This document shows positions 1-64,000 of a stretch of 64,000 bases of DNA, piece by piece. The stretch lies in contig NZ_JAHKQN010000005.1 of assembly GCF_018861125.1 (NCBI RefSeq), forward strand, positions 351,939 to 415,938, in the 5' to 3' direction. The position numbers were made by a program, and so were the translations under genes. The notes under the pieces are model-generated. The model was given only the letters and a program-made list of their open reading frames with translations, ran no database searches and was not told the DNA's origin. How positions within the stretch are numbered: the stretch's first letter is position 1; each line of letters starts with the position of its first letter. Source of the DNA: Cellulophaga baltica. GTDB lineage: Bacteria; Bacteroidota; Bacteroidia; Flavobacteriales; Flavobacteriaceae.

Positions 1-438
1 CAAATCTTTTATCAAAACTACGTTATCTCCATTTTCTAAAATAACACCGTTTACATCTCTATGAATAATTTTATCTGCTTCGGTTAAGTGTTCTCCTGTT
101 TCTTTAGCAAACCTCAAAGTATCATCTTCTAAATACAGCATGTCTAATAAATCTTTAGGCCACCCTTCACCTTTTAAACGTGATAGCATTCTCCATGCAA
201 CAACTTTTACAGTATCAAATTCACTCCACATACTATCATTTAAACAACGCCAATGGTTTGGATCGGTATTGTCAGGATTTTCTATTTGATCTATACAAAT
301 GCCACAAGCTAAAAGACTACTATCAATACCACTAACCGATACTGGTGGTACTTCATAAACTTTTAAATCATCTGTTGACGCACATAATTCACATGTGTTA
401 CCACTTCGGGCTTGTAACTCTTCTAAAACACTACTCAT
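1..438 (-). CDS. PhnA-like zinc-ribbon protein, 3' end cut by the window edge
   Basis: Reading the minus strand from the ATG at 438 gives 146 uninterrupted codons that run off the left edge. The N-terminus holds two Cys pairs (NTCELC and ACGIC), as in the small zinc ribbon of the PhnA/YjdM family, and the visible end (GDNVVLIKDL) matches the conserved C-terminal PhnA domain (family knowledge). Despite its name, PhnA of E. coli is not part of C-P lyase, so a role in phosphonate use should not be assumed. The gene diverges from the DUF4407 gene at 593. Confidence 0.8.
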   Translation of the reverse strand, partial: MSSVLEELQARSGNTCELCASTDDLKVYEVPPVSVSGIDSSLLACGICIDQIENPDNTDPNHWRCLNDSMWSEFDTVKVVAWRMLSRLKGEGWPKDLLDMLYLEDDTLRFAKETGEHLTEADKIIHRDVNGVILENGDNVVLIKDL

Positions 439-532
439 AACATAAACTTTATAAGTACAAACTTAAAATTATAATTTAATATTCACTTTAACACAACCAT
501 TTAATATTTAAAAACATGTAACGTTTCACCTT

Positions 533-563
533 TTTGCAGTACTAAATACATATTGTATATTTA
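533..563 (+). promoter_or_regulatory. Bacteroidota-type promoter for the DUF4407 gene
   Basis: TTTG at 533-536, then a 19-bp spacer, then TATATTTA at 556-563. This fits the Bacteroidota sigma-A pattern (TTTG, 19 bp, TAnnTTTG) except for the last base. Transcription would begin near 570, giving a leader of about 23 nt before the ATG at 593. Confidence 0.6.
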
Positions 564-592
564 ATACATCATCAATCAAAAATCAAATCATC

Positions 593-1693
593 ATGTTACA
601 AAAATTCTTTATTCTGTGCTCTGGTGCAGATTCTTCAATTCTAAATGAATGTTCAGAAGGTGAGCGTAATAAATATGCAGGTATTGGCGCCACTATATTT
701 TTTACTGCAGTTATGGCTTTTATCTCTAGCAGTTATGCATTATTCACTGTTTTTGACAATAGTTACACAGCTGTCTTTTTTGGTTTTATTTGGGGACTTC
801 TAATTTTTAATCTTGATCGGTTTATTGTTGCTACTATAAAGAAAAGAGATAATTTTAAAGCTGAATTATTACAAGCTACACCAAGGTTAATATTAGCAGT
901 TATTATTGCTGTCGTAATATCAAAACCTTTAGAACTCAAAATTTTTGAAAAAGAGGTAAATCAAATTTTATTAGAACAAAAAAACGAACTAACATTAGCC
1001 AATAAAGAGCAACTTGCACTACAGTACAAGCCAAAAATAGAAAGCTTAAAAAACAACATTCTAAATTTGAAAGCTGAAATAACTACTAAAAAAATAGAAA
1101 CAAACAACTTGTATAATACATATATTTCAGAAGCAGAAGGAACTGCAGGCACTAAATTATTAGGCAAAGGCCCTGTTTATAAAGAAAAACGAGAAAAACA
1201 TGATACTGCACTTGCTGATTTAAAAATACTGAAAGAAGAAAACTCAAAAAAAATAAGATTATTTGAAAACGAAATTACAGAACTAAATAAGCTTTATGAT
1301 AAATCTGTAGTACAATCACAGCCAATTATTGAAGCTTTTGATGGATTAATGGCTAGAATTACCGCTTTAAACAAATTACCTTGGTTACCATCTTTCTTTA
1401 TTTTTTTATTATTCTTAGCTATTGAAACCTCACCAATTATTGCAAAATTACTTGCTCCGAAAGGTATTTATGATATAAAATTAGAAGAAGCCGAAAGTAT
1501 TGTAAAATCATGGGCTTCACAAAAAGTAAAACAAAGACAATTATTGGTAGACACTGATGAGATTTTAAACTCAAAAATTTATAATGAAATTGCTTCAGAG
1601 GACGAAATATATACCTATAAGAAGAAAAAAGCAATAGCACTTTTAAAACTTCAAGCTGATGCATTTCAAGACATTCAAATTAAAAATCTTTAA
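593..1693 (+). CDS. DUF4407 family membrane protein with coiled coil
   Basis: This 366-residue protein matches the DUF4407 architecture: three membrane helices in the first 110 residues (about 27-50, 57-75 and 90-110), a long charged Lys/Glu-rich segment at about 115-245 that should form a coiled coil, and a fourth helix at about 265-290 before a soluble tail. The FNLDRFIVA segment after helix 2 is typical of the family. The function is unknown. It appears to be a single-gene unit, with its own promoter and a convergent neighbour whose stop lies 13 nt away. No enzymatic motif is visible. The family call is firm; any function would be guesswork. Confidence 0.8.
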   Translation: MLQKFFILCSGADSSILNECSEGERNKYAGIGATIFFTAVMAFISSSYALFTVFDNSYTAVFFGFIWGLLIFNLDRFIVATIKKRDNFKAELLQATPRLILAVIIAVVISKPLELKIFEKEVNQILLEQKNELTLANKEQLALQYKPKIESLKNNILNLKAEITTKKIETNNLYNTYISEAEGTAGTKLLGKGPVYKEKREKHDTALADLKILKEENSKKIRLFENEITELNKLYDKSVVQSQPIIEAFDGLMARITALNKLPWLPSFFIFLLFLAIETSPIIAKLLAPKGIYDIKLEEAESIVKSWASQKVKQRQLLVDTDEILNSKIYNEIASEDEIYTYKKKKAIALLKLQADAFQDIQIKNL

Positions 1694-1706
1694 ATTTAAA
1701 ACTAAG

Positions 1707-2711
1707 CTAGTTACCCCAAATACGGTTCCAGAGCCCCGCCAATAATTTTTTAGCATCTTTGGAATCTTTGGGTGTTTCTTCTATTTCTAATGTTGATCCG
1801 TTTTGTTTTAGTAAGTAGCTAAAGGCAAACCTACTTTCTGTTTTATCAAAACTCATTAAACCAAATCTTAAATCATTAAAATAGAGTTCTCCATTTTTTT
1901 CTGAAATAATATACCAACCTTCACAAATAGCTATTAAACGTTTGATATTTTTATTATCGGATAACTCGCCTAACAAAGCTCTATTTTTTGGATAGTTTTC
2001 AAAATAAATAGGTTGTGAATCAAAAAAAGAATAATTAGCAATCAAATAACTATTTTCTGTTTCAATATTTGCAGTCCATAAAATAGTATTAAAAGCACTT
2101 GGTCTTGTATCTATTTGAAGATAATCAATCCCCTGTTCTTCTAATGCATTAGTAAATTTTTGATACGTTATAAACTTTAAAAATAAAGATAACACCATAT
2201 AGCTTGTACTCACAATTAAACCTAACCGATTGTATTTTTTACGTTTTTTTGAAGTTCTCTTTTGGCACATCGCCAATATTAAAAACACCATAAATGGAAT
2301 GGTATATAGCGGATCAATCACAAAAATATTCATAAAAGCTAAACGCATTTTAAAAGGCCAGAACAATTGCGTACCCCAAGTTGTAAATGAATCTAGTATT
2401 GGGTGCGTAAAAAGCCCCCAAAACATCAAACAAGACCATTCTTTCCAATTTGCACCTGCTTTTGGAAGTAGTTTGTAAATTAACCAACCAAATATTGGCG
2501 CAAATAGTACCGAAAATAAAATAGAATGACTAAAACCACGATGCATTTCTATTGCAGAAACAGGATCGTCAGTAAAATATTTAGTAAACACATCTAAATC
2601 AGGAATTGTACCTGCAATGGCTCCAAAAAGCATGGCTTTATTACCTACTTTTTTCCCTAATACTACTTCACCTACCGCAGCTCCTAATACTATTTGAGTT
2701 AATGAATCCAT
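1707..2711 (-). CDS. Membrane-bound metal-dependent hydrolase, YdjM/DUF457-like
   Basis: The N-terminus MDSLTQIVLGAAVGE followed by GAIAGTIPDLDVF and EMHRGFSHS is the signature of the YdjM family of inner-membrane, putatively metal-dependent hydrolases; the conserved Asp and His residues are the likely metal ligands. Several membrane helices fill residues 1-190, and a soluble C-terminal part of about 140 residues follows. At 334 residues it is longer than E. coli YdjM (about 200). It sits 5 nt downstream of the MutS-like gene and is probably co-transcribed with it. The natural substrate is unknown. Confidence 0.8.
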   Translation of the reverse strand: MDSLTQIVLGAAVGEVVLGKKVGNKAMLFGAIAGTIPDLDVFTKYFTDDPVSAIEMHRGFSHSILFSVLFAPIFGWLIYKLLPKAGANWKEWSCLMFWGLFTHPILDSFTTWGTQLFWPFKMRLAFMNIFVIDPLYTIPFMVFLILAMCQKRTSKKRKKYNRLGLIVSTSYMVLSLFLKFITYQKFTNALEEQGIDYLQIDTRPSAFNTILWTANIETENSYLIANYSFFDSQPIYFENYPKNRALLGELSDNKNIKRLIAICEGWYIISEKNGELYFNDLRFGLMSFDKTESRFAFSYLLKQNGSTLEIEETPKDSKDAKKLLAGLWNRIWGN

Positions 2712-2716
2712 TTTAA

Positions 2717-4489
2717 CTAATCAACTATTTGCATTTTTTTAAGTAAAAATGATGCATTCATATTCTGGCAAATACCATCTTTAAATTTATAATCAAAATG
2801 CAATTCATTATCTATAATTTCTGCATCAAAATAATGATTTTCGACCTGCGATAAATCGTTTGAAGCTTCACACAGACTTAAGTCATGCGTAGCAATAATT
2901 CCGGTTGCTTTTGAACCTATTAATTTCTCAACAAATTTTCGAGATCCGGTGGCTTTATCAGTACTATTGGTCCCTTTTAATATTTCATCTAAAACAATAA
3001 AATAACGGTCAATTTTAATTTCATCTACAATAAAACGAAGTCTTTTTAATTCAGAGAAAAAATACGATTCATCATCTGTCAATGAATCTGTAGTTCGCAT
3101 ACTTGTAATTAATTTAATTGGCGAATATTCAACATCTTTAGCACAAACTGGCAAACCAACATTTGCCATAACAATTTGTAATGAAATGGTACGCAAAAAG
3201 GTACTTTTACCTGCCATGTTTGCGCCTGTGATAATAAAAAACTGTTCACTATCAATATGAATATCATTCAGCACACTCTTTTCAGGTTTCAACAACGGAT
3301 GCCCTGCTCCTTTTGAGTTTAAAACCGTATTATTACTCGTAAGTTTAGGAAAAACATAATTTGGATGGTTGTAACTGTAGTTTCCTAAACTATTATACGC
3401 GTCAAAAAAAGCGATAGTCTCAAACCAATGTTGTACTTGGTCACCATGTTTAGATATCCATTCTTCAATTTTATACGATTGGTATATGTCCCACAAGAAA
3501 AAGCCGTTTGCAAAAATGCCAAATAATATATTATTACGCTGATCTAAAGCTCCTAATATTCTAGAAAATTCATGAAGTATTTTTGAAGTTTTTACGCCAT
3601 TAGTCAATACAGCATCTCTTTTCTTTTTTAATAATTCTGAATTAAATTCAATATTCTCAATTTCTAAAATTAATTTTTGATACTGATGAAATGTTGTTTG
3701 TATCCGACCCGTATCAGCTGATAGTTTGGTAATGTTTTTTACAAAAAAACCTGTAATTAATAAACCAACAACAAGCACAATTAGCAATGCAAATATTGAT
3801 AATGGTACTATAAAAAAACCTATAAAAGCCAATATTGAAATACTACCAAATATAAAAGGTGCTATTTTCATGGGTTTAGACAAAAACCTTTTGTAATTAG
3901 CTAACCAATTTAGAATTGTGTTATAAGGGGTTTCAGTTTCTACTAATGATGCTACCGCAGAAAACTCTTGTCGCCAATCGGGCAACTGAGCAAGTTCTTT
4001 AATACCCTCTTGCTTTATTTCAATATCATTAATAGAATTCTCGGTAAACAAACCTGCTAAGGTTTCACTTCCTTGAGGCAAAACAGTTCTATTACAATAC
4101 TGGTAAAAGGAACCTTTGCCGAACAAATCAATATCTTGACTAAAGTGATGCAGTGGGTTTTTGTATTCTTTACCTGTTGGCAAATCATAAAAATCACGTT
4201 TCAATGCTTTAAGCTCAGTTTCATTAATTTTTATAAGCGAAAGCACCTTGTTTTTTTTATAAAGAATATCAGTATGCCTCGATACTAAAAATAAAAAAAG
4301 AGCTATTGAAACTATTAATATTCCTATAACAACATTAATAGTATTATAGTAAAAATAAATACCTATTACTGCTAATATAAATATGGTTAACCTTACCATA
4401 CTTGAAACAAATAGTTCTTTTTTAATTTTTGATAATTGTTCTTGGTAAGTGCCTATTTTTTTGTTGTAAAAAGATGCTAATTCTTGCAT
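2717..4489 (-). CDS. Membrane-anchored MutS-family ATPase
   Basis: The C-terminal 200 residues are a MutS-type ABC ATPase: Walker A GANMAGKST near residue 425, the Walker B segment FIVLDEILKGTNS near 497, and the ATHD switch motif near 535. The N-terminus lacks a mismatch-binding domain and instead has two membrane-helix pairs, at about 28-65 and 208-250. At 590 residues it is much shorter than canonical MutS (about 850). Related proteins in Bacteroidota are annotated as MutS-like, but the membrane anchoring argues against ordinary mismatch repair. It is followed by the YdjM-like gene 5 nt downstream. The fold assignment is secure; the biological role is not. Confidence 0.85.
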   Translation of the reverse strand: MQELASFYNKKIGTYQEQLSKIKKELFVSSMVRLTIFILAVIGIYFYYNTINVVIGILIVSIALFLFLVSRHTDILYKKNKVLSLIKINETELKALKRDFYDLPTGKEYKNPLHHFSQDIDLFGKGSFYQYCNRTVLPQGSETLAGLFTENSINDIEIKQEGIKELAQLPDWRQEFSAVASLVETETPYNTILNWLANYKRFLSKPMKIAPFIFGSISILAFIGFFIVPLSIFALLIVLVVGLLITGFFVKNITKLSADTGRIQTTFHQYQKLILEIENIEFNSELLKKKRDAVLTNGVKTSKILHEFSRILGALDQRNNILFGIFANGFFLWDIYQSYKIEEWISKHGDQVQHWFETIAFFDAYNSLGNYSYNHPNYVFPKLTSNNTVLNSKGAGHPLLKPEKSVLNDIHIDSEQFFIITGANMAGKSTFLRTISLQIVMANVGLPVCAKDVEYSPIKLITSMRTTDSLTDDESYFFSELKRLRFIVDEIKIDRYFIVLDEILKGTNSTDKATGSRKFVEKLIGSKATGIIATHDLSLCEASNDLSQVENHYFDAEIIDNELHFDYKFKDGICQNMNASFLLKKMQIVD

Positions 4490-4559
4490 TAAAATTTTCT
4501 AGTAAATGAATTGTAAAGATACTAGAAACTAAATAAGTCTTTTATATAATTTAAAAACA

Positions 4560-4586
4560 AAAAGACCAGCTAAAAGCCAGCCTTTT
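4560..4586 (-). terminator. Rho-independent terminator of the ruvC-hemW-YjbR unit
   Basis: On the minus strand AAAAGGCTGGCT pairs with AGCTGGTCTTTT across a 3-base loop (12 pairs, three of them G-U) and is followed by more Ts. The G-U pairs hold only for minus-strand RNA, so this terminates transcription arriving from the YjbR gene at 4761. Confidence 0.7.
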
Positions 4587-4760
4587 GACATGTCCTAAGT
4601 TCGGGGGGGATTGAACCTATTATAGACAAGTTTTTAAGTTTTGTATTAACACCTTCATTAAAACTACAAAGTAAAATTAACATTTCATTAAGAATTATTG
4701 GTTTTTTTTCGTCAAAACATAAAAAAAGTGTCGACGAATAGAAATTATTCATAGACATAA

Positions 4761-5117
4761 CTAAAACTCACCTAATAAATTTTGGTTTTTTTTAGTAAGT
4801 TTCGATACAACTAAATCGTAAGAGTGGTCAATTAATTCTGTAAGAACTGTAGGAGAAATATTTTCAATTAAAACGGTATTCCAATGAACTTTACTCATAT
4901 GATAACCTGGCAGAATAACCCCATCATAAATTTCACGAAGTTCAATCGCCCGTTCAGGATCACATTTTAAATTTACTTGTGTAGGTAGGCGTGTTAATGA
5001 AATTAAAGCAAACATTTTACCCATTACTTTAAAAACCAGGGTGGTTTCATCAAAAGGAAACTCTTCCGAGATTCCTTTTTTAGCAATACAATATGCTCTA
5101 AGTTCTTCTATATTCAT
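4761..5117 (-). CDS. MmcQ/YjbR family protein
   Basis: At 118 residues it has the size and motifs of the YjbR/MmcQ family: an N-terminal helix with SEEFPFDETTLVFKV, then KMFALISL, VNLKCDPERAIELRE, PGYHMSKVHWNTV and a C-terminal helix with HSYDLVVSKL. The fold resembles the double-wing DNA-binding proteins, and the family is often labelled DNA-binding without strong functional proof. It is the last gene of the minus-strand run that starts at 8792, with 8 nt to the gene before it and a terminator at 4560-4586. Confidence 0.85.
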   Translation of the reverse strand: MNIEELRAYCIAKKGISEEFPFDETTLVFKVMGKMFALISLTRLPTQVNLKCDPERAIELREIYDGVILPGYHMSKVHWNTVLIENISPTVLTELIDHSYDLVVSKLTKKNQNLLGEF

Positions 5118-5125
5118 TCAAAAAA

Positions 5126-5776
5126 TCACTTTTCTAAAAACCGTTGTAGTTTATTTTTGCGGTCAATTATATCTTCTTTATTTTCTATTTTTAAAGCTGT
5201 ATAATCTAATTTCCAACCAATAGTCTCAACTATAGATTCTATTAACAAAATAGCTTCTAAGGCTTCGCTTCTAGCCGTTTCCATTAATCCGCTTTCTGGA
5301 ATTTTCTCTAAAATATGTTCTTTTGCTTCTTTATTTAGCACAGTTAAATCATCAGGTGTAAATGAATTAAACATACCATTTTTAATATCATAAAAATCAA
5401 GTTCTGGCTCAATAGATAATATTTCAGGTTGCGGAAAACTTGAGAGCACTATCTTTTTGCTATCGGTATTTGCATTTAAAATCAATTTCTTTAAATCGTA
5501 ACCAATTTGTGCTTTTGCATTAATTACAATTAATGCTTTCTTTTTACTTGATATTAGACTCAAAAAATGCTCTTTGGTGTTCTCATACCTGTAAATTTCA
5601 GCAAAATCACCTTCAACAGAAATTAGCTTACACACACTCTTTATTTTTTCTAATAAAACATGCGATTGCACTTGTGTTAGTTCTTTATTCTTCTTTTTTC
5701 TAAAATAAGAATAACCCCAATATGTAGCTATTGCTCCTAAAATTAACCCTAAAAAAGTATCAAATATATTATCCAC
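5126..5776 (-). CDS. DUF4230 family protein with N-terminal membrane anchor
   Basis: A single helix at about residues 6-24 anchors the protein, followed by a basic stretch (RKKKNKE) and a soluble domain matching DUF4230. Family features seen are VEGDFAEIYRYE, the Lys-rich strand KKALIVINAKAQIGYDL and a C-terminal helical segment with ARSEALEAI. The start codon is GTG, overlapping by one base the TAG stop of the cyclase gene (TAGTG), which implies translational coupling. The function is unknown; by topology the domain is either outside the inner membrane or held at its inner face. Confidence 0.75.
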   Translation of the reverse strand: MDNIFDTFLGLILGAIATYWGYSYFRKKKNKELTQVQSHVLLEKIKSVCKLISVEGDFAEIYRYENTKEHFLSLISSKKKALIVINAKAQIGYDLKKLILNANTDSKKIVLSSFPQPEILSIEPELDFYDIKNGMFNSFTPDDLTVLNKEAKEHILEKIPESGLMETARSEALEAILLIESIVETIGWKLDYTALKIENKEDIIDRKNKLQRFLEK

Positions 5777-6525
5777 TATGCTTCAATTTTATATAATATT
5801 GGTCTACTTGGGCTGGCGTCATTCTCAAAAGGGGCGACTTGTAAATTCAGCATATAGTGACCGTCTTTAATTGTATTTTTCACAAAGATAAACTCTGTAA
5901 TTGTAGCATCCATTCTTACTTTACCTTTCGTGTTCCAAAAAGCATTGTGTGACACTAAAACACCTGCATCTTTTTCTTTATCTACCGAAGGCAAATCAAT
6001 TAATAAATGCTTTATACCTTTTGTTACTAAAAACTCAGTAGCTTCTTCTACCAAGTATGGCGGATTTGTATTTGAATACTGTCTTGATAACTTGCCTCTT
6101 GTATTTGGCAAAGTTCTAATCACCAAAGCTTCTGGTGAAGCATCACCCAAGGCGTATTCTAATTGTGCTTTTGAAATGATAAAGTCATCATTCAATTTTT
6201 CTGGAGCAACCGTAATTACTTTAGCTAGAAAGAAAAACTTTTTTAAATTCTTATTTATAGAATAAAACTCTTTGGTTATATGACCAACACACTCCGTGTG
6301 TGTACCGTGCGCATGAGGATTAAACCAAATATCATTAAAATTTGTTGAAGCCCCTTCAGTTACTTTACCTATAAAATCACCTTCAGTATGTGGTGCTATT
6401 TTAGGTTCTGAAATATACCATGCATTTACATTTGATGTAGTGCCTTTTATTGGTATTGAAATATCTAAAGGTTTAGACAAATCAATAGTATACTGCTGTT
6501 TTTTGTGTGTAATTGTTGATTTCAC
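5776..6525 (-). CDS. Cyclase family (kynurenine formamidase-like) metal hydrolase
   Basis: The 249-residue protein carries the cyclase-family metal motif as H71-x-H73-x2-H76-x-E78 (HAHGTHTE). Bacterial kynurenine formamidases have HxGTHxD at this point, so the acidic ligand here is Glu instead of Asp. Other family blocks include LDISIPIKG and the segment ending HLLIDLPSVDKEKD. It has a GTG start at 6525. No other tryptophan-degradation gene is nearby, so calling it KynB would be unsafe. It lies between hemW and the DUF4230 gene and shares a base with the latter's start. Confidence 0.75.
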   Translation of the reverse strand: MKSTITHKKQQYTIDLSKPLDISIPIKGTTSNVNAWYISEPKIAPHTEGDFIGKVTEGASTNFNDIWFNPHAHGTHTECVGHITKEFYSINKNLKKFFFLAKVITVAPEKLNDDFIISKAQLEYALGDASPEALVIRTLPNTRGKLSRQYSNTNPPYLVEEATEFLVTKGIKHLLIDLPSVDKEKDAGVLVSHNAFWNTKGKVRMDATITEFIFVKNTIKDGHYMLNLQVAPFENDASPSRPILYKIEA

Positions 6526-6540
6526 GTAATGATTACTTGT

Positions 6541-7707
6541 TTACGACAAGTTAATCATAAATAAATCTGAAGCAATACCATCTGCTAAAAATTTTCCTTT
6601 TTTAGTGGTTAACAATGTTTTATTTTCCACCTTCAAAAGTTCTGATTCTATATGATTTTTAGCTTGTTGCAGTAAATAATCATAAAATCTAATACCAAAT
6701 TCATCTTCAATTCTTTCTAAAGAAACACCCCAAATAGTTCGCAAACCCGTCATCACATACTCATTATACACATCGGTTTTAGAAAGCGTCTCTGTTTCCA
6801 TTGGCAATTCATTAGATAAAATTGCTTTAATATATTTAGGGTTATTATTTACATTCCAACCTCTACGAATACCATCGTACGAATGTGCTGATGGTCCAAC
6901 ACCTATATATTTTTTACCTAACCAGTATGCAGTATTGTTTTTAGAGAAAAAACCTTCTTTACCAAAGTTTGAAGTCTCATAAGCTACAAAACTATTAGCT
7001 TTCATTTTTTGAAGTAAAATATCAAAATGTTCTTGAGCCAAAGCATCATCTAAAGGTTTAATTAAACCTTTTTTTATAAAGCTAGCCAATGCTGTTTTAG
7101 GTTCAACCGTAAGCGCGTAACTTGATATATGAGGGATTTTAAATGATAACGCCTTATCAATATTCGCAACCCACCTCTCATTGGTCATATTAGGCATCCC
7201 GTAGATTAAATCAATTGAAATATTATTAAAATACTGAGTAGCTATTTTCAAAGTCTCATCCGCTTCTGCTGCTGAATGTGCTCTATTCATTAATTTTAAA
7301 TCTTCTTCAAAAAAAGATTGCACACCAATACTGAGTCTGTTTATTGGGCTTTTAGAAAGTGTTATTATATTTTCTTCTGATAAATCATCAGGATTAGCCT
7401 CAAGCGTAATTTCTGGGTTATTTACAACATTAAAGTTTTTGTAAACAGTATTTATTAAACTTTGAATTTCATTAGTTCTTAAAACTGATGGCGTACCACC
7501 ACCAAAATAAATAGTCTCTACTATTTCACCTTCAAATTCTAGTTTACGAAGTTCTAGTTCTTTTTGAATAGCCAATAGCATTTCTTCTTTTTTCCCCATA
7601 CTGGTTGAAAAATGAAAATCGCAATAATGACAAGCTTGTTTACAAAAAGGTATGTGGATATAAATTCCGCCTCCACTATTGAAAGAAGAACTCAACTTAT
7701 TTTCCAT
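6541..7707 (-). CDS. hemW: Radical SAM heme chaperone HemW
   Basis: The radical SAM cysteines C22, C26 and C29 are followed by Asp-Phe (CKQACHYCDF). HemW has Phe where true HemN has a fourth Cys, which separates this protein from the hemN at 28765. The GGGTPS SAM-binding motif and the C-terminal HemN_C domain are present, and the length of 388 is normal for HemW. HemW inserts heme into respiratory proteins and is not a coproporphyrinogen oxidase. It lies 3 nt downstream of ruvC in the same run. Confidence 0.9.
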   Translation of the reverse strand: MENKLSSSFNSGGGIYIHIPFCKQACHYCDFHFSTSMGKKEEMLLAIQKELELRKLEFEGEIVETIYFGGGTPSVLRTNEIQSLINTVYKNFNVVNNPEITLEANPDDLSEENIITLSKSPINRLSIGVQSFFEEDLKLMNRAHSAAEADETLKIATQYFNNISIDLIYGMPNMTNERWVANIDKALSFKIPHISSYALTVEPKTALASFIKKGLIKPLDDALAQEHFDILLQKMKANSFVAYETSNFGKEGFFSKNNTAYWLGKKYIGVGPSAHSYDGIRRGWNVNNNPKYIKAILSNELPMETETLSKTDVYNEYVMTGLRTIWGVSLERIEDEFGIRFYDYLLQQAKNHIESELLKVENKTLLTTKKGKFLADGIASDLFMINLS

Positions 7708-7710
7708 AAA

Positions 7711-8307
7711 CTAAAGTTTCTTCTTATTTAGGTTTGTAGCAGGTGTTTTTCTTTTAGTTACTTTATTGGAATTTTGTTTTACAAAAGCATCCCAACCTGT
7801 ATAACTTTTACCAACAGCTTCTATTCTTCCTGCATTATAAAAATGACATACTGCAGCAGCAAGACCATCAGTACTATCTAAATTTTTAGGCAAAGTTTTT
7901 AAACCTAACATACTTTGCAACATTTTAGCAACCTGCTCTTTACTTGCGTTACCGTTACCTGTTATGGCCATTTTAATTTTTTTTGGCAAATACTCAGTAA
8001 TCGGAATTTCACGAGACAAACCTGCCGCCATTGCAACCCCTTGTGCTCTACCCAATTTTAGCATAGATTGTACATTTTTGCCAAAAAAGGGAGCTTCAAT
8101 AGCAATTTCGTCTGGATGATACGTATCAATAAGCTCAATTGTACGTTCAAAAATAAGCTTCAATTTCACATAATGGTCGTCATATTTTTGCAATAACAAC
8201 TCATTCATTTGTAAAAACTCCATTTTTTTATTGACCACTTTTATAAGTCCGAACCCCATAATAGTAGTTCCAGGATCAATCCCTAATATAATTTTTTCGT
8301 TTGCCAA
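7711..8307 (-). CDS. ruvC: Crossover junction endodeoxyribonuclease RuvC
   Basis: RuvC cuts Holliday junctions after RuvAB branch migration. All four catalytic acids are present: D11 in LGIDPGT, E71 in IAIEAPFF, and D144 and D147 in NLDSTDGLAAAV. The 198-residue length exceeds E. coli RuvC (173) because of a basic C-terminal tail. The only start that keeps the conserved first strand is TTG at 8307, 5 nt after the stop of the upstream lipoprotein gene, so translation is probably coupled. ruvA and ruvB are not nearby. Confidence 0.92.
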   Translation of the reverse strand: MANEKIILGIDPGTTIMGFGLIKVVNKKMEFLQMNELLLQKYDDHYVKLKLIFERTIELIDTYHPDEIAIEAPFFGKNVQSMLKLGRAQGVAMAAGLSREIPITEYLPKKIKMAITGNGNASKEQVAKMLQSMLGLKTLPKNLDSTDGLAAAVCHFYNAGRIEAVGKSYTGWDAFVKQNSNKVTKRKTPATNLNKKKL

Positions 8308-8312
8308 AAGGA

Positions 8313-8792
8313 TTAATATTTGGTGTTAAGTACAATCGGAATTCTAAATTTTGCCTTTACAGGAATTCCTCTTTTTAAAGCTGGTGAAGCTTGTGGTAAT
8401 GATAATAAACAACGTGTGATTACAGCGTCAAATTCTGGTATTTGTTCTTCAACAATTGCATTATGAGAAATATCTAAAACAACAACCTCCCCTACTTTAT
8501 CAATTAAAAAATCAACGTAAAGCGTATCAACAACTTCTTCTTTTAATATAAATTCAAAACCGTCTAAAGAGGTATATAAATTACGAATTAAAGTCTCTTT
8601 AAAGCAATCTTTATTTTCTTCTTTAGAATCAGCTTCATTACAATTTTCAAAAAGCGGAAACTGATCCACTTCATTAAAATTAATCTGTTGCATTTCTTGA
8701 GTAATCAATTCTTGTGTTTTCACTTCATTTGAAGTAAAAAAATCACAAGAAACAACAAGAAAAAATCCACATAAAATTAGTACTATACGCAT
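8313..8792 (-). CDS. Lipoprotein with TonB C-terminal-like domain
   Basis: The signal sequence ends in the lipobox VVSC, so this 159-residue protein is likely a lipoprotein. The mature part resembles the TonB C-terminal fold (PF03544-like) attached to the M56 protein encoded upstream. Both share the order of a phenylalanine/proline-cysteine segment (FPLFENC here, VFPGCED there), a second Cys (DCF or ACF), and a final strand VKAKFRIPI compared with VKVPFSIPI. It lacks the transmembrane helix and Pro-rich linker of a true TonB, so it cannot be a standard energy transducer. Its function is unknown. It heads the operon containing ruvC. Confidence 0.65.
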   Translation of the reverse strand: MRIVLILCGFFLVVSCDFFTSNEVKTQELITQEMQQINFNEVDQFPLFENCNEADSKEENKDCFKETLIRNLYTSLDGFEFILKEEVVDTLYVDFLIDKVGEVVVLDISHNAIVEEQIPEFDAVITRCLLSLPQASPALKRGIPVKAKFRIPIVLNTKY

Positions 8793-8886
8793 GTGCGCTT
8801 AAATCTTTTGCGAAAATTACGATTTTTTAGTGTATTTAATTACTTGTTAAGTGTATTTCCTGTTTTAATTAAATAACAATAAACAA

Positions 8887-8914
8887 AAAAGTCAAAGTTT
8901 ACACTTTGACTTTT
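8887..8914 (-). terminator. Terminator after the M56/BlaR1-like gene
   Basis: AAAAGTCAAAG pairs perfectly with CTTTGACTTTT across a 6-base loop, with A and T runs on both sides. It lies 30 nt beyond the stop codon at 8944 and separates the blaI-blaR1 unit from the next operon. Confidence 0.85.
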
Positions 8915-8943
8915 GTTTAATTTTCTATCAATTATAATACTAC

Positions 8944-10404
8944 TTATTTTAACTTAAATGTAATTGGAATAGAAAAAGGAACTTTTACTATTTTCCCTTT
9001 TTGTTTCCCTGGAGTCATTATTGGTAATTTTGATATAATACGAGAAGCTTCATCTTCTAATAAAGGACTAGGGCCTCGCATTTTAAGACCACCTATAGAA
9101 CCATCTTCTTGAATTATAAATAATAAATTTACTTTACCTTGTATACCTTGTTCTTGTGCTTCTTCAGGGTATTTAAAGTTTTTACTTATATGTTTATACA
9201 TTGCTTTCTGAAAACAAGCTCTTTTGTCTTCAGCATCTTCACAACCTGGAAAAACTGGAACTTCTTCAACAACACCAAAAGGAACACTCAACTCATTATC
9301 ATAATCAGTTTCTGATGTATGAACATCAACAGAAACTATTCCTGTTTCATCTGTTTTAATTTCTATATACTTTCCGTTTTTATCGTTAATAGTATATATA
9401 GCAGTTTCTTTAGCATTTTTAGCTTTTTCAACTAAAGCATTCATTTCTTTTTTTTCTTCTTCGGATTGGTTTTCCAAATCATTAACTTCAATTGTTTTAC
9501 TTGAAGCTACAATTAATGAAGTTTCAGTGATTTCAGTTTCTGCCTCAATTTTACTTTCCCCTTCACAAGAGGTATATACTAACATACCAGATATTAGTGG
9601 AATTAAAACTAAATACTTTAATTGAAATACTTTTTTTGATTTTGATTTTTGTAACATGACGATTCGTTTTTTGATTAATGATGATTTAAAAAATGGATTG
9701 ATGAATGAAATATGTTGTGTCTGAAAAACTTGTGACAGCAACAGTTGATAATGTTCTTTTTTATTTGTCTTTACAACTATAGAGTCTGCAATAAATTCGT
9801 GAACTTCTGATATTCTACTTTGGTAAACGTAAACTAAGGGATTAAACCAGTTTAATATTCGTAAAATTTCAAAAAAGATTAAATCGTAAGAATGACCTTG
9901 TTGTATATGAACTAACTCATGCGCTATAACACTATTATGCTCTTTTAAAACTACCTTATCTCCTAAAAATATAGACTTAAAGTATGAAAATGCAATCTCA
10001 CTATTTTTAATTACAACTCTAGTATAATCATTAAAATAATGTACGTCTCCTTTTTTCTTTAATGAAAATATTTGAATCAGTTTATATACAAATAGTAATG
10101 TTGCTATTGCTATTCCTGAAAGGAAAAAAATTAATACCCATGATACTTCTGTTTGCTGACTTGCATTAACTACAAGCTCTGCATCATTTAAATTCCATAA
10201 GAATTCCGGATAAAAAATAGATTCATTTGACACTTTTGTTTTTAAAGCCTCAATCTTTACCCAAGGCAAAACCATTGACAAAACATAAGTACCAATTAAA
10301 TACACTCTATTCCATTGAAAAAAGGTTTCTTTCTTTAAAAACAGATCATAAATAATTAAAAACAAAAGCTGAAAAGCTATACCTTCTAAGATATACTGTA
10401 TCAT
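8944..10404 (-). CDS. M56 family (BlaR1-like) membrane metallopeptidase with TonB C-terminal domain
   Basis: The N-terminal half has four likely membrane helices (about 1-20, 37-55, 90-110 and 268-285) enclosing a zinc-protease core with HELVH near residue 163 and the downstream EVHEFIAD motif. The last 90 residues form a TonB C-terminal domain (VFPGCED to IPITFKLK). This fusion is widespread in Bacteroidota and always accompanies a BlaI-type repressor. By analogy with BlaR1/MecR1, the peptidase would relieve BlaI repression on sensing a signal. No penicillin-binding sensor domain is present, so beta-lactam sensing should not be assumed. Its start overlaps the blaI stop by 4 bases (ATGA). Confidence 0.88.
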   Translation of the reverse strand: MIQYILEGIAFQLLFLIIYDLFLKKETFFQWNRVYLIGTYVLSMVLPWVKIEALKTKVSNESIFYPEFLWNLNDAELVVNASQQTEVSWVLIFFLSGIAIATLLFVYKLIQIFSLKKKGDVHYFNDYTRVVIKNSEIAFSYFKSIFLGDKVVLKEHNSVIAHELVHIQQGHSYDLIFFEILRILNWFNPLVYVYQSRISEVHEFIADSIVVKTNKKEHYQLLLSQVFQTQHISFINPFFKSSLIKKRIVMLQKSKSKKVFQLKYLVLIPLISGMLVYTSCEGESKIEAETEITETSLIVASSKTIEVNDLENQSEEEKKEMNALVEKAKNAKETAIYTINDKNGKYIEIKTDETGIVSVDVHTSETDYDNELSVPFGVVEEVPVFPGCEDAEDKRACFQKAMYKHISKNFKYPEEAQEQGIQGKVNLLFIIQEDGSIGGLKMRGPSPLLEDEASRIISKLPIMTPGKQKGKIVKVPFSIPITFKLK

Positions 10405-10763
10405 TTTTCTTCTTTTTTAATTTCGTCTAAAACAGCTTCTAGCTCTGATAAATTCATGTCATTTTTTTTCATAAAAAATGACACCATACTTTTAAAAGAA
10501 CCTTGAAAATAACCATCAACCAATTTATTTATAGACTGATTACTATATTCCGCCTTTTTTAAAATTGGAAAATACAAATAGCCTTTACCCTCTTGTTCAT
10601 GATCAACAAAACCTTTACTCTCTAATATTCTAACAATGGTAGAAACGGTATTATATTTCGGCTTAGGTTCTGGTAATTTTTCAATAATTGAAGCAACATT
10701 ACATTTACTTAATTGCCATAAAACCTGCATTACCTCTTCTTCTGCTTTTGTTAACTGTTTCAT
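10401..10763 (-). CDS. BlaI/MecI/CopY family transcriptional repressor
   Basis: A 120-residue winged-helix protein with the family landmarks LTKAEEEVMQVLWQL, PKPKYNTVSTIVRILESKGFVDHEQEGKGYLYFP and a C-terminal dimerisation helix. BlaI-type repressors bind short dyads as dimers and are inactivated by proteolysis. Three identical dyads cover its promoter (10805-10861), so it should repress its own operon with the M56 gene. No beta-lactamase gene is nearby. Confidence 0.9.
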   Translation of the reverse strand: MKQLTKAEEEVMQVLWQLSKCNVASIIEKLPEPKPKYNTVSTIVRILESKGFVDHEQEGKGYLYFPILKKAEYSNQSINKLVDGYFQGSFKSMVSFFMKKNDMNLSELEAVLDEIKKEEK

Positions 10764-10804
10764 TGTATATATTTATAGTTAAATCTGTTCTACAAAAACC
10801 TTTC

Positions 10805-10861
10805 AACTAAATTATTAGTTCAAATATAACTAAATTATTAGTTTAAACTAACTTTTTAGTT
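10805..10861 (-). promoter_or_regulatory. Three BlaI-type operator dyads covering the blaI promoter
   Basis: The dyad AACTAA-N4-TTAGTT occurs exactly three times: 10805-10820, 10828-10843 and 10846-10861. On the minus strand a perfect -7 box TATATTTG (10828-10821) lies between the first and second copies. The copies therefore cover the start site, the spacer and the -33 region. The distance to the blaI ATG (10763) suits a leader of about 50 nt. Binding by BlaI is inferred from position. Confidence 0.75.
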
Positions 10862-10943
10862 GATTTAATTATATTTACCTTTAAATTCATCAATAAACTG
10901 TAACAAAAACAGATTATATTCGTCTTACGTGTAAACAATAACT

Positions 10944-11453
10944 ATGGATATTACTTTATTTATTTTTGGTCTTATTTGTGTAATCGTAGGTATTTTTGGT
11001 AGTTTTTTACCAATTTTACCGGGGCCACCTATTAGTTGGCTAGGTTTATTATTGCTTTTTTTAACTAGTGTCATACCACAAGATTGGTGGTTTTTAGGCA
11101 TAACATTAGGTATTGCAATTTTAGTTTTTGCGATGGACTATATAATACCTGCAGTGGGAACTAAAAAATTTGGCGGTACAAAAGCGGGAATGATTGGTAC
11201 TACTGTTGGCCTTATTGTTGGCTTAATTGCACCTATACCTGGCGGGATAATAATTGGTCCTTTTTTAGGGGCTTTTATTGGTGAGTTAATTAATAAAGCC
11301 GATAACAAAACAGCACTTAAGGCTGCTTTTGGTTCTTTTCTAGGGTTTTTAACTGGTACTTTTATGAAGTTTATGATTAGTATTATCTATTTCGGACTTT
11401 TTATATCAAAAAGCTGGGAATACAGGTATGCATTATTCTCCTTTTTGTATTAA
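10944..11453 (+). CDS. DUF456 family membrane protein
   Basis: The 169 residues are almost wholly hydrophobic, with glycine-rich helices. The opening FGLICVIVGIFGSFLPILPGPPISWLGLL and the internal GGTKAGMIGTTVGLIVGLIAPIPGGIIIGPFLGAFIGEL are typical of DUF456. There are probably five or six membrane segments. The function is unknown. It is transcribed divergently from blaI, and the operator dyads lie 83 nt or more upstream of its start, so an effect of BlaI on this gene is possible but less direct. Confidence 0.8.
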   Translation: MDITLFIFGLICVIVGIFGSFLPILPGPPISWLGLLLLFLTSVIPQDWWFLGITLGIAILVFAMDYIIPAVGTKKFGGTKAGMIGTTVGLIVGLIAPIPGGIIIGPFLGAFIGELINKADNKTALKAAFGSFLGFLTGTFMKFMISIIYFGLFISKSWEYRYALFSFLY

Positions 11454-11531
11454 AAAATGTTAATTCTTTTACATACCTTTTAAAATTTCATACTTTCAGA
11501 AAGTCATTATTTTTCTCACAAAACTTTCTGT

Positions 11532-12290
11532 ATGTTATTAACTATAAATAAGTTATTGAGTATTACTATAATATTAGCACTTCCAATTGGTATTTATTCT
11601 CAAGTAAATACAATTAGCGCTAAGGTAATTTATAATGATATAGTGCTAGAAAGTGTCACTGTAAAAAACCTTTCAAGTAATGAAAATACGATCTCAAATA
11701 ATAAGGGTTTATTTTCTTTAAAAGCTGCCATTGGAGACACCTTACACTTCTCTTATATTGGAATGAAAAATTTAGAAAGAATTATTACTCAAAACGACTT
11801 GAAGAATGACAGTTTAAACATACAAATGTTTGAAAAAACTGTAGTTTTAGAGGGTGTTGAAGTTGTGGAGTATTCTTCTGTAAACTCCCTTTCTCTAGGT
11901 ATAATTTCAAAAGAGAAAAAAGAGTTTTCACAATATGAGCGTAAACTTGCAACAGCAGGTGACTTTAAAGCTATTCATCTTCTATCATTATTGGGTGGTA
12001 AATTAGCTGTAGATCCCATAATAAATAAGATTAGTGGCCGTACCAAACGAATGAAATATGCAATAGAACTTGAGAAAAAAGAAAATCGAATTACCTTTTT
12101 AGAAGAAAACTATAGCGCTTATCTTTTAGATAAATTAAAAATAGAAAATGGCGAACTACAATTATTTTACACTCATCTTATTGAAGATGAAAATATTGAA
12201 AAAATGATTGAAAATTATCAACATGATAAATTCGCCTTCTTTTTAATAAATGAATGGAACAGCTATGCTCAAAATTTGATTATAGAATAA
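11532..12290 (+). CDS. Secreted protein with CarboxypepD_reg-like domain
   Basis: A signal peptide (residues 1-23, ending near IYSQ) precedes a beta-sandwich of the carboxypeptidase regulatory-like type at about 24-105. The usual landmarks are there: VTVKNLSSNENTISNNKGLFSLKAAIGDTLHFSYIGMK. The remaining 150 residues are not recognised. In this phylum the domain usually precedes a TonB-receptor barrel, but here there is no barrel, so this belongs to the short stand-alone class whose role is unknown. It ends 2 nt before the convergent nitroreductase gene. Confidence 0.7.
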   Translation: MLLTINKLLSITIILALPIGIYSQVNTISAKVIYNDIVLESVTVKNLSSNENTISNNKGLFSLKAAIGDTLHFSYIGMKNLERIITQNDLKNDSLNIQMFEKTVVLEGVEVVEYSSVNSLSLGIISKEKKEFSQYERKLATAGDFKAIHLLSLLGGKLAVDPIINKISGRTKRMKYAIELEKKENRITFLEENYSAYLLDKLKIENGELQLFYTHLIEDENIEKMIENYQHDKFAFFLINEWNSYAQNLIIE

Positions 12291-12292
12291 AA

Positions 12293-12844
12293 CTACAACC
12301 AATCTACTTTATCTTCTAGTGGCATTCGTACTGCATCAGAAACTTTTTCATCATAATTACCCATATAAAAGAAACCAAGACATACTTCCCCTCTATTCAT
12401 TTCAAAAAACTCTCCCATATATTTTATTAAACCTGGAGAACTCCAGTAAGCACCAATACCTAACTCTGTACACATTAGCCACATATTTTGCACAGCCATA
12501 GCTACAGCTGCAACTTCTTCCCATTCGGGAACACTTTCTTCAGGGTCACGTTGCATACAAATAGCAATAACAGCAGCTGCACTTTTAGGATTTTGTATTA
12601 TTTTTTTTGCTTTAAACTCTTTTGGCGAAGCATCATTCTCTAAGTATTTTAAAGATAAAAACAACCCTAATTTTTCTTTAGATTCCCCCTGTAAAACTTT
12701 AAAACGCCACGGTTCAGTTTTCCTATGACTAGGAGCCCAATTAGCTGCTTCTAAAACTTTTTCAATAGTCTCTTTCGCTATAGGTTGATCATTATATTGA
12801 GCAGGAAAAACAGATCTTCTATTCTTGATTAAATCAAATAACAT
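12293..12844 (-). CDS. Nitroreductase family FMN enzyme
   Basis: At 183 residues it matches the short nitroreductase type related to YdjA. LIKNRRSVFPAQY holds the FMN-phosphate-binding Arg residues, AANWAPSHRKTEPWRF is the conserved substrate/FMN segment, and the C-terminal part has GIGAYWSSPG. Such enzymes form FMN homodimers and reduce nitro compounds or quinone-like acceptors with NAD(P)H. The physiological substrate cannot be inferred. The minus strand carries a -7-like TAACTTTG (12873-12866) just upstream. Confidence 0.88.
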   Translation of the reverse strand: MLFDLIKNRRSVFPAQYNDQPIAKETIEKVLEAANWAPSHRKTEPWRFKVLQGESKEKLGLFLSLKYLENDASPKEFKAKKIIQNPKSAAAVIAICMQRDPEESVPEWEEVAAVAMAVQNMWLMCTELGIGAYWSSPGLIKYMGEFFEMNRGEVCLGFFYMGNYDEKVSDAVRMPLEDKVDWL

Positions 12845-12922
12845 CTTAAACTTCTTTTAGAACACCAAAGTTAAGTGATAGATTTTAAATGGTTAAACTC
12901 TTAATAAGGTTTTGTATTAAAA

Positions 12923-13711
12923 CTAAGATTCAATCATTTCTTTGTATTCGCTTGGACTCATAAATGCATGACGTTTAAAAAAACGAGAAAAACTACTTAA
13001 AGATTCAAATCCGAAATAAAAAGCCATTTCTTTTAAAGTAATACTACTTTGCTTTAACATTCTTTTAATTTCGGTCACCTGTCTTTGTTGAATTACTTGC
13101 TTTGCCGTTAAGTTTAATTTTTCTTTTAAAATCTGATTTAACCTTTTTTCACTAATACCCATTTGTTGCGCATAATAATCACCTGAAGTTTCTTCAATAT
13201 AGTTAGATTCCATCAATTTTAAGAACAAAAAAACTCGTTTCTGATTTAAATCTTGTTTTAAATACCCTGAGTTTTGTATCCTAATTAGTTTAAGCATCAA
13301 CACTTTTAATAGTGTTTTAATAAGTAAATATGCGTTTTCTTTATGTTTATATTCTTCTTTAATTAAAGATAATACGGTAGCAATAGCTGTAAAATCTTTT
13401 TCTTTAATTTTTAATATACTATCTGAACTAAGCTTAAATAAATTTAAAATATCTAAAGCATATTCTTCATCATCTTCTTCAATAAAGTCCCTTTCAAAAT
13501 ATAGAACAAGGCCTTTTGTATCAGTTTTTAATGACGAAGAAAACACTTCATTTAAAGGCTTAAAGTATACCGTTGTATCATTTTTGGTGTCAAAAAAAAT
13601 TCCAAATGAATTTTTAGACAATAAAGGTGGATCTTGGCCTAAATTATTATTTATATAAATTTTATCTTTCCAGTTTTTCACAATTGAAAAGATATAAAAC
13701 ATTTTATTCAT
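12923..13711 (-). CDS. AraC family transcriptional regulator
   Basis: The C-terminal 90 residues form the double helix-turn-helix of AraC/XylS proteins, ending in ITLKEMAFYFGFESLSSFSRFFKRHAFMSPSEYKEM with the hallmark phenylalanines and the Pro-Ser-x-Tyr. The N-terminal 170 residues are a ligand-sensing cupin-like domain without an assigned ligand. The gene abuts the MFS transporter gene (ATG at 13711, MFS stop at 13712), so the pair is an operon and the regulator probably controls the transporter in response to its substrate. Confidence 0.88.
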   Translation of the reverse strand: MNKMFYIFSIVKNWKDKIYINNNLGQDPPLLSKNSFGIFFDTKNDTTVYFKPLNEVFSSSLKTDTKGLVLYFERDFIEEDDEEYALDILNLFKLSSDSILKIKEKDFTAIATVLSLIKEEYKHKENAYLLIKTLLKVLMLKLIRIQNSGYLKQDLNQKRVFLFLKLMESNYIEETSGDYYAQQMGISEKRLNQILKEKLNLTAKQVIQQRQVTEIKRMLKQSSITLKEMAFYFGFESLSSFSRFFKRHAFMSPSEYKEMIES

Positions 13712-14860
13712 TTACTGAATAAGCTTTATTTTTTTAAAAATAACGAAAAAAACAATGCCTATTAATAGTGCTAAAAATGAAGCTGTACCAAAAATATAAC
13801 GTGCATCATCAGCCACAAATTCAATAAATGTTGATATAAACTGGCCAGCAAAAACTCCCATTGAAAACAAACCTAAGTTCTTACCTTGAGTTTTACTCGT
13901 ACTGACTTCAACCATCATATGATTGAATAACGGAATGGTAAAACCAAAACCAATACCTGTAAATAATGCTCCGAAAACCAATAGTATAATTGATGTGGCA
14001 AATGCAAAACAGATATACCCCATCATAAAAAATATAAAACCTAAAACTACTGTTTTGTATGGGCTTAACTTATCTACTACTTTAGGCATTTGACTAGCTG
14101 ACACTACTGCTATTAATGATATTGATGCCATAAAATATCCTACATAACTATCAGAAAAACCAAAACTATCAGGTAAAAATTGAGGCAAGCGTACAAAACT
14201 TACAAAAAACAAAACCATTGCTGCAAATGATCCCCAAAATATTAGATTTACTTCTCTTTTCTCATTACTATTAATTAAAGTTTTTTCAGTATTCAAATCA
14301 ATTTCTACCTTATTATTTTTAGGAAGAAAAATTAAAGCAAAAACAAAACACAATAAAGCAATTAGATAAATTATAAAAGGAAAACGCCAATTTATGTCAC
14401 CTAATATTCCTCCTAATGATAAAAATACAACGCCCCCTAATTCTATGGCCATACCTTGCCATGCAATAAGTTTCATACGTTCTTTACCTACAAAATAATC
14501 TGCGATATAAGAAGTCAATGCAACTTGTACCGCAACTGCAGCCGGACCCAACAAAATTCTATCTGCAATTAATAGATAAGAGTTAGTTATATAACCACCT
14601 AAAAAACCAAAAGCAGCATAAGGTATTAACCCCAAGCACAATAGTTTAAAAGCTCCTATTTTATTTAACAACCTACCTACAAGTGAAGCTGATAAAACTA
14701 CACCTAAAGAAGGTAACGTAATTAACCATCCTGGACTATAAGCAAAGTTTAATTGTTTAGCTATTTCTGTTAATGATGGAGCAATAACAGTACCAACCAT
14801 TATTGTTAATGAGCTGGTAAAAAGTATTATAGCAATACCTAGTGTATTAATTTTATTCAT
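13712..14860 (-). CDS. MFS transporter
   Basis: A 382-residue protein with about twelve hydrophobic segments and a charged central loop (about residues 185-205). The loop between helices 2 and 3 has LVGRLLNKIGAFKLL, the usual MFS A-motif position. The architecture suits the drug:H+ antiporter-1 or sugar-efflux branches, but the substrate cannot be read. It is the first gene of the operon with the AraC regulator. A 13-bp dyad lies 28 nt upstream of the ATG. Confidence 0.85.
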   Translation of the reverse strand: MNKINTLGIAIILFTSSLTIMVGTVIAPSLTEIAKQLNFAYSPGWLITLPSLGVVLSASLVGRLLNKIGAFKLLCLGLIPYAAFGFLGGYITNSYLLIADRILLGPAAVAVQVALTSYIADYFVGKERMKLIAWQGMAIELGGVVFLSLGGILGDINWRFPFIIYLIALLCFVFALIFLPKNNKVEIDLNTEKTLINSNEKREVNLIFWGSFAAMVLFFVSFVRLPQFLPDSFGFSDSYVGYFMASISLIAVVSASQMPKVVDKLSPYKTVVLGFIFFMMGYICFAFATSIILLVFGALFTGIGFGFTIPLFNHMMVEVSTSKTQGKNLGLFSMGVFAGQFISTFIEFVADDARYIFGTASFLALLIGIVFFVIFKKIKLIQ

Positions 14861-14887
14861 GTGTTACATATTTAGACTGCAAAATTC

Positions 14888-14900
14888 CGTGTAAAACACG
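14888..14900 (-). promoter_or_regulatory. Dyad upstream of the MFS-AraC operon
   Basis: CGTGT-AAA-ACACG is a perfect inverted repeat flanked by TTC on one side and AA on the other, 28-40 nt upstream of the MFS start. A regulator site is a reasonable guess, but AraC proteins more often use direct repeats, so the assignment is weak. Confidence 0.35.
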
Positions 14901-15037
14901 AATAAAATGTTTCCTAATTTCTAAATAATTATACCATTTTGGAAATTGGCAGCTATTTATCTACTGCATCAATTATAAACTCAATAAAGATCATCCAATT
15001 TTCAAATTAAATAGAAATTGTACTTGAACTTTTAAAA

Positions 15038-15358
15038 ATGAAGATGATGGAAAAGAAAAAAAATGAAAATATTGTAGAAACTAAAAAATATAATTCTAAC
15101 GTTACTAAAGATGATTTACAAGCCTTAGGAAAAAAAGGATTGAGTATGGATGCCGGTGATGATAGCCTGCTTCAAAAAAGAGAAAATCGTGTAGATTTTT
15201 CAGGTGATGAATTAGATGTACCGGGCAGAAATGAACCTAACACTACTAATCATTTAAAATTAAAAGATGAAGAGAACAGTCTATTTGGCCAAGGAGGTGA
15301 AAGTAAAGATAACTTAGAAGAACCTGAACGTGCGAACTTAGATAAATCTGGTAATTAA
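15038..15358 (+). CDS. Small charged protein of unknown function
   Basis: The 106-residue product is hydrophilic, very rich in Asp, Glu, Lys and Asn, and has no signal sequence or membrane helix. The middle segment VDFSGDELDVPGRNEPN followed by LKDEENSLFGQGGE has the look of a conserved motif in short Bacteroidota proteins of unknown function, recalled here rather than searched. It is probably disordered. The ATG at 15038 or the one at 15047 could be used. It stands alone between the MFS promoter region and the NDH-2 terminator. Confidence 0.6.
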   Translation: MKMMEKKKNENIVETKKYNSNVTKDDLQALGKKGLSMDAGDDSLLQKRENRVDFSGDELDVPGRNEPNTTNHLKLKDEENSLFGQGGESKDNLEEPERANLDKSGN

Positions 15359-15372
15359 GACTTATTTTAAAC

Positions 15373-15400
15373 AAAAAAAGCCTCCCATAATAGGAAAGCC
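15373..15400 (-). terminator. Terminator after the NDH-2 gene
   Basis: On the minus strand GGCTTTCC pairs with GGGAGGCT (including three G-U pairs) around the loop TATTAT and is followed by six Ts. The wobble pairs work only for minus-strand RNA, so it serves the ndh gene that stops at 15518. Confidence 0.65.
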
Positions 15401-15517
15401 TTTCATCGGTTTATACATTTTAAAGTTGCTTTAAAATGATTTACCACAACTTGTACTTATTACTAAGTACAACACAACATTGCAAATATAGAAAAGGTTT
15501 TTTGTTTTATATAATCT

Positions 15518-16795
15518 TTATGATTTTGTTTTATAAGGTCGCACAATTAATCGTGCGGCCTTATCATAATTAATATAGTTATAACCCCAATTAAAAAATA
15601 CAATCACTTTATTTCTAAAACCTACTAACGCCATAAGATGAACAAACATCCATATAAACCAAGCGAAAAAACCTCCAAATTTTAATTTGTGTAAATCAAC
15701 AACAGCTTTGTTTCTTCCAATTGTTGCCATTGAACCTTTATCTATATATTTAAAAGGATTTAGTGCTTTATTCGCTAATAATTTTTTAAAGTTTTTAGCT
15801 AAATTTTCTCCTTGCTGTATTGCTGGCTGTGCTACCTGCGGGTGACCTTTCGGAAAATCTTCAGTCTCCATATACGCAATATCACCAATAGCAAAAATAT
15901 TGGTATAACCTTCTACTTGGTTAAAACTATTTACTTTATACCTGTTCAACCGTTCAACCAAATGTTCTTCTTTAAAACCATCTATAGTAGCACCGGTAAC
16001 CCCTGCAGACCATATGAAGTTTTCACTTCTCATTGTTTCTCCCCCACGTATAGTAACAATACCATCATTATAGTCTTGAACAATAGTGTTTAAGTGTATT
16101 TCTACCCCTAGCTTTTCTAAAAACTCAGTAGCTTTTTTTGAGGATTTTTCACTCATTGGAGGCAAAACTCTAGGTCCGCCTTCAAACAAATGAATTCGCA
16201 TTTTTGAAATATCTAAATGTGTATAATCTTTAGGAAAAACATTATGTTTCAACTCCGCTAAAGCACCTGCTAACTCAACCCCTGTTGGCCCTGCACCAAC
16301 AACACAAAAGTTCAATAAAGCTTTTTGTTCTTCTTCTGAAGTAGAATCATCAGCTTTCTCAAAATTTTGTAATACCAAACTTCTAATATTTAATGCCTGC
16401 GGAACACTTTTCATTGGCATGGCATTTTTAGCAATATTCTCGTTATTAAAATAATTGGTTTTTGTACCTGTTGCCATTACCAAATAATCATAACTTAATA
16501 CCCCTGTACTTGTAAATATTTCTTGTTTTTCAGGATCTATCTTATCAACATTAGCTAATCTAAAATAAAAATTGTCTAGCTCTTTTAGTATTTTACGAAT
16601 TGGATAAGCAATAGAATCTGGTTCTAAACCACTAGTCGAAACCTGATAAAGTAAAGGCTGAAATGTATGATAATTATGCCTATCAATCATAACAACTTGA
16701 GCATCTAACTCTTTTAGCTTTTTTGCTAACGATATACCGGCAAATCCGCCGCCGATAATGACGATTCTCTTCTGATTAGTATTAGGAAGATTCAT
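15518..16795 (-). CDS. ndh: Type II NADH dehydrogenase (NDH-2)
   Basis: This 425-residue flavoprotein oxidises NADH and reduces quinone without pumping protons. It has an FAD-binding GGGFAG motif near residue 15, the NADH-binding GAGPTGVELAGALAE near 167, and the FAD-contacting FAIGDIAYME near 308. The hydrophobic aromatic segment FFAWFIWMFVHLMALVGF at about 378-395 is the membrane-docking region typical of NDH-2. It stands next to stress-protein and cbb3-oxidase genes, in keeping with a respiratory role. It has its own terminator at 15373-15400. Confidence 0.88.
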   Translation of the reverse strand: MNLPNTNQKRIVIIGGGFAGISLAKKLKELDAQVVMIDRHNYHTFQPLLYQVSTSGLEPDSIAYPIRKILKELDNFYFRLANVDKIDPEKQEIFTSTGVLSYDYLVMATGTKTNYFNNENIAKNAMPMKSVPQALNIRSLVLQNFEKADDSTSEEEQKALLNFCVVGAGPTGVELAGALAELKHNVFPKDYTHLDISKMRIHLFEGGPRVLPPMSEKSSKKATEFLEKLGVEIHLNTIVQDYNDGIVTIRGGETMRSENFIWSAGVTGATIDGFKEEHLVERLNRYKVNSFNQVEGYTNIFAIGDIAYMETEDFPKGHPQVAQPAIQQGENLAKNFKKLLANKALNPFKYIDKGSMATIGRNKAVVDLHKLKFGGFFAWFIWMFVHLMALVGFRNKVIVFFNWGYNYINYDKAARLIVRPYKTKS

Positions 16796-16907
16796 ACGCT
16801 AAATTTTTAACAAATTTAGTTAAACAAAGGCTGTTTGAACCTTATTTTACATATCTATAACACTTTTTTTTAAGTTCTATAACAAAACAATACTATCCTT
16901 AAAAAAA

Positions 16908-17810
16908 CTATAATTTATTTGCCGAAAAAACGGGAATATCTTTCTTAGGCATAAGTCCAATTCCCATTTCAGGAAGTACCAATAAAGGTAATTGTGTATG
17001 AAAAGCCATTTTTTTAACTATAGGCTCTCGAGTCATGCGCTCCATATAACTATGCTGATAATTTAGCATTGCTAATAAATGAACTTGTAATTCAGCCGTA
17101 AAAACCTCTAACGTGTTTGAAACCGAATTCATCTCTGAAATGGTGTGAATGTAATATTCCGTAGTATTTAAATATCTTCTTAGCATATTTAAATTAAATT
17201 GTTGGACTTCTGTTAACGCCTTTATTTTATTTTGAACATAAACAATACGGATAACAGCTTCAAAAGTTTCTGCTAGCTCTAGTAAAGGTTGTAATTCTGA
17301 TAGGGTATAAAAACGATTAAAATCTGTTGCAAAAGCAATTTCTTTAGGAGTTTCATATTCAAAATGTTCAGGTATCGCCAATACCGGACATTTTTTTACA
17401 GCTTTTATAATACGAACAGCATTACTACCCATAAAAACTTCTGATACTCCTGATGCTCCTTTTGTGCCTAAAATAACCATTTGAATGTTATAATCATCAA
17501 CCAACTCTTTCACCTCATCAACTAAAAAACTAAAAGACGAAATGGTTTTGAAATTATGAATATGTGCAGGATCAGGGTATTCTTTTTCTATCCTTCTTAA
17601 AAGATTTATCAAGCCTTTTTTAGAAGAATTTTCTACCGTATTTTTTTCTTCATATACTGCTGTTGCCATAAACCTACTCGCCGAAATATTTGGCGTGTAT
17701 GTATTTAATAAATAGATATTACATTGCTCATTTTTAAACAACTCAATCGCATATTTTACAGCGTTCCAGGCATTTTCAGAAAAGTCAGTGGGGATTAATA
17801 TATTTTTCAT
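16908..17810 (-). CDS. Tandem universal stress protein (UspA domains)
   Basis: Two UspA-like domains make up 300 residues. The first begins MKNILIPTDFSENAWNAVKYA and contains the ATP-loop motif VILGTKGASGVSEVFMGSNAVRII; the second (from about residue 155, EIAFATDFNRF) is degenerate and lacks a clear GxxG9G motif. Tandem Usps of this type are common in Bacteroidota and often linked to low oxygen. An FNR-like site and a -7 box lie directly upstream (17832-17875), so oxygen-controlled expression is likely. Confidence 0.85.
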   Translation of the reverse strand: MKNILIPTDFSENAWNAVKYAIELFKNEQCNIYLLNTYTPNISASRFMATAVYEEKNTVENSSKKGLINLLRRIEKEYPDPAHIHNFKTISSFSFLVDEVKELVDDYNIQMVILGTKGASGVSEVFMGSNAVRIIKAVKKCPVLAIPEHFEYETPKEIAFATDFNRFYTLSELQPLLELAETFEAVIRIVYVQNKIKALTEVQQFNLNMLRRYLNTTEYYIHTISEMNSVSNTLEVFTAELQVHLLAMLNYQHSYMERMTREPIVKKMAFHTQLPLLVLPEMGIGLMPKKDIPVFSANKL

Positions 17811-17831
17811 GCTTCTAGTTTTTACTTGATG

Positions 17832-17875
17832 TAAAACTATACCAACTGAAAAATGAAAACTATGACAATTATCAG
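17832..17875 (-). promoter_or_regulatory. FNR-like site and -7 box of the uspA promoter
   Basis: The dyad ATGACAATTATCAG occupies 17862-17875 (centre 17868.5). On the minus strand the -7-like box TAGTTTTA starts at 17839, 29.5 bp from that centre. No -33 element is seen, as expected for an activator-dependent promoter. Transcription would start near 17825, about 15 nt before the ATG. Confidence 0.7.
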
Positions 17876-17907
17876 GTTTACAAGTTTTTATTGCAGGGTG
17901 TTGTTTT

Positions 17908-18606
17908 TCAACTTTCTACAAGGTCTAAAAGTGATTTTTCGTCCGCAATTCCTATTTTTTTGCCTGAAGTTTTTAAATAGCCTTTCTTCTTAAATTCTGA
18001 TATAATTCTAATGCATGACTCTGTTGCGGTTCCAACTACATTAGAAATATCTTCTCTAGATAATGTCAAAGCTAAAAAGCCATCACTATCTTCTCCAAAA
18101 TTATTTTTCATGTATAAAAAAGCTTCAGCAACACGTTGCTTTACCGTTTTCTGTGACATGTTTACAATTACATCATCAGCCTCTTTTAAATCATGTGCCA
18201 TATGACGAAGTACTTCAACAGCAAAATTTGGGTTCGTATTTAATGTATTTACAATACCGTCTTTCGGTATGTAACATACTTCCATATCATTAACCGCTAC
18301 AGCACTTAAATTCGAAGTCTCTTCAGCAATCACAGATCGTTGTCCTAAAACCTGACCTTTAGTTGCCAATTTTACGATTTGATCTTTACCATTCGGACTC
18401 AACTTTGAAAGTTTTGATATACCATTTCTAACACAAAAAACACCATTTAACTTTTCACCTTCTTCGAATATAGGATCTCCCTTTTTAATTGTTTTTGTAG
18501 TCTTGGTTTCTGAAATTTTACGTAATTCATCTTTACTCATCGCCCTTAATGAGTTAAATTGACGAATAATACACTGCTCACACCTTGATTTTTTATCGCT
18601 TTCCAT
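17908..18606 (-). CDS. FNR-like Crp/Fnr family transcriptional regulator
   Basis: The 232-residue protein has a cyclic-nucleotide-type sensor fold (about residues 35-150) and a C-terminal Crp-type helix-turn-helix (LTLSREDISNVVGTATESCIRIISEF). The N-terminal CEQC (C9, C12) and the Cys in MEVCYIP match E. coli FNR C20, C23 and C122. The Cys equivalent to FNR C29 is absent (Asn), while an extra Cys occurs in GVFCVRNG, so a [4Fe-4S] oxygen sensor is likely but with a different ligand set. The ATG at 18606 is preferred because the predicted start site (about 18625) excludes the TTG at 18633. It is probably autoregulated through the shared site at 18661-18674. Confidence 0.85.
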   Translation of the reverse strand: MESDKKSRCEQCIIRQFNSLRAMSKDELRKISETKTTKTIKKGDPIFEEGEKLNGVFCVRNGISKLSKLSPNGKDQIVKLATKGQVLGQRSVIAEETSNLSAVAVNDMEVCYIPKDGIVNTLNTNPNFAVEVLRHMAHDLKEADDVIVNMSQKTVKQRVAEAFLYMKNNFGEDSDGFLALTLSREDISNVVGTATESCIRIISEFKKKGYLKTSGKKIGIADEKSLLDLVES

Positions 18607-18630
18607 TCCCTTATTTTTTACCTGACACAA

Positions 18631-18704
18631 CAAAGTTACAAGTTATTAAAAATTCTAAACATGACAATTATCATGTTTTACTATACATCTGATTTTCAAT
18701 TTTG
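18631..18704. promoter_or_regulatory. Divergent FNR-like control region between fnr and ccoI
   Basis: ATGACAATTATCAT at 18661-18674, extended to an 8-6-8 perfect dyad over 18657-18678, is centred at 18667.5. On the plus strand CAATTTTG starts at 18697, and on the minus strand TAACTTTG starts at 18638. Both -7 boxes are exactly 29.5 bp from the centre, so one site could serve both promoters in class II position. Confidence 0.8.
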
Positions 18705-18728
18705 TACTCAGGAATAAAGTTACAAATT

Positions 18729-21122
18729 ATGGCTTCAAAAAAATGTTATCATTGCAACGATGATTGTAAAGTTTTAATCCATTTTGATGAAAAGGATTTC
18801 TGTTGCAATGGTTGCAAAACAGTTTATGAAATTTTCTCTTCAAACGACTTGTCTTATTATTATGATTTGCAGTCTGGTGCAGGTTCAACACCAAATATTA
18901 TTGAAGGAAAATTTGACTTTCTTGAAGCCACAGAAATAGTAGAAAAACTAACTGAATTTAATGACAAAAACTTACAGATTGTAAATCTCTATATTCCAAA
19001 AATTCACTGTAGTTCATGTATTTGGGTATTAGAAAATTTAAACAAACTAGCTCCTTCAATCACAAACTCACAAGTTAACTTTCCTAATAAAACAGTAAGA
19101 ATAAGTTACAACCCAACTAAAACTACATTAAAAAATGTTGTAGTGCTTTTAGCTCATATTGGTTATGAACCTTATATTTCATTAGATGATGTTGATAATA
19201 AAAAGAAAAGTACCGATCGTAGTTTAATTTATAAACTTGGTGTTGCTGGCTTTGCATTTGGCAATGTTATGTTTTTATCATTCCCTGAGTATTTTGATTT
19301 ATCATCAAGTAAAAGTTCTGGTGGTGAATTTTGGCTTAACCAATATCAAACAATTTTTAGGTGGCTAATGTTTATTTTTTCATTGCCTGTAGTATTCTAC
19401 GCTGGTCGTGATTATTTTATAGCGGCATATCAAGGGTTGCGTTCGAAATTACTAAATATTGATGTGCCAATTGCACTAGGTATTTTGGTATTATTTATTA
19501 GAAGTACTTTAGAAATTATTTTTGATTGGGGGCCTGGTTTTTTTGACAGCCTAACTGGGCTTGTGTTTTTTCTATTACTAGGTAAATTTTTTCAACAAAA
19601 AACATATTCATTTTTATCGTTTGAACGTGATTATAAATCATATTTCCCCATTGCAGTAACAAAAATTTTAAGCGACAATACTGAAAAAACAATTCAAGTA
19701 CATGACATAAAAAAAGGAGATCGTTTATTAATAAGAAATGAAGAATTAATACCTGTTGATGCTATTCTAATTTCAGGCAATGCGACTATAGACTATAGTT
19801 TTGTTACGGGTGAATCTGAACCTGTTATTAAAAATTCAGGAGATAAGGTTTTTGCTGGTGGAAAACAATTAAACGGGGTTATTGAGATTGATGTATTAAA
19901 ATCTGTCTCACAAAGTTACCTAACTCAATTATGGAGTAATGCCGTTTTTCAAGAAGATAAATCAAGTAAATTTCAAACTCTTACGGATAGTATTGGAAAA
20001 CGTTTTACAACGTTTGTACTAAGTATTGCTTTTATAGCAACCTTATTTTGGTTGTTTTACGACCCAAGTAAAGCATTAAATGTTTTCACTGCCGTTTTAA
20101 TAATTGCTTGCCCATGTGCAATTGCATTAGCTTCACCATTTACACTGGGTAATATGCTTCGGATTTATGGTAGAAAAAAATTCTATTTAAAAGATACTCA
20201 AACTATTGAGCAATTAGCACAAATAGATACTGCAATTTTTGATAAAACTGGAACTATAACTACTGCTAAAAAAAGTACTGCAGTTTATGAAGGTATCACT
20301 CTTACTGATGAAGAAGAATTGTTATTAAAAAGTACGTTAAGAGCATCAAACCATCCATTAAGTAGAAGTTTATATAATATGCTTGCTGAAAATGATATTG
20401 CAACACTTGATGATTATGAAGAACATTTAGGCAAAGGTATTGTTGGCTCAATTAATAATCAGAAAATAAAAATTGGTTCTGCAAATTATGTGGGGAACAC
20501 AGTAGCTGAAACGGATAAAAACACATCAGTTTACATAAGCACGAATGATGCATACAAAGGCTGTTATGTTTTTAAAAATGAATATCGCGAAGGTATTTCT
20601 GATTTTTTTAAGGCCATGAGTGAGACCATTCAAGTGGCTATTTTATCGGGTGATAATGAAGGCGAAAAAAGTAGACTTGAAGCTTTATTACCAAAACTTA
20701 CTCCATTATATTTTAATCAAAAACCAGAAGATAAATTAAGTTTTATAAAATCACTACAAGACCAAAATAAAAAAGTACTTATGGTAGGTGATGGTTTAAA
20801 TGATGCCGGAGCATTAGCACAAAGTAATGTTGGTATAGCCATATCTGAAAATGTAACCATCTTTTCTCCTGCTTGCGATGCTATTTTAGATGCTACTAAG
20901 TTTAAAGAATTATACAACTACATTATAGCTTCTAAAAAGGCTATGAAGATTATAAAATGGAGTTTTATGTTATCATTACTCTATAACGTTGTTGGGCTTT
21001 ATTTTGCCATCACGGGCCAATTAGAACCTGTTATAGCCGCTATTCTAATGCCTTTAAGCTCAATAAGTATTGTGGTATTTACGACAGTAAGCACCAATAT
21101 TTTAGGAAAAAAATTAAGATAA
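18729..21122 (+). CDS. ccoI: CcoI-type copper P1B ATPase
   Basis: CcoI (FixI) moves copper across the inner membrane for assembly of the cbb3 oxidase. An N-terminal Cys-rich domain (CYHCNDDC and CCNGC) is typical of CcoI. It is followed by an HMA domain with CSSC near residue 94, eight expected membrane helices with the transport motif CPC near 461, the phosphorylation motif DKTGT near 504 and GDGLNDA near 687. The ATG at 18729 is chosen: the in-frame TTG at 18702 lies within the -7 box and upstream of the predicted start site. The product is 797 residues. It is the first gene of the cco cluster. Confidence 0.92.
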   Translation: MASKKCYHCNDDCKVLIHFDEKDFCCNGCKTVYEIFSSNDLSYYYDLQSGAGSTPNIIEGKFDFLEATEIVEKLTEFNDKNLQIVNLYIPKIHCSSCIWVLENLNKLAPSITNSQVNFPNKTVRISYNPTKTTLKNVVVLLAHIGYEPYISLDDVDNKKKSTDRSLIYKLGVAGFAFGNVMFLSFPEYFDLSSSKSSGGEFWLNQYQTIFRWLMFIFSLPVVFYAGRDYFIAAYQGLRSKLLNIDVPIALGILVLFIRSTLEIIFDWGPGFFDSLTGLVFFLLLGKFFQQKTYSFLSFERDYKSYFPIAVTKILSDNTEKTIQVHDIKKGDRLLIRNEELIPVDAILISGNATIDYSFVTGESEPVIKNSGDKVFAGGKQLNGVIEIDVLKSVSQSYLTQLWSNAVFQEDKSSKFQTLTDSIGKRFTTFVLSIAFIATLFWLFYDPSKALNVFTAVLIIACPCAIALASPFTLGNMLRIYGRKKFYLKDTQTIEQLAQIDTAIFDKTGTITTAKKSTAVYEGITLTDEEELLLKSTLRASNHPLSRSLYNMLAENDIATLDDYEEHLGKGIVGSINNQKIKIGSANYVGNTVAETDKNTSVYISTNDAYKGCYVFKNEYREGISDFFKAMSETIQVAILSGDNEGEKSRLEALLPKLTPLYFNQKPEDKLSFIKSLQDQNKKVLMVGDGLNDAGALAQSNVGIAISENVTIFSPACDAILDATKFKELYNYIIASKKAMKIIKWSFMLSLLYNVVGLYFAITGQLEPVIAAILMPLSSISIVVFTTVSTNILGKKLR

Positions 21123-21132
21123 TTTTTTAAAC

Positions 21133-21176
21133 ATGATAAATGTCATTTTATCAGCATTAACATCAATGTAGTTTTA
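21133..21176 (+). promoter_or_regulatory. FNR-like site and -7 box upstream of ccoS
   Basis: ATGATAAATGTCAT lies at 21133-21146 (centre 21139.5), and the -7-like TAGTTTTA begins at 21169, again 29.5 bp away. It gives the oxidase structural genes a promoter separate from ccoI, with transcription from about 21182. Confidence 0.75.
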
Positions 21177-21195
21177 CAGTATAATTCAGGTAGGT

Positions 21196-21384
21196 ATGAG
21201 TGTTATTTATATGTTATTAGCAATAAGTATTGTTGTGGCGATTATCTTTTTTGTTGCATTTATTTACTCCGTAAAAAATGGACAATACGATGATTCTTAC
21301 ACACCTTCTGTACGCATGCTTTTTGAAGATGAACTTGTTGAAAAATCTCCAAAAAACAAAGAACAAACCTATCCAACTAAATAA
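21196..21384 (+). CDS. ccoS: cbb3 oxidase assembly protein CcoS
   Basis: This 62-residue protein has one N-terminal membrane helix (MSVIYMLLAISIVVAIIFFVAFI) followed by NGQYDDSYTPSVRMLFED, which is the CcoS signature. CcoS is needed for cofactor insertion (heme b and copper) into CcoN. It lies 19 nt upstream of ccoNO and is probably translated from the same message. Its length and order match other Bacteroidota cco clusters. Confidence 0.92.
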   Translation: MSVIYMLLAISIVVAIIFFVAFIYSVKNGQYDDSYTPSVRMLFEDELVEKSPKNKEQTYPTK

Positions 21385-21403
21385 AAAGTTTAAATAATCT
21401 ATT

Positions 21404-23605
21404 ATGGAATTACAGCAGTTTTATTACGACAACAAAGTCGTTAAAAAATTCCTCTACGCAACTATGTTCTGGGGAATAGTAGGTATGTCAGTAGGGCTTC
21501 TACTTGCATTTATGTTTATGTTCCCAAACTTAACTGATGGTATTTCATGGTTAAGCTTTGGACGTTTGAGACCTTTACATACAAATGCAGTAATTTTTGC
21601 TTTTGTAGGTAATGCTATTTTTGCCGGTGTATACTACTCTACCCAACGTTTACTTAAAGCACGTATGTTCAACGACTTTTTAAGTAATTTTAATTTTTGG
21701 GGATGGCAATTAATTATAGTTGCTGCTGCAATTACACTTCCATTAGGGTATAGTACATCAAAAGAATATGCTGAACTTGAATGGCCAATAGATATTGCTA
21801 TTGCTGTAGTTTGGGTTGCATTTGGCATTAACCTTATTGGTACCATGATAAAAAGAAGACAACGTCATTTATATGTTGCTCTTTGGTTTTACCTAGCCAC
21901 ATTTGTAACTATTGCTGTTCTTCATATCTTCAATAGTTTAGAATTACCTGTTAGTGGTTTAAAAAGTTACTCCGTTTACGCTGGTGTTCAAGATGCTTTA
22001 GTGCAGTGGTGGTATGGCCATAATGCTGTTGCCTTTTTCTTAACTACTCCATTTTTAGGCTTAATGTATTATTTTGTTCCTAAAGCAGCAAACAGACCTG
22101 TTTACTCATATAAATTATCTATTGTTCACTTCTGGTCATTAATATTTATTTATATATGGGCAGGTCCACACCACTTATTGTATTCTGCTTTACCAGACTG
22201 GGCACAAAATTTAGGTGTTGCTTTCTCAATTATGCTTTTAGCTCCATCTTGGGGTGGTATGATTAATGGTTTACTAACCTTACGTGGTGCCTGGGATAAA
22301 GTAAGAACAGATCCTACCTTAAAATTTATGGTTGTTGCAATTACTGGTTATGGTATGGCAACTTTTGAAGGTCCAATGTTATCTTTAAAAAATGTAAACG
22401 CCATTGCTCACTTTAGCGATTGGATTATTGCTCACGTACATGTAGGTGCCTTAGCATGGAACGGTTTTATGACTTTTGGTATGATTTATTGGTTGGTTCC
22501 AAAAATGTTCAAAACTCGTTTGGCTTCGTTAAAACTTGCTAATTTTCACTTCTGGATTGGTACTTTAGGTATCATCTTATACACACTACCAATGTATGTT
22601 GCTGGGTTCACGCAAGCATTAATGTGGAAAGATTTTAACCCTAACGGAACATTAGTTTATGGTAACTTTTTAGAAACCGTAACTGAAATAATGCCAATGT
22701 ATTGGATGCGTGCTATTGGTGGTACAATGTATATTATTGGCGCATGTGTTATGATTTATAATGTAGTATTAACTATTAAAGCTGGTAGCGATGTTGAAGA
22801 TGAATTAGCTGAAGCTGCCGCATTAACTAAAGTATCTAAAAGTAGAACTGCTGGTGAAACTTTCCATACTTGGTTAGAGCGTAAGCCTGTACAGCTAACC
22901 ATATTAGCAACAGTTGCCATTTTAATTGGTGGAGCAATACAAATTATACCAACCATCTTAGTGAAATCAAACATACCAACCATAACTAGTGTAAAACCTT
23001 ACACTCCACTAGAGCTTGAAGGTCGTGATTTATATATTAGAGAAGGTTGTGTGGGTTGTCACTCACAAATGGTAAGACCTTTTAGAAGTGAGGTTGAACG
23101 TTACGGCGAATATGCTAAAGCTGGAGAGTTTGTTTATGATCATCCTTTTTTATGGGGAAGTAAACGTACCGGACCAGATCTATTAAGAGTTGGTGGTAAA
23201 TATTCTGACAACTGGCACTTAAACCACATGTACGATCCACAAAGCACCTCATCTGGTTCTATTATGCCATCATATGCTTGGTTAATTAGAAATGAACACG
23301 ATAGATCTGATATTCAAGATAAAATGAAAGCTATGGTTAGTCTAGGTGTACCATATACAGATGAAGATATAGCTAATGCAAATGCTACTATGGATAAACA
23401 AGCAACTAAAATTGAAAAGAGCTTGTATGCTGATCCTGATTTTGCAAAAAACTATGAAGCTGATAAAAAGTATGCTGCTGAAAATGGTGAAGCATTTATT
23501 GAAATGAAAGATCGTGAAATTGTCTCTTTAATTGCTTACTTACAGCGTTTAGGAACAGATATTAAAATAAAAGAAACAGGAGAGTTAGTACCTGAAACAA
23601 AATAA
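21404..23605 (+). CDS. ccoNO: Fused cbb3 cytochrome c oxidase subunit I/II (CcoN-CcoO)
   Basis: This 733-residue protein joins the heme-copper subunit CcoN (about 1-480, twelve membrane helices) to the cytochrome c subunit CcoO. The CcoN part contains the histidine segments WWYGHNAVAFF, GPHHLLYSALPDW and HFSDWIIAHVHVGALAWNG that bind heme and CuB. The CcoO part has EGCVGCHSQMVRPF near residues 548-558 for a covalent heme c, with distal Met in SIMPSYAWL. Fusion of the two is usual in Bacteroidota. The enzyme reduces oxygen at very low concentration and pumps protons. Confidence 0.95.
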   Translation: MELQQFYYDNKVVKKFLYATMFWGIVGMSVGLLLAFMFMFPNLTDGISWLSFGRLRPLHTNAVIFAFVGNAIFAGVYYSTQRLLKARMFNDFLSNFNFWGWQLIIVAAAITLPLGYSTSKEYAELEWPIDIAIAVVWVAFGINLIGTMIKRRQRHLYVALWFYLATFVTIAVLHIFNSLELPVSGLKSYSVYAGVQDALVQWWYGHNAVAFFLTTPFLGLMYYFVPKAANRPVYSYKLSIVHFWSLIFIYIWAGPHHLLYSALPDWAQNLGVAFSIMLLAPSWGGMINGLLTLRGAWDKVRTDPTLKFMVVAITGYGMATFEGPMLSLKNVNAIAHFSDWIIAHVHVGALAWNGFMTFGMIYWLVPKMFKTRLASLKLANFHFWIGTLGIILYTLPMYVAGFTQALMWKDFNPNGTLVYGNFLETVTEIMPMYWMRAIGGTMYIIGACVMIYNVVLTIKAGSDVEDELAEAAALTKVSKSRTAGETFHTWLERKPVQLTILATVAILIGGAIQIIPTILVKSNIPTITSVKPYTPLELEGRDLYIREGCVGCHSQMVRPFRSEVERYGEYAKAGEFVYDHPFLWGSKRTGPDLLRVGGKYSDNWHLNHMYDPQSTSSGSIMPSYAWLIRNEHDRSDIQDKMKAMVSLGVPYTDEDIANANATMDKQATKIEKSLYADPDFAKNYEADKKYAAENGEAFIEMKDREIVSLIAYLQRLGTDIKIKETGELVPETK

Positions 23606-23610
23606 AAACT

Positions 23611-23656
23611 GATTATTCAGAGGTAACTAATACCTTTTATCTACCTCTGAATAATC
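23611..23656 (+). other. Perfect 15-bp intercistronic hairpin between ccoNO and ccoQ
   Basis: GATTATTCAGAGGTA at 23611-23625 is the exact complement of 23642-23656, with a 16-nt loop. It starts 5 nt after the ccoNO stop. No T-run follows, so it is not a standard terminator. It may protect the upstream message end or partly attenuate ccoQP. Confidence 0.75.
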
Positions 23657-23675
23657 TCTTAAAACAAAAGAAATC

Positions 23676-23867
23676 ATGTTTAAATTCGTAAAAGGTTACA
23701 TGGAAACTATAGATGGTGTAGCAACCTACCCTATCATATCATTATTAATCTTCTTTATCTTTTTTATAGTTCTTTTTGGATGGGTTTTTACTGCATCAAA
23801 AGAATATATAAAAGAGGTTAGTGAATTACCTATTGAAAAAGACAACCAACAAAACTTCGAATTATGA
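23676..23867 (+). CDS. ccoQ: CcoQ-like small cbb3 oxidase subunit
   Basis: Sixty-three residues with one membrane helix (about 20-41, IISLLIFFIFFIVLFGWVFT) and a short acidic tail. This matches CcoQ/FixQ in size, topology and place between ccoNO and ccoP. CcoQ stabilises the complex and is not catalytic. Its stop overlaps the ccoP start (ATGA), so the two are translationally coupled. Confidence 0.8.
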   Translation: MFKFVKGYMETIDGVATYPIISLLIFFIFFIVLFGWVFTASKEYIKEVSELPIEKDNQQNFEL

Positions 23868-24811
23868 AAAATAAATCAAATTGGTGGATTAGAGTTCCAG
23901 TAATCTTCTTTATTATCTTCGGATTAATGGAATATTTTATAGACTCTGGTGATCAACCCGCAATAATAAAGTATCCAATAACTCAACTTTTTTTATTACT
24001 AGTTCTTGTAATATTAGGGGCAATAGAGCTAATACTTAGTGCCATTGAAAATGTAATGTTTCAAACACTATCTGAAGAAGCTCAAAAACGTTACCTAGCC
24101 AAAAAAGAACAAAAATGGGAATGGAAATGGGGTAAAGAAACTTATATAAAACTTTTAGGTTCTAAACCAATGGAAGCTGAAAGTGAAATAGTTTTAGATC
24201 ATAATTATGATGGTATTAGAGAGCTAGATAACAAATTACCGCCTTGGTGGGTATATATGTTCTATGCAAGTATCGTTTTTGGTTTTGTCTACCTACTACG
24301 TTTTCACGTTTTCAACGGTGACAACCAAGATATAGAATATGAACAAGAAGTAGCTTTAGCTTTGAAAGAAATTGAAGAATACAAAAAGACTGCTAAAGAT
24401 TTAGTTGATGAAGATACTGTAGAACTATTAACTGATGCTTCTGACTTAAGTGCTGGTGAAAAAACATTTCAATCAAACTGTGTTGCTTGTCATATGGCTG
24501 ATGGTGGTGGTGGTATAGGCCCTAACCTAACCGATCAACATTGGATTTTAGGCGGTGGTATTAAAAATGTTTTCCATACTATTTCAGAAGGTGGTAGAGA
24601 TGGTAAAGGGATGATTGCTTGGAAACAAACTTTGAAACCTGCAGAAATTGCTCAAGTAGCTAGTTATGTATTAACTACTCTTAACGGTTCTACACCTGCA
24701 AACCCAAAACCTGCTGAAGGTGATATTTGGGTAGATCCAAATGCTGAAAAAGTAGCTCCTGCTGAGGAATTAAATGTTGTTACTGATTCTGTAAGTGTAG
24801 CTCTGAATTAA
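23864..24811 (+). CDS. ccoP: cbb3 oxidase diheme-type subunit CcoP, here with one heme c motif
   Basis: Three hydrophobic segments are seen: two near the N-terminus (about 9-22 and 34-56) and one at about 128-145. A periplasmic cytochrome c domain of about 100 residues follows, with CVACH near residue 206 and the axial Met in GKGMIAW. Proteobacterial CcoP has two CxxCH motifs, but only one is present here, as in other Bacteroidota. The N-terminal cytoplasmic segment between helices 2 and 3 is enlarged and charged. CcoP accepts electrons from soluble cytochrome c or from the alternative complex and passes them to CcoO. Confidence 0.9.
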   Translation: MKNKSNWWIRVPVIFFIIFGLMEYFIDSGDQPAIIKYPITQLFLLLVLVILGAIELILSAIENVMFQTLSEEAQKRYLAKKEQKWEWKWGKETYIKLLGSKPMEAESEIVLDHNYDGIRELDNKLPPWWVYMFYASIVFGFVYLLRFHVFNGDNQDIEYEQEVALALKEIEEYKKTAKDLVDEDTVELLTDASDLSAGEKTFQSNCVACHMADGGGGIGPNLTDQHWILGGGIKNVFHTISEGGRDGKGMIAWKQTLKPAEIAQVASYVLTTLNGSTPANPKPAEGDIWVDPNAEKVAPAEELNVVTDSVSVALN

Positions 24812-24839
24812 TAAAATAAAGCATTAAACATCAAAAAAA

Positions 24840-26258
24840 ATGGCTCAAGACAGCGAACATTTTAGAGATTCTATTGGTACTATTAACGAAGATGGTAAAA
24901 GAGCTTGGGTATATCCAAAAAAACCAAGTGGAAAATTATACGAATATCGTAAGTATGTTAGCTACGCCTTGTTGTTATTTTTAGTAGCTTCTCCATTTAT
25001 AAAAATAAATGGAAACCAATTTTTGATGTTTAATGTTTTAGAGCGTAGGTTCAATATTTTTGGATTTCCGTTTTGGCCACAAGACTTTCATTTGTTTGTT
25101 ATTTCAATGATTATTGGAGTTGTCTTTATAGCTTTATTTACTGTTGCTTTTGGTCGTATTTTCTGTGGATGGATGTGTCCGCAAACCATATTTTTAGAAA
25201 TGGTTTTCCGTAGAATTGAATACTGGATTGATGGTGACAGAGGTGCTCAAATAAAGTTAGATAGACAAGAATGGAATGCTGAAAAAATAAGAAAGAGAAC
25301 TTTAAAATGGTTTCTATTTTTTATTATATCATTTTTAATTGCAAATGTTTTTCTTGCTTATTTAATAGGTAGTGATCGCTTGATTAGATATGTAATTGAT
25401 GGCCCTTTACAGCATGTCGGAACTTTAGTGTCATTATTAATATTTACCAGTGTTTTCTATTTCATATTTGCCTGGTTTAGAGAGCAAGTGTGTATCATTG
25501 CTTGTCCTTATGGTCGTATGCAAGGCGTTTTATTAGACAACAAATCAATTGTGGTTGCTTATGATCACAAAAGAGGTGAAGGTGAAAATGGTCGTAAAAA
25601 ATTTCGTAAAAGTGAAGATAGAAATGCATTAGGTAATGGTGATTGTATTGACTGTAACCAATGCGTAAATGTATGCCCTACGGGTATTGATATTAGAAAT
25701 GGTACTCAACTAGAGTGTGTAAACTGTACTGCCTGTATTGACGAGTGCAATACTATAATGGATAAAGTAAACTTACCTAAAGGATTAATTAGGTATGCGA
25801 GTGAAGATGAAATCGTAAAAAAGGAAAAATTTAAATTCACTCCTCGTTTAAAAGGGTATACTGCAGTACTTTTTATTTTAACTGGTATTCTTGTAGGTAT
25901 GTTGTTTTTAAGAAATGATCTTGAAGCCACTATTTTAAGATTACCTGGCCAATTATATGAACACAAACCAAACAATGTAATAAGTAATGTTTTCACTTAT
26001 AAACTAATTAATAAAACAACTAAAAATGTTGATGATGTACATTTTAAATTACTATCACATAAAGGAAATATTATATTAGTCAGACACGAAGATTTTGATG
26101 TTCCTGCTCAAGATTTATCTGAAGGTACGTTATTTATTGAAATTAACAATAGTGCATTAAAAGACGATAAAGAAAAACTTGAAATCGGGGTTTATAGTGG
26201 CGACAAATTAATAGAAACTACTACAACTTCATTTTTAGCTCCAAGAAGCTATAAATAA
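24840..26258 (+). CDS. ccoG: cbb3 oxidase accessory ferredoxin-like protein CcoG
   Basis: CcoG (RdxA/FixG) is a membrane-bound copper reductase that helps load CuB. The 472-residue protein shows the expected helices, the CGWMCPQ motif near residue 111, a second IACPYGRMQG near 220, and two [4Fe-4S] motifs, CIDCNQCVNVCP and CVNCTACIDEC, near 265-300. The C-terminal Ig-like domain (about 365-472) is also present. It follows ccoP by 28 nt and precedes fixH by 20 nt. Confidence 0.92.
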   Translation: MAQDSEHFRDSIGTINEDGKRAWVYPKKPSGKLYEYRKYVSYALLLFLVASPFIKINGNQFLMFNVLERRFNIFGFPFWPQDFHLFVISMIIGVVFIALFTVAFGRIFCGWMCPQTIFLEMVFRRIEYWIDGDRGAQIKLDRQEWNAEKIRKRTLKWFLFFIISFLIANVFLAYLIGSDRLIRYVIDGPLQHVGTLVSLLIFTSVFYFIFAWFREQVCIIACPYGRMQGVLLDNKSIVVAYDHKRGEGENGRKKFRKSEDRNALGNGDCIDCNQCVNVCPTGIDIRNGTQLECVNCTACIDECNTIMDKVNLPKGLIRYASEDEIVKKEKFKFTPRLKGYTAVLFILTGILVGMLFLRNDLEATILRLPGQLYEHKPNNVISNVFTYKLINKTTKNVDDVHFKLLSHKGNIILVRHEDFDVPAQDLSEGTLFIEINNSALKDDKEKLEIGVYSGDKLIETTTTSFLAPRSYK

Positions 26259-26278
26259 TATTTTAAAAGAAAGAAATC

Positions 26279-26725
26279 ATGAAGATTAATTGGGGAACCG
26301 GAATTGTAATTGCTATTATTGGTTTTATAAGTTTTATTCTATTTTTTATAATTAGAATGAGTATGGATGATCGTGCCAATCACGATTTAGTAACTCCAGA
26401 ATACTATAAAGCTGAATTAGCTTACCAACAAGAGATTGATGCTGAGAATAATTCAATACATAATAATGCTGTTGTTACAATGCAAAAAACTGCTGATGGC
26501 TTACAATTAAAATTTCCAGATAATATTGACTATAAGAGTATAACAGGAACAGTGTCTCTATACAGACCTTCTAATAAACACTTGGATTTTTACTTTCCCA
26601 TAAGTATTTCTGACTCCAATTTGCTCATACCTGACAAACGTTTATTGGAAGGTCGATGGGACATTAAAGTTACCTGGAAATACAATGATGAAGACTATTT
26701 ATTTAAAGAAAATATTACATATTAA
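26279..26725 (+). CDS. ccoH: FixH/CcoH family cbb3 assembly protein
   Basis: The 148-residue protein has an N-terminal membrane helix (about 5-27) and a periplasmic beta-domain beginning NHDLVTPEYYKAELAYQQEIDAENN, a block typical of FixH. The C-terminal WDIKVTWKYNDEDYLFKENI is also typical. CcoH binds CcoN during assembly. It lies between ccoG and the SafE-like gene, with a 3-nt gap to the latter. Confidence 0.9.
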   Translation: MKINWGTGIVIAIIGFISFILFFIIRMSMDDRANHDLVTPEYYKAELAYQQEIDAENNSIHNNAVVTMQKTADGLQLKFPDNIDYKSITGTVSLYRPSNKHLDFYFPISISDSNLLIPDKRLLEGRWDIKVTWKYNDEDYLFKENITY

Positions 26726-26728
26726 ACT

Positions 26729-27436
26729 ATGCTACTAGCTGCAATCATATTAGGTTTTATGGGGAGTTTACACTGCGTAGGTATGTGCGGACCAATTGCC
26801 TTTATGCTTCCAGTTGATAGATCTAGTAATTTTAAAAAAATAAGTCAGATTTTTATTTATCATTTCGGAAGGTTGCTTGCTTATAGTATTTTAGGCTTAA
26901 TTTTTGGCTTGCTTGGTAAAGGGCTATTTGTTTTTGGTATGCAACAAAAACTATCGATTGCTATTGGAGTTTTAATGATAATAGTTGTCTTAATTCCACA
27001 CCAAAAACTTAATAAATTCAACCTATCAAAACCAATCTATAAGATTATAGGAAAAGTAAAAAATAAACTTGGTAAAGAACTTCAAAAGAAAACACCTGAT
27101 ACTTTTTTAACTATAGGTTTCTTAAATGGGTTCTTACCTTGCGGATTAGTATATATGGCACTTTTTGGTGCAATTGCAATGGGTTCACCTTTACAAGGGG
27201 CCCTTTACATGACACTTTTTGGCGTAGGAACTATTCCATTAATGACAACAGCAATCTACTTTAGTAGTTTACTTAAAAACGGTTTGAAACAAAAAATACA
27301 AAAACTAATTCCTGTATTTGTAGTACTCATTGGCGCTTTATTTATTTTAAGAGGCCTAAGTTTAGGAATACCTTATGTATCACCAAAACCTATAACCGAA
27401 GTTGTTTCAGCAACGATGGAATGTCATGTAAATTAA
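26729..27436 (+). CDS. SafE/UreH-like membrane protein of the cco cluster
   Basis: Six or seven membrane helices in 235 residues with GSLHCVGMCGPIAFML at the N-terminus and NGFLPCGLVYMALFGAIAMGS in the middle mark the TauE/SafE-related family found in cco operons (sometimes called CcoI2 or heavy-metal transporter). The paired Cys residues in the first helix (HCVGMC) could handle copper. In cco clusters this family is thought to help copper homeostasis; direct proof is limited. It ends the continuous run from ccoS and is followed 31 nt later by the globin gene. Confidence 0.8.
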   Translation: MLLAAIILGFMGSLHCVGMCGPIAFMLPVDRSSNFKKISQIFIYHFGRLLAYSILGLIFGLLGKGLFVFGMQQKLSIAIGVLMIIVVLIPHQKLNKFNLSKPIYKIIGKVKNKLGKELQKKTPDTFLTIGFLNGFLPCGLVYMALFGAIAMGSPLQGALYMTLFGVGTIPLMTTAIYFSSLLKNGLKQKIQKLIPVFVVLIGALFILRGLSLGIPYVSPKPITEVVSATMECHVN

Positions 27437-27467
27437 GTACCTTCATACTCACAAACCACAAAAACTT

Positions 27468-27857
27468 ATGGCTCAAAAAGAACTAGAAAATAGAACTGAT
27501 GTAAGTAAATTGGTTCGAAGCTTTTATGCAAAGGTTCGAAAAGATACTGTTTTGGGTCCTATTTTTAATGGTATTATTACCGATTGGGAAAGTCATTTAG
27601 AGTTACTTACTAATTTTTGGGAAACACAATTATTCTTAAAAAGAAAATATCACGGCAACCCAATTAAAGCGCATAACGATGTTGATGATAAAATGAACCA
27701 TACTGTAAGTCCTGAACATTTCGGGCTTTGGTTAAATTTATGGTTTGAAACTATTGATGAGTTATATACTGGTGATACCGCTTTTATTGCTAAAAACAGA
27801 GCTCGACAAATGAATACGATGCTGTACATGAAAATTTTTCAACACAGAACTAAATAA
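27468..27857 (+). CDS. Group III truncated hemoglobin
   Basis: The 129 residues match group III truncated globins: the N-terminal helix VSKLVRSFYAKVRKDTVLGPIF, the WESHLELLTNFWETQLF block, and the downstream segment PIKAHNDVDDKMNHTVSPEHFGLWLNLW, which contains the heme-proximal histidine. Group III globins are linked to microaerobic growth and to nitric oxide or peroxide handling, though their reactions are poorly known. The position as last gene of the cco run supports a link with low-oxygen respiration. Confidence 0.9.
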   Translation: MAQKELENRTDVSKLVRSFYAKVRKDTVLGPIFNGIITDWESHLELLTNFWETQLFLKRKYHGNPIKAHNDVDDKMNHTVSPEHFGLWLNLWFETIDELYTGDTAFIAKNRARQMNTMLYMKIFQHRTK

Positions 27858-27890
27858 AAAAGGGAATATTTATAAAAAACATTCCCTTTT
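27858..27890. terminator. Bidirectional terminator between globin and uspA genes
   Basis: AAAAGGGAAT (27858-27867) pairs exactly with ATTCCCTTTT (27881-27890) across a 13-nt loop. It stands between converging genes, and each strand ends in a T-run, so it can stop transcription from both sides. Confidence 0.9.
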
Positions 27891-27913
27891 CAACAACAAT
27901 TCAACCAACTAAA

Positions 27914-28738
27914 CTAGATCTTAAATGTAACCACTGGTATTGTCGAATGATTAGCAATATCCTCACCTATACTACCCATAAAAAAATGAGATAACCCTTT
28001 TCTACCGTGTGTAGGTATTCCTATAATATCTATATTTTCCGCTTCTGCATAATTAATAACACCTTTTTCGACATTATAATCGTTATATACTTTTACATCT
28101 AGGAGCTCTGGCCCTACTGCCGTAGAAAATTTTTCAATTTTACCTTTAATAGCTTCAGTACTTAAAAAATTATCGGCAGGTGTATTTACATATAATAAAT
28201 GCAAATCAATTGAAAATTGTGCCGCAATATATTTTGCTCTTTGGTAAGCATGAATATTTTCTTCTTCTAAATCGCAAGCAAAAACCATTTTGCTTGGCGC
28301 AAAATTTTCCATGTCATGCTTTACAACTAATACTGGAGTGTCTGAATTTCTAACTACCTTTTCTGTATTAGAGCCCACGAAGACCTCCATCAATCCATCA
28401 ACACCATGTGAACCCATAATCACAAGGTCTGCATTATTCGCTTCTGCAACTTCATTAACTTCACTAAAAACTTTAAAATGTTTAATTACAGGTTTTACTG
28501 TGATACCATCTAAATATGGTTTTTTAATAAAGTCTTGAAAACGCTTTTCCGCTAGTTTCATTAAAAAAACGGTCTGTTCTGGTTGAAAACCTTCTGTTGA
28601 TGATATATATGCTTGGTTTAACTCTAACATATGCATTGCATAAATTACAGAATTATGTTTTTTTGCAAGAGAAGCTGCTACTTTTAATGCATTTTCTGAT
28701 TGAATCGAAAAATCTACAGGTACGATAATGTTTTTCAT
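27914..28738 (-). CDS. Universal stress protein, two UspA domains
   Basis: Both halves of this 274-residue protein retain UspA features. The first has MKNIIVPVDFS and VIMGSHGVDGLMEVFVGSNTEKVV; the second has IIGIPTHGRKGLSHFFMGSIGEDIANHS. The ATP-binding GxxG-x9-G(S/T) motif is intact in each, unlike the tandem Usp at 16908. The gene follows hemN by 26 nt on the same strand with no promoter visible between, so it probably shares the FNR-controlled hemN promoter. Confidence 0.88.
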   Translation of the reverse strand: MKNIIVPVDFSIQSENALKVAASLAKKHNSVIYAMHMLELNQAYISSTEGFQPEQTVFLMKLAEKRFQDFIKKPYLDGITVKPVIKHFKVFSEVNEVAEANNADLVIMGSHGVDGLMEVFVGSNTEKVVRNSDTPVLVVKHDMENFAPSKMVFACDLEEENIHAYQRAKYIAAQFSIDLHLLYVNTPADNFLSTEAIKGKIEKFSTAVGPELLDVKVYNDYNVEKGVINYAEAENIDIIGIPTHGRKGLSHFFMGSIGEDIANHSTIPVVTFKI

Positions 28739-28764
28739 GGTATTTATTTTTTTAAGTTGAATAT

Positions 28765-30126
28765 TTAAATTGTCATTGAAAAAAGCCTAGTTTCTGGAGC
28801 TTTTCTGTGTAAATGCATATCAAATGCCATACATATATTTCTAATAAATGGCATTCCCTTTTTTGTTACTTGAATTATATTGTTATTAATCTCAATTAAT
28901 TGATCAGCCTCCATTTCTTTCAGTTTTTTTAATACAAGATTAGCATTAAAAAAAGAAGCTTCGTTAACTTTTATTTCAGTCTTAAAATGACACATTAAAT
29001 CTAAAATATGCTGACGGATAATTTTATCTTCATCACTTAAAATGTGTCCTCTATAAATAGGAATTATGTTATTTTCTACCAAATGCTGATACTCTTCAAT
29101 ACTTTTTACATTCTGTGCAAAACTATACCAACTATCGCTTATACTTGAAGCCCCTAAACCAATCATTAGCTGAGTTTTTGAAGCAGTATACCCCATAAAA
29201 TTTCGATGTAATTTTTTATTATCTAATGCTTTATATAAACTATCTGTTTTTGAAGCAAAATGATCCATTCCTATTTCTTTATAACCAACCTCAGCGAGCA
29301 ATTTTTTTCCATTTTCATATTGCTCTCGTTTTTCATCGGCACTAGGTAAATCTGCCTCATTATAACCACGCTGACCGTTACCTTTTATCCAAGGCACATG
29401 AGCATAACTATAAAAAGCTAAACGATCTGGTTTTAAACTTTTTGTTTTTAAAATAGTAGCTTCAACATCTTCAAGGGTTTGATGTGGTAAACCAAAAATA
29501 ATATCATGACCAATTGAGGTATACCCAATCTCACGCGCTATATCGGTAACATTTTTTACATTCTCAAACGGTTGTATTCTGTGTATTGCTTTTTGTACTT
29601 TCTCATTATAGTCTTGTACACCGTAACTCACACGCCTAAACCCTACATCATATAAAGCTTGTAAGTGCTCTTTTGTCGTATTGTTTGGATGGCCTTCAAA
29701 ACTAAATTCATGATTATTAGCTTTTACTGCAGTTTTTAAAATTCCGTTTATTAAGTATTTTAAATTTTCTGGTGAGAAAAAAGTTGGTGTTCCACCACCA
29801 AGATGTAATTCTTTAACAACTGGTTTCTCATCAAATAGTTTGCAATATAGTTCCCACTCTTTCAATACCGTTTGTATATATGGTATTTGAACATCGTTTC
29901 TTTTAGTAATACGTTTGTGACAACCACAAAATGTACACATACTTTCACAAAAAGGTAAATGAATGTATAAACTTATACCCTCAGTAGCATTACTCGCTGA
30001 AAAGCTTTTTTGTAATGTTTCTTCCCATTTTTTTCCTGAGAAAGAATTCATATCCCAATACGGAACAGTTGGGTAACTTGTATATCGAGGACCTGGTATA
30101 TTATATTTTTGAACTAAACTGCACAT
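28765..30126 (-). CDS. hemN: Oxygen-independent coproporphyrinogen III oxidase HemN
   Basis: HemN converts coproporphyrinogen III to protoporphyrinogen IX without oxygen, using two S-adenosylmethionine molecules. The motif C60-x3-C64-x2-C67-x-C69 (CESMCTFCGC) is the true HemN pattern, and the following HKR and GGGTPTF blocks agree. At 453 residues it has full HemN length, unlike the HemW at 6541. Heme is required by the cbb3 oxidase and globin encoded next door. The promoter (30144-30187) carries an FNR-like site, so expression at low oxygen is likely. Confidence 0.93.
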   Translation of the reverse strand: MCSLVQKYNIPGPRYTSYPTVPYWDMNSFSGKKWEETLQKSFSASNATEGISLYIHLPFCESMCTFCGCHKRITKRNDVQIPYIQTVLKEWELYCKLFDEKPVVKELHLGGGTPTFFSPENLKYLINGILKTAVKANNHEFSFEGHPNNTTKEHLQALYDVGFRRVSYGVQDYNEKVQKAIHRIQPFENVKNVTDIAREIGYTSIGHDIIFGLPHQTLEDVEATILKTKSLKPDRLAFYSYAHVPWIKGNGQRGYNEADLPSADEKREQYENGKKLLAEVGYKEIGMDHFASKTDSLYKALDNKKLHRNFMGYTASKTQLMIGLGASSISDSWYSFAQNVKSIEEYQHLVENNIIPIYRGHILSDEDKIIRQHILDLMCHFKTEIKVNEASFFNANLVLKKLKEMEADQLIEINNNIIQVTKKGMPFIRNICMAFDMHLHRKAPETRLFSMTI

Positions 30127-30143
30127 TTGTAATTTATTTGCTA

Positions 30144-30187
30144 CAAACCTACTGGCAATAAGTCAAAATAAATATGACAAATGTCAG
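30144..30187 (-). promoter_or_regulatory. FNR-like site and -7 box of the hemN promoter
   Basis: ATGACAAATGTCAG lies at 30174-30187 (centre 30180.5). On the minus strand the perfect -7 box TAGGTTTG begins at 30151, exactly 29.5 bp away. Transcription would begin near 30137, about 11 nt before the hemN ATG. Confidence 0.8.
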
Positions 30188-30643
30188 TTTACGATTTTAA
30201 AATAAAAAAATACATTTGATATTAATTGCCAAACAACTATTATTCATAAGTAATTGTTTATACTATTTGTAGTCCAACTTTACGAAATATATAAAAGAAT
30301 AAATTTACATCACTTAATAACAGCCCTTTACACCTAAAATAAGAAGAAAAATCACCTGCAAAAAAACTTATTAAAATTAAATATAATCAATAAAAAAAGT
30401 AAAAAAATAAATATTATATAATTTATTTAAGATAATTATTAAAATTTGACAATAATAAAAAGTGAGATTAATTGCGAATTTGACAATTTGTAAAAGAGCC
30501 AAATATTCATTCTGTAAAAATCATTAATGAAAACAGGTGAAAATATAAAATATTCTATAAACACACAAAATACATACATTTTATTCAGTCATTTTTGTTT
30601 TTTATTGATTTTTATATATCAAAAACAATAATTAATATTGAGT
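30188..30643. other. Very AT-rich intergenic stretch without recognised genes
   Basis: No convincing gene is seen. The 11-mer AATTTGACAAT occurs twice (30443-30453 and 30477-30487), 34 bp apart in direct orientation. A 34-codon ORF from 30527 has no support. The region separates divergent transcription units and probably carries upstream control sequences of the TonB-receptor gene. Confidence 0.6.
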
Positions 30644-30692
30644 AACGTAAATTTTACGTTTTAATTACCTTAGTAAAAGTTCCGGAACTTTT
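30644..30692 (+). promoter_or_regulatory. Two perfect palindromes upstream of the TonB-receptor gene
   Basis: AACGTAAATTTTACGTT (30644-30660, 8-1-8 dyad) and AAAAGTTCCGGAACTTTT (30675-30692, unbroken 18-bp palindrome) lie 14 bp apart and end 97 nt before the receptor ATG. The second has no loop and so is not a good terminator. Different half-sites suggest two different regulators. Confidence 0.55.
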
Positions 30693-30789
30693 GTTTTTAG
30701 AAAAACTATTGATGTTTACAAAACTATATAGCTAACGAGAAGGCTAATGATTTTGCAACCATTATTTTAATAACCATAACCCTCTGAAA

Positions 30790-33714
30790 ATGAATAAACT
30801 CTTACTCACATTATTACTATTTGGCTCCTTTTCTGTGCTTTCTGCTCAAGAAATTGATATAAAAGGAAAGATTACCGATGACACCGGTGAACCATTAGCA
30901 GGAGCAAATGTTGTCGTAAAAGGTACTAGCAAAGGTACCGTAACAAATTTTGATGGTGAATTTGAAATAGTCGCACCGTCAACTGGAACATTGACCTTTT
31001 CATCATTAGGTTATGCTTCAAAAGAAATAGCTATTAATAATAAAACTTACATTACAATTCAGTTGGCTGCTACAGCCCAACAATTAGATGAAATGGTTGT
31101 TGTAGGATCAAGAGGACAAGCTAGAACAAAACTAGAAACAGCCTCGCCAGTTGATGTTATAAACATCGCTACACAAAGTATTAACATGCCACAACTAGGT
31201 CTAGCAGAAATGTTGGTTGCTTCAGCACCATCATTTAGTGCTTTTAAATCGCAAGGTGGAGATTTATCTTCTTCAGTAGATCCACCAACCCTAAGAGGTT
31301 TAGCGCCAAACCAAATGTTAGTTTTGGTAAACGGAAAACGTAGACATACCTCTGCATTACTTGCTGCTTCACAAACCGGAAGTGCTGCAAATGCCGTAGA
31401 TATGAGTTTTATTGCTCCTGAATCTATTGAACGAGTAGAAATTTTAAGAGACGGTGCTTCTGCACAGTATGGTTCAGATGCCATTGCCGGTGTTATGAAC
31501 GTAGTTCTTAAAAAAGGAACAAATAAATTTAGTGGAAGTTTAACTATGGGTGGTTATCCTAACAAAGCTCCCGATTTGAGTGATTCTGACATAAGTGAAG
31601 AAAACCAAGATTTATTATCTGATACAGAAGCTGATGGATTTAATTATCAGTTATCAGCCAATTATGGTTTAGGTTTTGATAACGGTGGTTACATAAATGT
31701 TACAGGTACATACCGCCAAGCAGAAAAAACAATAAGACCTAATATTAGTGATGCTACACCTTACGGAGAATCTTATTTGAATAATCAAAGAACAGATACA
31801 GATGGTAATGTAATTATTACCAACCCAGAATTAGTTGCCGCTCAAGCAGCTGGTGATACAGATTTAGCAGCAACACTTACAACGGATGCTGGTTTAATGG
31901 CGGCAAGAGGTTTAACCGCTAAAGATTTTTCAACTTTTGCTGGTTCTGCAGGATCAAATCTAGGAGTTATTTCATACCATATGGAATTACCAATTAATGA
32001 GAACACAAACTTCTATTCTTTTGGAGATTTTGGTTATAAATATACTGATGCTTTTAGTTGTTTCTTTAGAAGACCTGCGCAAACAGATAGAGCTAATTAC
32101 GATTTATACCCTAACGGATTTAGACCGCAAATTACAACTACACAAACTAATATAGGTTTTACTAGTGGAATTGATGGTAAATTAGGTGATTTTGATTTTG
32201 ACTTCAGTAACACATTTGGAAGAAACAAAATGACTTTTGACATGTTCAATACATTCAATGCAAGCTTACAGTCTGAGTCTCCTACAGAAATGAATTTAGG
32301 TACTCATAGTTTTGCTCAAAACACCATGAATTTTGATATCTCAAGATATTACGATGATATTCTTTCAGGGTTTAATATTGCAATAGGTACAGAACTACGT
32401 GTTGAAAACTACAAAATTATAGCAGGCCAAGAAGAAAGTTATGAAGCTGGCGACGCTGGTATTTACACTGCCACAGAAGACAATGAAGTTCTTTTAGGTC
32501 CTGACGGTTTCCCGTTAGAAGATATAGACTCTCAACCCTTAGTTGATGAAAATGGTGATGCAACCGTTTTAGAATATGCTGGTGTAAGTCAATCATTCAA
32601 CAAACAATATTCTGCTAACTGCCAATGTTTTAGGGGTTTTGCTCCAACTAATGAAAGTGATGAATATCGCTCAGTTACCGCTTTATATTTAGATATGGAA
32701 TTGGATGTTACTGACAAATGGTTTGTAAGTACTGCATTTAGAACTGAGAATTACTCTGATTTCGGTGGCGTATTCACAGGTAAGTTTGCAACAAGATATT
32801 CTATCACAGATAACTTTGCTGTAAGAGGCTCTTTTAGTTCAGGTTTTAGAGCACCTTCATTGCAAGAATTAAACTACTCACATACATTTACATTCTTTGT
32901 AGGTTTAGATCCATTTGATGCAACTACATATCAAAATTCAAGTAGTGCAGCAAGAGCATTAGGCATACCACAATTAACTGAAGAAAAATCTACTAATTTT
33001 AGTCTTGGTTTTACCACTAAATTATTTAACAAAATAGAATTGACTGTAGATGCTTATTCTATTAAAATTGATGATCGAATTTTTGAAACAAGCACATTTA
33101 GCGCAACTGATGCTCCAGCACTAGAACCAGTAATTGGCTCTGGGTTAGCTTCTTTTAGAATTAATGGTGGTGATGTTAGCACAAAAGGTATCGAGATTGT
33201 TGCCAACTATAATGAACGTATCGGAGAAGGTATGTTAGGTTTAATGGCATCAGGAGTATTTAGAAAAAATACATTTGAAAATTCTAATGTACCAGATTTA
33301 AACACAACATTAACTGATGAAGAATTAGAAGCTAAATATGTCGATAGATCTAGTATTGGTCAGTTCGAAACAGGAACACCAAATACTAATTTAATTGGTT
33401 CCGCAACTTATTCAATTGGCAAATGGTCAGGTATGTTACGTGGTACGCTATATGGTGAGGTAACTACCTTAGACAATACACTAGATTCTAATGGCTTATA
33501 TGACGACCAAACTTTTTCAAAGCAGTTTGTAACAGACATAGGACTTACTTATAAAGCTACAGAACATGTTAGTTTAACGGTTGGTGGGAATAATATTTTT
33601 AATAATTATCCAGATATTCTTATTGCTGCAAATAGAGGTTTCTATTTATATTCTAATTACCAGCAAGGCTCTAATGGCGCCTATTTCTTTGGTAGAATGA
33701 GTTTTTCTTTCTAA
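30790..33714 (+). CDS. TonB-dependent outer-membrane receptor with CarboxypepD_reg domain
   Basis: A signal peptide (1-19, LSAQ) is followed by a carboxypeptidase-regulatory-like domain (about 22-100), a TonB plug (about 115-235, with LRGLAPNQMLVLVNGKRRH and VEILRDGASAQYGSDAIAGVMNVVLKKG), and a large barrel ending in the aromatic FFGRMSFSF. At 974 residues it is a full-length receptor. No SusD partner follows, so it is not a glycan SusCD pair. Two Cys-rich spots (FSCFFRRP and ANCQCFRG) may form disulfides. It is followed 25 nt later by a lipoprotein gene and then a Tat-exported aminotransferase gene, which suggests uptake of an amino compound; the substrate is unknown. Confidence 0.9.
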   Translation: MNKLLLTLLLFGSFSVLSAQEIDIKGKITDDTGEPLAGANVVVKGTSKGTVTNFDGEFEIVAPSTGTLTFSSLGYASKEIAINNKTYITIQLAATAQQLDEMVVVGSRGQARTKLETASPVDVINIATQSINMPQLGLAEMLVASAPSFSAFKSQGGDLSSSVDPPTLRGLAPNQMLVLVNGKRRHTSALLAASQTGSAANAVDMSFIAPESIERVEILRDGASAQYGSDAIAGVMNVVLKKGTNKFSGSLTMGGYPNKAPDLSDSDISEENQDLLSDTEADGFNYQLSANYGLGFDNGGYINVTGTYRQAEKTIRPNISDATPYGESYLNNQRTDTDGNVIITNPELVAAQAAGDTDLAATLTTDAGLMAARGLTAKDFSTFAGSAGSNLGVISYHMELPINENTNFYSFGDFGYKYTDAFSCFFRRPAQTDRANYDLYPNGFRPQITTTQTNIGFTSGIDGKLGDFDFDFSNTFGRNKMTFDMFNTFNASLQSESPTEMNLGTHSFAQNTMNFDISRYYDDILSGFNIAIGTELRVENYKIIAGQEESYEAGDAGIYTATEDNEVLLGPDGFPLEDIDSQPLVDENGDATVLEYAGVSQSFNKQYSANCQCFRGFAPTNESDEYRSVTALYLDMELDVTDKWFVSTAFRTENYSDFGGVFTGKFATRYSITDNFAVRGSFSSGFRAPSLQELNYSHTFTFFVGLDPFDATTYQNSSSAARALGIPQLTEEKSTNFSLGFTTKLFNKIELTVDAYSIKIDDRIFETSTFSATDAPALEPVIGSGLASFRINGGDVSTKGIEIVANYNERIGEGMLGLMASGVFRKNTFENSNVPDLNTTLTDEELEAKYVDRSSIGQFETGTPNTNLIGSATYSIGKWSGMLRGTLYGEVTTLDNTLDSNGLYDDQTFSKQFVTDIGLTYKATEHVSLTVGGNNIFNNYPDILIAANRGFYLYSNYQQGSNGAYFFGRMSFSF

Positions 33715-33739
33715 TTATTATTAATTTAAAAAACATATC

Positions 33740-34333
33740 ATGATTAAAATCTATATAAAACAACTTTGCATACTTTTCATCATTCTATTTCTTGCCTCAT
33801 GTGAGGTAGATCAGTTAGATGCAGATACAACTACTGCAGATGGTGGTGGAACATTAACAGATTATATTGCCTACACAGTTAACTCTACTGACCCAACTGG
33901 CACAAATATTTATGGGAGAATAGTTTTTTGGCAAACAAGCCTAAATCAAACCTTAGTTCAAGTATCTGTTTACAATACAGAATACCAAGAGTTATACCCT
34001 AGTGAAATTGTAGCCGGAGCAATTGGAACAGAAACTACAACAATGGTAGAATTATCAGATGTTGAAGGGTTTATTTATCAATATGGAGAATCAACTACTG
34101 AAGTTGATTCTGATGATATTGATGGCGATGGCGATACAACAGAAGCATTACCCCTATTAAATTATTATGGCGAATTAGGAGAAACAAAATTCTTTGTTAT
34201 CACAGACACTGATTTTTATGATTCTATTTTAACTATGGATAGTCATTTAAATATTTATTCAAGTGACGGTACAGGAACTATAGTAGCTAGTGGTGATTTA
34301 GGCGAAAATGCTGAGCCTGTAGAACAGAGTTAG
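33740..34333 (+). CDS. Asp-rich outer-membrane lipoprotein of unknown function
   Basis: The lipobox is LASC at about residues 18-21, followed by an acidic Thr-rich stretch, so the protein should be lipid-anchored. The 197-residue product contains a calcium-loop-like run DSDDIDGDGDTTE near 135-147. It is otherwise predicted to be beta-rich and was not recognised as any named family. It lies between the TonB receptor and the aminotransferase, 25 nt from each, so it is probably an accessory to the same uptake system, for example a surface-exposed binding protein. Confidence 0.7.
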   Translation: MIKIYIKQLCILFIILFLASCEVDQLDADTTTADGGGTLTDYIAYTVNSTDPTGTNIYGRIVFWQTSLNQTLVQVSVYNTEYQELYPSEIVAGAIGTETTTMVELSDVEGFIYQYGESTTEVDSDDIDGDGDTTEALPLLNYYGELGETKFFVITDTDFYDSILTMDSHLNIYSSDGTGTIVASGDLGENAEPVEQS

Positions 34334-34358
34334 AATTTTTAACATAATAAGCACGAAT

Positions 34359-35549
34359 ATGAAAACAAAAGTAAACAGAAGAGATTGGTTAAAAAGAGGA
34401 GCCCTCACCGCTGCAGGTGTTGTAGCTGCACCTTATTTATCTTACGGAGCATTTGCATCTGAACCATTAGATTTAGATGCGCAAGGCAATATATCCTACA
34501 CTCCATTTTTTAAAGAATTTTTACCTGAAAATGCAACAAAACCTTTGGAACTTGCTGCTAAATTAAACGCAAATGAAAACCCTTATGGACCATCATCTAA
34601 AGCAATCGCTGCAATTGGCGAAAATGCATATAGAGGTAATCGTTATGCTTGGACTGAGTTGTTTGATTTAATGGACAAAATTGCCTTAGAAGAAGGTGTA
34701 ACGCAAGAAAATATTATGATGGGCCCTGGTTCGTCTGATTTGTTGGAAAAAACTGCAATGGTATTCTTTCAACACGGAGGAAATATTGTTTCTGCTGACC
34801 CTTCTTACATGTCATTAATCAAAGTTGCTCAAGCAACTGGAGCTGAATGGAAAGCCATTCCTTTAAAACCAGACTGGTCGCATGATTTAAAAGCGATGGA
34901 AGCAGCTATTGACAGTGAAACTAAACTAGTATATATCTGTAATCCAAATAATCCAACAGGAAGCATGACAGATCATGACGAGCTACTTGATTTTTGCAAA
35001 AGAGTTTCTGATAAAGTTCCAATTTTTGTTGATGAGGCTTACTTAGGTTTTCTTGGTGATAGTGCAGCGAAAAGCATGGTTTCTTTAATCAAAGAAGGTA
35101 AAAATATCATTGTTGCTAGAACATTCTCTAAAATTCATGGTATGGCTGGTCTACGTGTTGGTTACGCAGTTGCATTACCTGAAACTTTAGGAATTATTCA
35201 AAAAATTACTAGAGGTGGTATGGGTATTTCATTTCCATCAATATATGCCGCTACAGCAAGTATGGATGATACTGAATTCCAAAATAAATCTAGAGACCTA
35301 AATAAAGAGTGTAGAGAATATGTGTATACAGAATTAGACCGAATGGGCTTTAAATACGTACCCTCTTCTACTAGTTTTATCATATTCCCAATTGAAATGG
35401 AAGGTAAAAAATTCTTAGAAAAAATGACTGCTCAAAAAGTTGGTGTACGTGCATTTGAGTTTTTTGATAAAAATTGGTGTCGTGTAAGTATGGGTACTAT
35501 GGATGAAATGAAATTGTTTACTACAGCCTTAGAAAAAGTGCTTATCTAA
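34359..35549 (+). CDS. Tat-exported PLP-dependent aminotransferase, HisC-like fold
   Basis: The N-terminus NRRDWLKRGALTAAGVVAAPYLSYG is a twin-arginine signal, so the enzyme is predicted to fold in the cytoplasm and then be exported. The rest is a fold type I aminotransferase resembling histidinol-phosphate aminotransferase: KLNANENPYGPS, the cofactor-binding GPGSSDLLEKTA, CNPNNPTGSM, VDEAYLGF, and the PLP-lysine motif TFSKIHGMAGLRVGY. The C-terminal substrate Arg region is present (WCRVSMGT). Cytoplasmic HisC would not need export, so histidine synthesis is unlikely. Transamination of a periplasmic amino compound is inferred; the substrate is unknown. Confidence 0.88.
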   Translation: MKTKVNRRDWLKRGALTAAGVVAAPYLSYGAFASEPLDLDAQGNISYTPFFKEFLPENATKPLELAAKLNANENPYGPSSKAIAAIGENAYRGNRYAWTELFDLMDKIALEEGVTQENIMMGPGSSDLLEKTAMVFFQHGGNIVSADPSYMSLIKVAQATGAEWKAIPLKPDWSHDLKAMEAAIDSETKLVYICNPNNPTGSMTDHDELLDFCKRVSDKVPIFVDEAYLGFLGDSAAKSMVSLIKEGKNIIVARTFSKIHGMAGLRVGYAVALPETLGIIQKITRGGMGISFPSIYAATASMDDTEFQNKSRDLNKECREYVYTELDRMGFKYVPSSTSFIIFPIEMEGKKFLEKMTAQKVGVRAFEFFDKNWCRVSMGTMDEMKLFTTALEKVLI

Positions 35550-35560
35550 GTTTGTTAATT

Positions 35561-35616
35561 GGTCCACGAGTTGACATAATTTACTATGCCAACTCCTGTG
35601 GCCCATTGACTTTTTT
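35561..35616 (+). terminator. Hairpin with T-run after the aminotransferase gene
   Basis: The segment from 35561 (GGTCCACGAGTTG) pairs with GCCAACTCCTGTGGCC ending at 35603, with small bulges and an inner CAT/ATG pair. Six Ts follow at 35611-35616. The stem is imperfect, so it may act as a partial terminator that lowers expression of the permease gene at 35655. Confidence 0.5.
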
Positions 35617-35654
35617 AGAGTATATAACAACTATAATTTCTTAAACCCTCAATT

Positions 35655-36800
35655 ATGAATATTGCATTTCAAAAAACATTAGAACTCTTGTTAATTATAG
35701 CGGTTGGTGTTTTTTTACAGAAAAAAGTTGCTAAAAATGATTTAAAAGGGGTTAAGGTCGTAATTTTAAGCGTTGCCCTACCTGCAGTAATTTTTGTAGC
35801 ATTATTAAAAATAAAACTAGAAAGTTCACTATTAATATTTCCGGTACTAGCTTTAGCTTTTAATCTTTTGATGCTTTTGGCTTCTAAATATTACTTAAGC
35901 ACTGTACTTCCATCTGGAGATAATGCAAGAAAGAGAACTATTATGATGCTTTTACCGTCTTTAGCACCTGGTTTATCATGTTTCCCTTTTATAGTAGTGT
36001 ATTTGGGTGACGACCATTTAGCCTTGGCAGCACTCGCTGATGTAGGTAATAAAATATTTGTTCTTATACTTTTGTATATGTTAGCTATGCATTGGTATAA
36101 CATACGTTCTATAAAAAAAGAAAAAAAATCAATGAACAAAAAGATTAAAGGGCTTTTAATTTCAATGATTAACGAACCAATCAATCTTGTAATGATTATT
36201 GCTTTAGTACTTTTAGGTTTTGGTTTTACACTCTCTAGTTTACCTAACTTTTTAGGAAACACTATTACTAAACTGAGTGCAATAATGGCGCCCTTGGTCC
36301 TTTTATTCATTGGTATGGCAGTACGAATAAATGCTAACGAGTTTGGTTTAATATTATCATTATTAGCTAGAAGAGCTGGAATCACATTTTTATTATCAGC
36401 AATCTTTGTTTTTCTTTTCCCTGCCTTAGGTGCAAGTATGATTCTTTTTTTAATTGTATTTCCGCAAAGTTCATGTAGCTTTTGGCCATTTGCACACATG
36501 AGCGCAATATCTGTATTAGAAGAAAAAGACGATCAAAAAAAACCAACATTTGATATTGATTTTGCCGTTAATGTTTTAGCATGTTCGCTACCATTTTCAA
36601 CGTTATTAATTATCGGGATATTTTCATTCAGTGAAATATTTGTAGATCCCGTTGTAATTTTAACTACAGGTGTTTCAATTTTATTGCTTTCATACATTCC
36701 CAATGCAATTAGAGCTTTTAAAAAAGCGAAAACACATTCTGATAAGCATATTGATGCTATGTCATTAAATTTAGAAGCACAGACCAACGAAAATGACTAA
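35655..36800 (+). CDS. AEC family permease-like membrane protein
   Basis: A 381-residue protein with about ten hydrophobic helices in two halves separated by a basic loop (RSIKKEKKSMNKKIKG, about 155-170). The arrangement and the conserved small-residue helices resemble the auxin-efflux-carrier (AEC) transporter family, whose members move organic acids such as malate or other anions. Family assignment is by resemblance and not certain. It follows the aminotransferase on the same strand, and could import or export the keto acid or amine made in the periplasm (inference). Confidence 0.65.
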   Translation: MNIAFQKTLELLLIIAVGVFLQKKVAKNDLKGVKVVILSVALPAVIFVALLKIKLESSLLIFPVLALAFNLLMLLASKYYLSTVLPSGDNARKRTIMMLLPSLAPGLSCFPFIVVYLGDDHLALAALADVGNKIFVLILLYMLAMHWYNIRSIKKEKKSMNKKIKGLLISMINEPINLVMIIALVLLGFGFTLSSLPNFLGNTITKLSAIMAPLVLLFIGMAVRINANEFGLILSLLARRAGITFLLSAIFVFLFPALGASMILFLIVFPQSSCSFWPFAHMSAISVLEEKDDQKKPTFDIDFAVNVLACSLPFSTLLIIGIFSFSEIFVDPVVILTTGVSILLLSYIPNAIRAFKKAKTHSDKHIDAMSLNLEAQTNEND

Positions 36801-36837
36801 TCGTTTGCTTTAATTATTACAAAAAATTTATAAACAG

Positions 36838-36877
36838 TATCTTTGAGTTAATTGTTATTTTAAAAAAAGACAATTAA
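36838..36877 (+). promoter_or_regulatory. -7 box and leader hairpin of the siroheme gene
   Basis: TATCTTTG at 36838-36845 fits TAnnTTTG, though no TTG is seen 19 bp upstream. Just downstream, TTAATTGT (36848-36855) pairs with ACAATTAA (36870-36877), a weak AT-rich hairpin in the leader. Confidence 0.45.
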
Positions 36878-36902
36878 TTCATAGATACTAATTTTATTTA
36901 CA

Positions 36903-37487
36903 ATGGAACGTAATAACCTATACCCTGTGTTTCTTAAAGTTTCTAACTTAAACATACTTATTGTTGGTGGTGGAAATGTGGCACTAGAAAAATTAACTTT
37001 CTTATTAAAATCTAGTCCTGATGCGCAAGTAGAAATGGTTTCACCCATGTTTAGAGAAGAAACTATTACTTTAGCTACTAAGTATGGTATAAAAATGAAC
37101 ATTGCTCCATATGATAGTTCATTTTTAGAAAACAAGCACATTGCTATTGCTACTACAGATAATGTACCAGTTAACGAACAGGTTTATCATGATTGTAGGG
37201 CACAAAACATATTAGTAAATGTTGCTGACAATCCACCGTTCTGTGATTTTTATATGGGTGGTATTGTTACAAAAGGTAATGTAAAAGTAGCTATCTCTAC
37301 AAATGGAAAATCGCCAACAACAGCGAAACGTTTACGACAATTTTTTGAAGATGTTATTCCTGAAAATATTGACGATTTAGTAAAAAACTTAAATGAATTT
37401 AGAAAAACTATAAAAGGAGATTTTGAAGAAAAAGTAGAAACCTTAAATGAGTTTACAAAAGGTTTAGTAAATAAAAAAGGAGATTAA
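36903..37487 (+). CDS. Precorrin-2 dehydrogenase/sirohydrochlorin ferrochelatase domain protein
   Basis: At 194 residues this is the stand-alone N-terminal module of siroheme synthase (CysG-N/Met8p type). It has the NAD-binding ILIVGGGNVALEKLTFLL near residue 14, VNVADNPPFCDFYMGG with the catalytic Asp region, and STNGKSPTTAKRLRQFFE. It oxidises precorrin-2 to sirohydrochlorin and inserts iron. No uroporphyrinogen methyltransferase domain is fused. The siroheme user (nitrite or sulfite reductase) is outside the window. Its stop codon shares the bases TTAA with the stop of the convergent response-regulator gene. Confidence 0.88.
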   Translation: MERNNLYPVFLKVSNLNILIVGGGNVALEKLTFLLKSSPDAQVEMVSPMFREETITLATKYGIKMNIAPYDSSFLENKHIAIATTDNVPVNEQVYHDCRAQNILVNVADNPPFCDFYMGGIVTKGNVKVAISTNGKSPTTAKRLRQFFEDVIPENIDDLVKNLNEFRKTIKGDFEEKVETLNEFTKGLVNKKGD

Positions 37488-37888
37488 CTTTTACATATAA
37501 AAGATTTCAAATCATCATCTTCTTCTAAAGCTAAAATCATTTTATTCTCTAAGGGTTTTTCAAAAAACTCAAATACTTCAGGGTATTTTTTCGCCTTTTC
37601 TTTATCAACAGAATCAATTGAAGAAGTAACTATAATAACCTTTAAAATAGGTTTAAGCACATGACTTCTTAGTTGCTCTAAAAACTCCCAACCATTCATA
37701 ATTGGCATGTTAATATCAAGTAATATTAAAAACATAGTATCATTATCTTTATTTTCTATGATATAGTTTAACACTAATTCACCATTTGAAAATAATTTTT
37801 GATCAGGAAGGTTACATTCTATTAATACAGATTTATGTAAAAACTGTACTATAGGGTCATCATCAACTAGTAATATCTCAAATTTCAT
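37484..37888 (-). CDS. Single-domain response regulator
   Basis: The 134 residues are one receiver domain: acidic pocket VDDDP (about 9-13), phospho-acceptor Asp in LLDINMPIMNGWEF (about 58), Thr in VIIVTSS and Lys in FFEKPL. No DNA-binding or enzymatic output follows. It is the last gene of a four-gene signalling cassette, and its start overlaps the end of the preceding gene by 11 bases. A role as phosphate shuttle or protein-binding output is likely. Confidence 0.88.
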   Translation of the reverse strand: MKFEILLVDDDPIVQFLHKSVLIECNLPDQKLFSNGELVLNYIIENKDNDTMFLILLDINMPIMNGWEFLEQLRSHVLKPILKVIIVTSSIDSVDKEKAKKYPEVFEFFEKPLENKMILALEEDDDLKSFICKS

Positions 37889-38912
37889 CTTTGTCTTCGT
37901 TTATATCAATATTAGAGGTCTTTTCTGTTATATCTCTAATTATCTCGTCTAATTCATCTGTTGCCTTGAGTGCCTCATCAAAAAGAAAATGAGATTTTTC
38001 GTGCTTTTTATCTTCTTCTAATCTCAATAAATGTATGATGCCCATTAACCGAGCTAATGGAGCTCTAACAACATGAGATTGTATCCAAGCAATTTCTTTT
38101 AAACGCTCGTTTTGATTTATAATCTCTTCTGTATATTTTACCCTGCTAGTTACATCTGTGGCCAAAACCACCCTTACTGACTTATTTTTTCTAGGTATTA
38201 AGTTGCTTGTAATTTCCACATAAATTATAGTTCCATCTTTTTTCTGATGCCTAATATATTTATCAATATTTATCGTTTTATTAATATCAACTTTATTGAG
38301 TATACTTTTCAATATTCCCACATCGTCTTTAGGTCGAATATCTTTTATTGTCATCGCTAAAAACTCATCATGAGTATACCCATAACTATCAACTGATGCC
38401 TTATTTACATCAATAAATTGAAGCGTTTCTACATCGTAAATAAACATGGGTTGCGGACTTAAATGAAATAAGTCTGCATACCTTTCCTCTGATTGTTCTA
38501 TTTGAGCTATATACTTACTACGCTCAATATTATAACGTAAACTTTTATATAATGTTAAAGCCGTAATATCGTCTTTAACTAAATAATCGGAAACACCTAA
38601 ATGAAGTGATTTTATACTAAACTGTATATCAGAATACCCTGTAAGTACAACAATTGGTTTTTTAGAACTAAGCTTTACAATTTCTAATATGAGATCTTCC
38701 CCTTTTTTATCAGGTAACGATAAATCTAAAAATATAATATCAAAAACATTATTTACCTCCGACGATAGTATAGCTATAGCTTCTTCAAAATTTTTTGCAG
38801 AAGAAATCTCTGGGCTTATAATTTGATCTTTTAAATACTCTTTAAAAAGATACAAATCACCTGGGTTATCTTCAATGATTAATATTTTATATATTGATTT
38901 ATCTTTAATCAT
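37878..38912 (-). CDS. Receiver-PAS protein with a histidine-kinase dimerisation domain but no ATPase domain
   Basis: Domain order in 344 residues: receiver (about 8-130, IEDNPGD, FLDLSLPDKKG, VVLTGYS, YLVKDD), PAS (about 145-262) and a short coiled-coil helix (about 272-330) with WIQSHVVRAPLARLMGIIHLL, in which the phosphorylatable His of the H-box is retained (SH-x4-P). The protein stops before any HATPase domain. It could be a phosphotransfer protein served by the large kinase encoded upstream. Spacing to both neighbours is under 12 bases. Confidence 0.82.
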   Translation of the reverse strand: MIKDKSIYKILIIEDNPGDLYLFKEYLKDQIISPEISSAKNFEEAIAILSSEVNNVFDIIFLDLSLPDKKGEDLILEIVKLSSKKPIVVLTGYSDIQFSIKSLHLGVSDYLVKDDITALTLYKSLRYNIERSKYIAQIEQSEERYADLFHLSPQPMFIYDVETLQFIDVNKASVDSYGYTHDEFLAMTIKDIRPKDDVGILKSILNKVDINKTINIDKYIRHQKKDGTIIYVEITSNLIPRKNKSVRVVLATDVTSRVKYTEEIINQNERLKEIAWIQSHVVRAPLARLMGIIHLLRLEEDKKHEKSHFLFDEALKATDELDEIIRDITEKTSNIDINEDKDEI

Positions 38913-38916
38913 AAAA

Positions 38917-39342
38917 CTATTTAGGCAACTGCACTATATTGATCCAAAAACTTTCAATCTCTTTTACAGCATTAATAAAATGATGGGATTCAACTGGTTT
39001 GGTGATAAAGCAATTTGCATAATTCGCATATGCTTTTTTAACGTCAACAACTGAAGATGATGTTGTTAGCATAATTATTGGTATATGCCTATACTCATCA
39101 CTACTCTTTATCTTTTGCAATACCTCATGTCCGTTTTTTTTGGGCAAATTAACATCTAATAAAATCATATTAGGTGTTGGCTCATTCTCAAACTCACCTT
39201 TTTTAAATATGAAATTTAATGCTTCTTCTCCATCATTTACCACTTTTAATTTATTGGTAATTTTACAATCAGCCAATGCTTCTGTAGTTAATAAAACATC
39301 TCCTTCATTATCTTCTACAAGTAATATTGTAATACTCTTCAT
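38917..39342 (-). CDS. Single-domain response regulator, Rcp1-like
   Basis: A 141-residue receiver with VEDNEGDVLLTTEAL at the start, the phospho-acceptor in ILLDVNLPKKNGHEVL, MLTTSSS and FITKPVESHHF. It resembles the Rcp1 class that partners phytochrome-like and multi-PAS kinases. There is no output domain. It starts 3 nt after the stop of the giant kinase gene, so the two are translated together and are probable cognate partners. Confidence 0.88.
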   Translation of the reverse strand: MKSITILLVEDNEGDVLLTTEALADCKITNKLKVVNDGEEALNFIFKKGEFENEPTPNMILLDVNLPKKNGHEVLQKIKSSDEYRHIPIIMLTTSSSVVDVKKAYANYANCFITKPVESHHFINAVKEIESFWINIVQLPK

Positions 39343-39345
39343 GTA

Positions 39346-42300
39346 CTAGTTTAATATATTATTTTTCTTTTTTATGGTAAAAAAGAAATTAGAACCCACA
39401 CCTAATTCACTTTCAACCCAAATTTCACCTTCAAGGGTATCAATAATTTTTTTAGCTAACGCTAATCCTATTCCCGTACCGTTATATGTGTTTCTGCCAT
39501 GCAGGCGTTGAAAAATTACAAAAATTTTATCATAATATTCAGTATCAATACCAATACCATTATCACTAATCACAAACTTATGGTGCGTACCAATATCTTC
39601 ATAAGACACAGAAACCACTGGAGAATTTTCTTCTTTTTGATACTTAAGAGCGTTGCCCATTAAGTTTTGAAACAATTGCTCTATTAAAACTTTATAACTT
39701 TTAATTATAGGCAATTTTTCTATTGAAATTTTTGCATGCTTAGCTTCAATCTCTTGTTGAAATATTAATTTAATATTATCAACTAGAATATTTAAATCTA
39801 GAGTTTCTAGTTCATCATCACTTCTACCTACTCTTGAAAAATCAAGTAGGTCTAATATAATTTGCCGCATTCTTTTGGCTCCATCAACAGCAAAGTGAAT
39901 GTATTTTTTACCATCATCATCAATTACTTCATTATACTTTTTTTCTAAAAGAGTTAAAAAGCTAGTTATCATTCTTAATGGCTCCTGTAAATCATGAGAA
40001 ACCACGTATGCAAACTGCTCTAATTCTTCATTATACCTACTTAATTCTGTTGCTTGTACTTTTAAACTATAATTCAATTCTTTTAATGACTCTTCATACT
40101 TTGTTCTGTCTGATATATCTTGAAAAGCACCAACCATTCTAATAGCTTCGCCTTTATCATTTGTAATTACACTACCACGGTCGGTTACATTCGCATAAGA
40201 ACCATCTGCTTTTAAATAACGATAATCTATATTAAAATAATTGTCTCCACCTGGTTGTAAAACACCTTCAATTATTGAACCCACTCGCTCGTAGTCATCT
40301 GGATGAATTCGTTGTTTCCAAACTTGAAATGCATCATCTTCTTTCAGCTCCTTATAACCAAATAACCTAAAATGACTATAACCATACACTACTGTATTTT
40401 TTTCAAGATCACAATCCCAAATAGCATCATTTGTAGCTTCTGCAATTTTTTCAAAACGTTCATTGGCTTGCTTTATTTGCTCAATTGACCTTAGTTTTTC
40501 AGTAATATCTTGTGTTGCCCCTAATAACCTTACAGCATTTCCTTTCTTATCATAAATTACAGTACCTCTATCTTCAACATTTGCATAAGTTCCGTCTGCT
40601 TTTAAAAATCTATATTCATTTTTAAAAAAATGTTCTTCAACGCCTGGATTGTATAATTTAATACTATCAATAATTTTTGATATGTCTTCTGGGTGAACTT
40701 GACTTTTCCAGACTTCAAAAGCATCTAAATTTTCATTGTGCTCATGCCCAAATAACTCATAATACCCTGGACCTTGGTACAAATAATTATTTTTTACATC
40801 CCAATCCCAAATTGCATCATTAGTAGCTTCTGCAATTTTCTCAAAACGTTCATTAGATCTTCTTACCTCTTCGATGGCTTTGATTTTCTCAGTCACGTCT
40901 TGTATAGCGCCCACCATTCGTAGTAATTCTCCTTTATTGTTTCGAACAAAAAGTGCTTTATCTATAACATATGAATATTCGTCATTTATATTTTTAAAAC
41001 GATATTCTTCTTCCCAGTTAAGATCATTTCCCGCTATACTACTTTCACAACTACTAACAACTCTTTTTCTATCATTTGGATGAATTTTAGATTCCCAAAA
41101 AGTTCCTTTTGCTGTATCGGTTAGCATCTCTTCATGTGAATACCCAAAAAGTTTTTTATAGTTATCGCCTCTAAATACGTTCTCAGAAACAAAATCAATA
41201 TCATAAATAGCATCTGAGGTAGCATTTGTTATTTTTTCAAAACGCTCATTTGATATTTTAATATCTTCAATAGCTTGTAGCTTATCCGTTACATCTTGCA
41301 TGGCACCAACCATACGTATAGGCTCTCCTTTAGCATTACGAACAAACAAAGCTTTATCTAAAACATTAGAATACTTATCATTTATATTTTTAAAACGATA
41401 TTCTTCTTCCCAAGTTTCACCTCCCTTCTCAACACTTAATTTGTAACTATTTACAACCCTACTTCTATCTTCCGGGTGTATTCTATCTTCCCAATAATTT
41501 ATATCATCACTAAGCATTGCTACTGATGAATAACCAAAGAGTTTTTTATAGTTGTCGCCTCTAAAAATTTTTCCAGTAATAAAATCTATATCATAAATAG
41601 CATCAGAAGTAGCACTGGTTATTCTCTCAAACCGCTCGTTAGATATTTTTATATCTTCAATAGCTTTTAGTTTATCAGTAATATCTTCAGTAGCTCCTAA
41701 CACCCGTACTGCATCTCCTTCATCATTGTACATTATAGTACCTCTACAATCTACAGTTGCATAACTACCATCTTTTTTTAAAAAACGATATTCGTTTTTA
41801 AAATTTTTCTCTTCGCAGGTTGCATTATGTAGCTTTAAAGCTCCTATTACTCCTGGTAGATCCTCTGGGTGTACTTTATTTTTCCACACTTCAAAAGCAT
41901 CTGATGCGCTATAATCTTCAATCCCAAATATTTTAGAATAACCAGGACCTTGAAACACATTATTATTAATAAAATCCCACTCCCAAATTGCATCATTAGT
42001 AGCTTCTGCAATTTTTTCAAAACGATCTTTAGACCATTTTATCTCTTCAATGGCTTTTAACTTATCTGTTACATCATGTATTGCCCCAACCATACGGACT
42101 GGCTCACCTTTTTCATCACGAATAATAAAGCCTTTATCTATAACATGAAAATAATTATTTTCACTATTCGCAAAACGGTAATGACCCTCCCAATTAGTTT
42201 CATTACTTTCTAAAAAAGAATCAAAACTATCAATAATTCTTTTTCTATCGTCAGGGTGTATACTATTGCCCCAGTATTTTAAATTATCTTCTGCTGATTC

Positions 42301-44004
42301 TAGAGATGGATGCCCGTAAAATTTATAATAATTATCTCCCCAATATAGCTTTTGATTAACAAAATCTAGATCCCAAACGGCATCACTGGTTGCTTGCATT
42401 ACATAGTTATAACGCTGTATGCTATCTTCTAAAGCAATTGAAGTTATTTTGCTATCTGTAATATCTTGTACTGTACATTCAAACTTAAGTAATTCTCCTT
42501 TTTTATTTTTTGTAAAACTTCCAATATGTCTTACCCAAATAACTTTTCCATTTGGTCTTTTTAATTTACTATCATTTTTAAACTCTTTATCAAATTTAAG
42601 AGCATCTTCGTACTTTTTTATTATTAGTTTTCGGTCTTCATCAAAAAATAATGAAATAATAGTTTCAAAAGATTTTTTAACTGATTTTGATAATCCAAAT
42701 ATATCGTAAATTTTATCAGACCAATACTCTGTATCGTTTACATAGTCAACTTCAAAATAACCAAGATTTGAAATGTTTTGAGCTTGATTTAATTTCTCAT
42801 TTAAATAGATAAACTCTGCATTTTTTTCTTTATCTGAAGTAACATCAACAATTACAGTATCAATACTTACACTTCCATTATTATTAACAATTGTATTGCC
42901 ATAACCCTTGACCCAACGTACAGAACTATCTAAATGATTATGAATTCTAAACTCTTCATTCCAATCTACATGATCAGTTAGGCACTTATTAATTACAGTT
43001 TTTAACTTATCGACATCATCTTCATGAATTGAATTCAAAAAAAGAGTAACATTATTGTTCAATTCCTCTTTAGAATAACCAATTAATTTTTCCGTTCCAT
43101 CAGTCAAATGAACAATTTCTTCTGTTCTATCGTCAAATATTATATGCCTAAACGCCAAACAATTGACATAATCGATTATTGATTTAAATTGAAGTTCAGA
43201 TGTATAATTATCATGAATGTTACCCATAAAACCCTCAACTAATAAAGGTTTTCCTTTTTCATTCCATTTCGTTACTCTACCGTGAATTTTTGTCCAACTC
43301 CAGTAACCTTTTTTATGTCTTACCCTAATTTTATGCTCATAAGAATCAATTTCTTGGCTAATTAGTTTGTTTATAAATAATTTGCATTCATTTTTATCAT
43401 AAACAATACCTAAGAAAGAATCAAAACTAAAATCTAAGTCATTATCAATATCATAACCTAACATTGTTAAACCTACATCACTTAGCTTAAAAGTTAATGT
43501 AGGAACATCAAGTTGCCATAAACCAATATTATTTAAACTTAAACAGTTTTCATAAAACTCGTTACTCTTAATTAAAGTAGTCGTAGTTACATCTTCCTCA
43601 GAAAAAAAAAATTCTGAAGCTTGTTTTGTTATTGTTTTAAATGATTGAATTTGATTCTCTGATAATTTTAAATATTCCGTATTTAAAACGACTAGTTCTG
43701 TATAAGTTTCACCTTTGTTTTTAATAGCATAACTAGCATAATATTTATAGTTAAGAATTGATACCTTTTGTTCTTCAAACTTAGTGTTAGCACCTAATAA
43801 TATTTGCAAAATAGGTTCGTTTAAAATAGCGTCAGTTTGATCAATACCAAACAAGCCTTTTAAATCAAATTCTTTAGTTTTTGGATTAATATTTAAAACT
43901 ATACCAACCGAACAGCTACACAATGTTGAAGCTATCATTGCATAGTCATTATATTGAGGCTCAATATGTATTCTTACTAAATTATTTTTTATAAATTCTT
44001 TCAT
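39346..44004 (-). CDS. Giant sensor histidine kinase with nine PAS domains
   Basis: Of 1552 residues, the first 140 are an unassigned sensor region. Nine PAS/PAC units follow, at about 150-270, 275-395, 405-520 and then six spaced about 130 residues apart from 535 to 1315. These last six share the start RFEKIAEATNDAIW or a close variant. The DHp domain has the H-box VVSHDLQEPLRM near 1335, and the HATPase has QNLMGNALKYQ, DNGIGID and GTGIGLALAKKI. No transmembrane helix is seen, so it should be cytoplasmic and sense a diffusible or redox cue; the ligand is unknown. It heads the cassette with three receiver proteins. Confidence 0.92.
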   Translation of the reverse strand: MKEFIKNNLVRIHIEPQYNDYAMIASTLCSCSVGIVLNINPKTKEFDLKGLFGIDQTDAILNEPILQILLGANTKFEEQKVSILNYKYYASYAIKNKGETYTELVVLNTEYLKLSENQIQSFKTITKQASEFFFSEEDVTTTTLIKSNEFYENCLSLNNIGLWQLDVPTLTFKLSDVGLTMLGYDIDNDLDFSFDSFLGIVYDKNECKLFINKLISQEIDSYEHKIRVRHKKGYWSWTKIHGRVTKWNEKGKPLLVEGFMGNIHDNYTSELQFKSIIDYVNCLAFRHIIFDDRTEEIVHLTDGTEKLIGYSKEELNNNVTLFLNSIHEDDVDKLKTVINKCLTDHVDWNEEFRIHNHLDSSVRWVKGYGNTIVNNNGSVSIDTVIVDVTSDKEKNAEFIYLNEKLNQAQNISNLGYFEVDYVNDTEYWSDKIYDIFGLSKSVKKSFETIISLFFDEDRKLIIKKYEDALKFDKEFKNDSKLKRPNGKVIWVRHIGSFTKNKKGELLKFECTVQDITDSKITSIALEDSIQRYNYVMQATSDAVWDLDFVNQKLYWGDNYYKFYGHPSLESAEDNLKYWGNSIHPDDRKRIIDSFDSFLESNETNWEGHYRFANSENNYFHVIDKGFIIRDEKGEPVRMVGAIHDVTDKLKAIEEIKWSKDRFEKIAEATNDAIWEWDFINNNVFQGPGYSKIFGIEDYSASDAFEVWKNKVHPEDLPGVIGALKLHNATCEEKNFKNEYRFLKKDGSYATVDCRGTIMYNDEGDAVRVLGATEDITDKLKAIEDIKISNERFERITSATSDAIYDIDFITGKIFRGDNYKKLFGYSSVAMLSDDINYWEDRIHPEDRSRVVNSYKLSVEKGGETWEEEYRFKNINDKYSNVLDKALFVRNAKGEPIRMVGAMQDVTDKLQAIEDIKISNERFEKITNATSDAIYDIDFVSENVFRGDNYKKLFGYSHEEMLTDTAKGTFWESKIHPNDRKRVVSSCESSIAGNDLNWEEEYRFKNINDEYSYVIDKALFVRNNKGELLRMVGAIQDVTEKIKAIEEVRRSNERFEKIAEATNDAIWDWDVKNNYLYQGPGYYELFGHEHNENLDAFEVWKSQVHPEDISKIIDSIKLYNPGVEEHFFKNEYRFLKADGTYANVEDRGTVIYDKKGNAVRLLGATQDITEKLRSIEQIKQANERFEKIAEATNDAIWDCDLEKNTVVYGYSHFRLFGYKELKEDDAFQVWKQRIHPDDYERVGSIIEGVLQPGGDNYFNIDYRYLKADGSYANVTDRGSVITNDKGEAIRMVGAFQDISDRTKYEESLKELNYSLKVQATELSRYNEELEQFAYVVSHDLQEPLRMITSFLTLLEKKYNEVIDDDGKKYIHFAVDGAKRMRQIILDLLDFSRVGRSDDELETLDLNILVDNIKLIFQQEIEAKHAKISIEKLPIIKSYKVLIEQLFQNLMGNALKYQKEENSPVVSVSYEDIGTHHKFVISDNGIGIDTEYYDKIFVIFQRLHGRNTYNGTGIGLALAKKIIDTLEGEIWVESELGVGSNFFFTIKKKNNILN

Positions 44005-44225
44005 CTATCAGTAAACATTTAACAAACACTAACAGCTAATGAAAGTCATGCTTTTTAAACACATATTTAAAAGTAATTTTAATGTAAAACTTATTTTAAA
44101 CGATTAAAGAGCTAATCTCTAATTGTTAAAATACAATATTTTAATCAAAAGTAAGAATTTTCATATAATAATAATTCTAAATAACACAAATACAGCACAT
44201 TTATGTTATAATAAGAAACGGCAGT

Positions 44226-44738
44226 TTAGTAGGGTCTTTTAAGTTGTAAGGTATACATGATACCAAAAGTAATTGTTGACCAATTTGCTTCTTCTAAACT
44301 TATTGAAGTATATGAAAAGTTAATTTCAGTTTGTGCACTCATTAATATCCCTAATTGTGGTCTAACATAAAAACCACCATCATTACCATCATTAATACCA
44401 ATTGCCTGACCAACTTGAGCACCAAACGATATTGAATTTGATGGCCAAATACGTAATGACGCAGATAGTGGTAAAAATTGAACACTCGGAAAGTCTTCTA
44501 ACAAATCTTGATTATCAAATTTCTCAGGAAAGCCATGAATATAACCCACCATAACACCAAGATCAAAAGTTTCGTTTAACGCCCACATGTGACCAAAATC
44601 AGCACCAACAACAACACCAACAGTATCATTAAAATCACTTAATGGTAAACCTGCTTGTACTCCAAATTTCAATCCTTCTTGTCCGTATGATACTATTCCT
44701 GTAAATACTAAAACAAATACTACTACTAATTTTTTCAT
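44226..44738 (-). CDS. Outer-membrane beta-barrel protein
   Basis: A signal peptide (1-19, VSYGQ) precedes about 150 residues of alternating hydrophobic strands with Gly and aromatic residues, as in small eight-stranded OMP_b-brl proteins of Bacteroidota. The last strand ends STITFGIMYTLQLKRPY. No enzymatic motif is present. It stands between the giant kinase promoter region and the divergent TPR kinase and is probably monocistronic. The fold class is likely; the function is unknown. Confidence 0.7.
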   Translation of the reverse strand: MKKLVVVFVLVFTGIVSYGQEGLKFGVQAGLPLSDFNDTVGVVVGADFGHMWALNETFDLGVMVGYIHGFPEKFDNQDLLEDFPSVQFLPLSASLRIWPSNSISFGAQVGQAIGINDGNDGGFYVRPQLGILMSAQTEINFSYTSISLEEANWSTITFGIMYTLQLKRPY

Positions 44739-44941
44739 TCTATTTTTGGTTTGGTTGATTATTCTTGATAAAAATAGACATAAAGTATTCTTACAAAATT
44801 ACTTTTGTTGTCAACTAAGCAAAAAGGGTTGTGGAAGGTTTATTTAACTATATAACGGTAACAGAATACATTACAAAATACCGTTTATCGACACTTCTAT
44901 AGAACTTAACTTATATAATTTGCTCTAGACCAACAAAAGTA

Positions 44942-44970
44942 TTTGACATTAAACAAATATATTAATTTTG
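44942..44970 (+). promoter_or_regulatory. Promoter for the TPR histidine kinase gene
   Basis: TTTG at 44942-44945 and TAATTTTG at 44963-44970 match the Bacteroidota elements, though the spacer is 17 bp, not 19. The predicted start near 44977 lies 43 nt before the ATG at 45020. Just upstream, AACGGTA (44854-44860) and TACCGTT (44879-44885) form a 7-bp inverted repeat. Confidence 0.55.
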
Positions 44971-45019
44971 TAATAAAATTCCTACATATTTGATTTTAAA
45001 TAAAATTAATATACTTATC

Positions 45020-47056
45020 ATGAAACATCTTAAAAGAATATGTTATAGTATTTTCTCATTTGTGATTTGCTTATTAAGCTTTGACAATTTAAAAGCGCAA
45101 AACACTGAAAAAGATAGTTTAAAACATAAAATTGAACAGTTTAAATTAAAACCAAATTTCCAAAAAGATACTACATATATAAACATGCTATATCGTTACG
45201 GAAAAGATTTTGGTTATTATAATTTAGACAGCCTATTATTAATTAGTAACGAAGCTTTTAAATTAAGTAAAGCTATCAACTACACTAAAGGCGAGAGTCA
45301 AAGCTTAATAATTCTTGGCAACTATTATTCTGATAATAATAAAGAAAAAGCTATGGAGCTTTACGCTCAAGCTTTAACAAAAGCTAAAAAAGTAAACAAT
45401 ATAAAATTGATTTTAAGAGCAAAAAGTAGCTTAGCTATAGGCTATACTCACAAAGAAAATTTTACCGAAGCATTAAAGCAATATTACAAAAGTATTGAAA
45501 TTGCAAAAAAGAATAATGAAAATGCATGGTTATCATCATTATATATAAGCATAACTGTTATATATAGTATTCAAAAAGAGTATAAGGATTGCATTTATTT
45601 TCTAAAAAAATCAATGGAAATAAATAAAAAAACTGGTAATGAAAGAATGACTGCCATAACACTTACCAATTTAACTTCAACCTATTTAAATGACAATAAT
45701 GTAGAAAAAGCAGATGAAACTATTGATGAAGCTATTCAAATTTTAGAAAAATTACAACTTGATGATTGGTTAACTTTTGCTTACGAATTAAAAGGGAATA
45801 TATATTTAGCAAAAGAAGACTTTAAAAAAGCATTAACATGGTTTCAAAAAAGTGAATTAAAATATGGAGACATAGACATTGAAAGGTACCAAATACCTTT
45901 ATATAATGGAATAGCAAAAGCGCACTTAGGTGTAAAACAGTATGGAAAAGCAGAAAAAAGTGCTTTAAAAGCACTAGCGTTGAGTAAAAAATTTGAATCA
46001 CTTGATCAACGTGATGATATTTTAAAAACACTTTATTTAATTAAAAAGCAAACAAATAAACCCACAAAAGCATTAGAATATCTTGAAGGATTAAAAAATA
46101 TTTCAGATACAATCAACAAAAATAATAACAAGAAAGAATTACAAATATTAAAATCAAAATATGCTTTTGATCAAGAAAAAGAAAGGTATTTACTTGAAAA
46201 CGAGAAGAAAATAGCACAGCAAAAAAACTATTTTTATGTAGCTATTATTATTATTATAGCATTTTTTATGATAATAATAATATTAAAAAAGAATAATAAA
46301 ATTAAAGAAAATTTAAACAAAAAACTTACTCATAAAACTGAAGAACTTAAAAAAAATGAAACCTTTCTAAAAAATGCAAATGACACAAAATCAAAATTAT
46401 TTTCAATAATTGCTCATGATTTAAAAGGGCCAATAAACTCATTTAAAAGCATTTTTGAACTTTTAGAGCTTGGAAAAATAAATACGGAAGAGTTTATGAG
46501 TTTAGCACCTAAACTAGGTGAAAATATGAATGGTATTTCATTTACACTAAACAATCTTCTTACTTGGGGCCAAACACAAGTAAATGGAATTGTTACTAAT
46601 CTTGAAAATATAGACTTAAATACAATAGCAAGCCAAAACAAAAATTTGTTATCTAAAACCGCTGAACAAAAACAGATAACAGTTACAAACGATATACCCA
46701 CTTCTGCTTTTGCCATAGCTGATAGAAATCAAATAAGTATTGTTATTAGAAATCTTGTGAGTAATGCTCTTAAGTTTACCCCAAAAGAAGGAAATATTAC
46801 TATTGGAGCTAATGAGCTAAATGATACATGGGAAATTTATATTAGAGACACTGGAATAGGGTTAAGTGATGAGGCCTTGACTAAAATTTTTAATACTAAT
46901 GAAACCTTCACAACTTACGGTACTAATAACGAAAAAGGAACAGGACTAGGCTTACTTTTATGTAAGGAAATGGTTGAAAATAACCGTGGTGAAATTAGAG
47001 TTGAAAGCTCATTAAACAACGGAACTAGTTTTTACTTTACGTTGCCAAAATGGTAA
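45020..47056 (+). CDS. TPR-containing sensor histidine kinase
   Basis: The ATG at 45020 begins a clear signal peptide (FSFVICLLSFDNLKAQ); the in-frame TTG ten codons earlier would spoil it. About eight tetratricopeptide-like repeats fill residues 50-380 in the periplasm. One membrane helix follows (about 395-420, VAIIIIIAFFMIIIIL), then a coiled coil, the DHp H-box IIAHDLKGPINSF near 460 and an HATPase with RNLVSNALKF, DTGIGLSD and GTGLGLLLCKEM. This architecture is frequent in Bacteroidota. No partner regulator is adjacent; the three receivers at 37-39 kb could serve. Confidence 0.9.
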   Translation: MKHLKRICYSIFSFVICLLSFDNLKAQNTEKDSLKHKIEQFKLKPNFQKDTTYINMLYRYGKDFGYYNLDSLLLISNEAFKLSKAINYTKGESQSLIILGNYYSDNNKEKAMELYAQALTKAKKVNNIKLILRAKSSLAIGYTHKENFTEALKQYYKSIEIAKKNNENAWLSSLYISITVIYSIQKEYKDCIYFLKKSMEINKKTGNERMTAITLTNLTSTYLNDNNVEKADETIDEAIQILEKLQLDDWLTFAYELKGNIYLAKEDFKKALTWFQKSELKYGDIDIERYQIPLYNGIAKAHLGVKQYGKAEKSALKALALSKKFESLDQRDDILKTLYLIKKQTNKPTKALEYLEGLKNISDTINKNNNKKELQILKSKYAFDQEKERYLLENEKKIAQQKNYFYVAIIIIIAFFMIIIILKKNNKIKENLNKKLTHKTEELKKNETFLKNANDTKSKLFSIIAHDLKGPINSFKSIFELLELGKINTEEFMSLAPKLGENMNGISFTLNNLLTWGQTQVNGIVTNLENIDLNTIASQNKNLLSKTAEQKQITVTNDIPTSAFAIADRNQISIVIRNLVSNALKFTPKEGNITIGANELNDTWEIYIRDTGIGLSDEALTKIFNTNETFTTYGTNNEKGTGLGLLLCKEMVENNRGEIRVESSLNNGTSFYFTLPKW

Positions 47057-47169
47057 TAAACAATATAAACCCATATTAAAAAAAAAATTAATTACACTGT
47101 GGAAAACCGTAAGGAAAAAAGTTTTTAAGTAATTATGTTTGGATAAATTAACTAATCAAATATAGTACA

Positions 47170-47895
47170 ATGAAACAATTATTATTAATTTTTATTACTC
47201 TCATTTTATTAACACCTAACCATTCAATTTCACAAAGCAAAGGTGCAGTTACTGCAGGTGCTATTGGCGCACTAGTTGGTATTGGAGCAGGAATTGGAGC
47301 AGTAGAACAAATGAAAGAAAGAGCGGAATTAACTGCTACAGAGTGGTTATTGGCTAATAACCCTGAAATGACGAGCTTTTCGCTAAAAACTCTAGACTTT
47401 GATGGAAAAAAAATAAAAGATATGTCATCAACATCTGTAATTACTTTTAAAATACAAGAGTTTTCACCAATGGATGAACCTGAGTTGAATGGTAAAAAGT
47501 TTGTATTACTTGGTTTCACAAGTCACGGATGGATTAATGAATACGGAATTGATTTTGATAAAATAAAGTGGTTTTTGATTGATAAAACAAAATGGATCGA
47601 CATGATGGTTTCTTATGTAAAGGTGGCATCTGGCGAACCTAACAGAAGCCATATTGAACAAACTTTATTAAATGGAAAAATCGTTAATAAGGGTGTGAAA
47701 ATTAAAAGTAAACTCACTATACCTTTTTACAAACTATCCGGAGACATGTATGTTGCTACTGATTATTCTGATGAAATGAAATTTATTTATAATGAAAGAT
47801 CATTAGGTATATTTTTAAAAGCTACTAAAGACTTGGTTCAAATAGGAAGAGGAAGTCTTATAGAATTACACGAGTTCTTTTTTGATAAAGAATAA
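47170..47895 (+). CDS. Secreted protein with glycine-rich segment, unknown function
   Basis: A signal peptide (1-21) is followed by GAVTAGAIGALVGIGAGIGAVEQ, a glycine-zipper-like hydrophobic segment that could insert into a membrane. About 180 further residues are not recognised; they include SHGWINEYGIDFDKIKWFLIDKTKWIDMM and end in a charged tail. The protein of 241 residues is probably periplasmic or membrane-attached. It follows the TPR kinase after 113 nt, without a visible terminator between, and ends just before the terminator at 47927. Confidence 0.55.
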   Translation: MKQLLLIFITLILLTPNHSISQSKGAVTAGAIGALVGIGAGIGAVEQMKERAELTATEWLLANNPEMTSFSLKTLDFDGKKIKDMSSTSVITFKIQEFSPMDEPELNGKKFVLLGFTSHGWINEYGIDFDKIKWFLIDKTKWIDMMVSYVKVASGEPNRSHIEQTLLNGKIVNKGVKIKSKLTIPFYKLSGDMYVATDYSDEMKFIYNERSLGIFLKATKDLVQIGRGSLIELHEFFFDKE

Positions 47896-47926
47896 TAAGC
47901 AAACAATAAAAAAACTTCACAAAACA

Positions 47927-47956
47927 AAAAGCCTTCAACTTTCGTTGAAGGCTTTT
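47927..47956. terminator. Bidirectional terminator after tRNA-Asp
   Basis: AAAAGCCTTCAAC and GTTGAAGGCTTTT are perfect complements separated by the tetraloop TTTC. It serves tRNA-Asp on the minus strand and the secreted-protein gene on the plus strand. Confidence 0.9.
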
Positions 47957-47961
47957 GCTGT

Positions 47962-48038
47962 TGGCGGTCCGGACGGGACTCGAACCCGCGACCCCCTGCG
48001 TGACAGGCAGGTATTCTAACCAACTGAACTACCGAACC
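47962..48038 (-). tRNA. tRNA-Asp (anticodon GTC)
   Basis: Read on the minus strand, GGTTCGG at 48038-48032 pairs with CCGGACC to form the acceptor stem (one G-U pair). The D-arm contains AGTTGGTTAGA. The anticodon stem CCTGC/GCAGG holds the loop CTGTCAC with anticodon GTC, and the T-arm is intact with GTTCGAGTCC. The CCA end (47964-47962) is encoded. All stems are complete. Confidence 0.95.
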
Positions 48039-48055
48039 GTTGCTTTTAGCGGTTG

Positions 48056-48086
48056 CAAATATAAGACACTTATTTGGTTCTACAAA
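48056..48086 (-). promoter_or_regulatory. Promoter of tRNA-Asp
   Basis: On the minus strand TTTG (48086-48083), a 19-bp spacer and TATATTTG (48063-48056) match the Bacteroidota consensus perfectly. Transcription should begin near 48049, about 11 nt before the mature tRNA. Confidence 0.8.
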
Positions 48087-48114
48087 CATTTTTTAAAGAA
48101 AAAATTAAAAAAAT

Positions 48115-49044
48115 TTATAAAAATTTCTGGCGCTCTGTCATGTATGTATTCATAACCGTTGAAAAACAATCATTTACATCAATTTCAACATATTTAATTT
48201 TATATTGCCCGCACTTTAATTTTAAACTTTTTTTATACTCAAGAATACTTTTTTGATAATTTTGTTTAATTGAATCGGCATATAAATTTATTTTTTCTCC
48301 TGTTTCAACATCAAAAAACTGCTTTGGGGTGTTTTCAAAATCAAAATCTACTTCATGCTTATTGTCTAATAAATGAAATAAAACAACTTCATGCTTATTG
48401 TATTTTAAATGACGTAGCGCTTCAAACAATTTTTCATCTTCCGAATCAGTCTGAAACATATCAGTAAATAAAAAAATTAAACTTCTACGTTTTATCTTTT
48501 CCGCTATTTGATGTAAATAGGTATATGTTTTTGATTCTTTTGAAGGGTTTTTATTTTTACAGACTTCATTTAGTTTCGCTAATAACATTTGATGATGACG
48601 CTCGCTGCCTTTTTCTGAGCTATAAAAGTTATATTCATCAGAATATATGCTTAAACCCACAGCATCTCTCTGTCGCTTTAAAATATTCATTAAAGCAGCT
48701 ATCGCTAAAACCCCAAAACCTATTTTATTTAAATTATCTAAATCTAAGTTTTCAATTTCAGGATAATACATAGAAGCCGAATTATCTAAAATCATATGAC
48801 AACGAAGGTTTGTTTCTTCTTCGTAACGTTTAGTGTACAGCTTATCAGTCTTCGCAAACATTTTCCAATCTATATGCTTAGTACTATTGCCTTTATTATA
48901 AATTTTATGCTCAGCAAATTCTGCAGAAAAACCATGAAATGGACTTTTATGAATACCACTAACAAAACCTTCAACAACTTGGTTTGCTAAGAGTTCTAAA
49001 TTCTGAAATAATGAAGCATTATGTAATTGAGACTGTATATTCAT
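48115..49044 (-). CDS. DUF58 domain protein
   Basis: The DUF58 signature is present: GIHKSPFHGFSAEFAEHKIYNKGNSTKHIDWKMFAKTDKLYTKRYEEETN, then a von Willebrand A-like fold with LDNSASM in place of the DxSxS metal-ion site. Such proteins usually act with a MoxR AAA+ ATPase, but none is adjacent here. The ATG at 49044 is chosen over the in-frame TTG at 49080, giving 309 residues, typical for the family. It lies between tRNA-Asp and trxA as a single gene. Confidence 0.85.
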   Translation of the reverse strand: MNIQSQLHNASLFQNLELLANQVVEGFVSGIHKSPFHGFSAEFAEHKIYNKGNSTKHIDWKMFAKTDKLYTKRYEEETNLRCHMILDNSASMYYPEIENLDLDNLNKIGFGVLAIAALMNILKRQRDAVGLSIYSDEYNFYSSEKGSERHHQMLLAKLNEVCKNKNPSKESKTYTYLHQIAEKIKRRSLIFLFTDMFQTDSEDEKLFEALRHLKYNKHEVVLFHLLDNKHEVDFDFENTPKQFFDVETGEKINLYADSIKQNYQKSILEYKKSLKLKCGQYKIKYVEIDVNDCFSTVMNTYMTERQKFL

Positions 49045-49117
49045 AATTTTAAAGGTAGCTATAATATTCCCTAAATTCAATTGTAACGAAACTACCGATT
49101 ATAAGATTTTACAAAAC

Positions 49118-49149
49118 AAAAAAGGTTTGACTTTCGCCAAACCTTTTTT
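49118..49149 (-). terminator. Terminator after trxA
   Basis: AAAAAAGGTTTG pairs perfectly with CAAACCTTTTTT around an 8-nt loop. It starts 22 nt beyond the trxA stop and has T-runs on the minus strand. The complementary strand would work too, but no plus-strand gene ends here. Confidence 0.9.
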
Positions 49150-49170
49150 ATATATCAAAAGAAAGTAATC

Positions 49171-49488
49171 TTACATTGCTGCTTCAATAGCGTCAGTATA
49201 AACTTTTTTAGGTGAAACCCCAACCTGACGGCTAACAATTTCTCCTCCTTTAAAAACTAATACTGTTGGAATGTTACGAACACCATATTTAGCTGCAAAT
49301 TCCTGATTAGCATCAACATCTACCTTACCAACTACGGCTTTACCTTCATATTCTGTACTAACTTCATCAATAATTGGCCCTACCATTCTACAAGGTCCAC
49401 ACCATGCTGCCCAAAAATCAACTACTACTGGTTTATCACTTTTTAAGACTACTTCGTCAAAAGTTGCGTCTGTTATTTCTAATGCCAT
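49171..49488 (-). CDS. trxA: Thioredoxin
   Basis: The 105-residue protein has the redox-active WCGPC motif (FWAAWCGPCRM), the buried Asp of VVVDFW, the cis-proline segment NIPTVLVF and the C-terminal Gly motif RQVGVSPK. The length equals E. coli TrxA. It reduces disulfides in cytoplasmic enzymes using thioredoxin reductase and NADPH. A -7-like TAAATTTG lies on the minus strand at 49519-49512. It is monocistronic. Confidence 0.95.
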   Translation of the reverse strand: MALEITDATFDEVVLKSDKPVVVDFWAAWCGPCRMVGPIIDEVSTEYEGKAVVGKVDVDANQEFAAKYGVRNIPTVLVFKGGEIVSRQVGVSPKKVYTDAIEAAM

Positions 49489-49591
49489 TTTTTTATATTT
49501 TATATATTATGCAAATTTAGTCAAATAAAATTCTAATTCCTTACTAACGCAATATACGATTTAGCTATTGTGTTATCAACAAAGTTTATAC

Positions 49592-52500
49592 CTAATTTAA
49601 CTTAAAAAGCACATCTTGTTCTTCTAATCGCTCTAATAACTCACTCGTAATCTGCACTTTTTGCTTTCTACTAACCAAAGTTACCTTAATTTCTTCATTC
49701 ATTTCATACACCACAAAACTTAACGAATGATCACCATCATGCGACGAAATTGTATCTTTTAAAGTACGAACACCTTCTTCTTTTAAATCGTTTATATTTA
49801 GATTTATGGTCAATTTTTTTGCATAGGTTTCCATAACATCTTGCAATAACATAAAGCTATTAAATTGCATTCTAGGATCTCCTTTTTTACCGGTTTCTCT
49901 GTTAACCCAACCATCACGAACAAAAACCTTTACATACGCAAAGCTATTAATCATTAGAAAATGACGGAATTTTAAATATTCCTCACCGAATATTCTAAAA
50001 TCGAAAGATTCGGTATAATCTTCCATCGTAAACATTGCCCAACCTTTTCCATTTTTTGAAACTCGGTGTTGCACATCAGTAATTACACCTGCAAAAGATA
50101 CTTCTCTATTTACGATAGTTTCGAGTGCATTTAAATTAGATAAACTGGCATTACAAAATGCTTTTACTTCTGCTTTAAAATCATCCAACGGGTGACCAGA
50201 AATATAAATACCAACCACTTCTTTTTCTCTACGAAGTTTTTCCATCGTCCCCCATTCTTCACACGGTGGAACAATTGGCTCAGGTATTTGCACTTCACTA
50301 GCGTCACCAAATAAACTTACCTGACTTGAGTTTTCATTCTCTTGAAATTTAGCGCCATACTTTACAGCTTTTTCCAAGAATGTAATTCCATCACCATCAT
50401 CATAAAAATATTGTGCTCTATGCGTATCACCAAAAGAATCAAACCCACCAGCGACTGCTAAGTTTTCAAATGCTTTTTTATTCGCTGCACGTAAATCTAT
50501 ACGTTTTGCTAAATCAAAAACTGATTTATAAACCCCTTCTTTTCTACTTTCAACAATAGTCTCTACAGCACCACGACCAACACCTTTTACAGCGCCCATT
50601 CCAAAACGTACTGCTCCCCTATCGTTCACTGCAAATTTGTAATATGATTCATTAACATCTGGCCCTAAAACTTCTAAGCCCATACGCTTACACTCTTCCA
50701 TAAAAAAAGTAACCGATTTTATATCATTCATATTATTTGAAAGCACGGCCGCCATATATTCTGCAGGGTAATGTGCCTTGCAATACGCTGTTTGGTAGGC
50801 TATCCACGCATAACATGTAGAGTGCGATTTATTAAAGGCGTACGCTGCAAATGCTTCCCAATCTTTCCAAATTTTCTCTAATTTATCAACGGCATGACCT
50901 TTAGCTGAAGCTTGCTCTATAAACTTAGGCTTCATTTTATCAAGAACGTGCTTCTGCTTTTTACCCATTGCTTTACGCAAAACATCAGCTTCACCTTTCG
51001 TAAAGTCCGCCAACTTTTGCGATAATAGCATCACTTGCTCTTGGTATACTGTAATTCCGTAAGTCTCCGCTAAATATTCTTCGCAGGCATCTAAATCATA
51101 AATAATTTCTTCTGTACCATGTTTACGCGCGATAAAACTTGGTATGTATTCCATTGGACCAGGGCGATACAAAGCATTCATAGCAATTAAATCAGCAAAA
51201 ACAGTTGGTTTAAGCGATCTCATGTGTTTTTGCATTCCAGGAGATTCATATTGAAAAACCCCTACTGTTTCACCACGCTGGAAAAGCTCGTATGTTTTCA
51301 CATCATCTAATGGAAAATTTTCTGGATCTAATTCAACACCATGTTTTGCTTTCACAATTTTAACGGTATCTTTAATTAAGGTCAATGTTTTTAACCCCAA
51401 GAAATCCATTTTTAGTAAGCCGGCATCTTCCACAACGGAGTTGTCAAACTGGGTGCAGTACATTTCAGAATCCTTAGCCAATGCCACAGGAACGAACTTG
51501 GTAATATCATCTGGTGTAATAATTACACCACAGGCATGAATACCTGTATTACGAACAGAGCCCTCTAAAATATAAGCTTGGTTTAACGTTTCTGCCTCTA
51601 AATCATCACCTTCAGAAATAGCTAATAACTCATTTACTTTTATGAGTTCTTCACTGTTAAATTTACTTTTTAATACTTTTTCATCAACCCCAATAATCTT
51701 TTTTAATTTAGACATGTTCGGGATTAGCTTCGCCATTCTATCCGAATCACTCAAAGGTAAATCAAGTGCACGTGCTGTATCTCTAATAGAAGATTTAGCG
51801 GCCATTGTACCGTAAGTAATAATCTGCGCCACCTGATTTGAGCCGTATTTATCAATCACATAATCCATAACACGACCACGACCTTCATCATCAAAATCAA
51901 TATCAATATCGGGCATGGACACACGATCTGGATTTAAGAAACGCTCAAAAAGTAAATCATACTTAATCGGGTCTAAATTGGTAATCCACAAACAATAGGC
52001 CACTGCAGAACCTGCAGCAGACCCACGCCCCGGACCAACCGAAACATCCATTTTACGTGCTGCACGAATAAAATCTTCAACAATTAAAAAATACCCAGGA
52101 TACCCTGTTTTTTCAATTACTTGTAATTCAAAATCTAATCGCTCATCAATTTCAGGTGTAATATCACCGTATCTAATTTTTGCACCTTCGTAAGTAATGT
52201 GACGTAAAAATTTATTTTCACCTCGCTTACCGCCGTCTAACTTATCTTCTTCAAATTGAAACTCTTCTGGAATATCAAAAGCTGGTAATAATACATCACG
52301 TGCCAATGTAAAAGTTTCAACCTTATCAACTATTTCTTGAATATTAATGATCGCATCAGGTATATCTTTAAAAAGCTCCTTCATTTCATCAGGAGACTTA
52401 AAGTAATATTCTTGATTTGGTAAACCATAACGATAACCACGACCACGACCAATTGGTGTGGATTGTTTTTCACCGTCTTTTACACATAATAAAATATCGT

Positions 52501-54025
52501 GTGCATGAGCATTTTCTTTTTCCGCATAATAAGTATTATTGGTGGCAACCAATTTTACATTATGCTTTTTGGCAAATTGAACTAATACTTGATTTACACG
52601 ATCTTCATCTTCTTGACCGTGACGCATAAGCTCAATATATAAATCATCACCAAAAGTGTCTTTCCACCAAATTAAAGCCTCTTCCGCTTGCTTTTCACCA
52701 ACATTTAAAACCTTACTTGGCACTTCACCATACAAATTACCTGTAAGTACAATAACATCTTCTTTATACTGCTCAACAACTTTTTTATCAATACGAGGCA
52801 CGTAGTATTTACCGCTTACAAAGGCTATAGATGACATTTTTGCCAAATTCAAATAGCCATTTTTGTTTTTAGCAATCATTACGATTTGATACCCATTATC
52901 TTTTTGAGACTTGTTGGTATGGTCTTCACAAACCTGAAACTCACAACCTACCATTGGAGTAATTTCAACTTCAGGCTCTGGTAATTCCGTTAAAGGCTCT
53001 TCTTCCTCAGCCAATGTTCCATTTTGAGTGGCTTCAAAACGCTTTAAATTTTCTTCATTTCGTGACTTTACTCCCTTATTGTGATTGATAACTCCATTTA
53101 CAAAATGAAAAGCTCCCATCATATTCGCATGATCGGTTAATGCAACAGCTGGCATTTTTGCTTTTGCCGTTGCACTAATCAATGCAGGAATACTTATGGT
53201 AGATTGAAGAATTGAAAACTGTGAATGATTATGTAAATGCGCAAAACTTGCATTCTCAAGTGTTGCTAAATTCTCTTCTATTTCTTCTTCAGAAACACCG
53301 CCAGTATCTTTTGCCCAAAGCGCATCTGCAATTTTTTTAGATGCTTTTTTGAGATTGATATGCTTTAAACCGATAAGCTGAATCTCTTTTGGATTTGCTT
53401 CTGAAAAATTTTTGAAATAATCTGGCTGAACATCTAATTGCTCAACAGTGTATTGCTCTTTACGTATTAACTCTAAAAAACAACGCGTGGTTGCTTCAAC
53501 ATCGGCTGTGGCATTATGCGCTTCACCAAAAGGTTCTCCAAATAAAAATTGATGTAATTCAGTTAACGTAGGCAACTTAAATTTACCACCACGACCACCA
53601 GGTATTTGACAAAGTTGCGCAGTATGCTCTGTACACGTATCTAAAACAGGTAACTCTTGTAAGGGGTTCTCAACAGCTAAACGGTGAAATTCCGCCCCCA
53701 TTATATTAACATCAAAACCAACATTTTGACCAACAACAAATTTTGTTTTGGCCATTACAGTATTAAATTTTTCTAAAACCTCAGCTAACGGAACACCATC
53801 TTGCGCCGCTAATTCGGTAGAAATACCATGGATTTGCTCTGCATCATACGGAATATTAAAACCATCAGGTTTTACCAAATAATCTTGATGCTCAATAACA
53901 TTACCCATAGCATCATGCAACTGCCAAGCAATTTGTATACAACGTGGCCAGTTATCAGAATCGGTAATAGGTGCATCCCAACGCTTAGGTAATCCGGTAG
54001 TTTCAGTATCAAAAATTAAGTACAT
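49592..54025 (-). CDS. dnaE: DNA polymerase III alpha subunit with N-terminal exonuclease domain
   Basis: The first 210 residues form a DnaQ-like 3'-5' exonuclease (FDTETTGLP with two metal-binding acids, QIHGIS, VGQNVGFDV and HNATADVEAT), joined by a linker to a standard DnaE. The PHP domain starts near residue 262 (HLHNHSQFSILQ, LTDHANM). The polymerase active site has PDIDIDFDDEGR near 705 and MDFLGLKTL. Next come the fingers, a helix-hairpin-helix region and an OB fold. At 1477 residues it exceeds E. coli DnaE (1160) by about the exonuclease domain. Such fusions occur in Bacteroidota (family knowledge), so proofreading probably sits in the same chain. Confidence 0.93.
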   Translation of the reverse strand: MYLIFDTETTGLPKRWDAPITDSDNWPRCIQIAWQLHDAMGNVIEHQDYLVKPDGFNIPYDAEQIHGISTELAAQDGVPLAEVLEKFNTVMAKTKFVVGQNVGFDVNIMGAEFHRLAVENPLQELPVLDTCTEHTAQLCQIPGGRGGKFKLPTLTELHQFLFGEPFGEAHNATADVEATTRCFLELIRKEQYTVEQLDVQPDYFKNFSEANPKEIQLIGLKHINLKKASKKIADALWAKDTGGVSEEEIEENLATLENASFAHLHNHSQFSILQSTISIPALISATAKAKMPAVALTDHANMMGAFHFVNGVINHNKGVKSRNEENLKRFEATQNGTLAEEEEPLTELPEPEVEITPMVGCEFQVCEDHTNKSQKDNGYQIVMIAKNKNGYLNLAKMSSIAFVSGKYYVPRIDKKVVEQYKEDVIVLTGNLYGEVPSKVLNVGEKQAEEALIWWKDTFGDDLYIELMRHGQEDEDRVNQVLVQFAKKHNVKLVATNNTYYAEKENAHAHDILLCVKDGEKQSTPIGRGRGYRYGLPNQEYYFKSPDEMKELFKDIPDAIINIQEIVDKVETFTLARDVLLPAFDIPEEFQFEEDKLDGGKRGENKFLRHITYEGAKIRYGDITPEIDERLDFELQVIEKTGYPGYFLIVEDFIRAARKMDVSVGPGRGSAAGSAVAYCLWITNLDPIKYDLLFERFLNPDRVSMPDIDIDFDDEGRGRVMDYVIDKYGSNQVAQIITYGTMAAKSSIRDTARALDLPLSDSDRMAKLIPNMSKLKKIIGVDEKVLKSKFNSEELIKVNELLAISEGDDLEAETLNQAYILEGSVRNTGIHACGVIITPDDITKFVPVALAKDSEMYCTQFDNSVVEDAGLLKMDFLGLKTLTLIKDTVKIVKAKHGVELDPENFPLDDVKTYELFQRGETVGVFQYESPGMQKHMRSLKPTVFADLIAMNALYRPGPMEYIPSFIARKHGTEEIIYDLDACEEYLAETYGITVYQEQVMLLSQKLADFTKGEADVLRKAMGKKQKHVLDKMKPKFIEQASAKGHAVDKLEKIWKDWEAFAAYAFNKSHSTCYAWIAYQTAYCKAHYPAEYMAAVLSNNMNDIKSVTFFMEECKRMGLEVLGPDVNESYYKFAVNDRGAVRFGMGAVKGVGRGAVETIVESRKEGVYKSVFDLAKRIDLRAANKKAFENLAVAGGFDSFGDTHRAQYFYDDGDGITFLEKAVKYGAKFQENENSSQVSLFGDASEVQIPEPIVPPCEEWGTMEKLRREKEVVGIYISGHPLDDFKAEVKAFCNASLSNLNALETIVNREVSFAGVITDVQHRVSKNGKGWAMFTMEDYTESFDFRIFGEEYLKFRHFLMINSFAYVKVFVRDGWVNRETGKKGDPRMQFNSFMLLQDVMETYAKKLTINLNINDLKEEGVRTLKDTISSHDGDHSLSFVVYEMNEEIKVTLVSRKQKVQITSELLERLEEQDVLFKLN

Positions 54026-54150
54026 AGCAGGTGTTTTACTGTCAAGAAAAGTAGCTTGTAAAAATAGTGAAATACCCCGTTTATTTAAAGTAGTTTTATA
54101 AGGAGTTATTAACCAAAGTTTTTAGTTGTGATTAAGTAATTAAAAACATG

Positions 54151-54180
54151 TTGTTTATAAACGAAAAAAGATTATATTTG
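54151..54180 (+). promoter_or_regulatory. rpsP promoter
   Basis: TTG (54151-54153), a 19-bp spacer and TATATTTG (54173-54180) match the Bacteroidota sigma-A consensus. Transcription from about 54187 gives a leader of about 64 nt. Confidence 0.8.
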
Positions 54181-54220
54181 CACCCGCTTAAGAATAAGCA
54201 AAGTTTAGAATTAATAATCA

Positions 54221-54235
54221 AGGGTCGGGCACCCT
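54221..54235 (+). promoter_or_regulatory. Short GC-rich leader hairpin before rpsP
   Basis: AGGGT-CGGGC-ACCCT is a 5-bp stem with a 5-nt loop, 15 nt before the ATG, and unusually GC-rich for this AT-rich genome. It could be an autogenous control element or affect ribosome access (inference). Confidence 0.5.
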
Positions 54236-54250
54236 ACAAATTAATGTGAT

Positions 54251-54787
54251 ATGCCAGTTAAAATTAGATTACAAAGACACGGTAAAAAAGGAAAACCATT
54301 TTATTGGATCGTTGCTGCAGATGCAAGATCAAAAAGAGATGGTAAATTCTTAGAAAAATTAGGTATCTACAACCCTAATACAAACCCTGCAACAATTGAC
54401 TTAAACTTAGATAAATCTGTTACTTGGTTACAGAATGGTGCACAACCAACTGAAACTGCTAAGAGAATTTTATCTTATAAAGGTGTTCTTTTAAAGCACC
54501 ACTTATTAGGTGGTTTACGTAAAGGCGCATTAACTGAAGAGCAAGTTGAAGAAAAATTCAATGCTTGGTTAGAAGAAAAAGGAAAAATAGTTGGTTCTAA
54601 AGTAGAAGGTTTAGATAAAGCTAAGGCTGATGCTAAAGCTAAAGCGTTAGAAGCTGAAAAAGCTGTTAACGAAAAGCGTGCTGCTGAAGCTGCCGCTGCT
54701 GCTTTACCAGAAGAAGTAGTTGCTGATGCAGAAGAAGCTGCTCCTGCTGAGGAAGCTCCTGCTGCTGAAACAGAAACTAAAGAGTAA
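54251..54787 (+). CDS. rpsP: Ribosomal protein S16 with C-terminal extension
   Basis: Residues 1-80 are canonical bS16 (MPVKIRLQRHGKKGKPFYWIVAADARSKRDGKFLEKLGIYNP). A linker of about 40 residues and then an Ala/Glu/Lys-rich tail bring the length to 178, compared with 80-90 for most bacteria. Such acidic Ala-rich tails are common in Bacteroidota S16 and probably extend from the 30S surface. It is followed 17 nt later by rimM, as in many genomes. Confidence 0.95.
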   Translation: MPVKIRLQRHGKKGKPFYWIVAADARSKRDGKFLEKLGIYNPNTNPATIDLNLDKSVTWLQNGAQPTETAKRILSYKGVLLKHHLLGGLRKGALTEEQVEEKFNAWLEEKGKIVGSKVEGLDKAKADAKAKALEAEKAVNEKRAAEAAAAALPEEVVADAEEAAPAEEAPAAETETKE

Positions 54788-54804
54788 TTTATATTTAAAA
54801 CGAT

Positions 54805-55335
54805 ATGCTAAAGTCAGATTGTTTCTACTTAGGTAAAATCGTTTCAAAATACAGCTTTAAAGGTGAGTTACTAATTAAGTTAGATACTGACGAACCTGAA
54901 GCATACGAAAAATTGGAATCAGTGTTTATTTCCCTTGGAAATAATCTGGTTCCTTTTTTTATTAAAAAATCGCAACTTCATAAATCAACATTATTACGTG
55001 TTCGTTTTGAAGAGATTGCAGATGAATCTGATGCAGATCGCATTATGGGTTCAGAAATTTACCTACCACTTACTATGTTACCTAAACTTACGGGTAACAA
55101 ATTCTACTTTCACGAAATTATTGGTTTCACTTTAAATGACAGTGTTCATGGTGATATTGGTACTATTGAAAGTGTAAATGATACTACATCACAAGCATTG
55201 TTTGAAGCTATTAAAGATGACAAGCAATTACTTATTCCTATAAATGATGATATTATCACTAAAGTAGACCGTGAGAATAAAACAATACATGTAACCACAC
55301 CTGAAGGATTGGTTGCATTGTATATGGATTTATAA
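54805..55335 (+). CDS. rimM: 16S rRNA processing protein RimM
   Basis: The 176-residue protein has the N-terminal RimM barrel (FYLGKIVSKYSFKGELLIKLDTDEPE) and the C-terminal PRC-barrel (FYFHEIIGFTLND, IGTIESVNDTTSQALFEA, LLIPINDDIITKVD). RimM binds S19 and helps mature the 30S head. The rpsP-rimM order is conserved, although the trmD and rplS that often follow are absent; the next gene is on the other strand. Confidence 0.93.
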   Translation: MLKSDCFYLGKIVSKYSFKGELLIKLDTDEPEAYEKLESVFISLGNNLVPFFIKKSQLHKSTLLRVRFEEIADESDADRIMGSEIYLPLTMLPKLTGNKFYFHEIIGFTLNDSVHGDIGTIESVNDTTSQALFEAIKDDKQLLIPINDDIITKVDRENKTIHVTTPEGLVALYMDL

Positions 55336-55349
55336 AAAATCTCCTTTTT

Positions 55350-55712
55350 TTAATTCAAATCAATAGATTGATTTTCTAGCATATTATCTAAACGCAATTG
55401 GAAAATTGTACCTGTTATTAAATCTTCAACATCTTTCAATTCTTTTAAAGTCATTGCAAAACTAATTTGCCCAAAAGGTGTTTGTAATAAATATGATTTA
55501 CAAGAATCTTTATGCTGACAACCATCGCATACACATAAACTATCTAAGGTATTTTCTATAATTATAGAAAATAATTCAAGTTCGTTTTTAGTAACATAAA
55601 CACCAGTGTCTTTAAATACCAACTGAATTTTTTTACTATCTTTTTCTGAATTTTTTGTCCACTGAAATGCTATTCCAAATTCATTATAGTAAATCGTATT
55701 AATGTCGTCCAT
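55350..55712 (-). CDS. Small Cys-cluster protein of unknown function
   Basis: This 120-residue soluble protein contains C-x-C-x2-C-x5-C near residues 59-70 (LCVCDGCQHKDSC), a possible metal-binding cluster, preceded by strands and followed by a helical segment. No named family was recognised with confidence; similar short proteins occur in Flavobacteriaceae. A 19-bp dyad sits 39-58 nt upstream of its ATG, and it follows the heme/iron operon, so an iron-linked function is plausible. It converges with rimM, 14 nt away. Confidence 0.6.
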   Translation of the reverse strand: MDDINTIYYNEFGIAFQWTKNSEKDSKKIQLVFKDTGVYVTKNELELFSIIIENTLDSLCVCDGCQHKDSCKSYLLQTPFGQISFAMTLKELKDVEDLITGTIFQLRLDNMLENQSIDLN

Positions 55713-55751
55713 GGGAGTAATTTATTTATATCAATTCTAAATAACGAATTT

Positions 55752-55770
55752 ATGTAGAATCATTCTAAAT
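55752..55770 (-). promoter_or_regulatory. Putative iron-box dyad upstream of the Cys-cluster gene
   Basis: ATGTAGAATCATTCTAAAT is a 9-1-9 dyad with 8 of 9 bases symmetric. The half-site ATTCTAAAT also occurs alone at 55734-55742. A related 9-1-9 element lies in the hmuR/DUF6607 promoter region. Fur- or DtxR-type control is inferred from form and context. Confidence 0.5.
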
Positions 55771-55808
55771 AAAAAACAAAAGAGGACTAATTTTCCTGCT
55801 TTTTAAAA

Positions 55809-57995
55809 TTAATAACAATCAGACTTTATTAAATGTCTAAAATCATTAATATTAAGCTTGTTAGCTAAGCAAATTTGCTCAAGAGCATCAAGAACACCTT
55901 TATACATAACTAAAGAACCACAGACCATTAACACACCTTCACTTAAAAGAGTTTCCATAATAAAATCTGAATCCCCTGTGATTAAATCTTGCACATATAC
56001 TTTGTATTCTTCTTTAGAATAAGCAATAGTTAACTTGGTAAGATTTCCATCTTTTAGATACGTACTAATTTCTGGTTGGTATAAATTGAAAGCCCTTTTC
56101 GTTCTCACTCCACAATACAAGTGTGTATCTATTTTTTTTGAATTACCAGCTAACATACCTATAAAAGGAATGATTCCTGTTCCATTACCAATCATAATTA
56201 CTCTATCAGTTTTTTTAGGAAAATGAAAATTCTTGTTTTGGATTACCCTTGCCTTAAGCTGCTTGTTTACAACTAAATCATTCAAGTAATTAGAACCTAA
56301 TCCATTTAAGTGACACTTCACACTTAAATGCATGTTACCATTGACTTTGGCAATTGAATATAAACGTTCGTTATAGTCATCCTTAGGGTAAATAGCTAAT
56401 AAGTCACCAGAAGTAAAACGAAGCTTCTTTTTAGGCTTTAAAACAAGTCTAAAAGTATCATCAGGATTATCTTCTTTATTGGTTTTAGAAACTACTTTAA
56501 ATGGTACCGTATTTTTAGGTATGGTATGAAAAGCATCGGAAGAAATTGACAATTGAGTTCCTACTGCTTTGGACCATAAAGCTACCCATTGCTCAAAACT
56601 ATTGAATGATTTATCATTAATCGTAAAAGGTGGTAATAACTGTTTTATATTTTGATCTTGTAAAGATTTATCTACATCAAAAGCAAATTTGCAAAAATCT
56701 GGGTATGAAAGCGAACCAAAACCTACTACAGAATAATCAAAGCTTTGGTTTTGTTTAATTTTTTCTAATAACTTTAAAAAATTAGTTGCATTTGCAGGTG
56801 CTTCTCCTTCACCATAAGTAGAAGTTAGAACAATTAAATGCTTTATGTTTTTATAAATAGTATATTTATTTAATTCCGCTACAAAAACACGTTTACCATT
56901 AAAAATTAATTCTTTTTTTAATGCATTAGCAAATAATAAAGTTCCTCCGTTTTCAGAACCCACCAAAATAACATACTCACTATTATTTTTAGTGAATTTA
57001 TTTTTAATTCTAAATGCTCTTCTTTTAAGGGTCATAGCAAAACCAGAATAAATGAAAAACAAAATGTTTACGGTAGCTATCAATAATATAAATGACCATA
57101 TTATAGAACCCTCACCAGTATGTAATTTCAAGCTTAGTTTTGAAAGCACATTAATTAAAGGATCTTCAATCACGCTTAAAACTTCACCAGTAAATTGATT
57201 AATTACCAATTCTTTGGTTTGAAATTTAATCGTGTAATAATCCTCAACATCATCAGAAAATGGGAATTCTACGTGCTCAACATCTGATAATTGTACGTCT
57301 TTCAGAACAGGAAAATCATTAATATTTAATTGTGGAGTGGCATTAATCTGCTCAAAATCTATTAGATGCGATTTTTTATCGGCAGGAAAAACATTGAATT
57401 TTTCAAGGGATAAATACACCCCAGTAAGTGTAATGATTATTATAGGAATTAATGTAGCTCTACCCAACACCACATGCCAATACTGTGCAAAACTTTCATT
57501 AACTACTTTTGTAAAGAATTTACGAACTCCACCCTGTCGTTTTAAAATTAGCACCGTACCAGAAACGGTAATTAAGAAGAGTAAAAAAGAACATAGACCT
57601 ACAAAAAAACGTCCAATACTTTTTAAAAATAAAGAACGATGTAAACTGGTTACAAACTGAAAAAACTTTGAAACCTCAGGTTTCTCTCCTATGAAATCAG
57701 CAGTAATCGGATTAAAAAAACCTGTTAATGATCCCCCTTCATCAGTAAATACCGAAGCAGTTACAAAATCATTAGCATCAATTTCTAAAGACAAAACTTC
57801 AGAATATTTATCTTTAAAAACGGAAATAGTTTCTGAAGCGGTAAGCTCATCAAACCCCGATACTTTATAGGGTTGTATTTGCTCAGAAATAGGTTCAAAA
57901 GCCAAGATAATTCCGGTTAAAGAAGCTAATAGTATAAAAACAAAAGAAGATACAGCCAGTGCAAGGTGGCTATATCTCCAAATAGAAATTGTCAT
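55809..57995 (-). CDS. PepSY membrane protein fused to flavodoxin and ferredoxin-NADP reductase domains
   Basis: The 728 residues are a PepSY_TM unit (helices near 10-35, 130-155, 175-195 and 305-325, with two periplasmic PepSY-like stretches), then a flavodoxin (about 345-480, ILVGSENGGTLLFANAL and LTSTYGEGEAPANA) and a CysJ/FNR-type reductase (about 500-728, RLYSIAKVNG for FAD, MIGNGTGIIPFIGML and VCGSLVMYKGVLDAL for NADPH). Electrons would pass NADPH-FAD-FMN to the membrane part. PepSY reductases are known or proposed to reduce ferric siderophores or release iron; here a heme link is suggested by the operon. Confidence 0.88.
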   Translation of the reverse strand: MTISIWRYSHLALAVSSFVFILLASLTGIILAFEPISEQIQPYKVSGFDELTASETISVFKDKYSEVLSLEIDANDFVTASVFTDEGGSLTGFFNPITADFIGEKPEVSKFFQFVTSLHRSLFLKSIGRFFVGLCSFLLFLITVSGTVLILKRQGGVRKFFTKVVNESFAQYWHVVLGRATLIPIIIITLTGVYLSLEKFNVFPADKKSHLIDFEQINATPQLNINDFPVLKDVQLSDVEHVEFPFSDDVEDYYTIKFQTKELVINQFTGEVLSVIEDPLINVLSKLSLKLHTGEGSIIWSFILLIATVNILFFIYSGFAMTLKRRAFRIKNKFTKNNSEYVILVGSENGGTLLFANALKKELIFNGKRVFVAELNKYTIYKNIKHLIVLTSTYGEGEAPANATNFLKLLEKIKQNQSFDYSVVGFGSLSYPDFCKFAFDVDKSLQDQNIKQLLPPFTINDKSFNSFEQWVALWSKAVGTQLSISSDAFHTIPKNTVPFKVVSKTNKEDNPDDTFRLVLKPKKKLRFTSGDLLAIYPKDDYNERLYSIAKVNGNMHLSVKCHLNGLGSNYLNDLVVNKQLKARVIQNKNFHFPKKTDRVIMIGNGTGIIPFIGMLAGNSKKIDTHLYCGVRTKRAFNLYQPEISTYLKDGNLTKLTIAYSKEEYKVYVQDLITGDSDFIMETLLSEGVLMVCGSLVMYKGVLDALEQICLANKLNINDFRHLIKSDCY

Positions 57996-58004
57996 ATGTA
58001 GTTA

Positions 58005-58499
58005 TTAATTAGGCAACATACGCACATAACGTAAGAAACCCGTACCTTCTACTTTACTTTTTACCGATTCAGAAGTTAATTCAAACTCTGCGTCTTTGGT
58101 ATAATATTCCTGATCTTCAACAGCAGTTTCAAAACGGATTTTGTAACCACTATTTACTTTATCATCATCTATTTCAATAACACTAATTGTACGCGCACCA
58201 CCAGCAATAGTTTCACCAGTAATAGCATCTAAATCTGAACGTTTTTTACCATAAAATTTCCACCACTCTGTAATATCATGATACCACTCACTATCATCAC
58301 CTTGAACATATAGTGTTTTTTCATATGCTCCTTCCGGGTTAATTAATGAAATTACCACATAAGCACCTTCACCTGTGTAGTTAATCATCTGCATCATACA
58401 CTTATACTTTGTAGTTGCAGGTTTTAAGGTGAAAGAATAAACAGATAACACCAAAATAGCCACTGTTGCAAAAAATGTTATTTTAAATACTTTTTTCAT
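58005..58499 (-). CDS. DUF2271 family exported protein
   Basis: A signal anchor (about 5-25) and a beta-rich domain matching DUF2271: CMMQMINYTGEGAYVVISLINPEGAYEKTLYVQGDDSEWYHDITEWW and DAITGETIAGGARTISVIEIDDDK. The length is 164. DUF2271 proteins are usually encoded beside PepSY reductases and are periplasmic. The gene lies 9 nt before the PepSY fusion gene and 1 nt after the ankyrin gene, so all are one operon. It has no enzymatic motif. Confidence 0.85.
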   Translation of the reverse strand: MKKVFKITFFATVAILVLSVYSFTLKPATTKYKCMMQMINYTGEGAYVVISLINPEGAYEKTLYVQGDDSEWYHDITEWWKFYGKKRSDLDAITGETIAGGARTISVIEIDDDKVNSGYKIRFETAVEDQEYYTKDAEFELTSESVKSKVEGTGFLRYVRMLPN

Positions 58500-58500
58500 C

Positions 58501-60000
58501 TTACTTTAAAAATTCAATTGATATATTTTTCTCTTGTAATAATTCGTTTTCTGAAGCTAAATCATAAACAGATTCATCAAAATCAGTGGTAGCATCTTTT
58601 TTAGCACCAATTGATAATAAATACTTCAAAGCTTTATCATCTTTTGCACGCATTGCTGCTACATGAATTGGAGCAACACCATCATTATTTTTAGCATTAA
58701 CATCAATATTATATTGCTTTACCACTTCTAACAATTTAACATCATTATTAGCTAAAGCCAAGTGATATAATGTATTTCCATTTTTTTGAGGAGCAGTAAT
58801 ATCTAAACCTTCTTCAGTTAACAATTTTAATTTTGCATCAAAATCAGTTTTTGATTTTGGACTGTAAGATTTTAATAAATAATAAGCTAAATTATTCCCC
58901 TCATTATCAATAGTTTTAATTGATGCTTTATTCTGAAGTAAAAATGCAACAACTTTAGGTGAATTATTTTCAGTAGCAATTGCTAAAGCAGTTTCTCCCT
59001 TCTTATTTTTAAGATTTATGTCTTTTATCTTTGGTAGAAAAAATTCAATTGTCTCAACTTCGTTTCTATTCACTGCATTTAAAAACGCTGTATTACCTTC
59101 TTGGTCTGCAAGGTTTACATCAACCCCTTTGTTTATAAAATAATTAAATACTTCTTTATCTGTAGCATAAGAAGCTAAGTTATGTAAAGGAGTTTTCCCT
59201 TCACTATCAATTACATTAGGATTTAAACCTAAAGATTCTAAAAATTTATAGAATTCTAAAGGTTTTAGCTTAGCTCTACGTCCACCTTGGGTAGCAAACA
59301 TAAAAGCATTATCATTACCGTTAACTCCTTTTTCACGTAAAGCTTTTAAAGCTTCAATATTTCCTGTTTTTGCAACATAGTTAAAAGCATCATTACCTTT
59401 TGCATCAACACTATTAATTGACAAACCTTTGCTAACAAAATAATCCGTTAGTTTAAAATTTTTATCTTTTTGAATACCTAACAACAATGCATTTGCGCCA
59501 TAAGGTGTAAGGTCTTTTTTAAGATCAGCACCATTTGCTATACAAAAATCATAAACAGCTGTATTTTGCTCACCTGCTGCTGCTGCAAAATTTAATACCG
59601 TACTTCCTTTATCGTCCGTGATATCCATTTTAGCTCCTTTTGAAACTAAATATTTCATGATCTCTACATTACCTTTGTACGCTGCCCAAAATAAATATGT
59701 TCTACCGTCATGTGTAAGTTTATTGGCATCGTTACCTTCTTTTGACTGAATATATTTAATTACGGAATTATCTGCTTGTTGTAAAATTGCGTAAACAACA
59801 GGATCAAAATTGCTTGAAGTTTTTCCTGCAATATCATTTCCTTCATTAATTTTTTCCTCTATTAATTTAATCGTAGGTTTTGAGCCCCAAAATTCTCGAT
59901 TTAAAAAAACATTTTCTTCAGTTTTTGCTGGTCCATGACCTTGTGCACTTAACTGCGCACTAAAAATTGAAATGAATAATATAAATAGTGTTTTTTTCAT
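58501..60000 (-). CDS. Exported ankyrin-repeat protein
   Basis: A signal peptide (1-20, SAQG) is followed by about eleven ankyrin repeats over 460 residues. Good consensus copies are DGRTYLFWAAYKGNVEIMKYL, EGNTAFLNAVNRNEVETIEFFL and KGETALAIATENNSPKVVAFLL. The repeats should form a solenoid for protein binding in the periplasm, which is an unusual place for ankyrins. It lies between DUF6607 and DUF2271 with gaps of 4 nt and 1 nt. A scaffold for the heme/iron system is a reasonable inference, unproven. Confidence 0.88.
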   Translation of the reverse strand: MKKTLFILFISIFSAQLSAQGHGPAKTEENVFLNREFWGSKPTIKLIEEKINEGNDIAGKTSSNFDPVVYAILQQADNSVIKYIQSKEGNDANKLTHDGRTYLFWAAYKGNVEIMKYLVSKGAKMDITDDKGSTVLNFAAAAGEQNTAVYDFCIANGADLKKDLTPYGANALLLGIQKDKNFKLTDYFVSKGLSINSVDAKGNDAFNYVAKTGNIEALKALREKGVNGNDNAFMFATQGGRRAKLKPLEFYKFLESLGLNPNVIDSEGKTPLHNLASYATDKEVFNYFINKGVDVNLADQEGNTAFLNAVNRNEVETIEFFLPKIKDINLKNKKGETALAIATENNSPKVVAFLLQNKASIKTIDNEGNNLAYYLLKSYSPKSKTDFDAKLKLLTEEGLDITAPQKNGNTLYHLALANNDVKLLEVVKQYNIDVNAKNNDGVAPIHVAAMRAKDDKALKYLLSIGAKKDATTDFDESVYDLASENELLQEKNISIEFLK

Positions 60001-60004
60001 GATT

Positions 60005-60910
60005 TTATTTTACAAATGATTCTATTACTGGGTTAATTTGTTCGCTAGTGTTATAATTTTCGTCGTCAAATAAATATTTATACAACAACTTATTATCAAC
60101 TTTTTCTTCTAAATGTAAAACTTTATTACGTGCAAAAACCTCATTCCACTTTGAACGTACAATTTGCCATTTATTTTCATGAGACACCCAGTAATCTTGA
60201 GCAGCTTTACATTTCTCATCAGCAACCTTTACATACGTATTATGTCCTTTTTCTTGCGCTAATAAAATATCTTCTTTACCATCTTCACGTATCACCTTGT
60301 TATTATCCTGGTCATGTAACCAACCATTTTCAACTATTTCATGCCTGTTAGTTCTTGTTGTTACATTATAATCACTACGCGTTGTATACTCCCTTCTTGG
60401 TAATGGTGCATCAGTTGTATTTTCCCAATAACTTTTACCATCAACATGCACCCAAGTTGCACTTCCTTCATAACGCGGACTATCATCAACCTGGAAAACT
60501 TTTTGAGTCCACTGACCCTTTACTTCATCTTTTGGTAAACTTACAAAGTTCCATTTGTTATCATGATCAAACTCATATAAGTCTGTATTTTCAAACTCCC
60601 AATCTTGACGCCAGTGTTTTACAATATAAGGTGATGACTCTGGCCCAACAATTAATAAATGTTGTAGCATAATTTTATCGTCAGAATCTTCAACCAATTG
60701 CACCCATTCTAAACCTTTATCATGTTTGGTTTTTGATGCTACATACGTTGAATCTTCAGCATACTGAAAAGTTTCAGCAAAGTTGAAAGATACTTCATAA
60801 CAACCACACATACTTTTGATGGCCTTTTGATCTTGTTTCTTTTTATTCTGAGCACTTAAATTAGAAATAAGCAACATACCCAGTATAGCTACTAAAAAAG
60901 TTTGTTTCAT
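60005..60910 (-). CDS. DUF6607 family exported protein
   Basis: The ATG at 60910 (MKQTFLVAILGMLLISNLSAQ) starts a signal peptide; the in-frame TTG at 60928 would add six residues. The mature part has CGCYEVSFNFAETF and many Trp residues (DWEF, GQWTQKVFQVDD, GSATWVHVDGKSYWENTTDAPLPRREYT), typical of DUF6607 proteins. Two Cys near the N-terminus (CGC) could bind metal or form a disulfide. It is first in the four-gene operon and divergent from the HmuR-like receptor. The function is unknown but probably concerns heme or iron. Confidence 0.72.
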   Translation of the reverse strand: MKQTFLVAILGMLLISNLSAQNKKKQDQKAIKSMCGCYEVSFNFAETFQYAEDSTYVASKTKHDKGLEWVQLVEDSDDKIMLQHLLIVGPESSPYIVKHWRQDWEFENTDLYEFDHDNKWNFVSLPKDEVKGQWTQKVFQVDDSPRYEGSATWVHVDGKSYWENTTDAPLPRREYTTRSDYNVTTRTNRHEIVENGWLHDQDNNKVIREDGKEDILLAQEKGHNTYVKVADEKCKAAQDYWVSHENKWQIVRSKWNEVFARNKVLHLEEKVDNKLLYKYLFDDENYNTSEQINPVIESFVK

Positions 60911-60952
60911 TTGTTCTGTGTTTAACAATTTGATGCAAAAAAATTAAACCTT

Positions 60953-60986
60953 ATTTAGACTCAATTAAAATAAGATTATATATTTG
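60953..60986. promoter_or_regulatory. Divergent promoter with iron-box-like dyad between DUF6607 and hmuR
   Basis: The 19-bp segment at 60953-60971 starts ATTTAGACT and ends AATTAAAAT, a partial 9-1-9 dyad similar to that at 55752. On the plus strand TATATTTG (60979-60986) is the -7 box, with TTTAG in the -33 region. On the minus strand TTG at 60964-60962 is the -33 element of the opposite promoter. A repressor here would block both. Confidence 0.6.
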
Positions 60987-61004
60987 TGACAAATCTAATC
61001 AAGA

Positions 61005-63080
61005 ATGAATCTAAATAAAAATAATTGCATATTTATTTTATGCCTTTTTTTAAACTACATTCTTTTAGCACAAACAGTTAAAAGTGATTCAACTGAAATA
61101 AAACAACTTGATGAAGTTGTAATTACAGCCACAAGAACAATTAGGCAGTTATCTTCACTTCCACTTCCTGTACAAATAATCTCTAAAAAAGATATTGAAA
61201 GTTCAAATTCTATCCGCCTTAGTGATATATTAAATGAACAAACTGGCTTAATTACCGTACCCGATTATGGCGGAGGGGAAGGAATACAATTACAAGGATT
61301 AGATTCTCAGTATACACTAATTTTAATTGATGGAGTCCCACTAATAGGTCGTTCCGCAGGAACTCTTGATATTACAAGATTAACAGTTGGAAATATTAAA
61401 CAAATAGAAGTAGTAAAAGGCGCCTCATCAAGTTTGTATGGTAGTGAAGCCCTTGGTGGTGTAATCAATATTATTACTGAAAACCCAAAAAAAGGCTTAA
61501 ATGGTGATATAAATTACAGACTTGGAGCCTATAATACACACGATTTAAACACATTAATTTCTTATAAAAAGAAAAAAATAGGCATAAGTACATTTATCAA
61601 TAGATATAGCTCTAACGGTTACGATTTAGATGACGATGTTACCCTAAAAACAGTTGAACCTTACAGTAACTATACTTTTAACAGCAAACTTACTTATGAT
61701 ATTTCAAAAAAAACTAAAATTTTATTATCAGGAAGGTATTATACTCAGAATCAAGATTACGTTGCTTCAGAAGAATTAAAAGGCGAGAGTAACATTAACG
61801 AATGGAATGCCCGCTTTAAAATAAGTCATAATTATAATAAAAAATGGAGTAGTAATTTTGATTTATATACAACACGTTATATAGCAAAAGAATATTTAGA
61901 CTCTATTAGTACTGGTTCTAGATATAGTGATTCAAACTACGATCAAGTTTTAATTAGACCAGAATTTAGAGTTGCATATCATGTAAATAATAAAAATAGT
62001 TTTATAGGAGGTATTGGCTTAAACCATGAAACCCTTGATCGTGACGATTTTACTGAAAAACCAATATTTAACTCTCCCTACATTTACGCTCAATATGATG
62101 CAAACCCCACAGATAAATTAAATTTAATTATTGGTGCTCGTTTTGATAGCCACAATAAGTATAAGTCACAATTCAGCCCAAAAACTGCCATTAGATACCA
62201 GTTATCAAATAAATTAGCTATAAAATCATCTATAGGTTATGGCTATAAAGCCCCCGATTTTAGGCAACTATATTTTGACTTTACAAATGCAACAGTTGGT
62301 TATACGGTATTAGGGTATAATGCTGTAGCCACTGCAATACCAGAACTAGAAGCACAAGGAGAAATATCAAGTATTATAGTTCCAATTTCTGAATTTGATA
62401 GCGAATTAAAACCTGAAAGTTCTGTAAGCATAAACCTAGGGATTGATTATACATTCAACTCAAAACTTACTAGTACTATAAATTTTTTTAGAAATAATAT
62501 TAGCAATTTAATAGACACAAGAGTAATAGCAAATAAAACAAATGGGCAAAACGTATACAGCTATTACAATGTGAACAATGTTTATACAGAAGGTTTAGAA
62601 TTCAATTTAAAATGGAACCCTACAAAGAATTTAAAAATTTTAGGCGGGTATCAACTCTTATATGCCAAAGATAAAGATGCCAAAGAAGCATTTAACAATG
62701 GTGAAGTATATGCACGAGACAACAATAATTCTTCATTCCAATTACAGAAAGACGATTATTATGGTCTATACAATAGATCTAGACACATGTCTAACCTAAA
62801 AATATTCTACAACATTCCTAAATATAAAACAGACGCTAATATAAGAACTACTTACAGAAGTAAATACGGTCTAACAGATAGTAACGGAAATACTTATTTA
62901 GACAATTATGATGACTTTGTTAATGGATATTGCATACTAGATTTTTCTATCAATAAAACATTTTACAAAAACTACAAACTAGGATTCGGTATTGATAATC
63001 TATTCAATTTTACTGATCCTGATAATATTACCAATATTCCAGGAAAGCTTATTTACGGAAAACTAAAAATACATTTTTAA
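61005..63080 (+). CDS. hmuR: HmuR-like TonB-dependent heme receptor
   Basis: Signal peptide (1-22), TonB box region (QLDEVVITATRT), plug (about 45-155, with IQLQGLDSQYTLILIDGVPLIGR and VEVVKGASSSLYGSEALGGVINIITENPKKG) and a barrel ending KLKIHF. The segment YGYKAPDFRQLYFDF corresponds in position to the FRAP-type heme-receptor motif, and NNVYTEGLEFNLKW is also usual. At 691 residues it is of HmuR size. Heme uptake is inferred from the adjacent HmuY gene 15 nt downstream. Confidence 0.85.
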   Translation: MNLNKNNCIFILCLFLNYILLAQTVKSDSTEIKQLDEVVITATRTIRQLSSLPLPVQIISKKDIESSNSIRLSDILNEQTGLITVPDYGGGEGIQLQGLDSQYTLILIDGVPLIGRSAGTLDITRLTVGNIKQIEVVKGASSSLYGSEALGGVINIITENPKKGLNGDINYRLGAYNTHDLNTLISYKKKKIGISTFINRYSSNGYDLDDDVTLKTVEPYSNYTFNSKLTYDISKKTKILLSGRYYTQNQDYVASEELKGESNINEWNARFKISHNYNKKWSSNFDLYTTRYIAKEYLDSISTGSRYSDSNYDQVLIRPEFRVAYHVNNKNSFIGGIGLNHETLDRDDFTEKPIFNSPYIYAQYDANPTDKLNLIIGARFDSHNKYKSQFSPKTAIRYQLSNKLAIKSSIGYGYKAPDFRQLYFDFTNATVGYTVLGYNAVATAIPELEAQGEISSIIVPISEFDSELKPESSVSINLGIDYTFNSKLTSTINFFRNNISNLIDTRVIANKTNGQNVYSYYNVNNVYTEGLEFNLKWNPTKNLKILGGYQLLYAKDKDAKEAFNNGEVYARDNNNSSFQLQKDDYYGLYNRSRHMSNLKIFYNIPKYKTDANIRTTYRSKYGLTDSNGNTYLDNYDDFVNGYCILDFSINKTFYKNYKLGFGIDNLFNFTDPDNITNIPGKLIYGKLKIHF

Positions 63081-63095
63081 CTTTAAATTATATTC

Positions 63096-63737
63096 ATGAA
63101 AACAATTAGAACAATTCAACTAGTACTAACTTTTGGGCTATTTTTAGCATTTACATCTTGTGACAATAACGATGACACTGATAATTCAAGCAGTGAAGCT
63201 GTAGAATCAAACACAGTTACCAATTTACAAGCTACGCAAAGTGCAGATTACACTACAAGCCCTGCAACAATTACTGGAGATTACATTCGATTTTCTTTTG
63301 ATTCTGGCTCTACAACTACCGGAGATGACTGGGATGTTGCTTTTAGAGGCACTACTATTTTAGTTAACGGAGGAGAAGCAACCTCTGATGATGAACCAGA
63401 AAGAACAGGTGATGCAGGTATTTATATAGCATCTGGTACTTTAGCTAGTATTACAGAAGTAAATACCGAATTATTTGAAGTTGATAGTGCTACTGATGGA
63501 TTAGCAATTACCACAGGTTCTGATAATGGCTGGTATACTTATGATTCTACGACTCATATAATTTCTCCAATTGCAGGTAAAATTATAGTTGTTAAAACTA
63601 CAACCGGTACGTATGCTAAATTTGAAATAACTAGTTATTATGAAGATGGAGAAGCAAATGAAGATTTAAGCAACTCTCAATACTACAGTTTTAATTATGT
63701 ATATCAACCTAATGAAGGTGAAACTTCTTTTGAGTAA
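63096..63737 (+). CDS. hmuY: HmuY family heme-binding lipoprotein
   Basis: The lipobox is FTSC22. The mature domain is HmuY-like: GDYIRFSFDSGSTTTGDDWDVAFRGTTILVNGG (about 61-93) and IAGKIIVVKTTTGTYAKFEITSYY (about 159-182). HmuY of Porphyromonas gingivalis captures heme outside the cell with two His ligands (H134, H166). In this 213-residue protein there is only one His (H154) and no Met after residue 1, so its heme coordination must differ. It works with the upstream HmuR-like receptor. Confidence 0.88.
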   Translation: MKTIRTIQLVLTFGLFLAFTSCDNNDDTDNSSSEAVESNTVTNLQATQSADYTTSPATITGDYIRFSFDSGSTTTGDDWDVAFRGTTILVNGGEATSDDEPERTGDAGIYIASGTLASITEVNTELFEVDSATDGLAITTGSDNGWYTYDSTTHIISPIAGKIIVVKTTTGTYAKFEITSYYEDGEANEDLSNSQYYSFNYVYQPNEGETSFE

Positions 63738-63795
63738 TAAAATTTAACAACTTTAGCTTTAGTGTTTTTTACAAAAATTATTCCAATATAATTTT

Positions 63796-63829
63796 AAATC
63801 CCAAGACGTAATTGTCGAGGGATTTTTTT
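63796..63829 (+). terminator. Terminator after hmuY
   Basis: AAATCCC (63796-63802) pairs with GGGATTT (63819-63825), with an inner GAC/GTC pair, followed by more Ts. It closes the hmuR-hmuY unit. Confidence 0.75.
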
Positions 63830-63872
63830 ATGCCCAATAAATTAGTATTAATTTTGAATTCAAATTACATAT

Positions 63873-64000
63873 ATGAAACCATTTAAGTTCAAAGAGTTTA
63901 CAGTAAATCAAGATAAGTGCGCAATGAAAATTGGTACTGATGGTGTTTTACTTGGAGCTTGGGCATCTATTAAAGACAACACTTATTCTATATTAGATAT
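63873..64000 (+). CDS. trmN6: tRNA1(Val) adenine-37 N6-methyltransferase TrmN6, 5' part only
   Basis: The 42 codons read before the edge give [33 protein letters not shown], the N-terminal hallmark of TrmN6 (YfiC), in which [12 protein letters not shown] is invariant. The S-adenosylmethionine motif should follow beyond the window. The gene stands downstream of the hmuY terminator and is likely independent of it. Confidence 0.85.

Follow-up and report, generated by a model that had tools for sequence, protein, structure and literature searches.

Do the promoters of a set of respiratory and neighbouring genes in Cellulophaga baltica share one activator site, held at a fixed distance from the −7 box and, if so, which protein reads it? 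The question arises from a stretch of 64,000 nucleotides (the window) that carries uspA, encoding a universal stress protein (PF00582; 16908–17810, minus strand), a gene for an Fnr-like regulator of 232 residues with cNMP_binding and HTH_Crp_2 domains (17908–18606, minus), ccoI, encoding a heavy-metal P-type ATPase assigned to cbb3 oxidase maturation by position and domains (18729–21122, plus), ccoS (FixS, 62 residues; 21196–21384, plus), ccoN, with a haem c part at the C-terminus, i.e. a ccoNO fusion of 733 residues named from reading the sequence (21404–23605, plus), and hemN, encoding oxygen-independent coproporphyrinogen III oxidase (TIGR00538, above cut-off; 28765–30126, minus).

The dyads described in an earlier note on this DNA were all recovered at the positions given there, namely, upstream of uspA (17862–17875, minus; CTGATAATTGTCAT in gene direction), between fnr and ccoI, which have one dyad in common (18661–18674, no strand assigned), upstream of the ccoS-ccoNO operon (21133–21146, plus) and upstream of hemN (30174–30187, minus; CTGACATTTGTCAT in gene direction). 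The distance from the centre of TGA-N6-TCA to the first base of the −7 box, claimed to be 29.5 bp, is exactly that in all five promoters. The boxes are TAGTTTTA for uspA (17832–17839, minus; first base 17839), TAACTTTG for fnr (18631–18638, minus; first base 18638), the −7-type box CAATTTTG for ccoI (18697–18704, plus; first base 18697), again TAGTTTTA for ccoS (21169–21176, plus; first base 21169) and TAGGTTTG for hemN (30144–30151, minus; first base 30151). Their likeness to TAnnTTTG, the −7 box of the Bacteroidota primary sigma factor, stands in part: four of the five read TAnnTTTR, but C is the first base of the ccoI box, and A is the last base of two boxes. In Flavobacterium psychrophilum, TAnnTTTG spans −12 to −5 (PMC9723704), and placing the boxes in the same way gives predicted starts at 17827 for uspA (minus; leader of 17 nt), 18626 for fnr (20 nt), 18709 for ccoI (20 nt), 21181 for ccoS (15 nt) and 30139 for hemN (13 nt). 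On this map, the dyad centre would lie at −41.5, which would be the position of a class II activator.

When occurrences were compared with expectation, the dyad and the composite of dyad and box behaved differently. In the window, the loose dyad ATGAN6TCAK gave 15 rows of matches against 5.1 expected (1 of 100 shuffles as high). For TGAYANNTRTCA, with 0.39 expected, the count was 5, one of which lies elsewhere, at 8117, and none of 100 shuffles reached this number. The composite TGAYN4RTCA-N23-HAnnTTTR, a pattern picked after the sites were seen, occurs 5 times, whereas 200 first-order Markov sequences contained 0.055 copies on average and never more than 1. Across the C. baltica genome, no enrichment of the dyad alone was found (22 sites vs. 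29 for reversed-pattern controls; 9 rows vs. 9 for ATGAYANNTRTCAK), so that the dyad by itself was rejected as a predictor of the regulon, whereas the composite gave 11 matches vs. 3 for controls. In 149 genomes of the family, one per genus, dyad and box at the fixed spacing yielded 911 matches vs. 8 for controls (the counts ignore kinship), with respiratory genes downstream. Thus, of the outcome that the earlier note had named as fatal, i.e. chance frequency with no link to respiratory genes, the dyad alone does show the chance frequency, and the composite shows neither part. Because one of the 11 matches in the C. baltica genome falls within a reading frame on the opposite strand, and 31 of the 103 genes that follow family-scan matches fall outside every group, a share of the composite matches is attributable to chance.

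The composite rule marks candidate low-oxygen promoters in 127 of the 149 sampled genera and is precise to one base pair, a single gap accounting for 109 of 150 among the matches listed. The element is found before ccoS/ccoN in 29 of 30 genera and before hemN in 26 of 30, and the downstream genes in the family comparison fit a low-oxygen regulon, in support of the gene set proposed earlier; nrfH, a nitrogen-oxide gene, is among the targets in other genomes. Of 74 usable loci in closer relatives, 73 have the element before the uspA1 orthologue; it also precedes ccoS in 74 of 74 loci and ccoI (scored as the dyad) in 78 of 78, and often fnr, where TAnnTT stands at 29.5 bp in 49 of 81 loci. The locus table includes a single usable locus for hemN, and its ccoN and usp2 rows were given no separate weight, their upstream regions being in common or cross-matching with those of ccoS and usp1. 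The ccoI box has A at position 2 in 77 of 78 loci, C at position 1 in 62 of 78, and TT at positions 5–6 with G at position 8 in all 78, although these counts lean towards the box because, where a region offered more than one dyad, preference went to a dyad that has a box-like sequence 29.5 bp away. In one genome (G036), a ccoN-like match (L198) was rejected as ccoN, as it belongs to a divergent oxidase; the closer ccoN of that genome (L425), located elsewhere, carries the element. Outside the family, the composite element is weak: the same order (2 genomes) has 14 matches, the same class (20 genomes) 29 (control, 1) and the rest of the phylum (111 genomes) 15 (control, 3).

The cross-genus comparison thus supports the fixed, class II-like geometry that had been proposed, the −41.5 position itself being derived from the F. 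psychrophilum map. The accompanying claim that a clear −33 element is absent holds loosely: among 103 family sites picked by a strict pattern, 6 have TTTG and 13 have TTG close to that location, yet positions −33 to −30 are T-rich (60–69% T at each). In Escherichia coli, the FNR site is TTGAT-N4-ATCAA, located at −41.5 in class II promoters. The element described here does not match this consensus in full; the inner TGA-N6-TCA common to both is kept by the search pattern, and the difference noted earlier is borne out mainly at the outer base, the position upstream of TGA being A in 64, C in 20, G in 11 and T in 8 of the 103 sites, with T following TCA in 82.

Which protein reads the dyads? The likely candidate is the Fnr-like protein encoded nearby: its own gene shares a dyad with ccoI and lies within the cco cluster in relatives. 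A two-factor test on 149 genomes, which replaced a comparison of Fnr presence with site number in 60, gave an average of 4.83 sites for genomes with Fnr only, compared to 0.82 for genomes with neither reader. The presence of sites by itself names no reader, since sites are kept in genomes that lack this Fnr: all 30 genomes with only a receiver-CRP fusion have at least one, and 9 of the 29 genomes with neither protein still have 1–8. The retention in the receiver-CRP genomes makes a second reader probable, and the fusion, which has an E-x-x-I-R helix and in other genera adjoins usp genes that bear the element, probably reads the same code in relatives. An attempt to tell Fnr sites from receiver-CRP sites by their inner bases was abandoned, the numbers being too small (A at position 5 with T at position 8 in 28 of 63 Fnr-only and 13 of 39 receiver-CRP-only sites, among the matches listed). 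Another Crp/Fnr protein could read the sites in C. baltica, alone or together with the Fnr of the window, conceivably, the second Fnr-like paralogue on contig C33, which is of the C-x2-C-x4-C type, with a canonical FNR-like cysteine count, and has the same helix motif (EEQVIR). Given the shared dyad, the position of fnr in relatives and the contrast in site numbers, we consider this unlikely; moreover, no full-length receiver-CRP was found in the C. baltica genome, where the best match has an E-value of 1.4e-24, compared to 1e-77 or better where the fusion is present.

The Fnr-like protein of the window combines a cNMP-binding fold (PF00027) with a Crp-type helix-turn-helix domain (PF13545), and its recognition helix reads E-x-x-I-R, but it scores 103.6 bits against the NCBIfam Fnr model, below the cut-off of 228. 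Its cysteines are at positions 10, 13, 59 and 112, in a numbering that counts one residue ahead of the Met. The N-terminal ligands of E. coli FNR are Cys20, Cys23 and Cys29, and the central ligand is Cys122. The window protein has only C-x2-C in the N-terminal part, a further cysteine within 12 residues being present in 1 of 110 loci, and a cysteine in the segment 'VC.IP' aligns with the central ligand. The additional Cys59 is invariant and sits in what is predicted to be a beta strand. With a pLDDT of 75.7, and an average below 60 for residues 1–20, the structure model served for fold comparison only and not for distances between cysteines. A regulator of this fold might instead sense NO, haem or thiol redox, its cysteines holding no Fe-S cluster, as the low Fnr score, the missing third N-terminal cysteine and the occurrence of at least one nitrogen-oxide target, nrfH, could indicate. 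The pattern of conservation renders this improbable: every one of the 80 named loci retains all four cysteines, as do 15 of 20 distant homologues; among the remaining five, three have no Cys59 but carry extra N-terminal cysteine, and two have lost the whole set. In proteins that have both CxxC and Cys112, the absence of Cys59 is accompanied by a third N-terminal cysteine in 19 of 19 cases. The replacement of one by the other across homologues suggests an Fe-S ligand set different from that of E. coli FNR.

Alternatively, the dyad could be bound by a repressor, or be an AT-rich palindrome that lies by chance beside ordinary promoters, as its chance frequency on its own might imply; this is hardly credible in view of the excess at fixed spacing, the one-base-pair precision and a predicted position typical of activation.

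We therefore return to the Fnr-like protein as reader. Judged from the sequence comparisons, it is likely that the dyad 29.5 bp from the −7 box lets this neighbouring class II activator drive a regulon for low-oxygen respiration. In the mechanism that we propose, a [4Fe-4S] cluster ligated by Cys10, Cys13, Cys59 and Cys112 would be retained in the protein as oxygen falls, and the cluster-bearing form would dimerise and bind the dyad, the E-x-x-I-R helix being predicted to fit TGA preceded by A or C, not T. Centred at −41.5, the bound dimer would contact the RNA polymerase holoenzyme where the −33 element is otherwise read. Through the site shared by fnr and ccoI, the regulator may activate its own gene in this genome; such autoactivation would not be universal, given that the fnr promoter box is present in just 49 of 81 loci. 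A broader proposal, which we hold to be evenly balanced between right and wrong, is that Bacteroidota have their own FNR-fold oxygen sensor, in which CxxC, the beta-strand Cys59 and the central cysteine would hold the [4Fe-4S] cluster, and that its rigid code (TGA-N6-TCA, N23, TAnnTTTG) would be common to the receiver-CRP fusion.

Compared with the FNR proteins of E. coli and A. fischeri, the window protein and its sites have in common the Crp/Fnr fold, the TGA-N6-TCA core, the −41.5 position (predicted here), the low-oxygen genes and the aligned N-terminal CxxC and central cysteine. The differences are the outer base (mostly A or C here, T there), the helix (E-x-x-I-R vs. E-x-x-S-R), the invariant Cys59 in the absence of a third N-terminal cysteine, and the predicted use of the Bacteroidota −7 box. 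The flavobacterial sigma-A promoter of F. psychrophilum has the same TAnnTTTG box, and oxygen limitation there raises the expression of respiratory and haem genes of the same kinds; the text of that study contains none of 'fnr', 'crp' or 'palindrom', and the parts covered here name no activator site (PMC9723704). The HcpR, DNR and NnrR regulons belong to the FNR superfamily and were defined by the same comparative method, with HcpR2 of Bacteroides and Porphyromonas covered, but their motifs (wTGTGA-N6-TCACAw, TTGAC-N4-GTCAA, GTAAC-N4-GTTAC or FNR-box-like) differ from the element described here, and the HcpR2 regulon is predicted to consist of hcp only in most Bacteroides (PMC1274295). The MalR-type Crp/Fnr proteins of Bacteroides, of the same superfamily and phylum, are tied to carbon-source use rather than to low oxygen (PMC8510549). 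Among the titles and abstract openings listed in literature searches, with subscription journals thinly covered, we found no flavobacterial Fnr site or regulon, which is not proof of novelty.

As far as the literature searched goes, activator control in Bacteroidota, where the −7 box recognised by the primary sigma factor differs from its E. coli counterpart, has been little mapped. The present analysis provides a one-base-pair rule for candidate low-oxygen promoters together with a candidate reader that has an unusual cysteine set; it also offers evidence suggestive of two different sensors reading one code, and a putative case of an Fe-S ligand shifting from one part of a fold to another. 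If the broader proposal above is right, oxygen and phosphorelay signals would act on one and the same promoter class and would be interchangeable in evolution.

The four dyads (TGA-N6-TCA palindromes) and five −7-type boxes reported in the earlier note were located at the positions it had assigned to them, and in 5/5 promoters the first base of the box is, as claimed there, exactly 29.5 bp from the dyad centre. The boxes read TAGTTTTA for both uspA and ccoS, TAACTTTG for fnr, CAATTTTG for ccoI (18697–18704) and TAGGTTTG for hemN. The composite pattern TGAYN4RTCA-N23-HAnnTTTR matches five times in the window, whereas 200 Markov sequences averaged 0.055 matches; because this pattern was defined after its window sites were known, the weight rests on comparative tests. 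When the window's own genome was scanned, the composite was enriched (11 matches vs. 3 for the control), whereas the dyad alone, which the earlier note had taken as the shared motif, was not (22 vs. 29 for the reversed control; 9 vs. 9 for a longer form of the dyad).

Matches to CAAANNTA-N{13,33}-TGAYANNTRTCA were found in 51/60 family genomes, and among the 150 matches listed the gap was 23 in 109, 22 in 12 and 24 in 8, with any other length represented at most 4 times. Around fnr, in 80 named loci, a separation of 29.5 bp between TGAYN4RTCA and TAnnTTTG occurred 64 times and the next distance 5 times. In 149 family genomes, one per genus, the strict pattern (T after TCA and a strict box) gave 911 matches vs. 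8 for the reversed pattern, with at least one match in 127 genomes. Judged by these sequence comparisons, the element is real and conserved, of a class II-like activator type, with a spacing precise to one base pair and a low-oxygen gene set. Passages of PMC9723704 on F. psychrophilum place TAnnTTTG at −12 to −5, which would put the dyad centre at −41.5, and give a median leader of 24 nt; the predicted leaders of the five promoters are 13–20 nt, given the assumed ATG starts.

Counted gene by gene in the usable loci of the same 80 plus the window (dyad with TAnnTT at 29.5), the element precedes ccoS in 74/74, usp1 in 73/74 and fnr in 49/81, and is absent before ccoP (0/72), ccoG (0/71), ccoH (0/67) and the next gene (0/66). 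Upstream of ccoI, the dyad is present in 78/78 loci and TAnnTT at 29.5 in just 1, the box being nearly always CAnnTTTG (A at position 2 in 77/78, G at the last base in 78/78). At the first base, where 62/78 have C, 10 have G and 5 have A, the ccoI box shows a conserved deviation from TAnnTTTG. Given that the named loci are mostly close relatives, the count was repeated across genera, using the best 30 of 48 ccoN matches and the best 30 of 42 hemN matches from 60 genomes including the own one; the element was found before ccoN/ccoS in 29/30 and before hemN in 26/30. The exceptions are L401 for ccoN and L381, L386, L388 and L398 for hemN. L381 keeps the dyad, with TACTTTCG at the box position, L386 and L388 belong to genomes that have a receiver-cNMP-Crp HTH fusion and lack Fnr, the 232-aa regulator encoded beside ccoI, and L398 to a genome with neither. 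In one relative (L368:11538-12896), hemN sits within the cco cluster, between ccoI and ccoS. The divergent cbb3-like oxidase gene at L356:8446 is preceded, ~630 bp upstream of the match, by a dyad of the TTGAC type spaced 29.5 bp from TAGGTTTG.

The proposed low-oxygen gene set was borne out by the genes downstream. Among the matches listed, 103/109 gap-23 sites have a downstream reading frame beginning no more than 350 nt from the predicted start, and these 103 genes form 46 groups, 31 of them singletons, part of which are surely chance matches. ccoN and hemN form the largest groups at 16 loci each, the ccoN set containing one divergent oxidase and the hemN set the own genome's locus; passages of PMC9723704 describe strong induction of the cbb3 oxidase, and of haem synthesis enzymes, when oxygen is limiting in F. 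psychrophilum. Other groups, with the family assignment checked on one member each, are 2-oxoacid:acceptor oxidoreductase (5 loci in 3 genomes, two apparently copies), formate C-acetyltransferase (4; a partial sequence under the full-length cut-off), methylmalonyl-CoA epimerase (4), FadL-type outer membrane protein (4), phosphate acetyltransferase (3), thioredoxin (3), cytochrome c (3) and FeoB (2), along with usp (3) and fnr (2), both recognised by similarity to their window counterparts. Genes met once include those for NrfH, HemA, pyruvate phosphate dikinase, ResB-like and TonB-type proteins. The own genome's 11 composite matches comprise the five window promoters and six others, one within an opposite-strand reading frame and five upstream of YceI-like, Pfam-less conserved, transhydrogenase-like alpha subunit, thioredoxin-like and TonB-like genes (the names YceI and transhydrogenase were assigned by reading the sequences). 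In the family scan, the element also precedes relatives (55–69% identity) of the Pfam-less, thioredoxin-like and TonB-like proteins at 3, 3 and 1 loci. The Pfam-less protein (L165:3-1448, minus strand; ~500 aa, 'HSFHIPVMGIGFTID' near its start) has the element upstream in four genomes, the own one and those of L188, L274 and L277 (68–69% identity). A small gene at 27468–27857, 3′ of the cco operon, appears globin-like by reading of its sequence and has no Pfam match at 0.001.

Of 103 sites, 64 have A and 20 have C as the outer upstream base, 82 have T directly after TCA, and −33 to −30 is T-rich. The dyads at 17862–17875 and 30174–30187 are likewise asymmetric in gene orientation, with C/A before TGA and T after TCA followed by a T-rich −33 to −30. 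The earlier note's contrast with the E. coli FNR site holds for the outer T, mostly absent from flavobacterial sites, but not for the core TGA-N6-TCA, which is that of FNR and CRP sites alike. The recognition helix of Fnr is E-x-x-I-R, with Ile presumably replacing Ser212 of E. coli FNR, a change that may account for the missing outer T. In sections of PMC1274295 on FNR-family motifs, bases G3 and A6 are tied to residues 180 and 181 (numbered as in CRP); by alignment, Fnr retains Glu181 and Arg185 and has Thr at 180, which fits TGA without a preceding G.

In genomes lacking Fnr, cco, hemN and usp genes can still be preceded by the element (L352, L357, L358, L359). Common in such genomes is the fusion (350 residues: receiver, cNMP-like domain, Crp HTH), a candidate second reader with the same E-x-x-I-R helix; of six fusion loci (L350:1798-2850, minus strand, and L351–L355), five are near usp genes bearing the element. 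Full-length fusions (E 1e-77 or better) occur in 65/149 genomes. With Fnr counted as present at E 1e-50 or better and kinship ignored, mean sites per genome were 0.86 with neither protein (n = 29), 4.58 with Fnr only (n = 55), 7.70 with the fusion only (n = 30) and 11.51 with both (n = 35). Allowing for genome size, kinship again ignored, Fnr adds 3.02 sites (s.e. 0.87) and the fusion 6.24 (0.94), with an interaction of 0.45 (1.17); the two effects are additive. Among the 29 genomes lacking both proteins, nine have 1–8 sites each, so a third reader may exist, or genes may have been missed.

No full-length fusion was found in the own genome (best match E 1.4e-24). This genome does encode a second Fnr-like paralogue (L319, G000:C33:582062-583282) with C-x2-C-x4-C and helix EEQVIR, lacking Cys59, the extra invariant cysteine of Fnr; that this paralogue reads the sites, alone or with Fnr, seems improbable. 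The likely reader in the own genome is the neighbouring Fnr-like protein. The arrangement would work as in E. coli FNR control, but the protein departs from FNR proper in sequence features, for which reason we file the regulator as a putative new variant inside the Crp/Fnr superfamily, separate from FNR itself.
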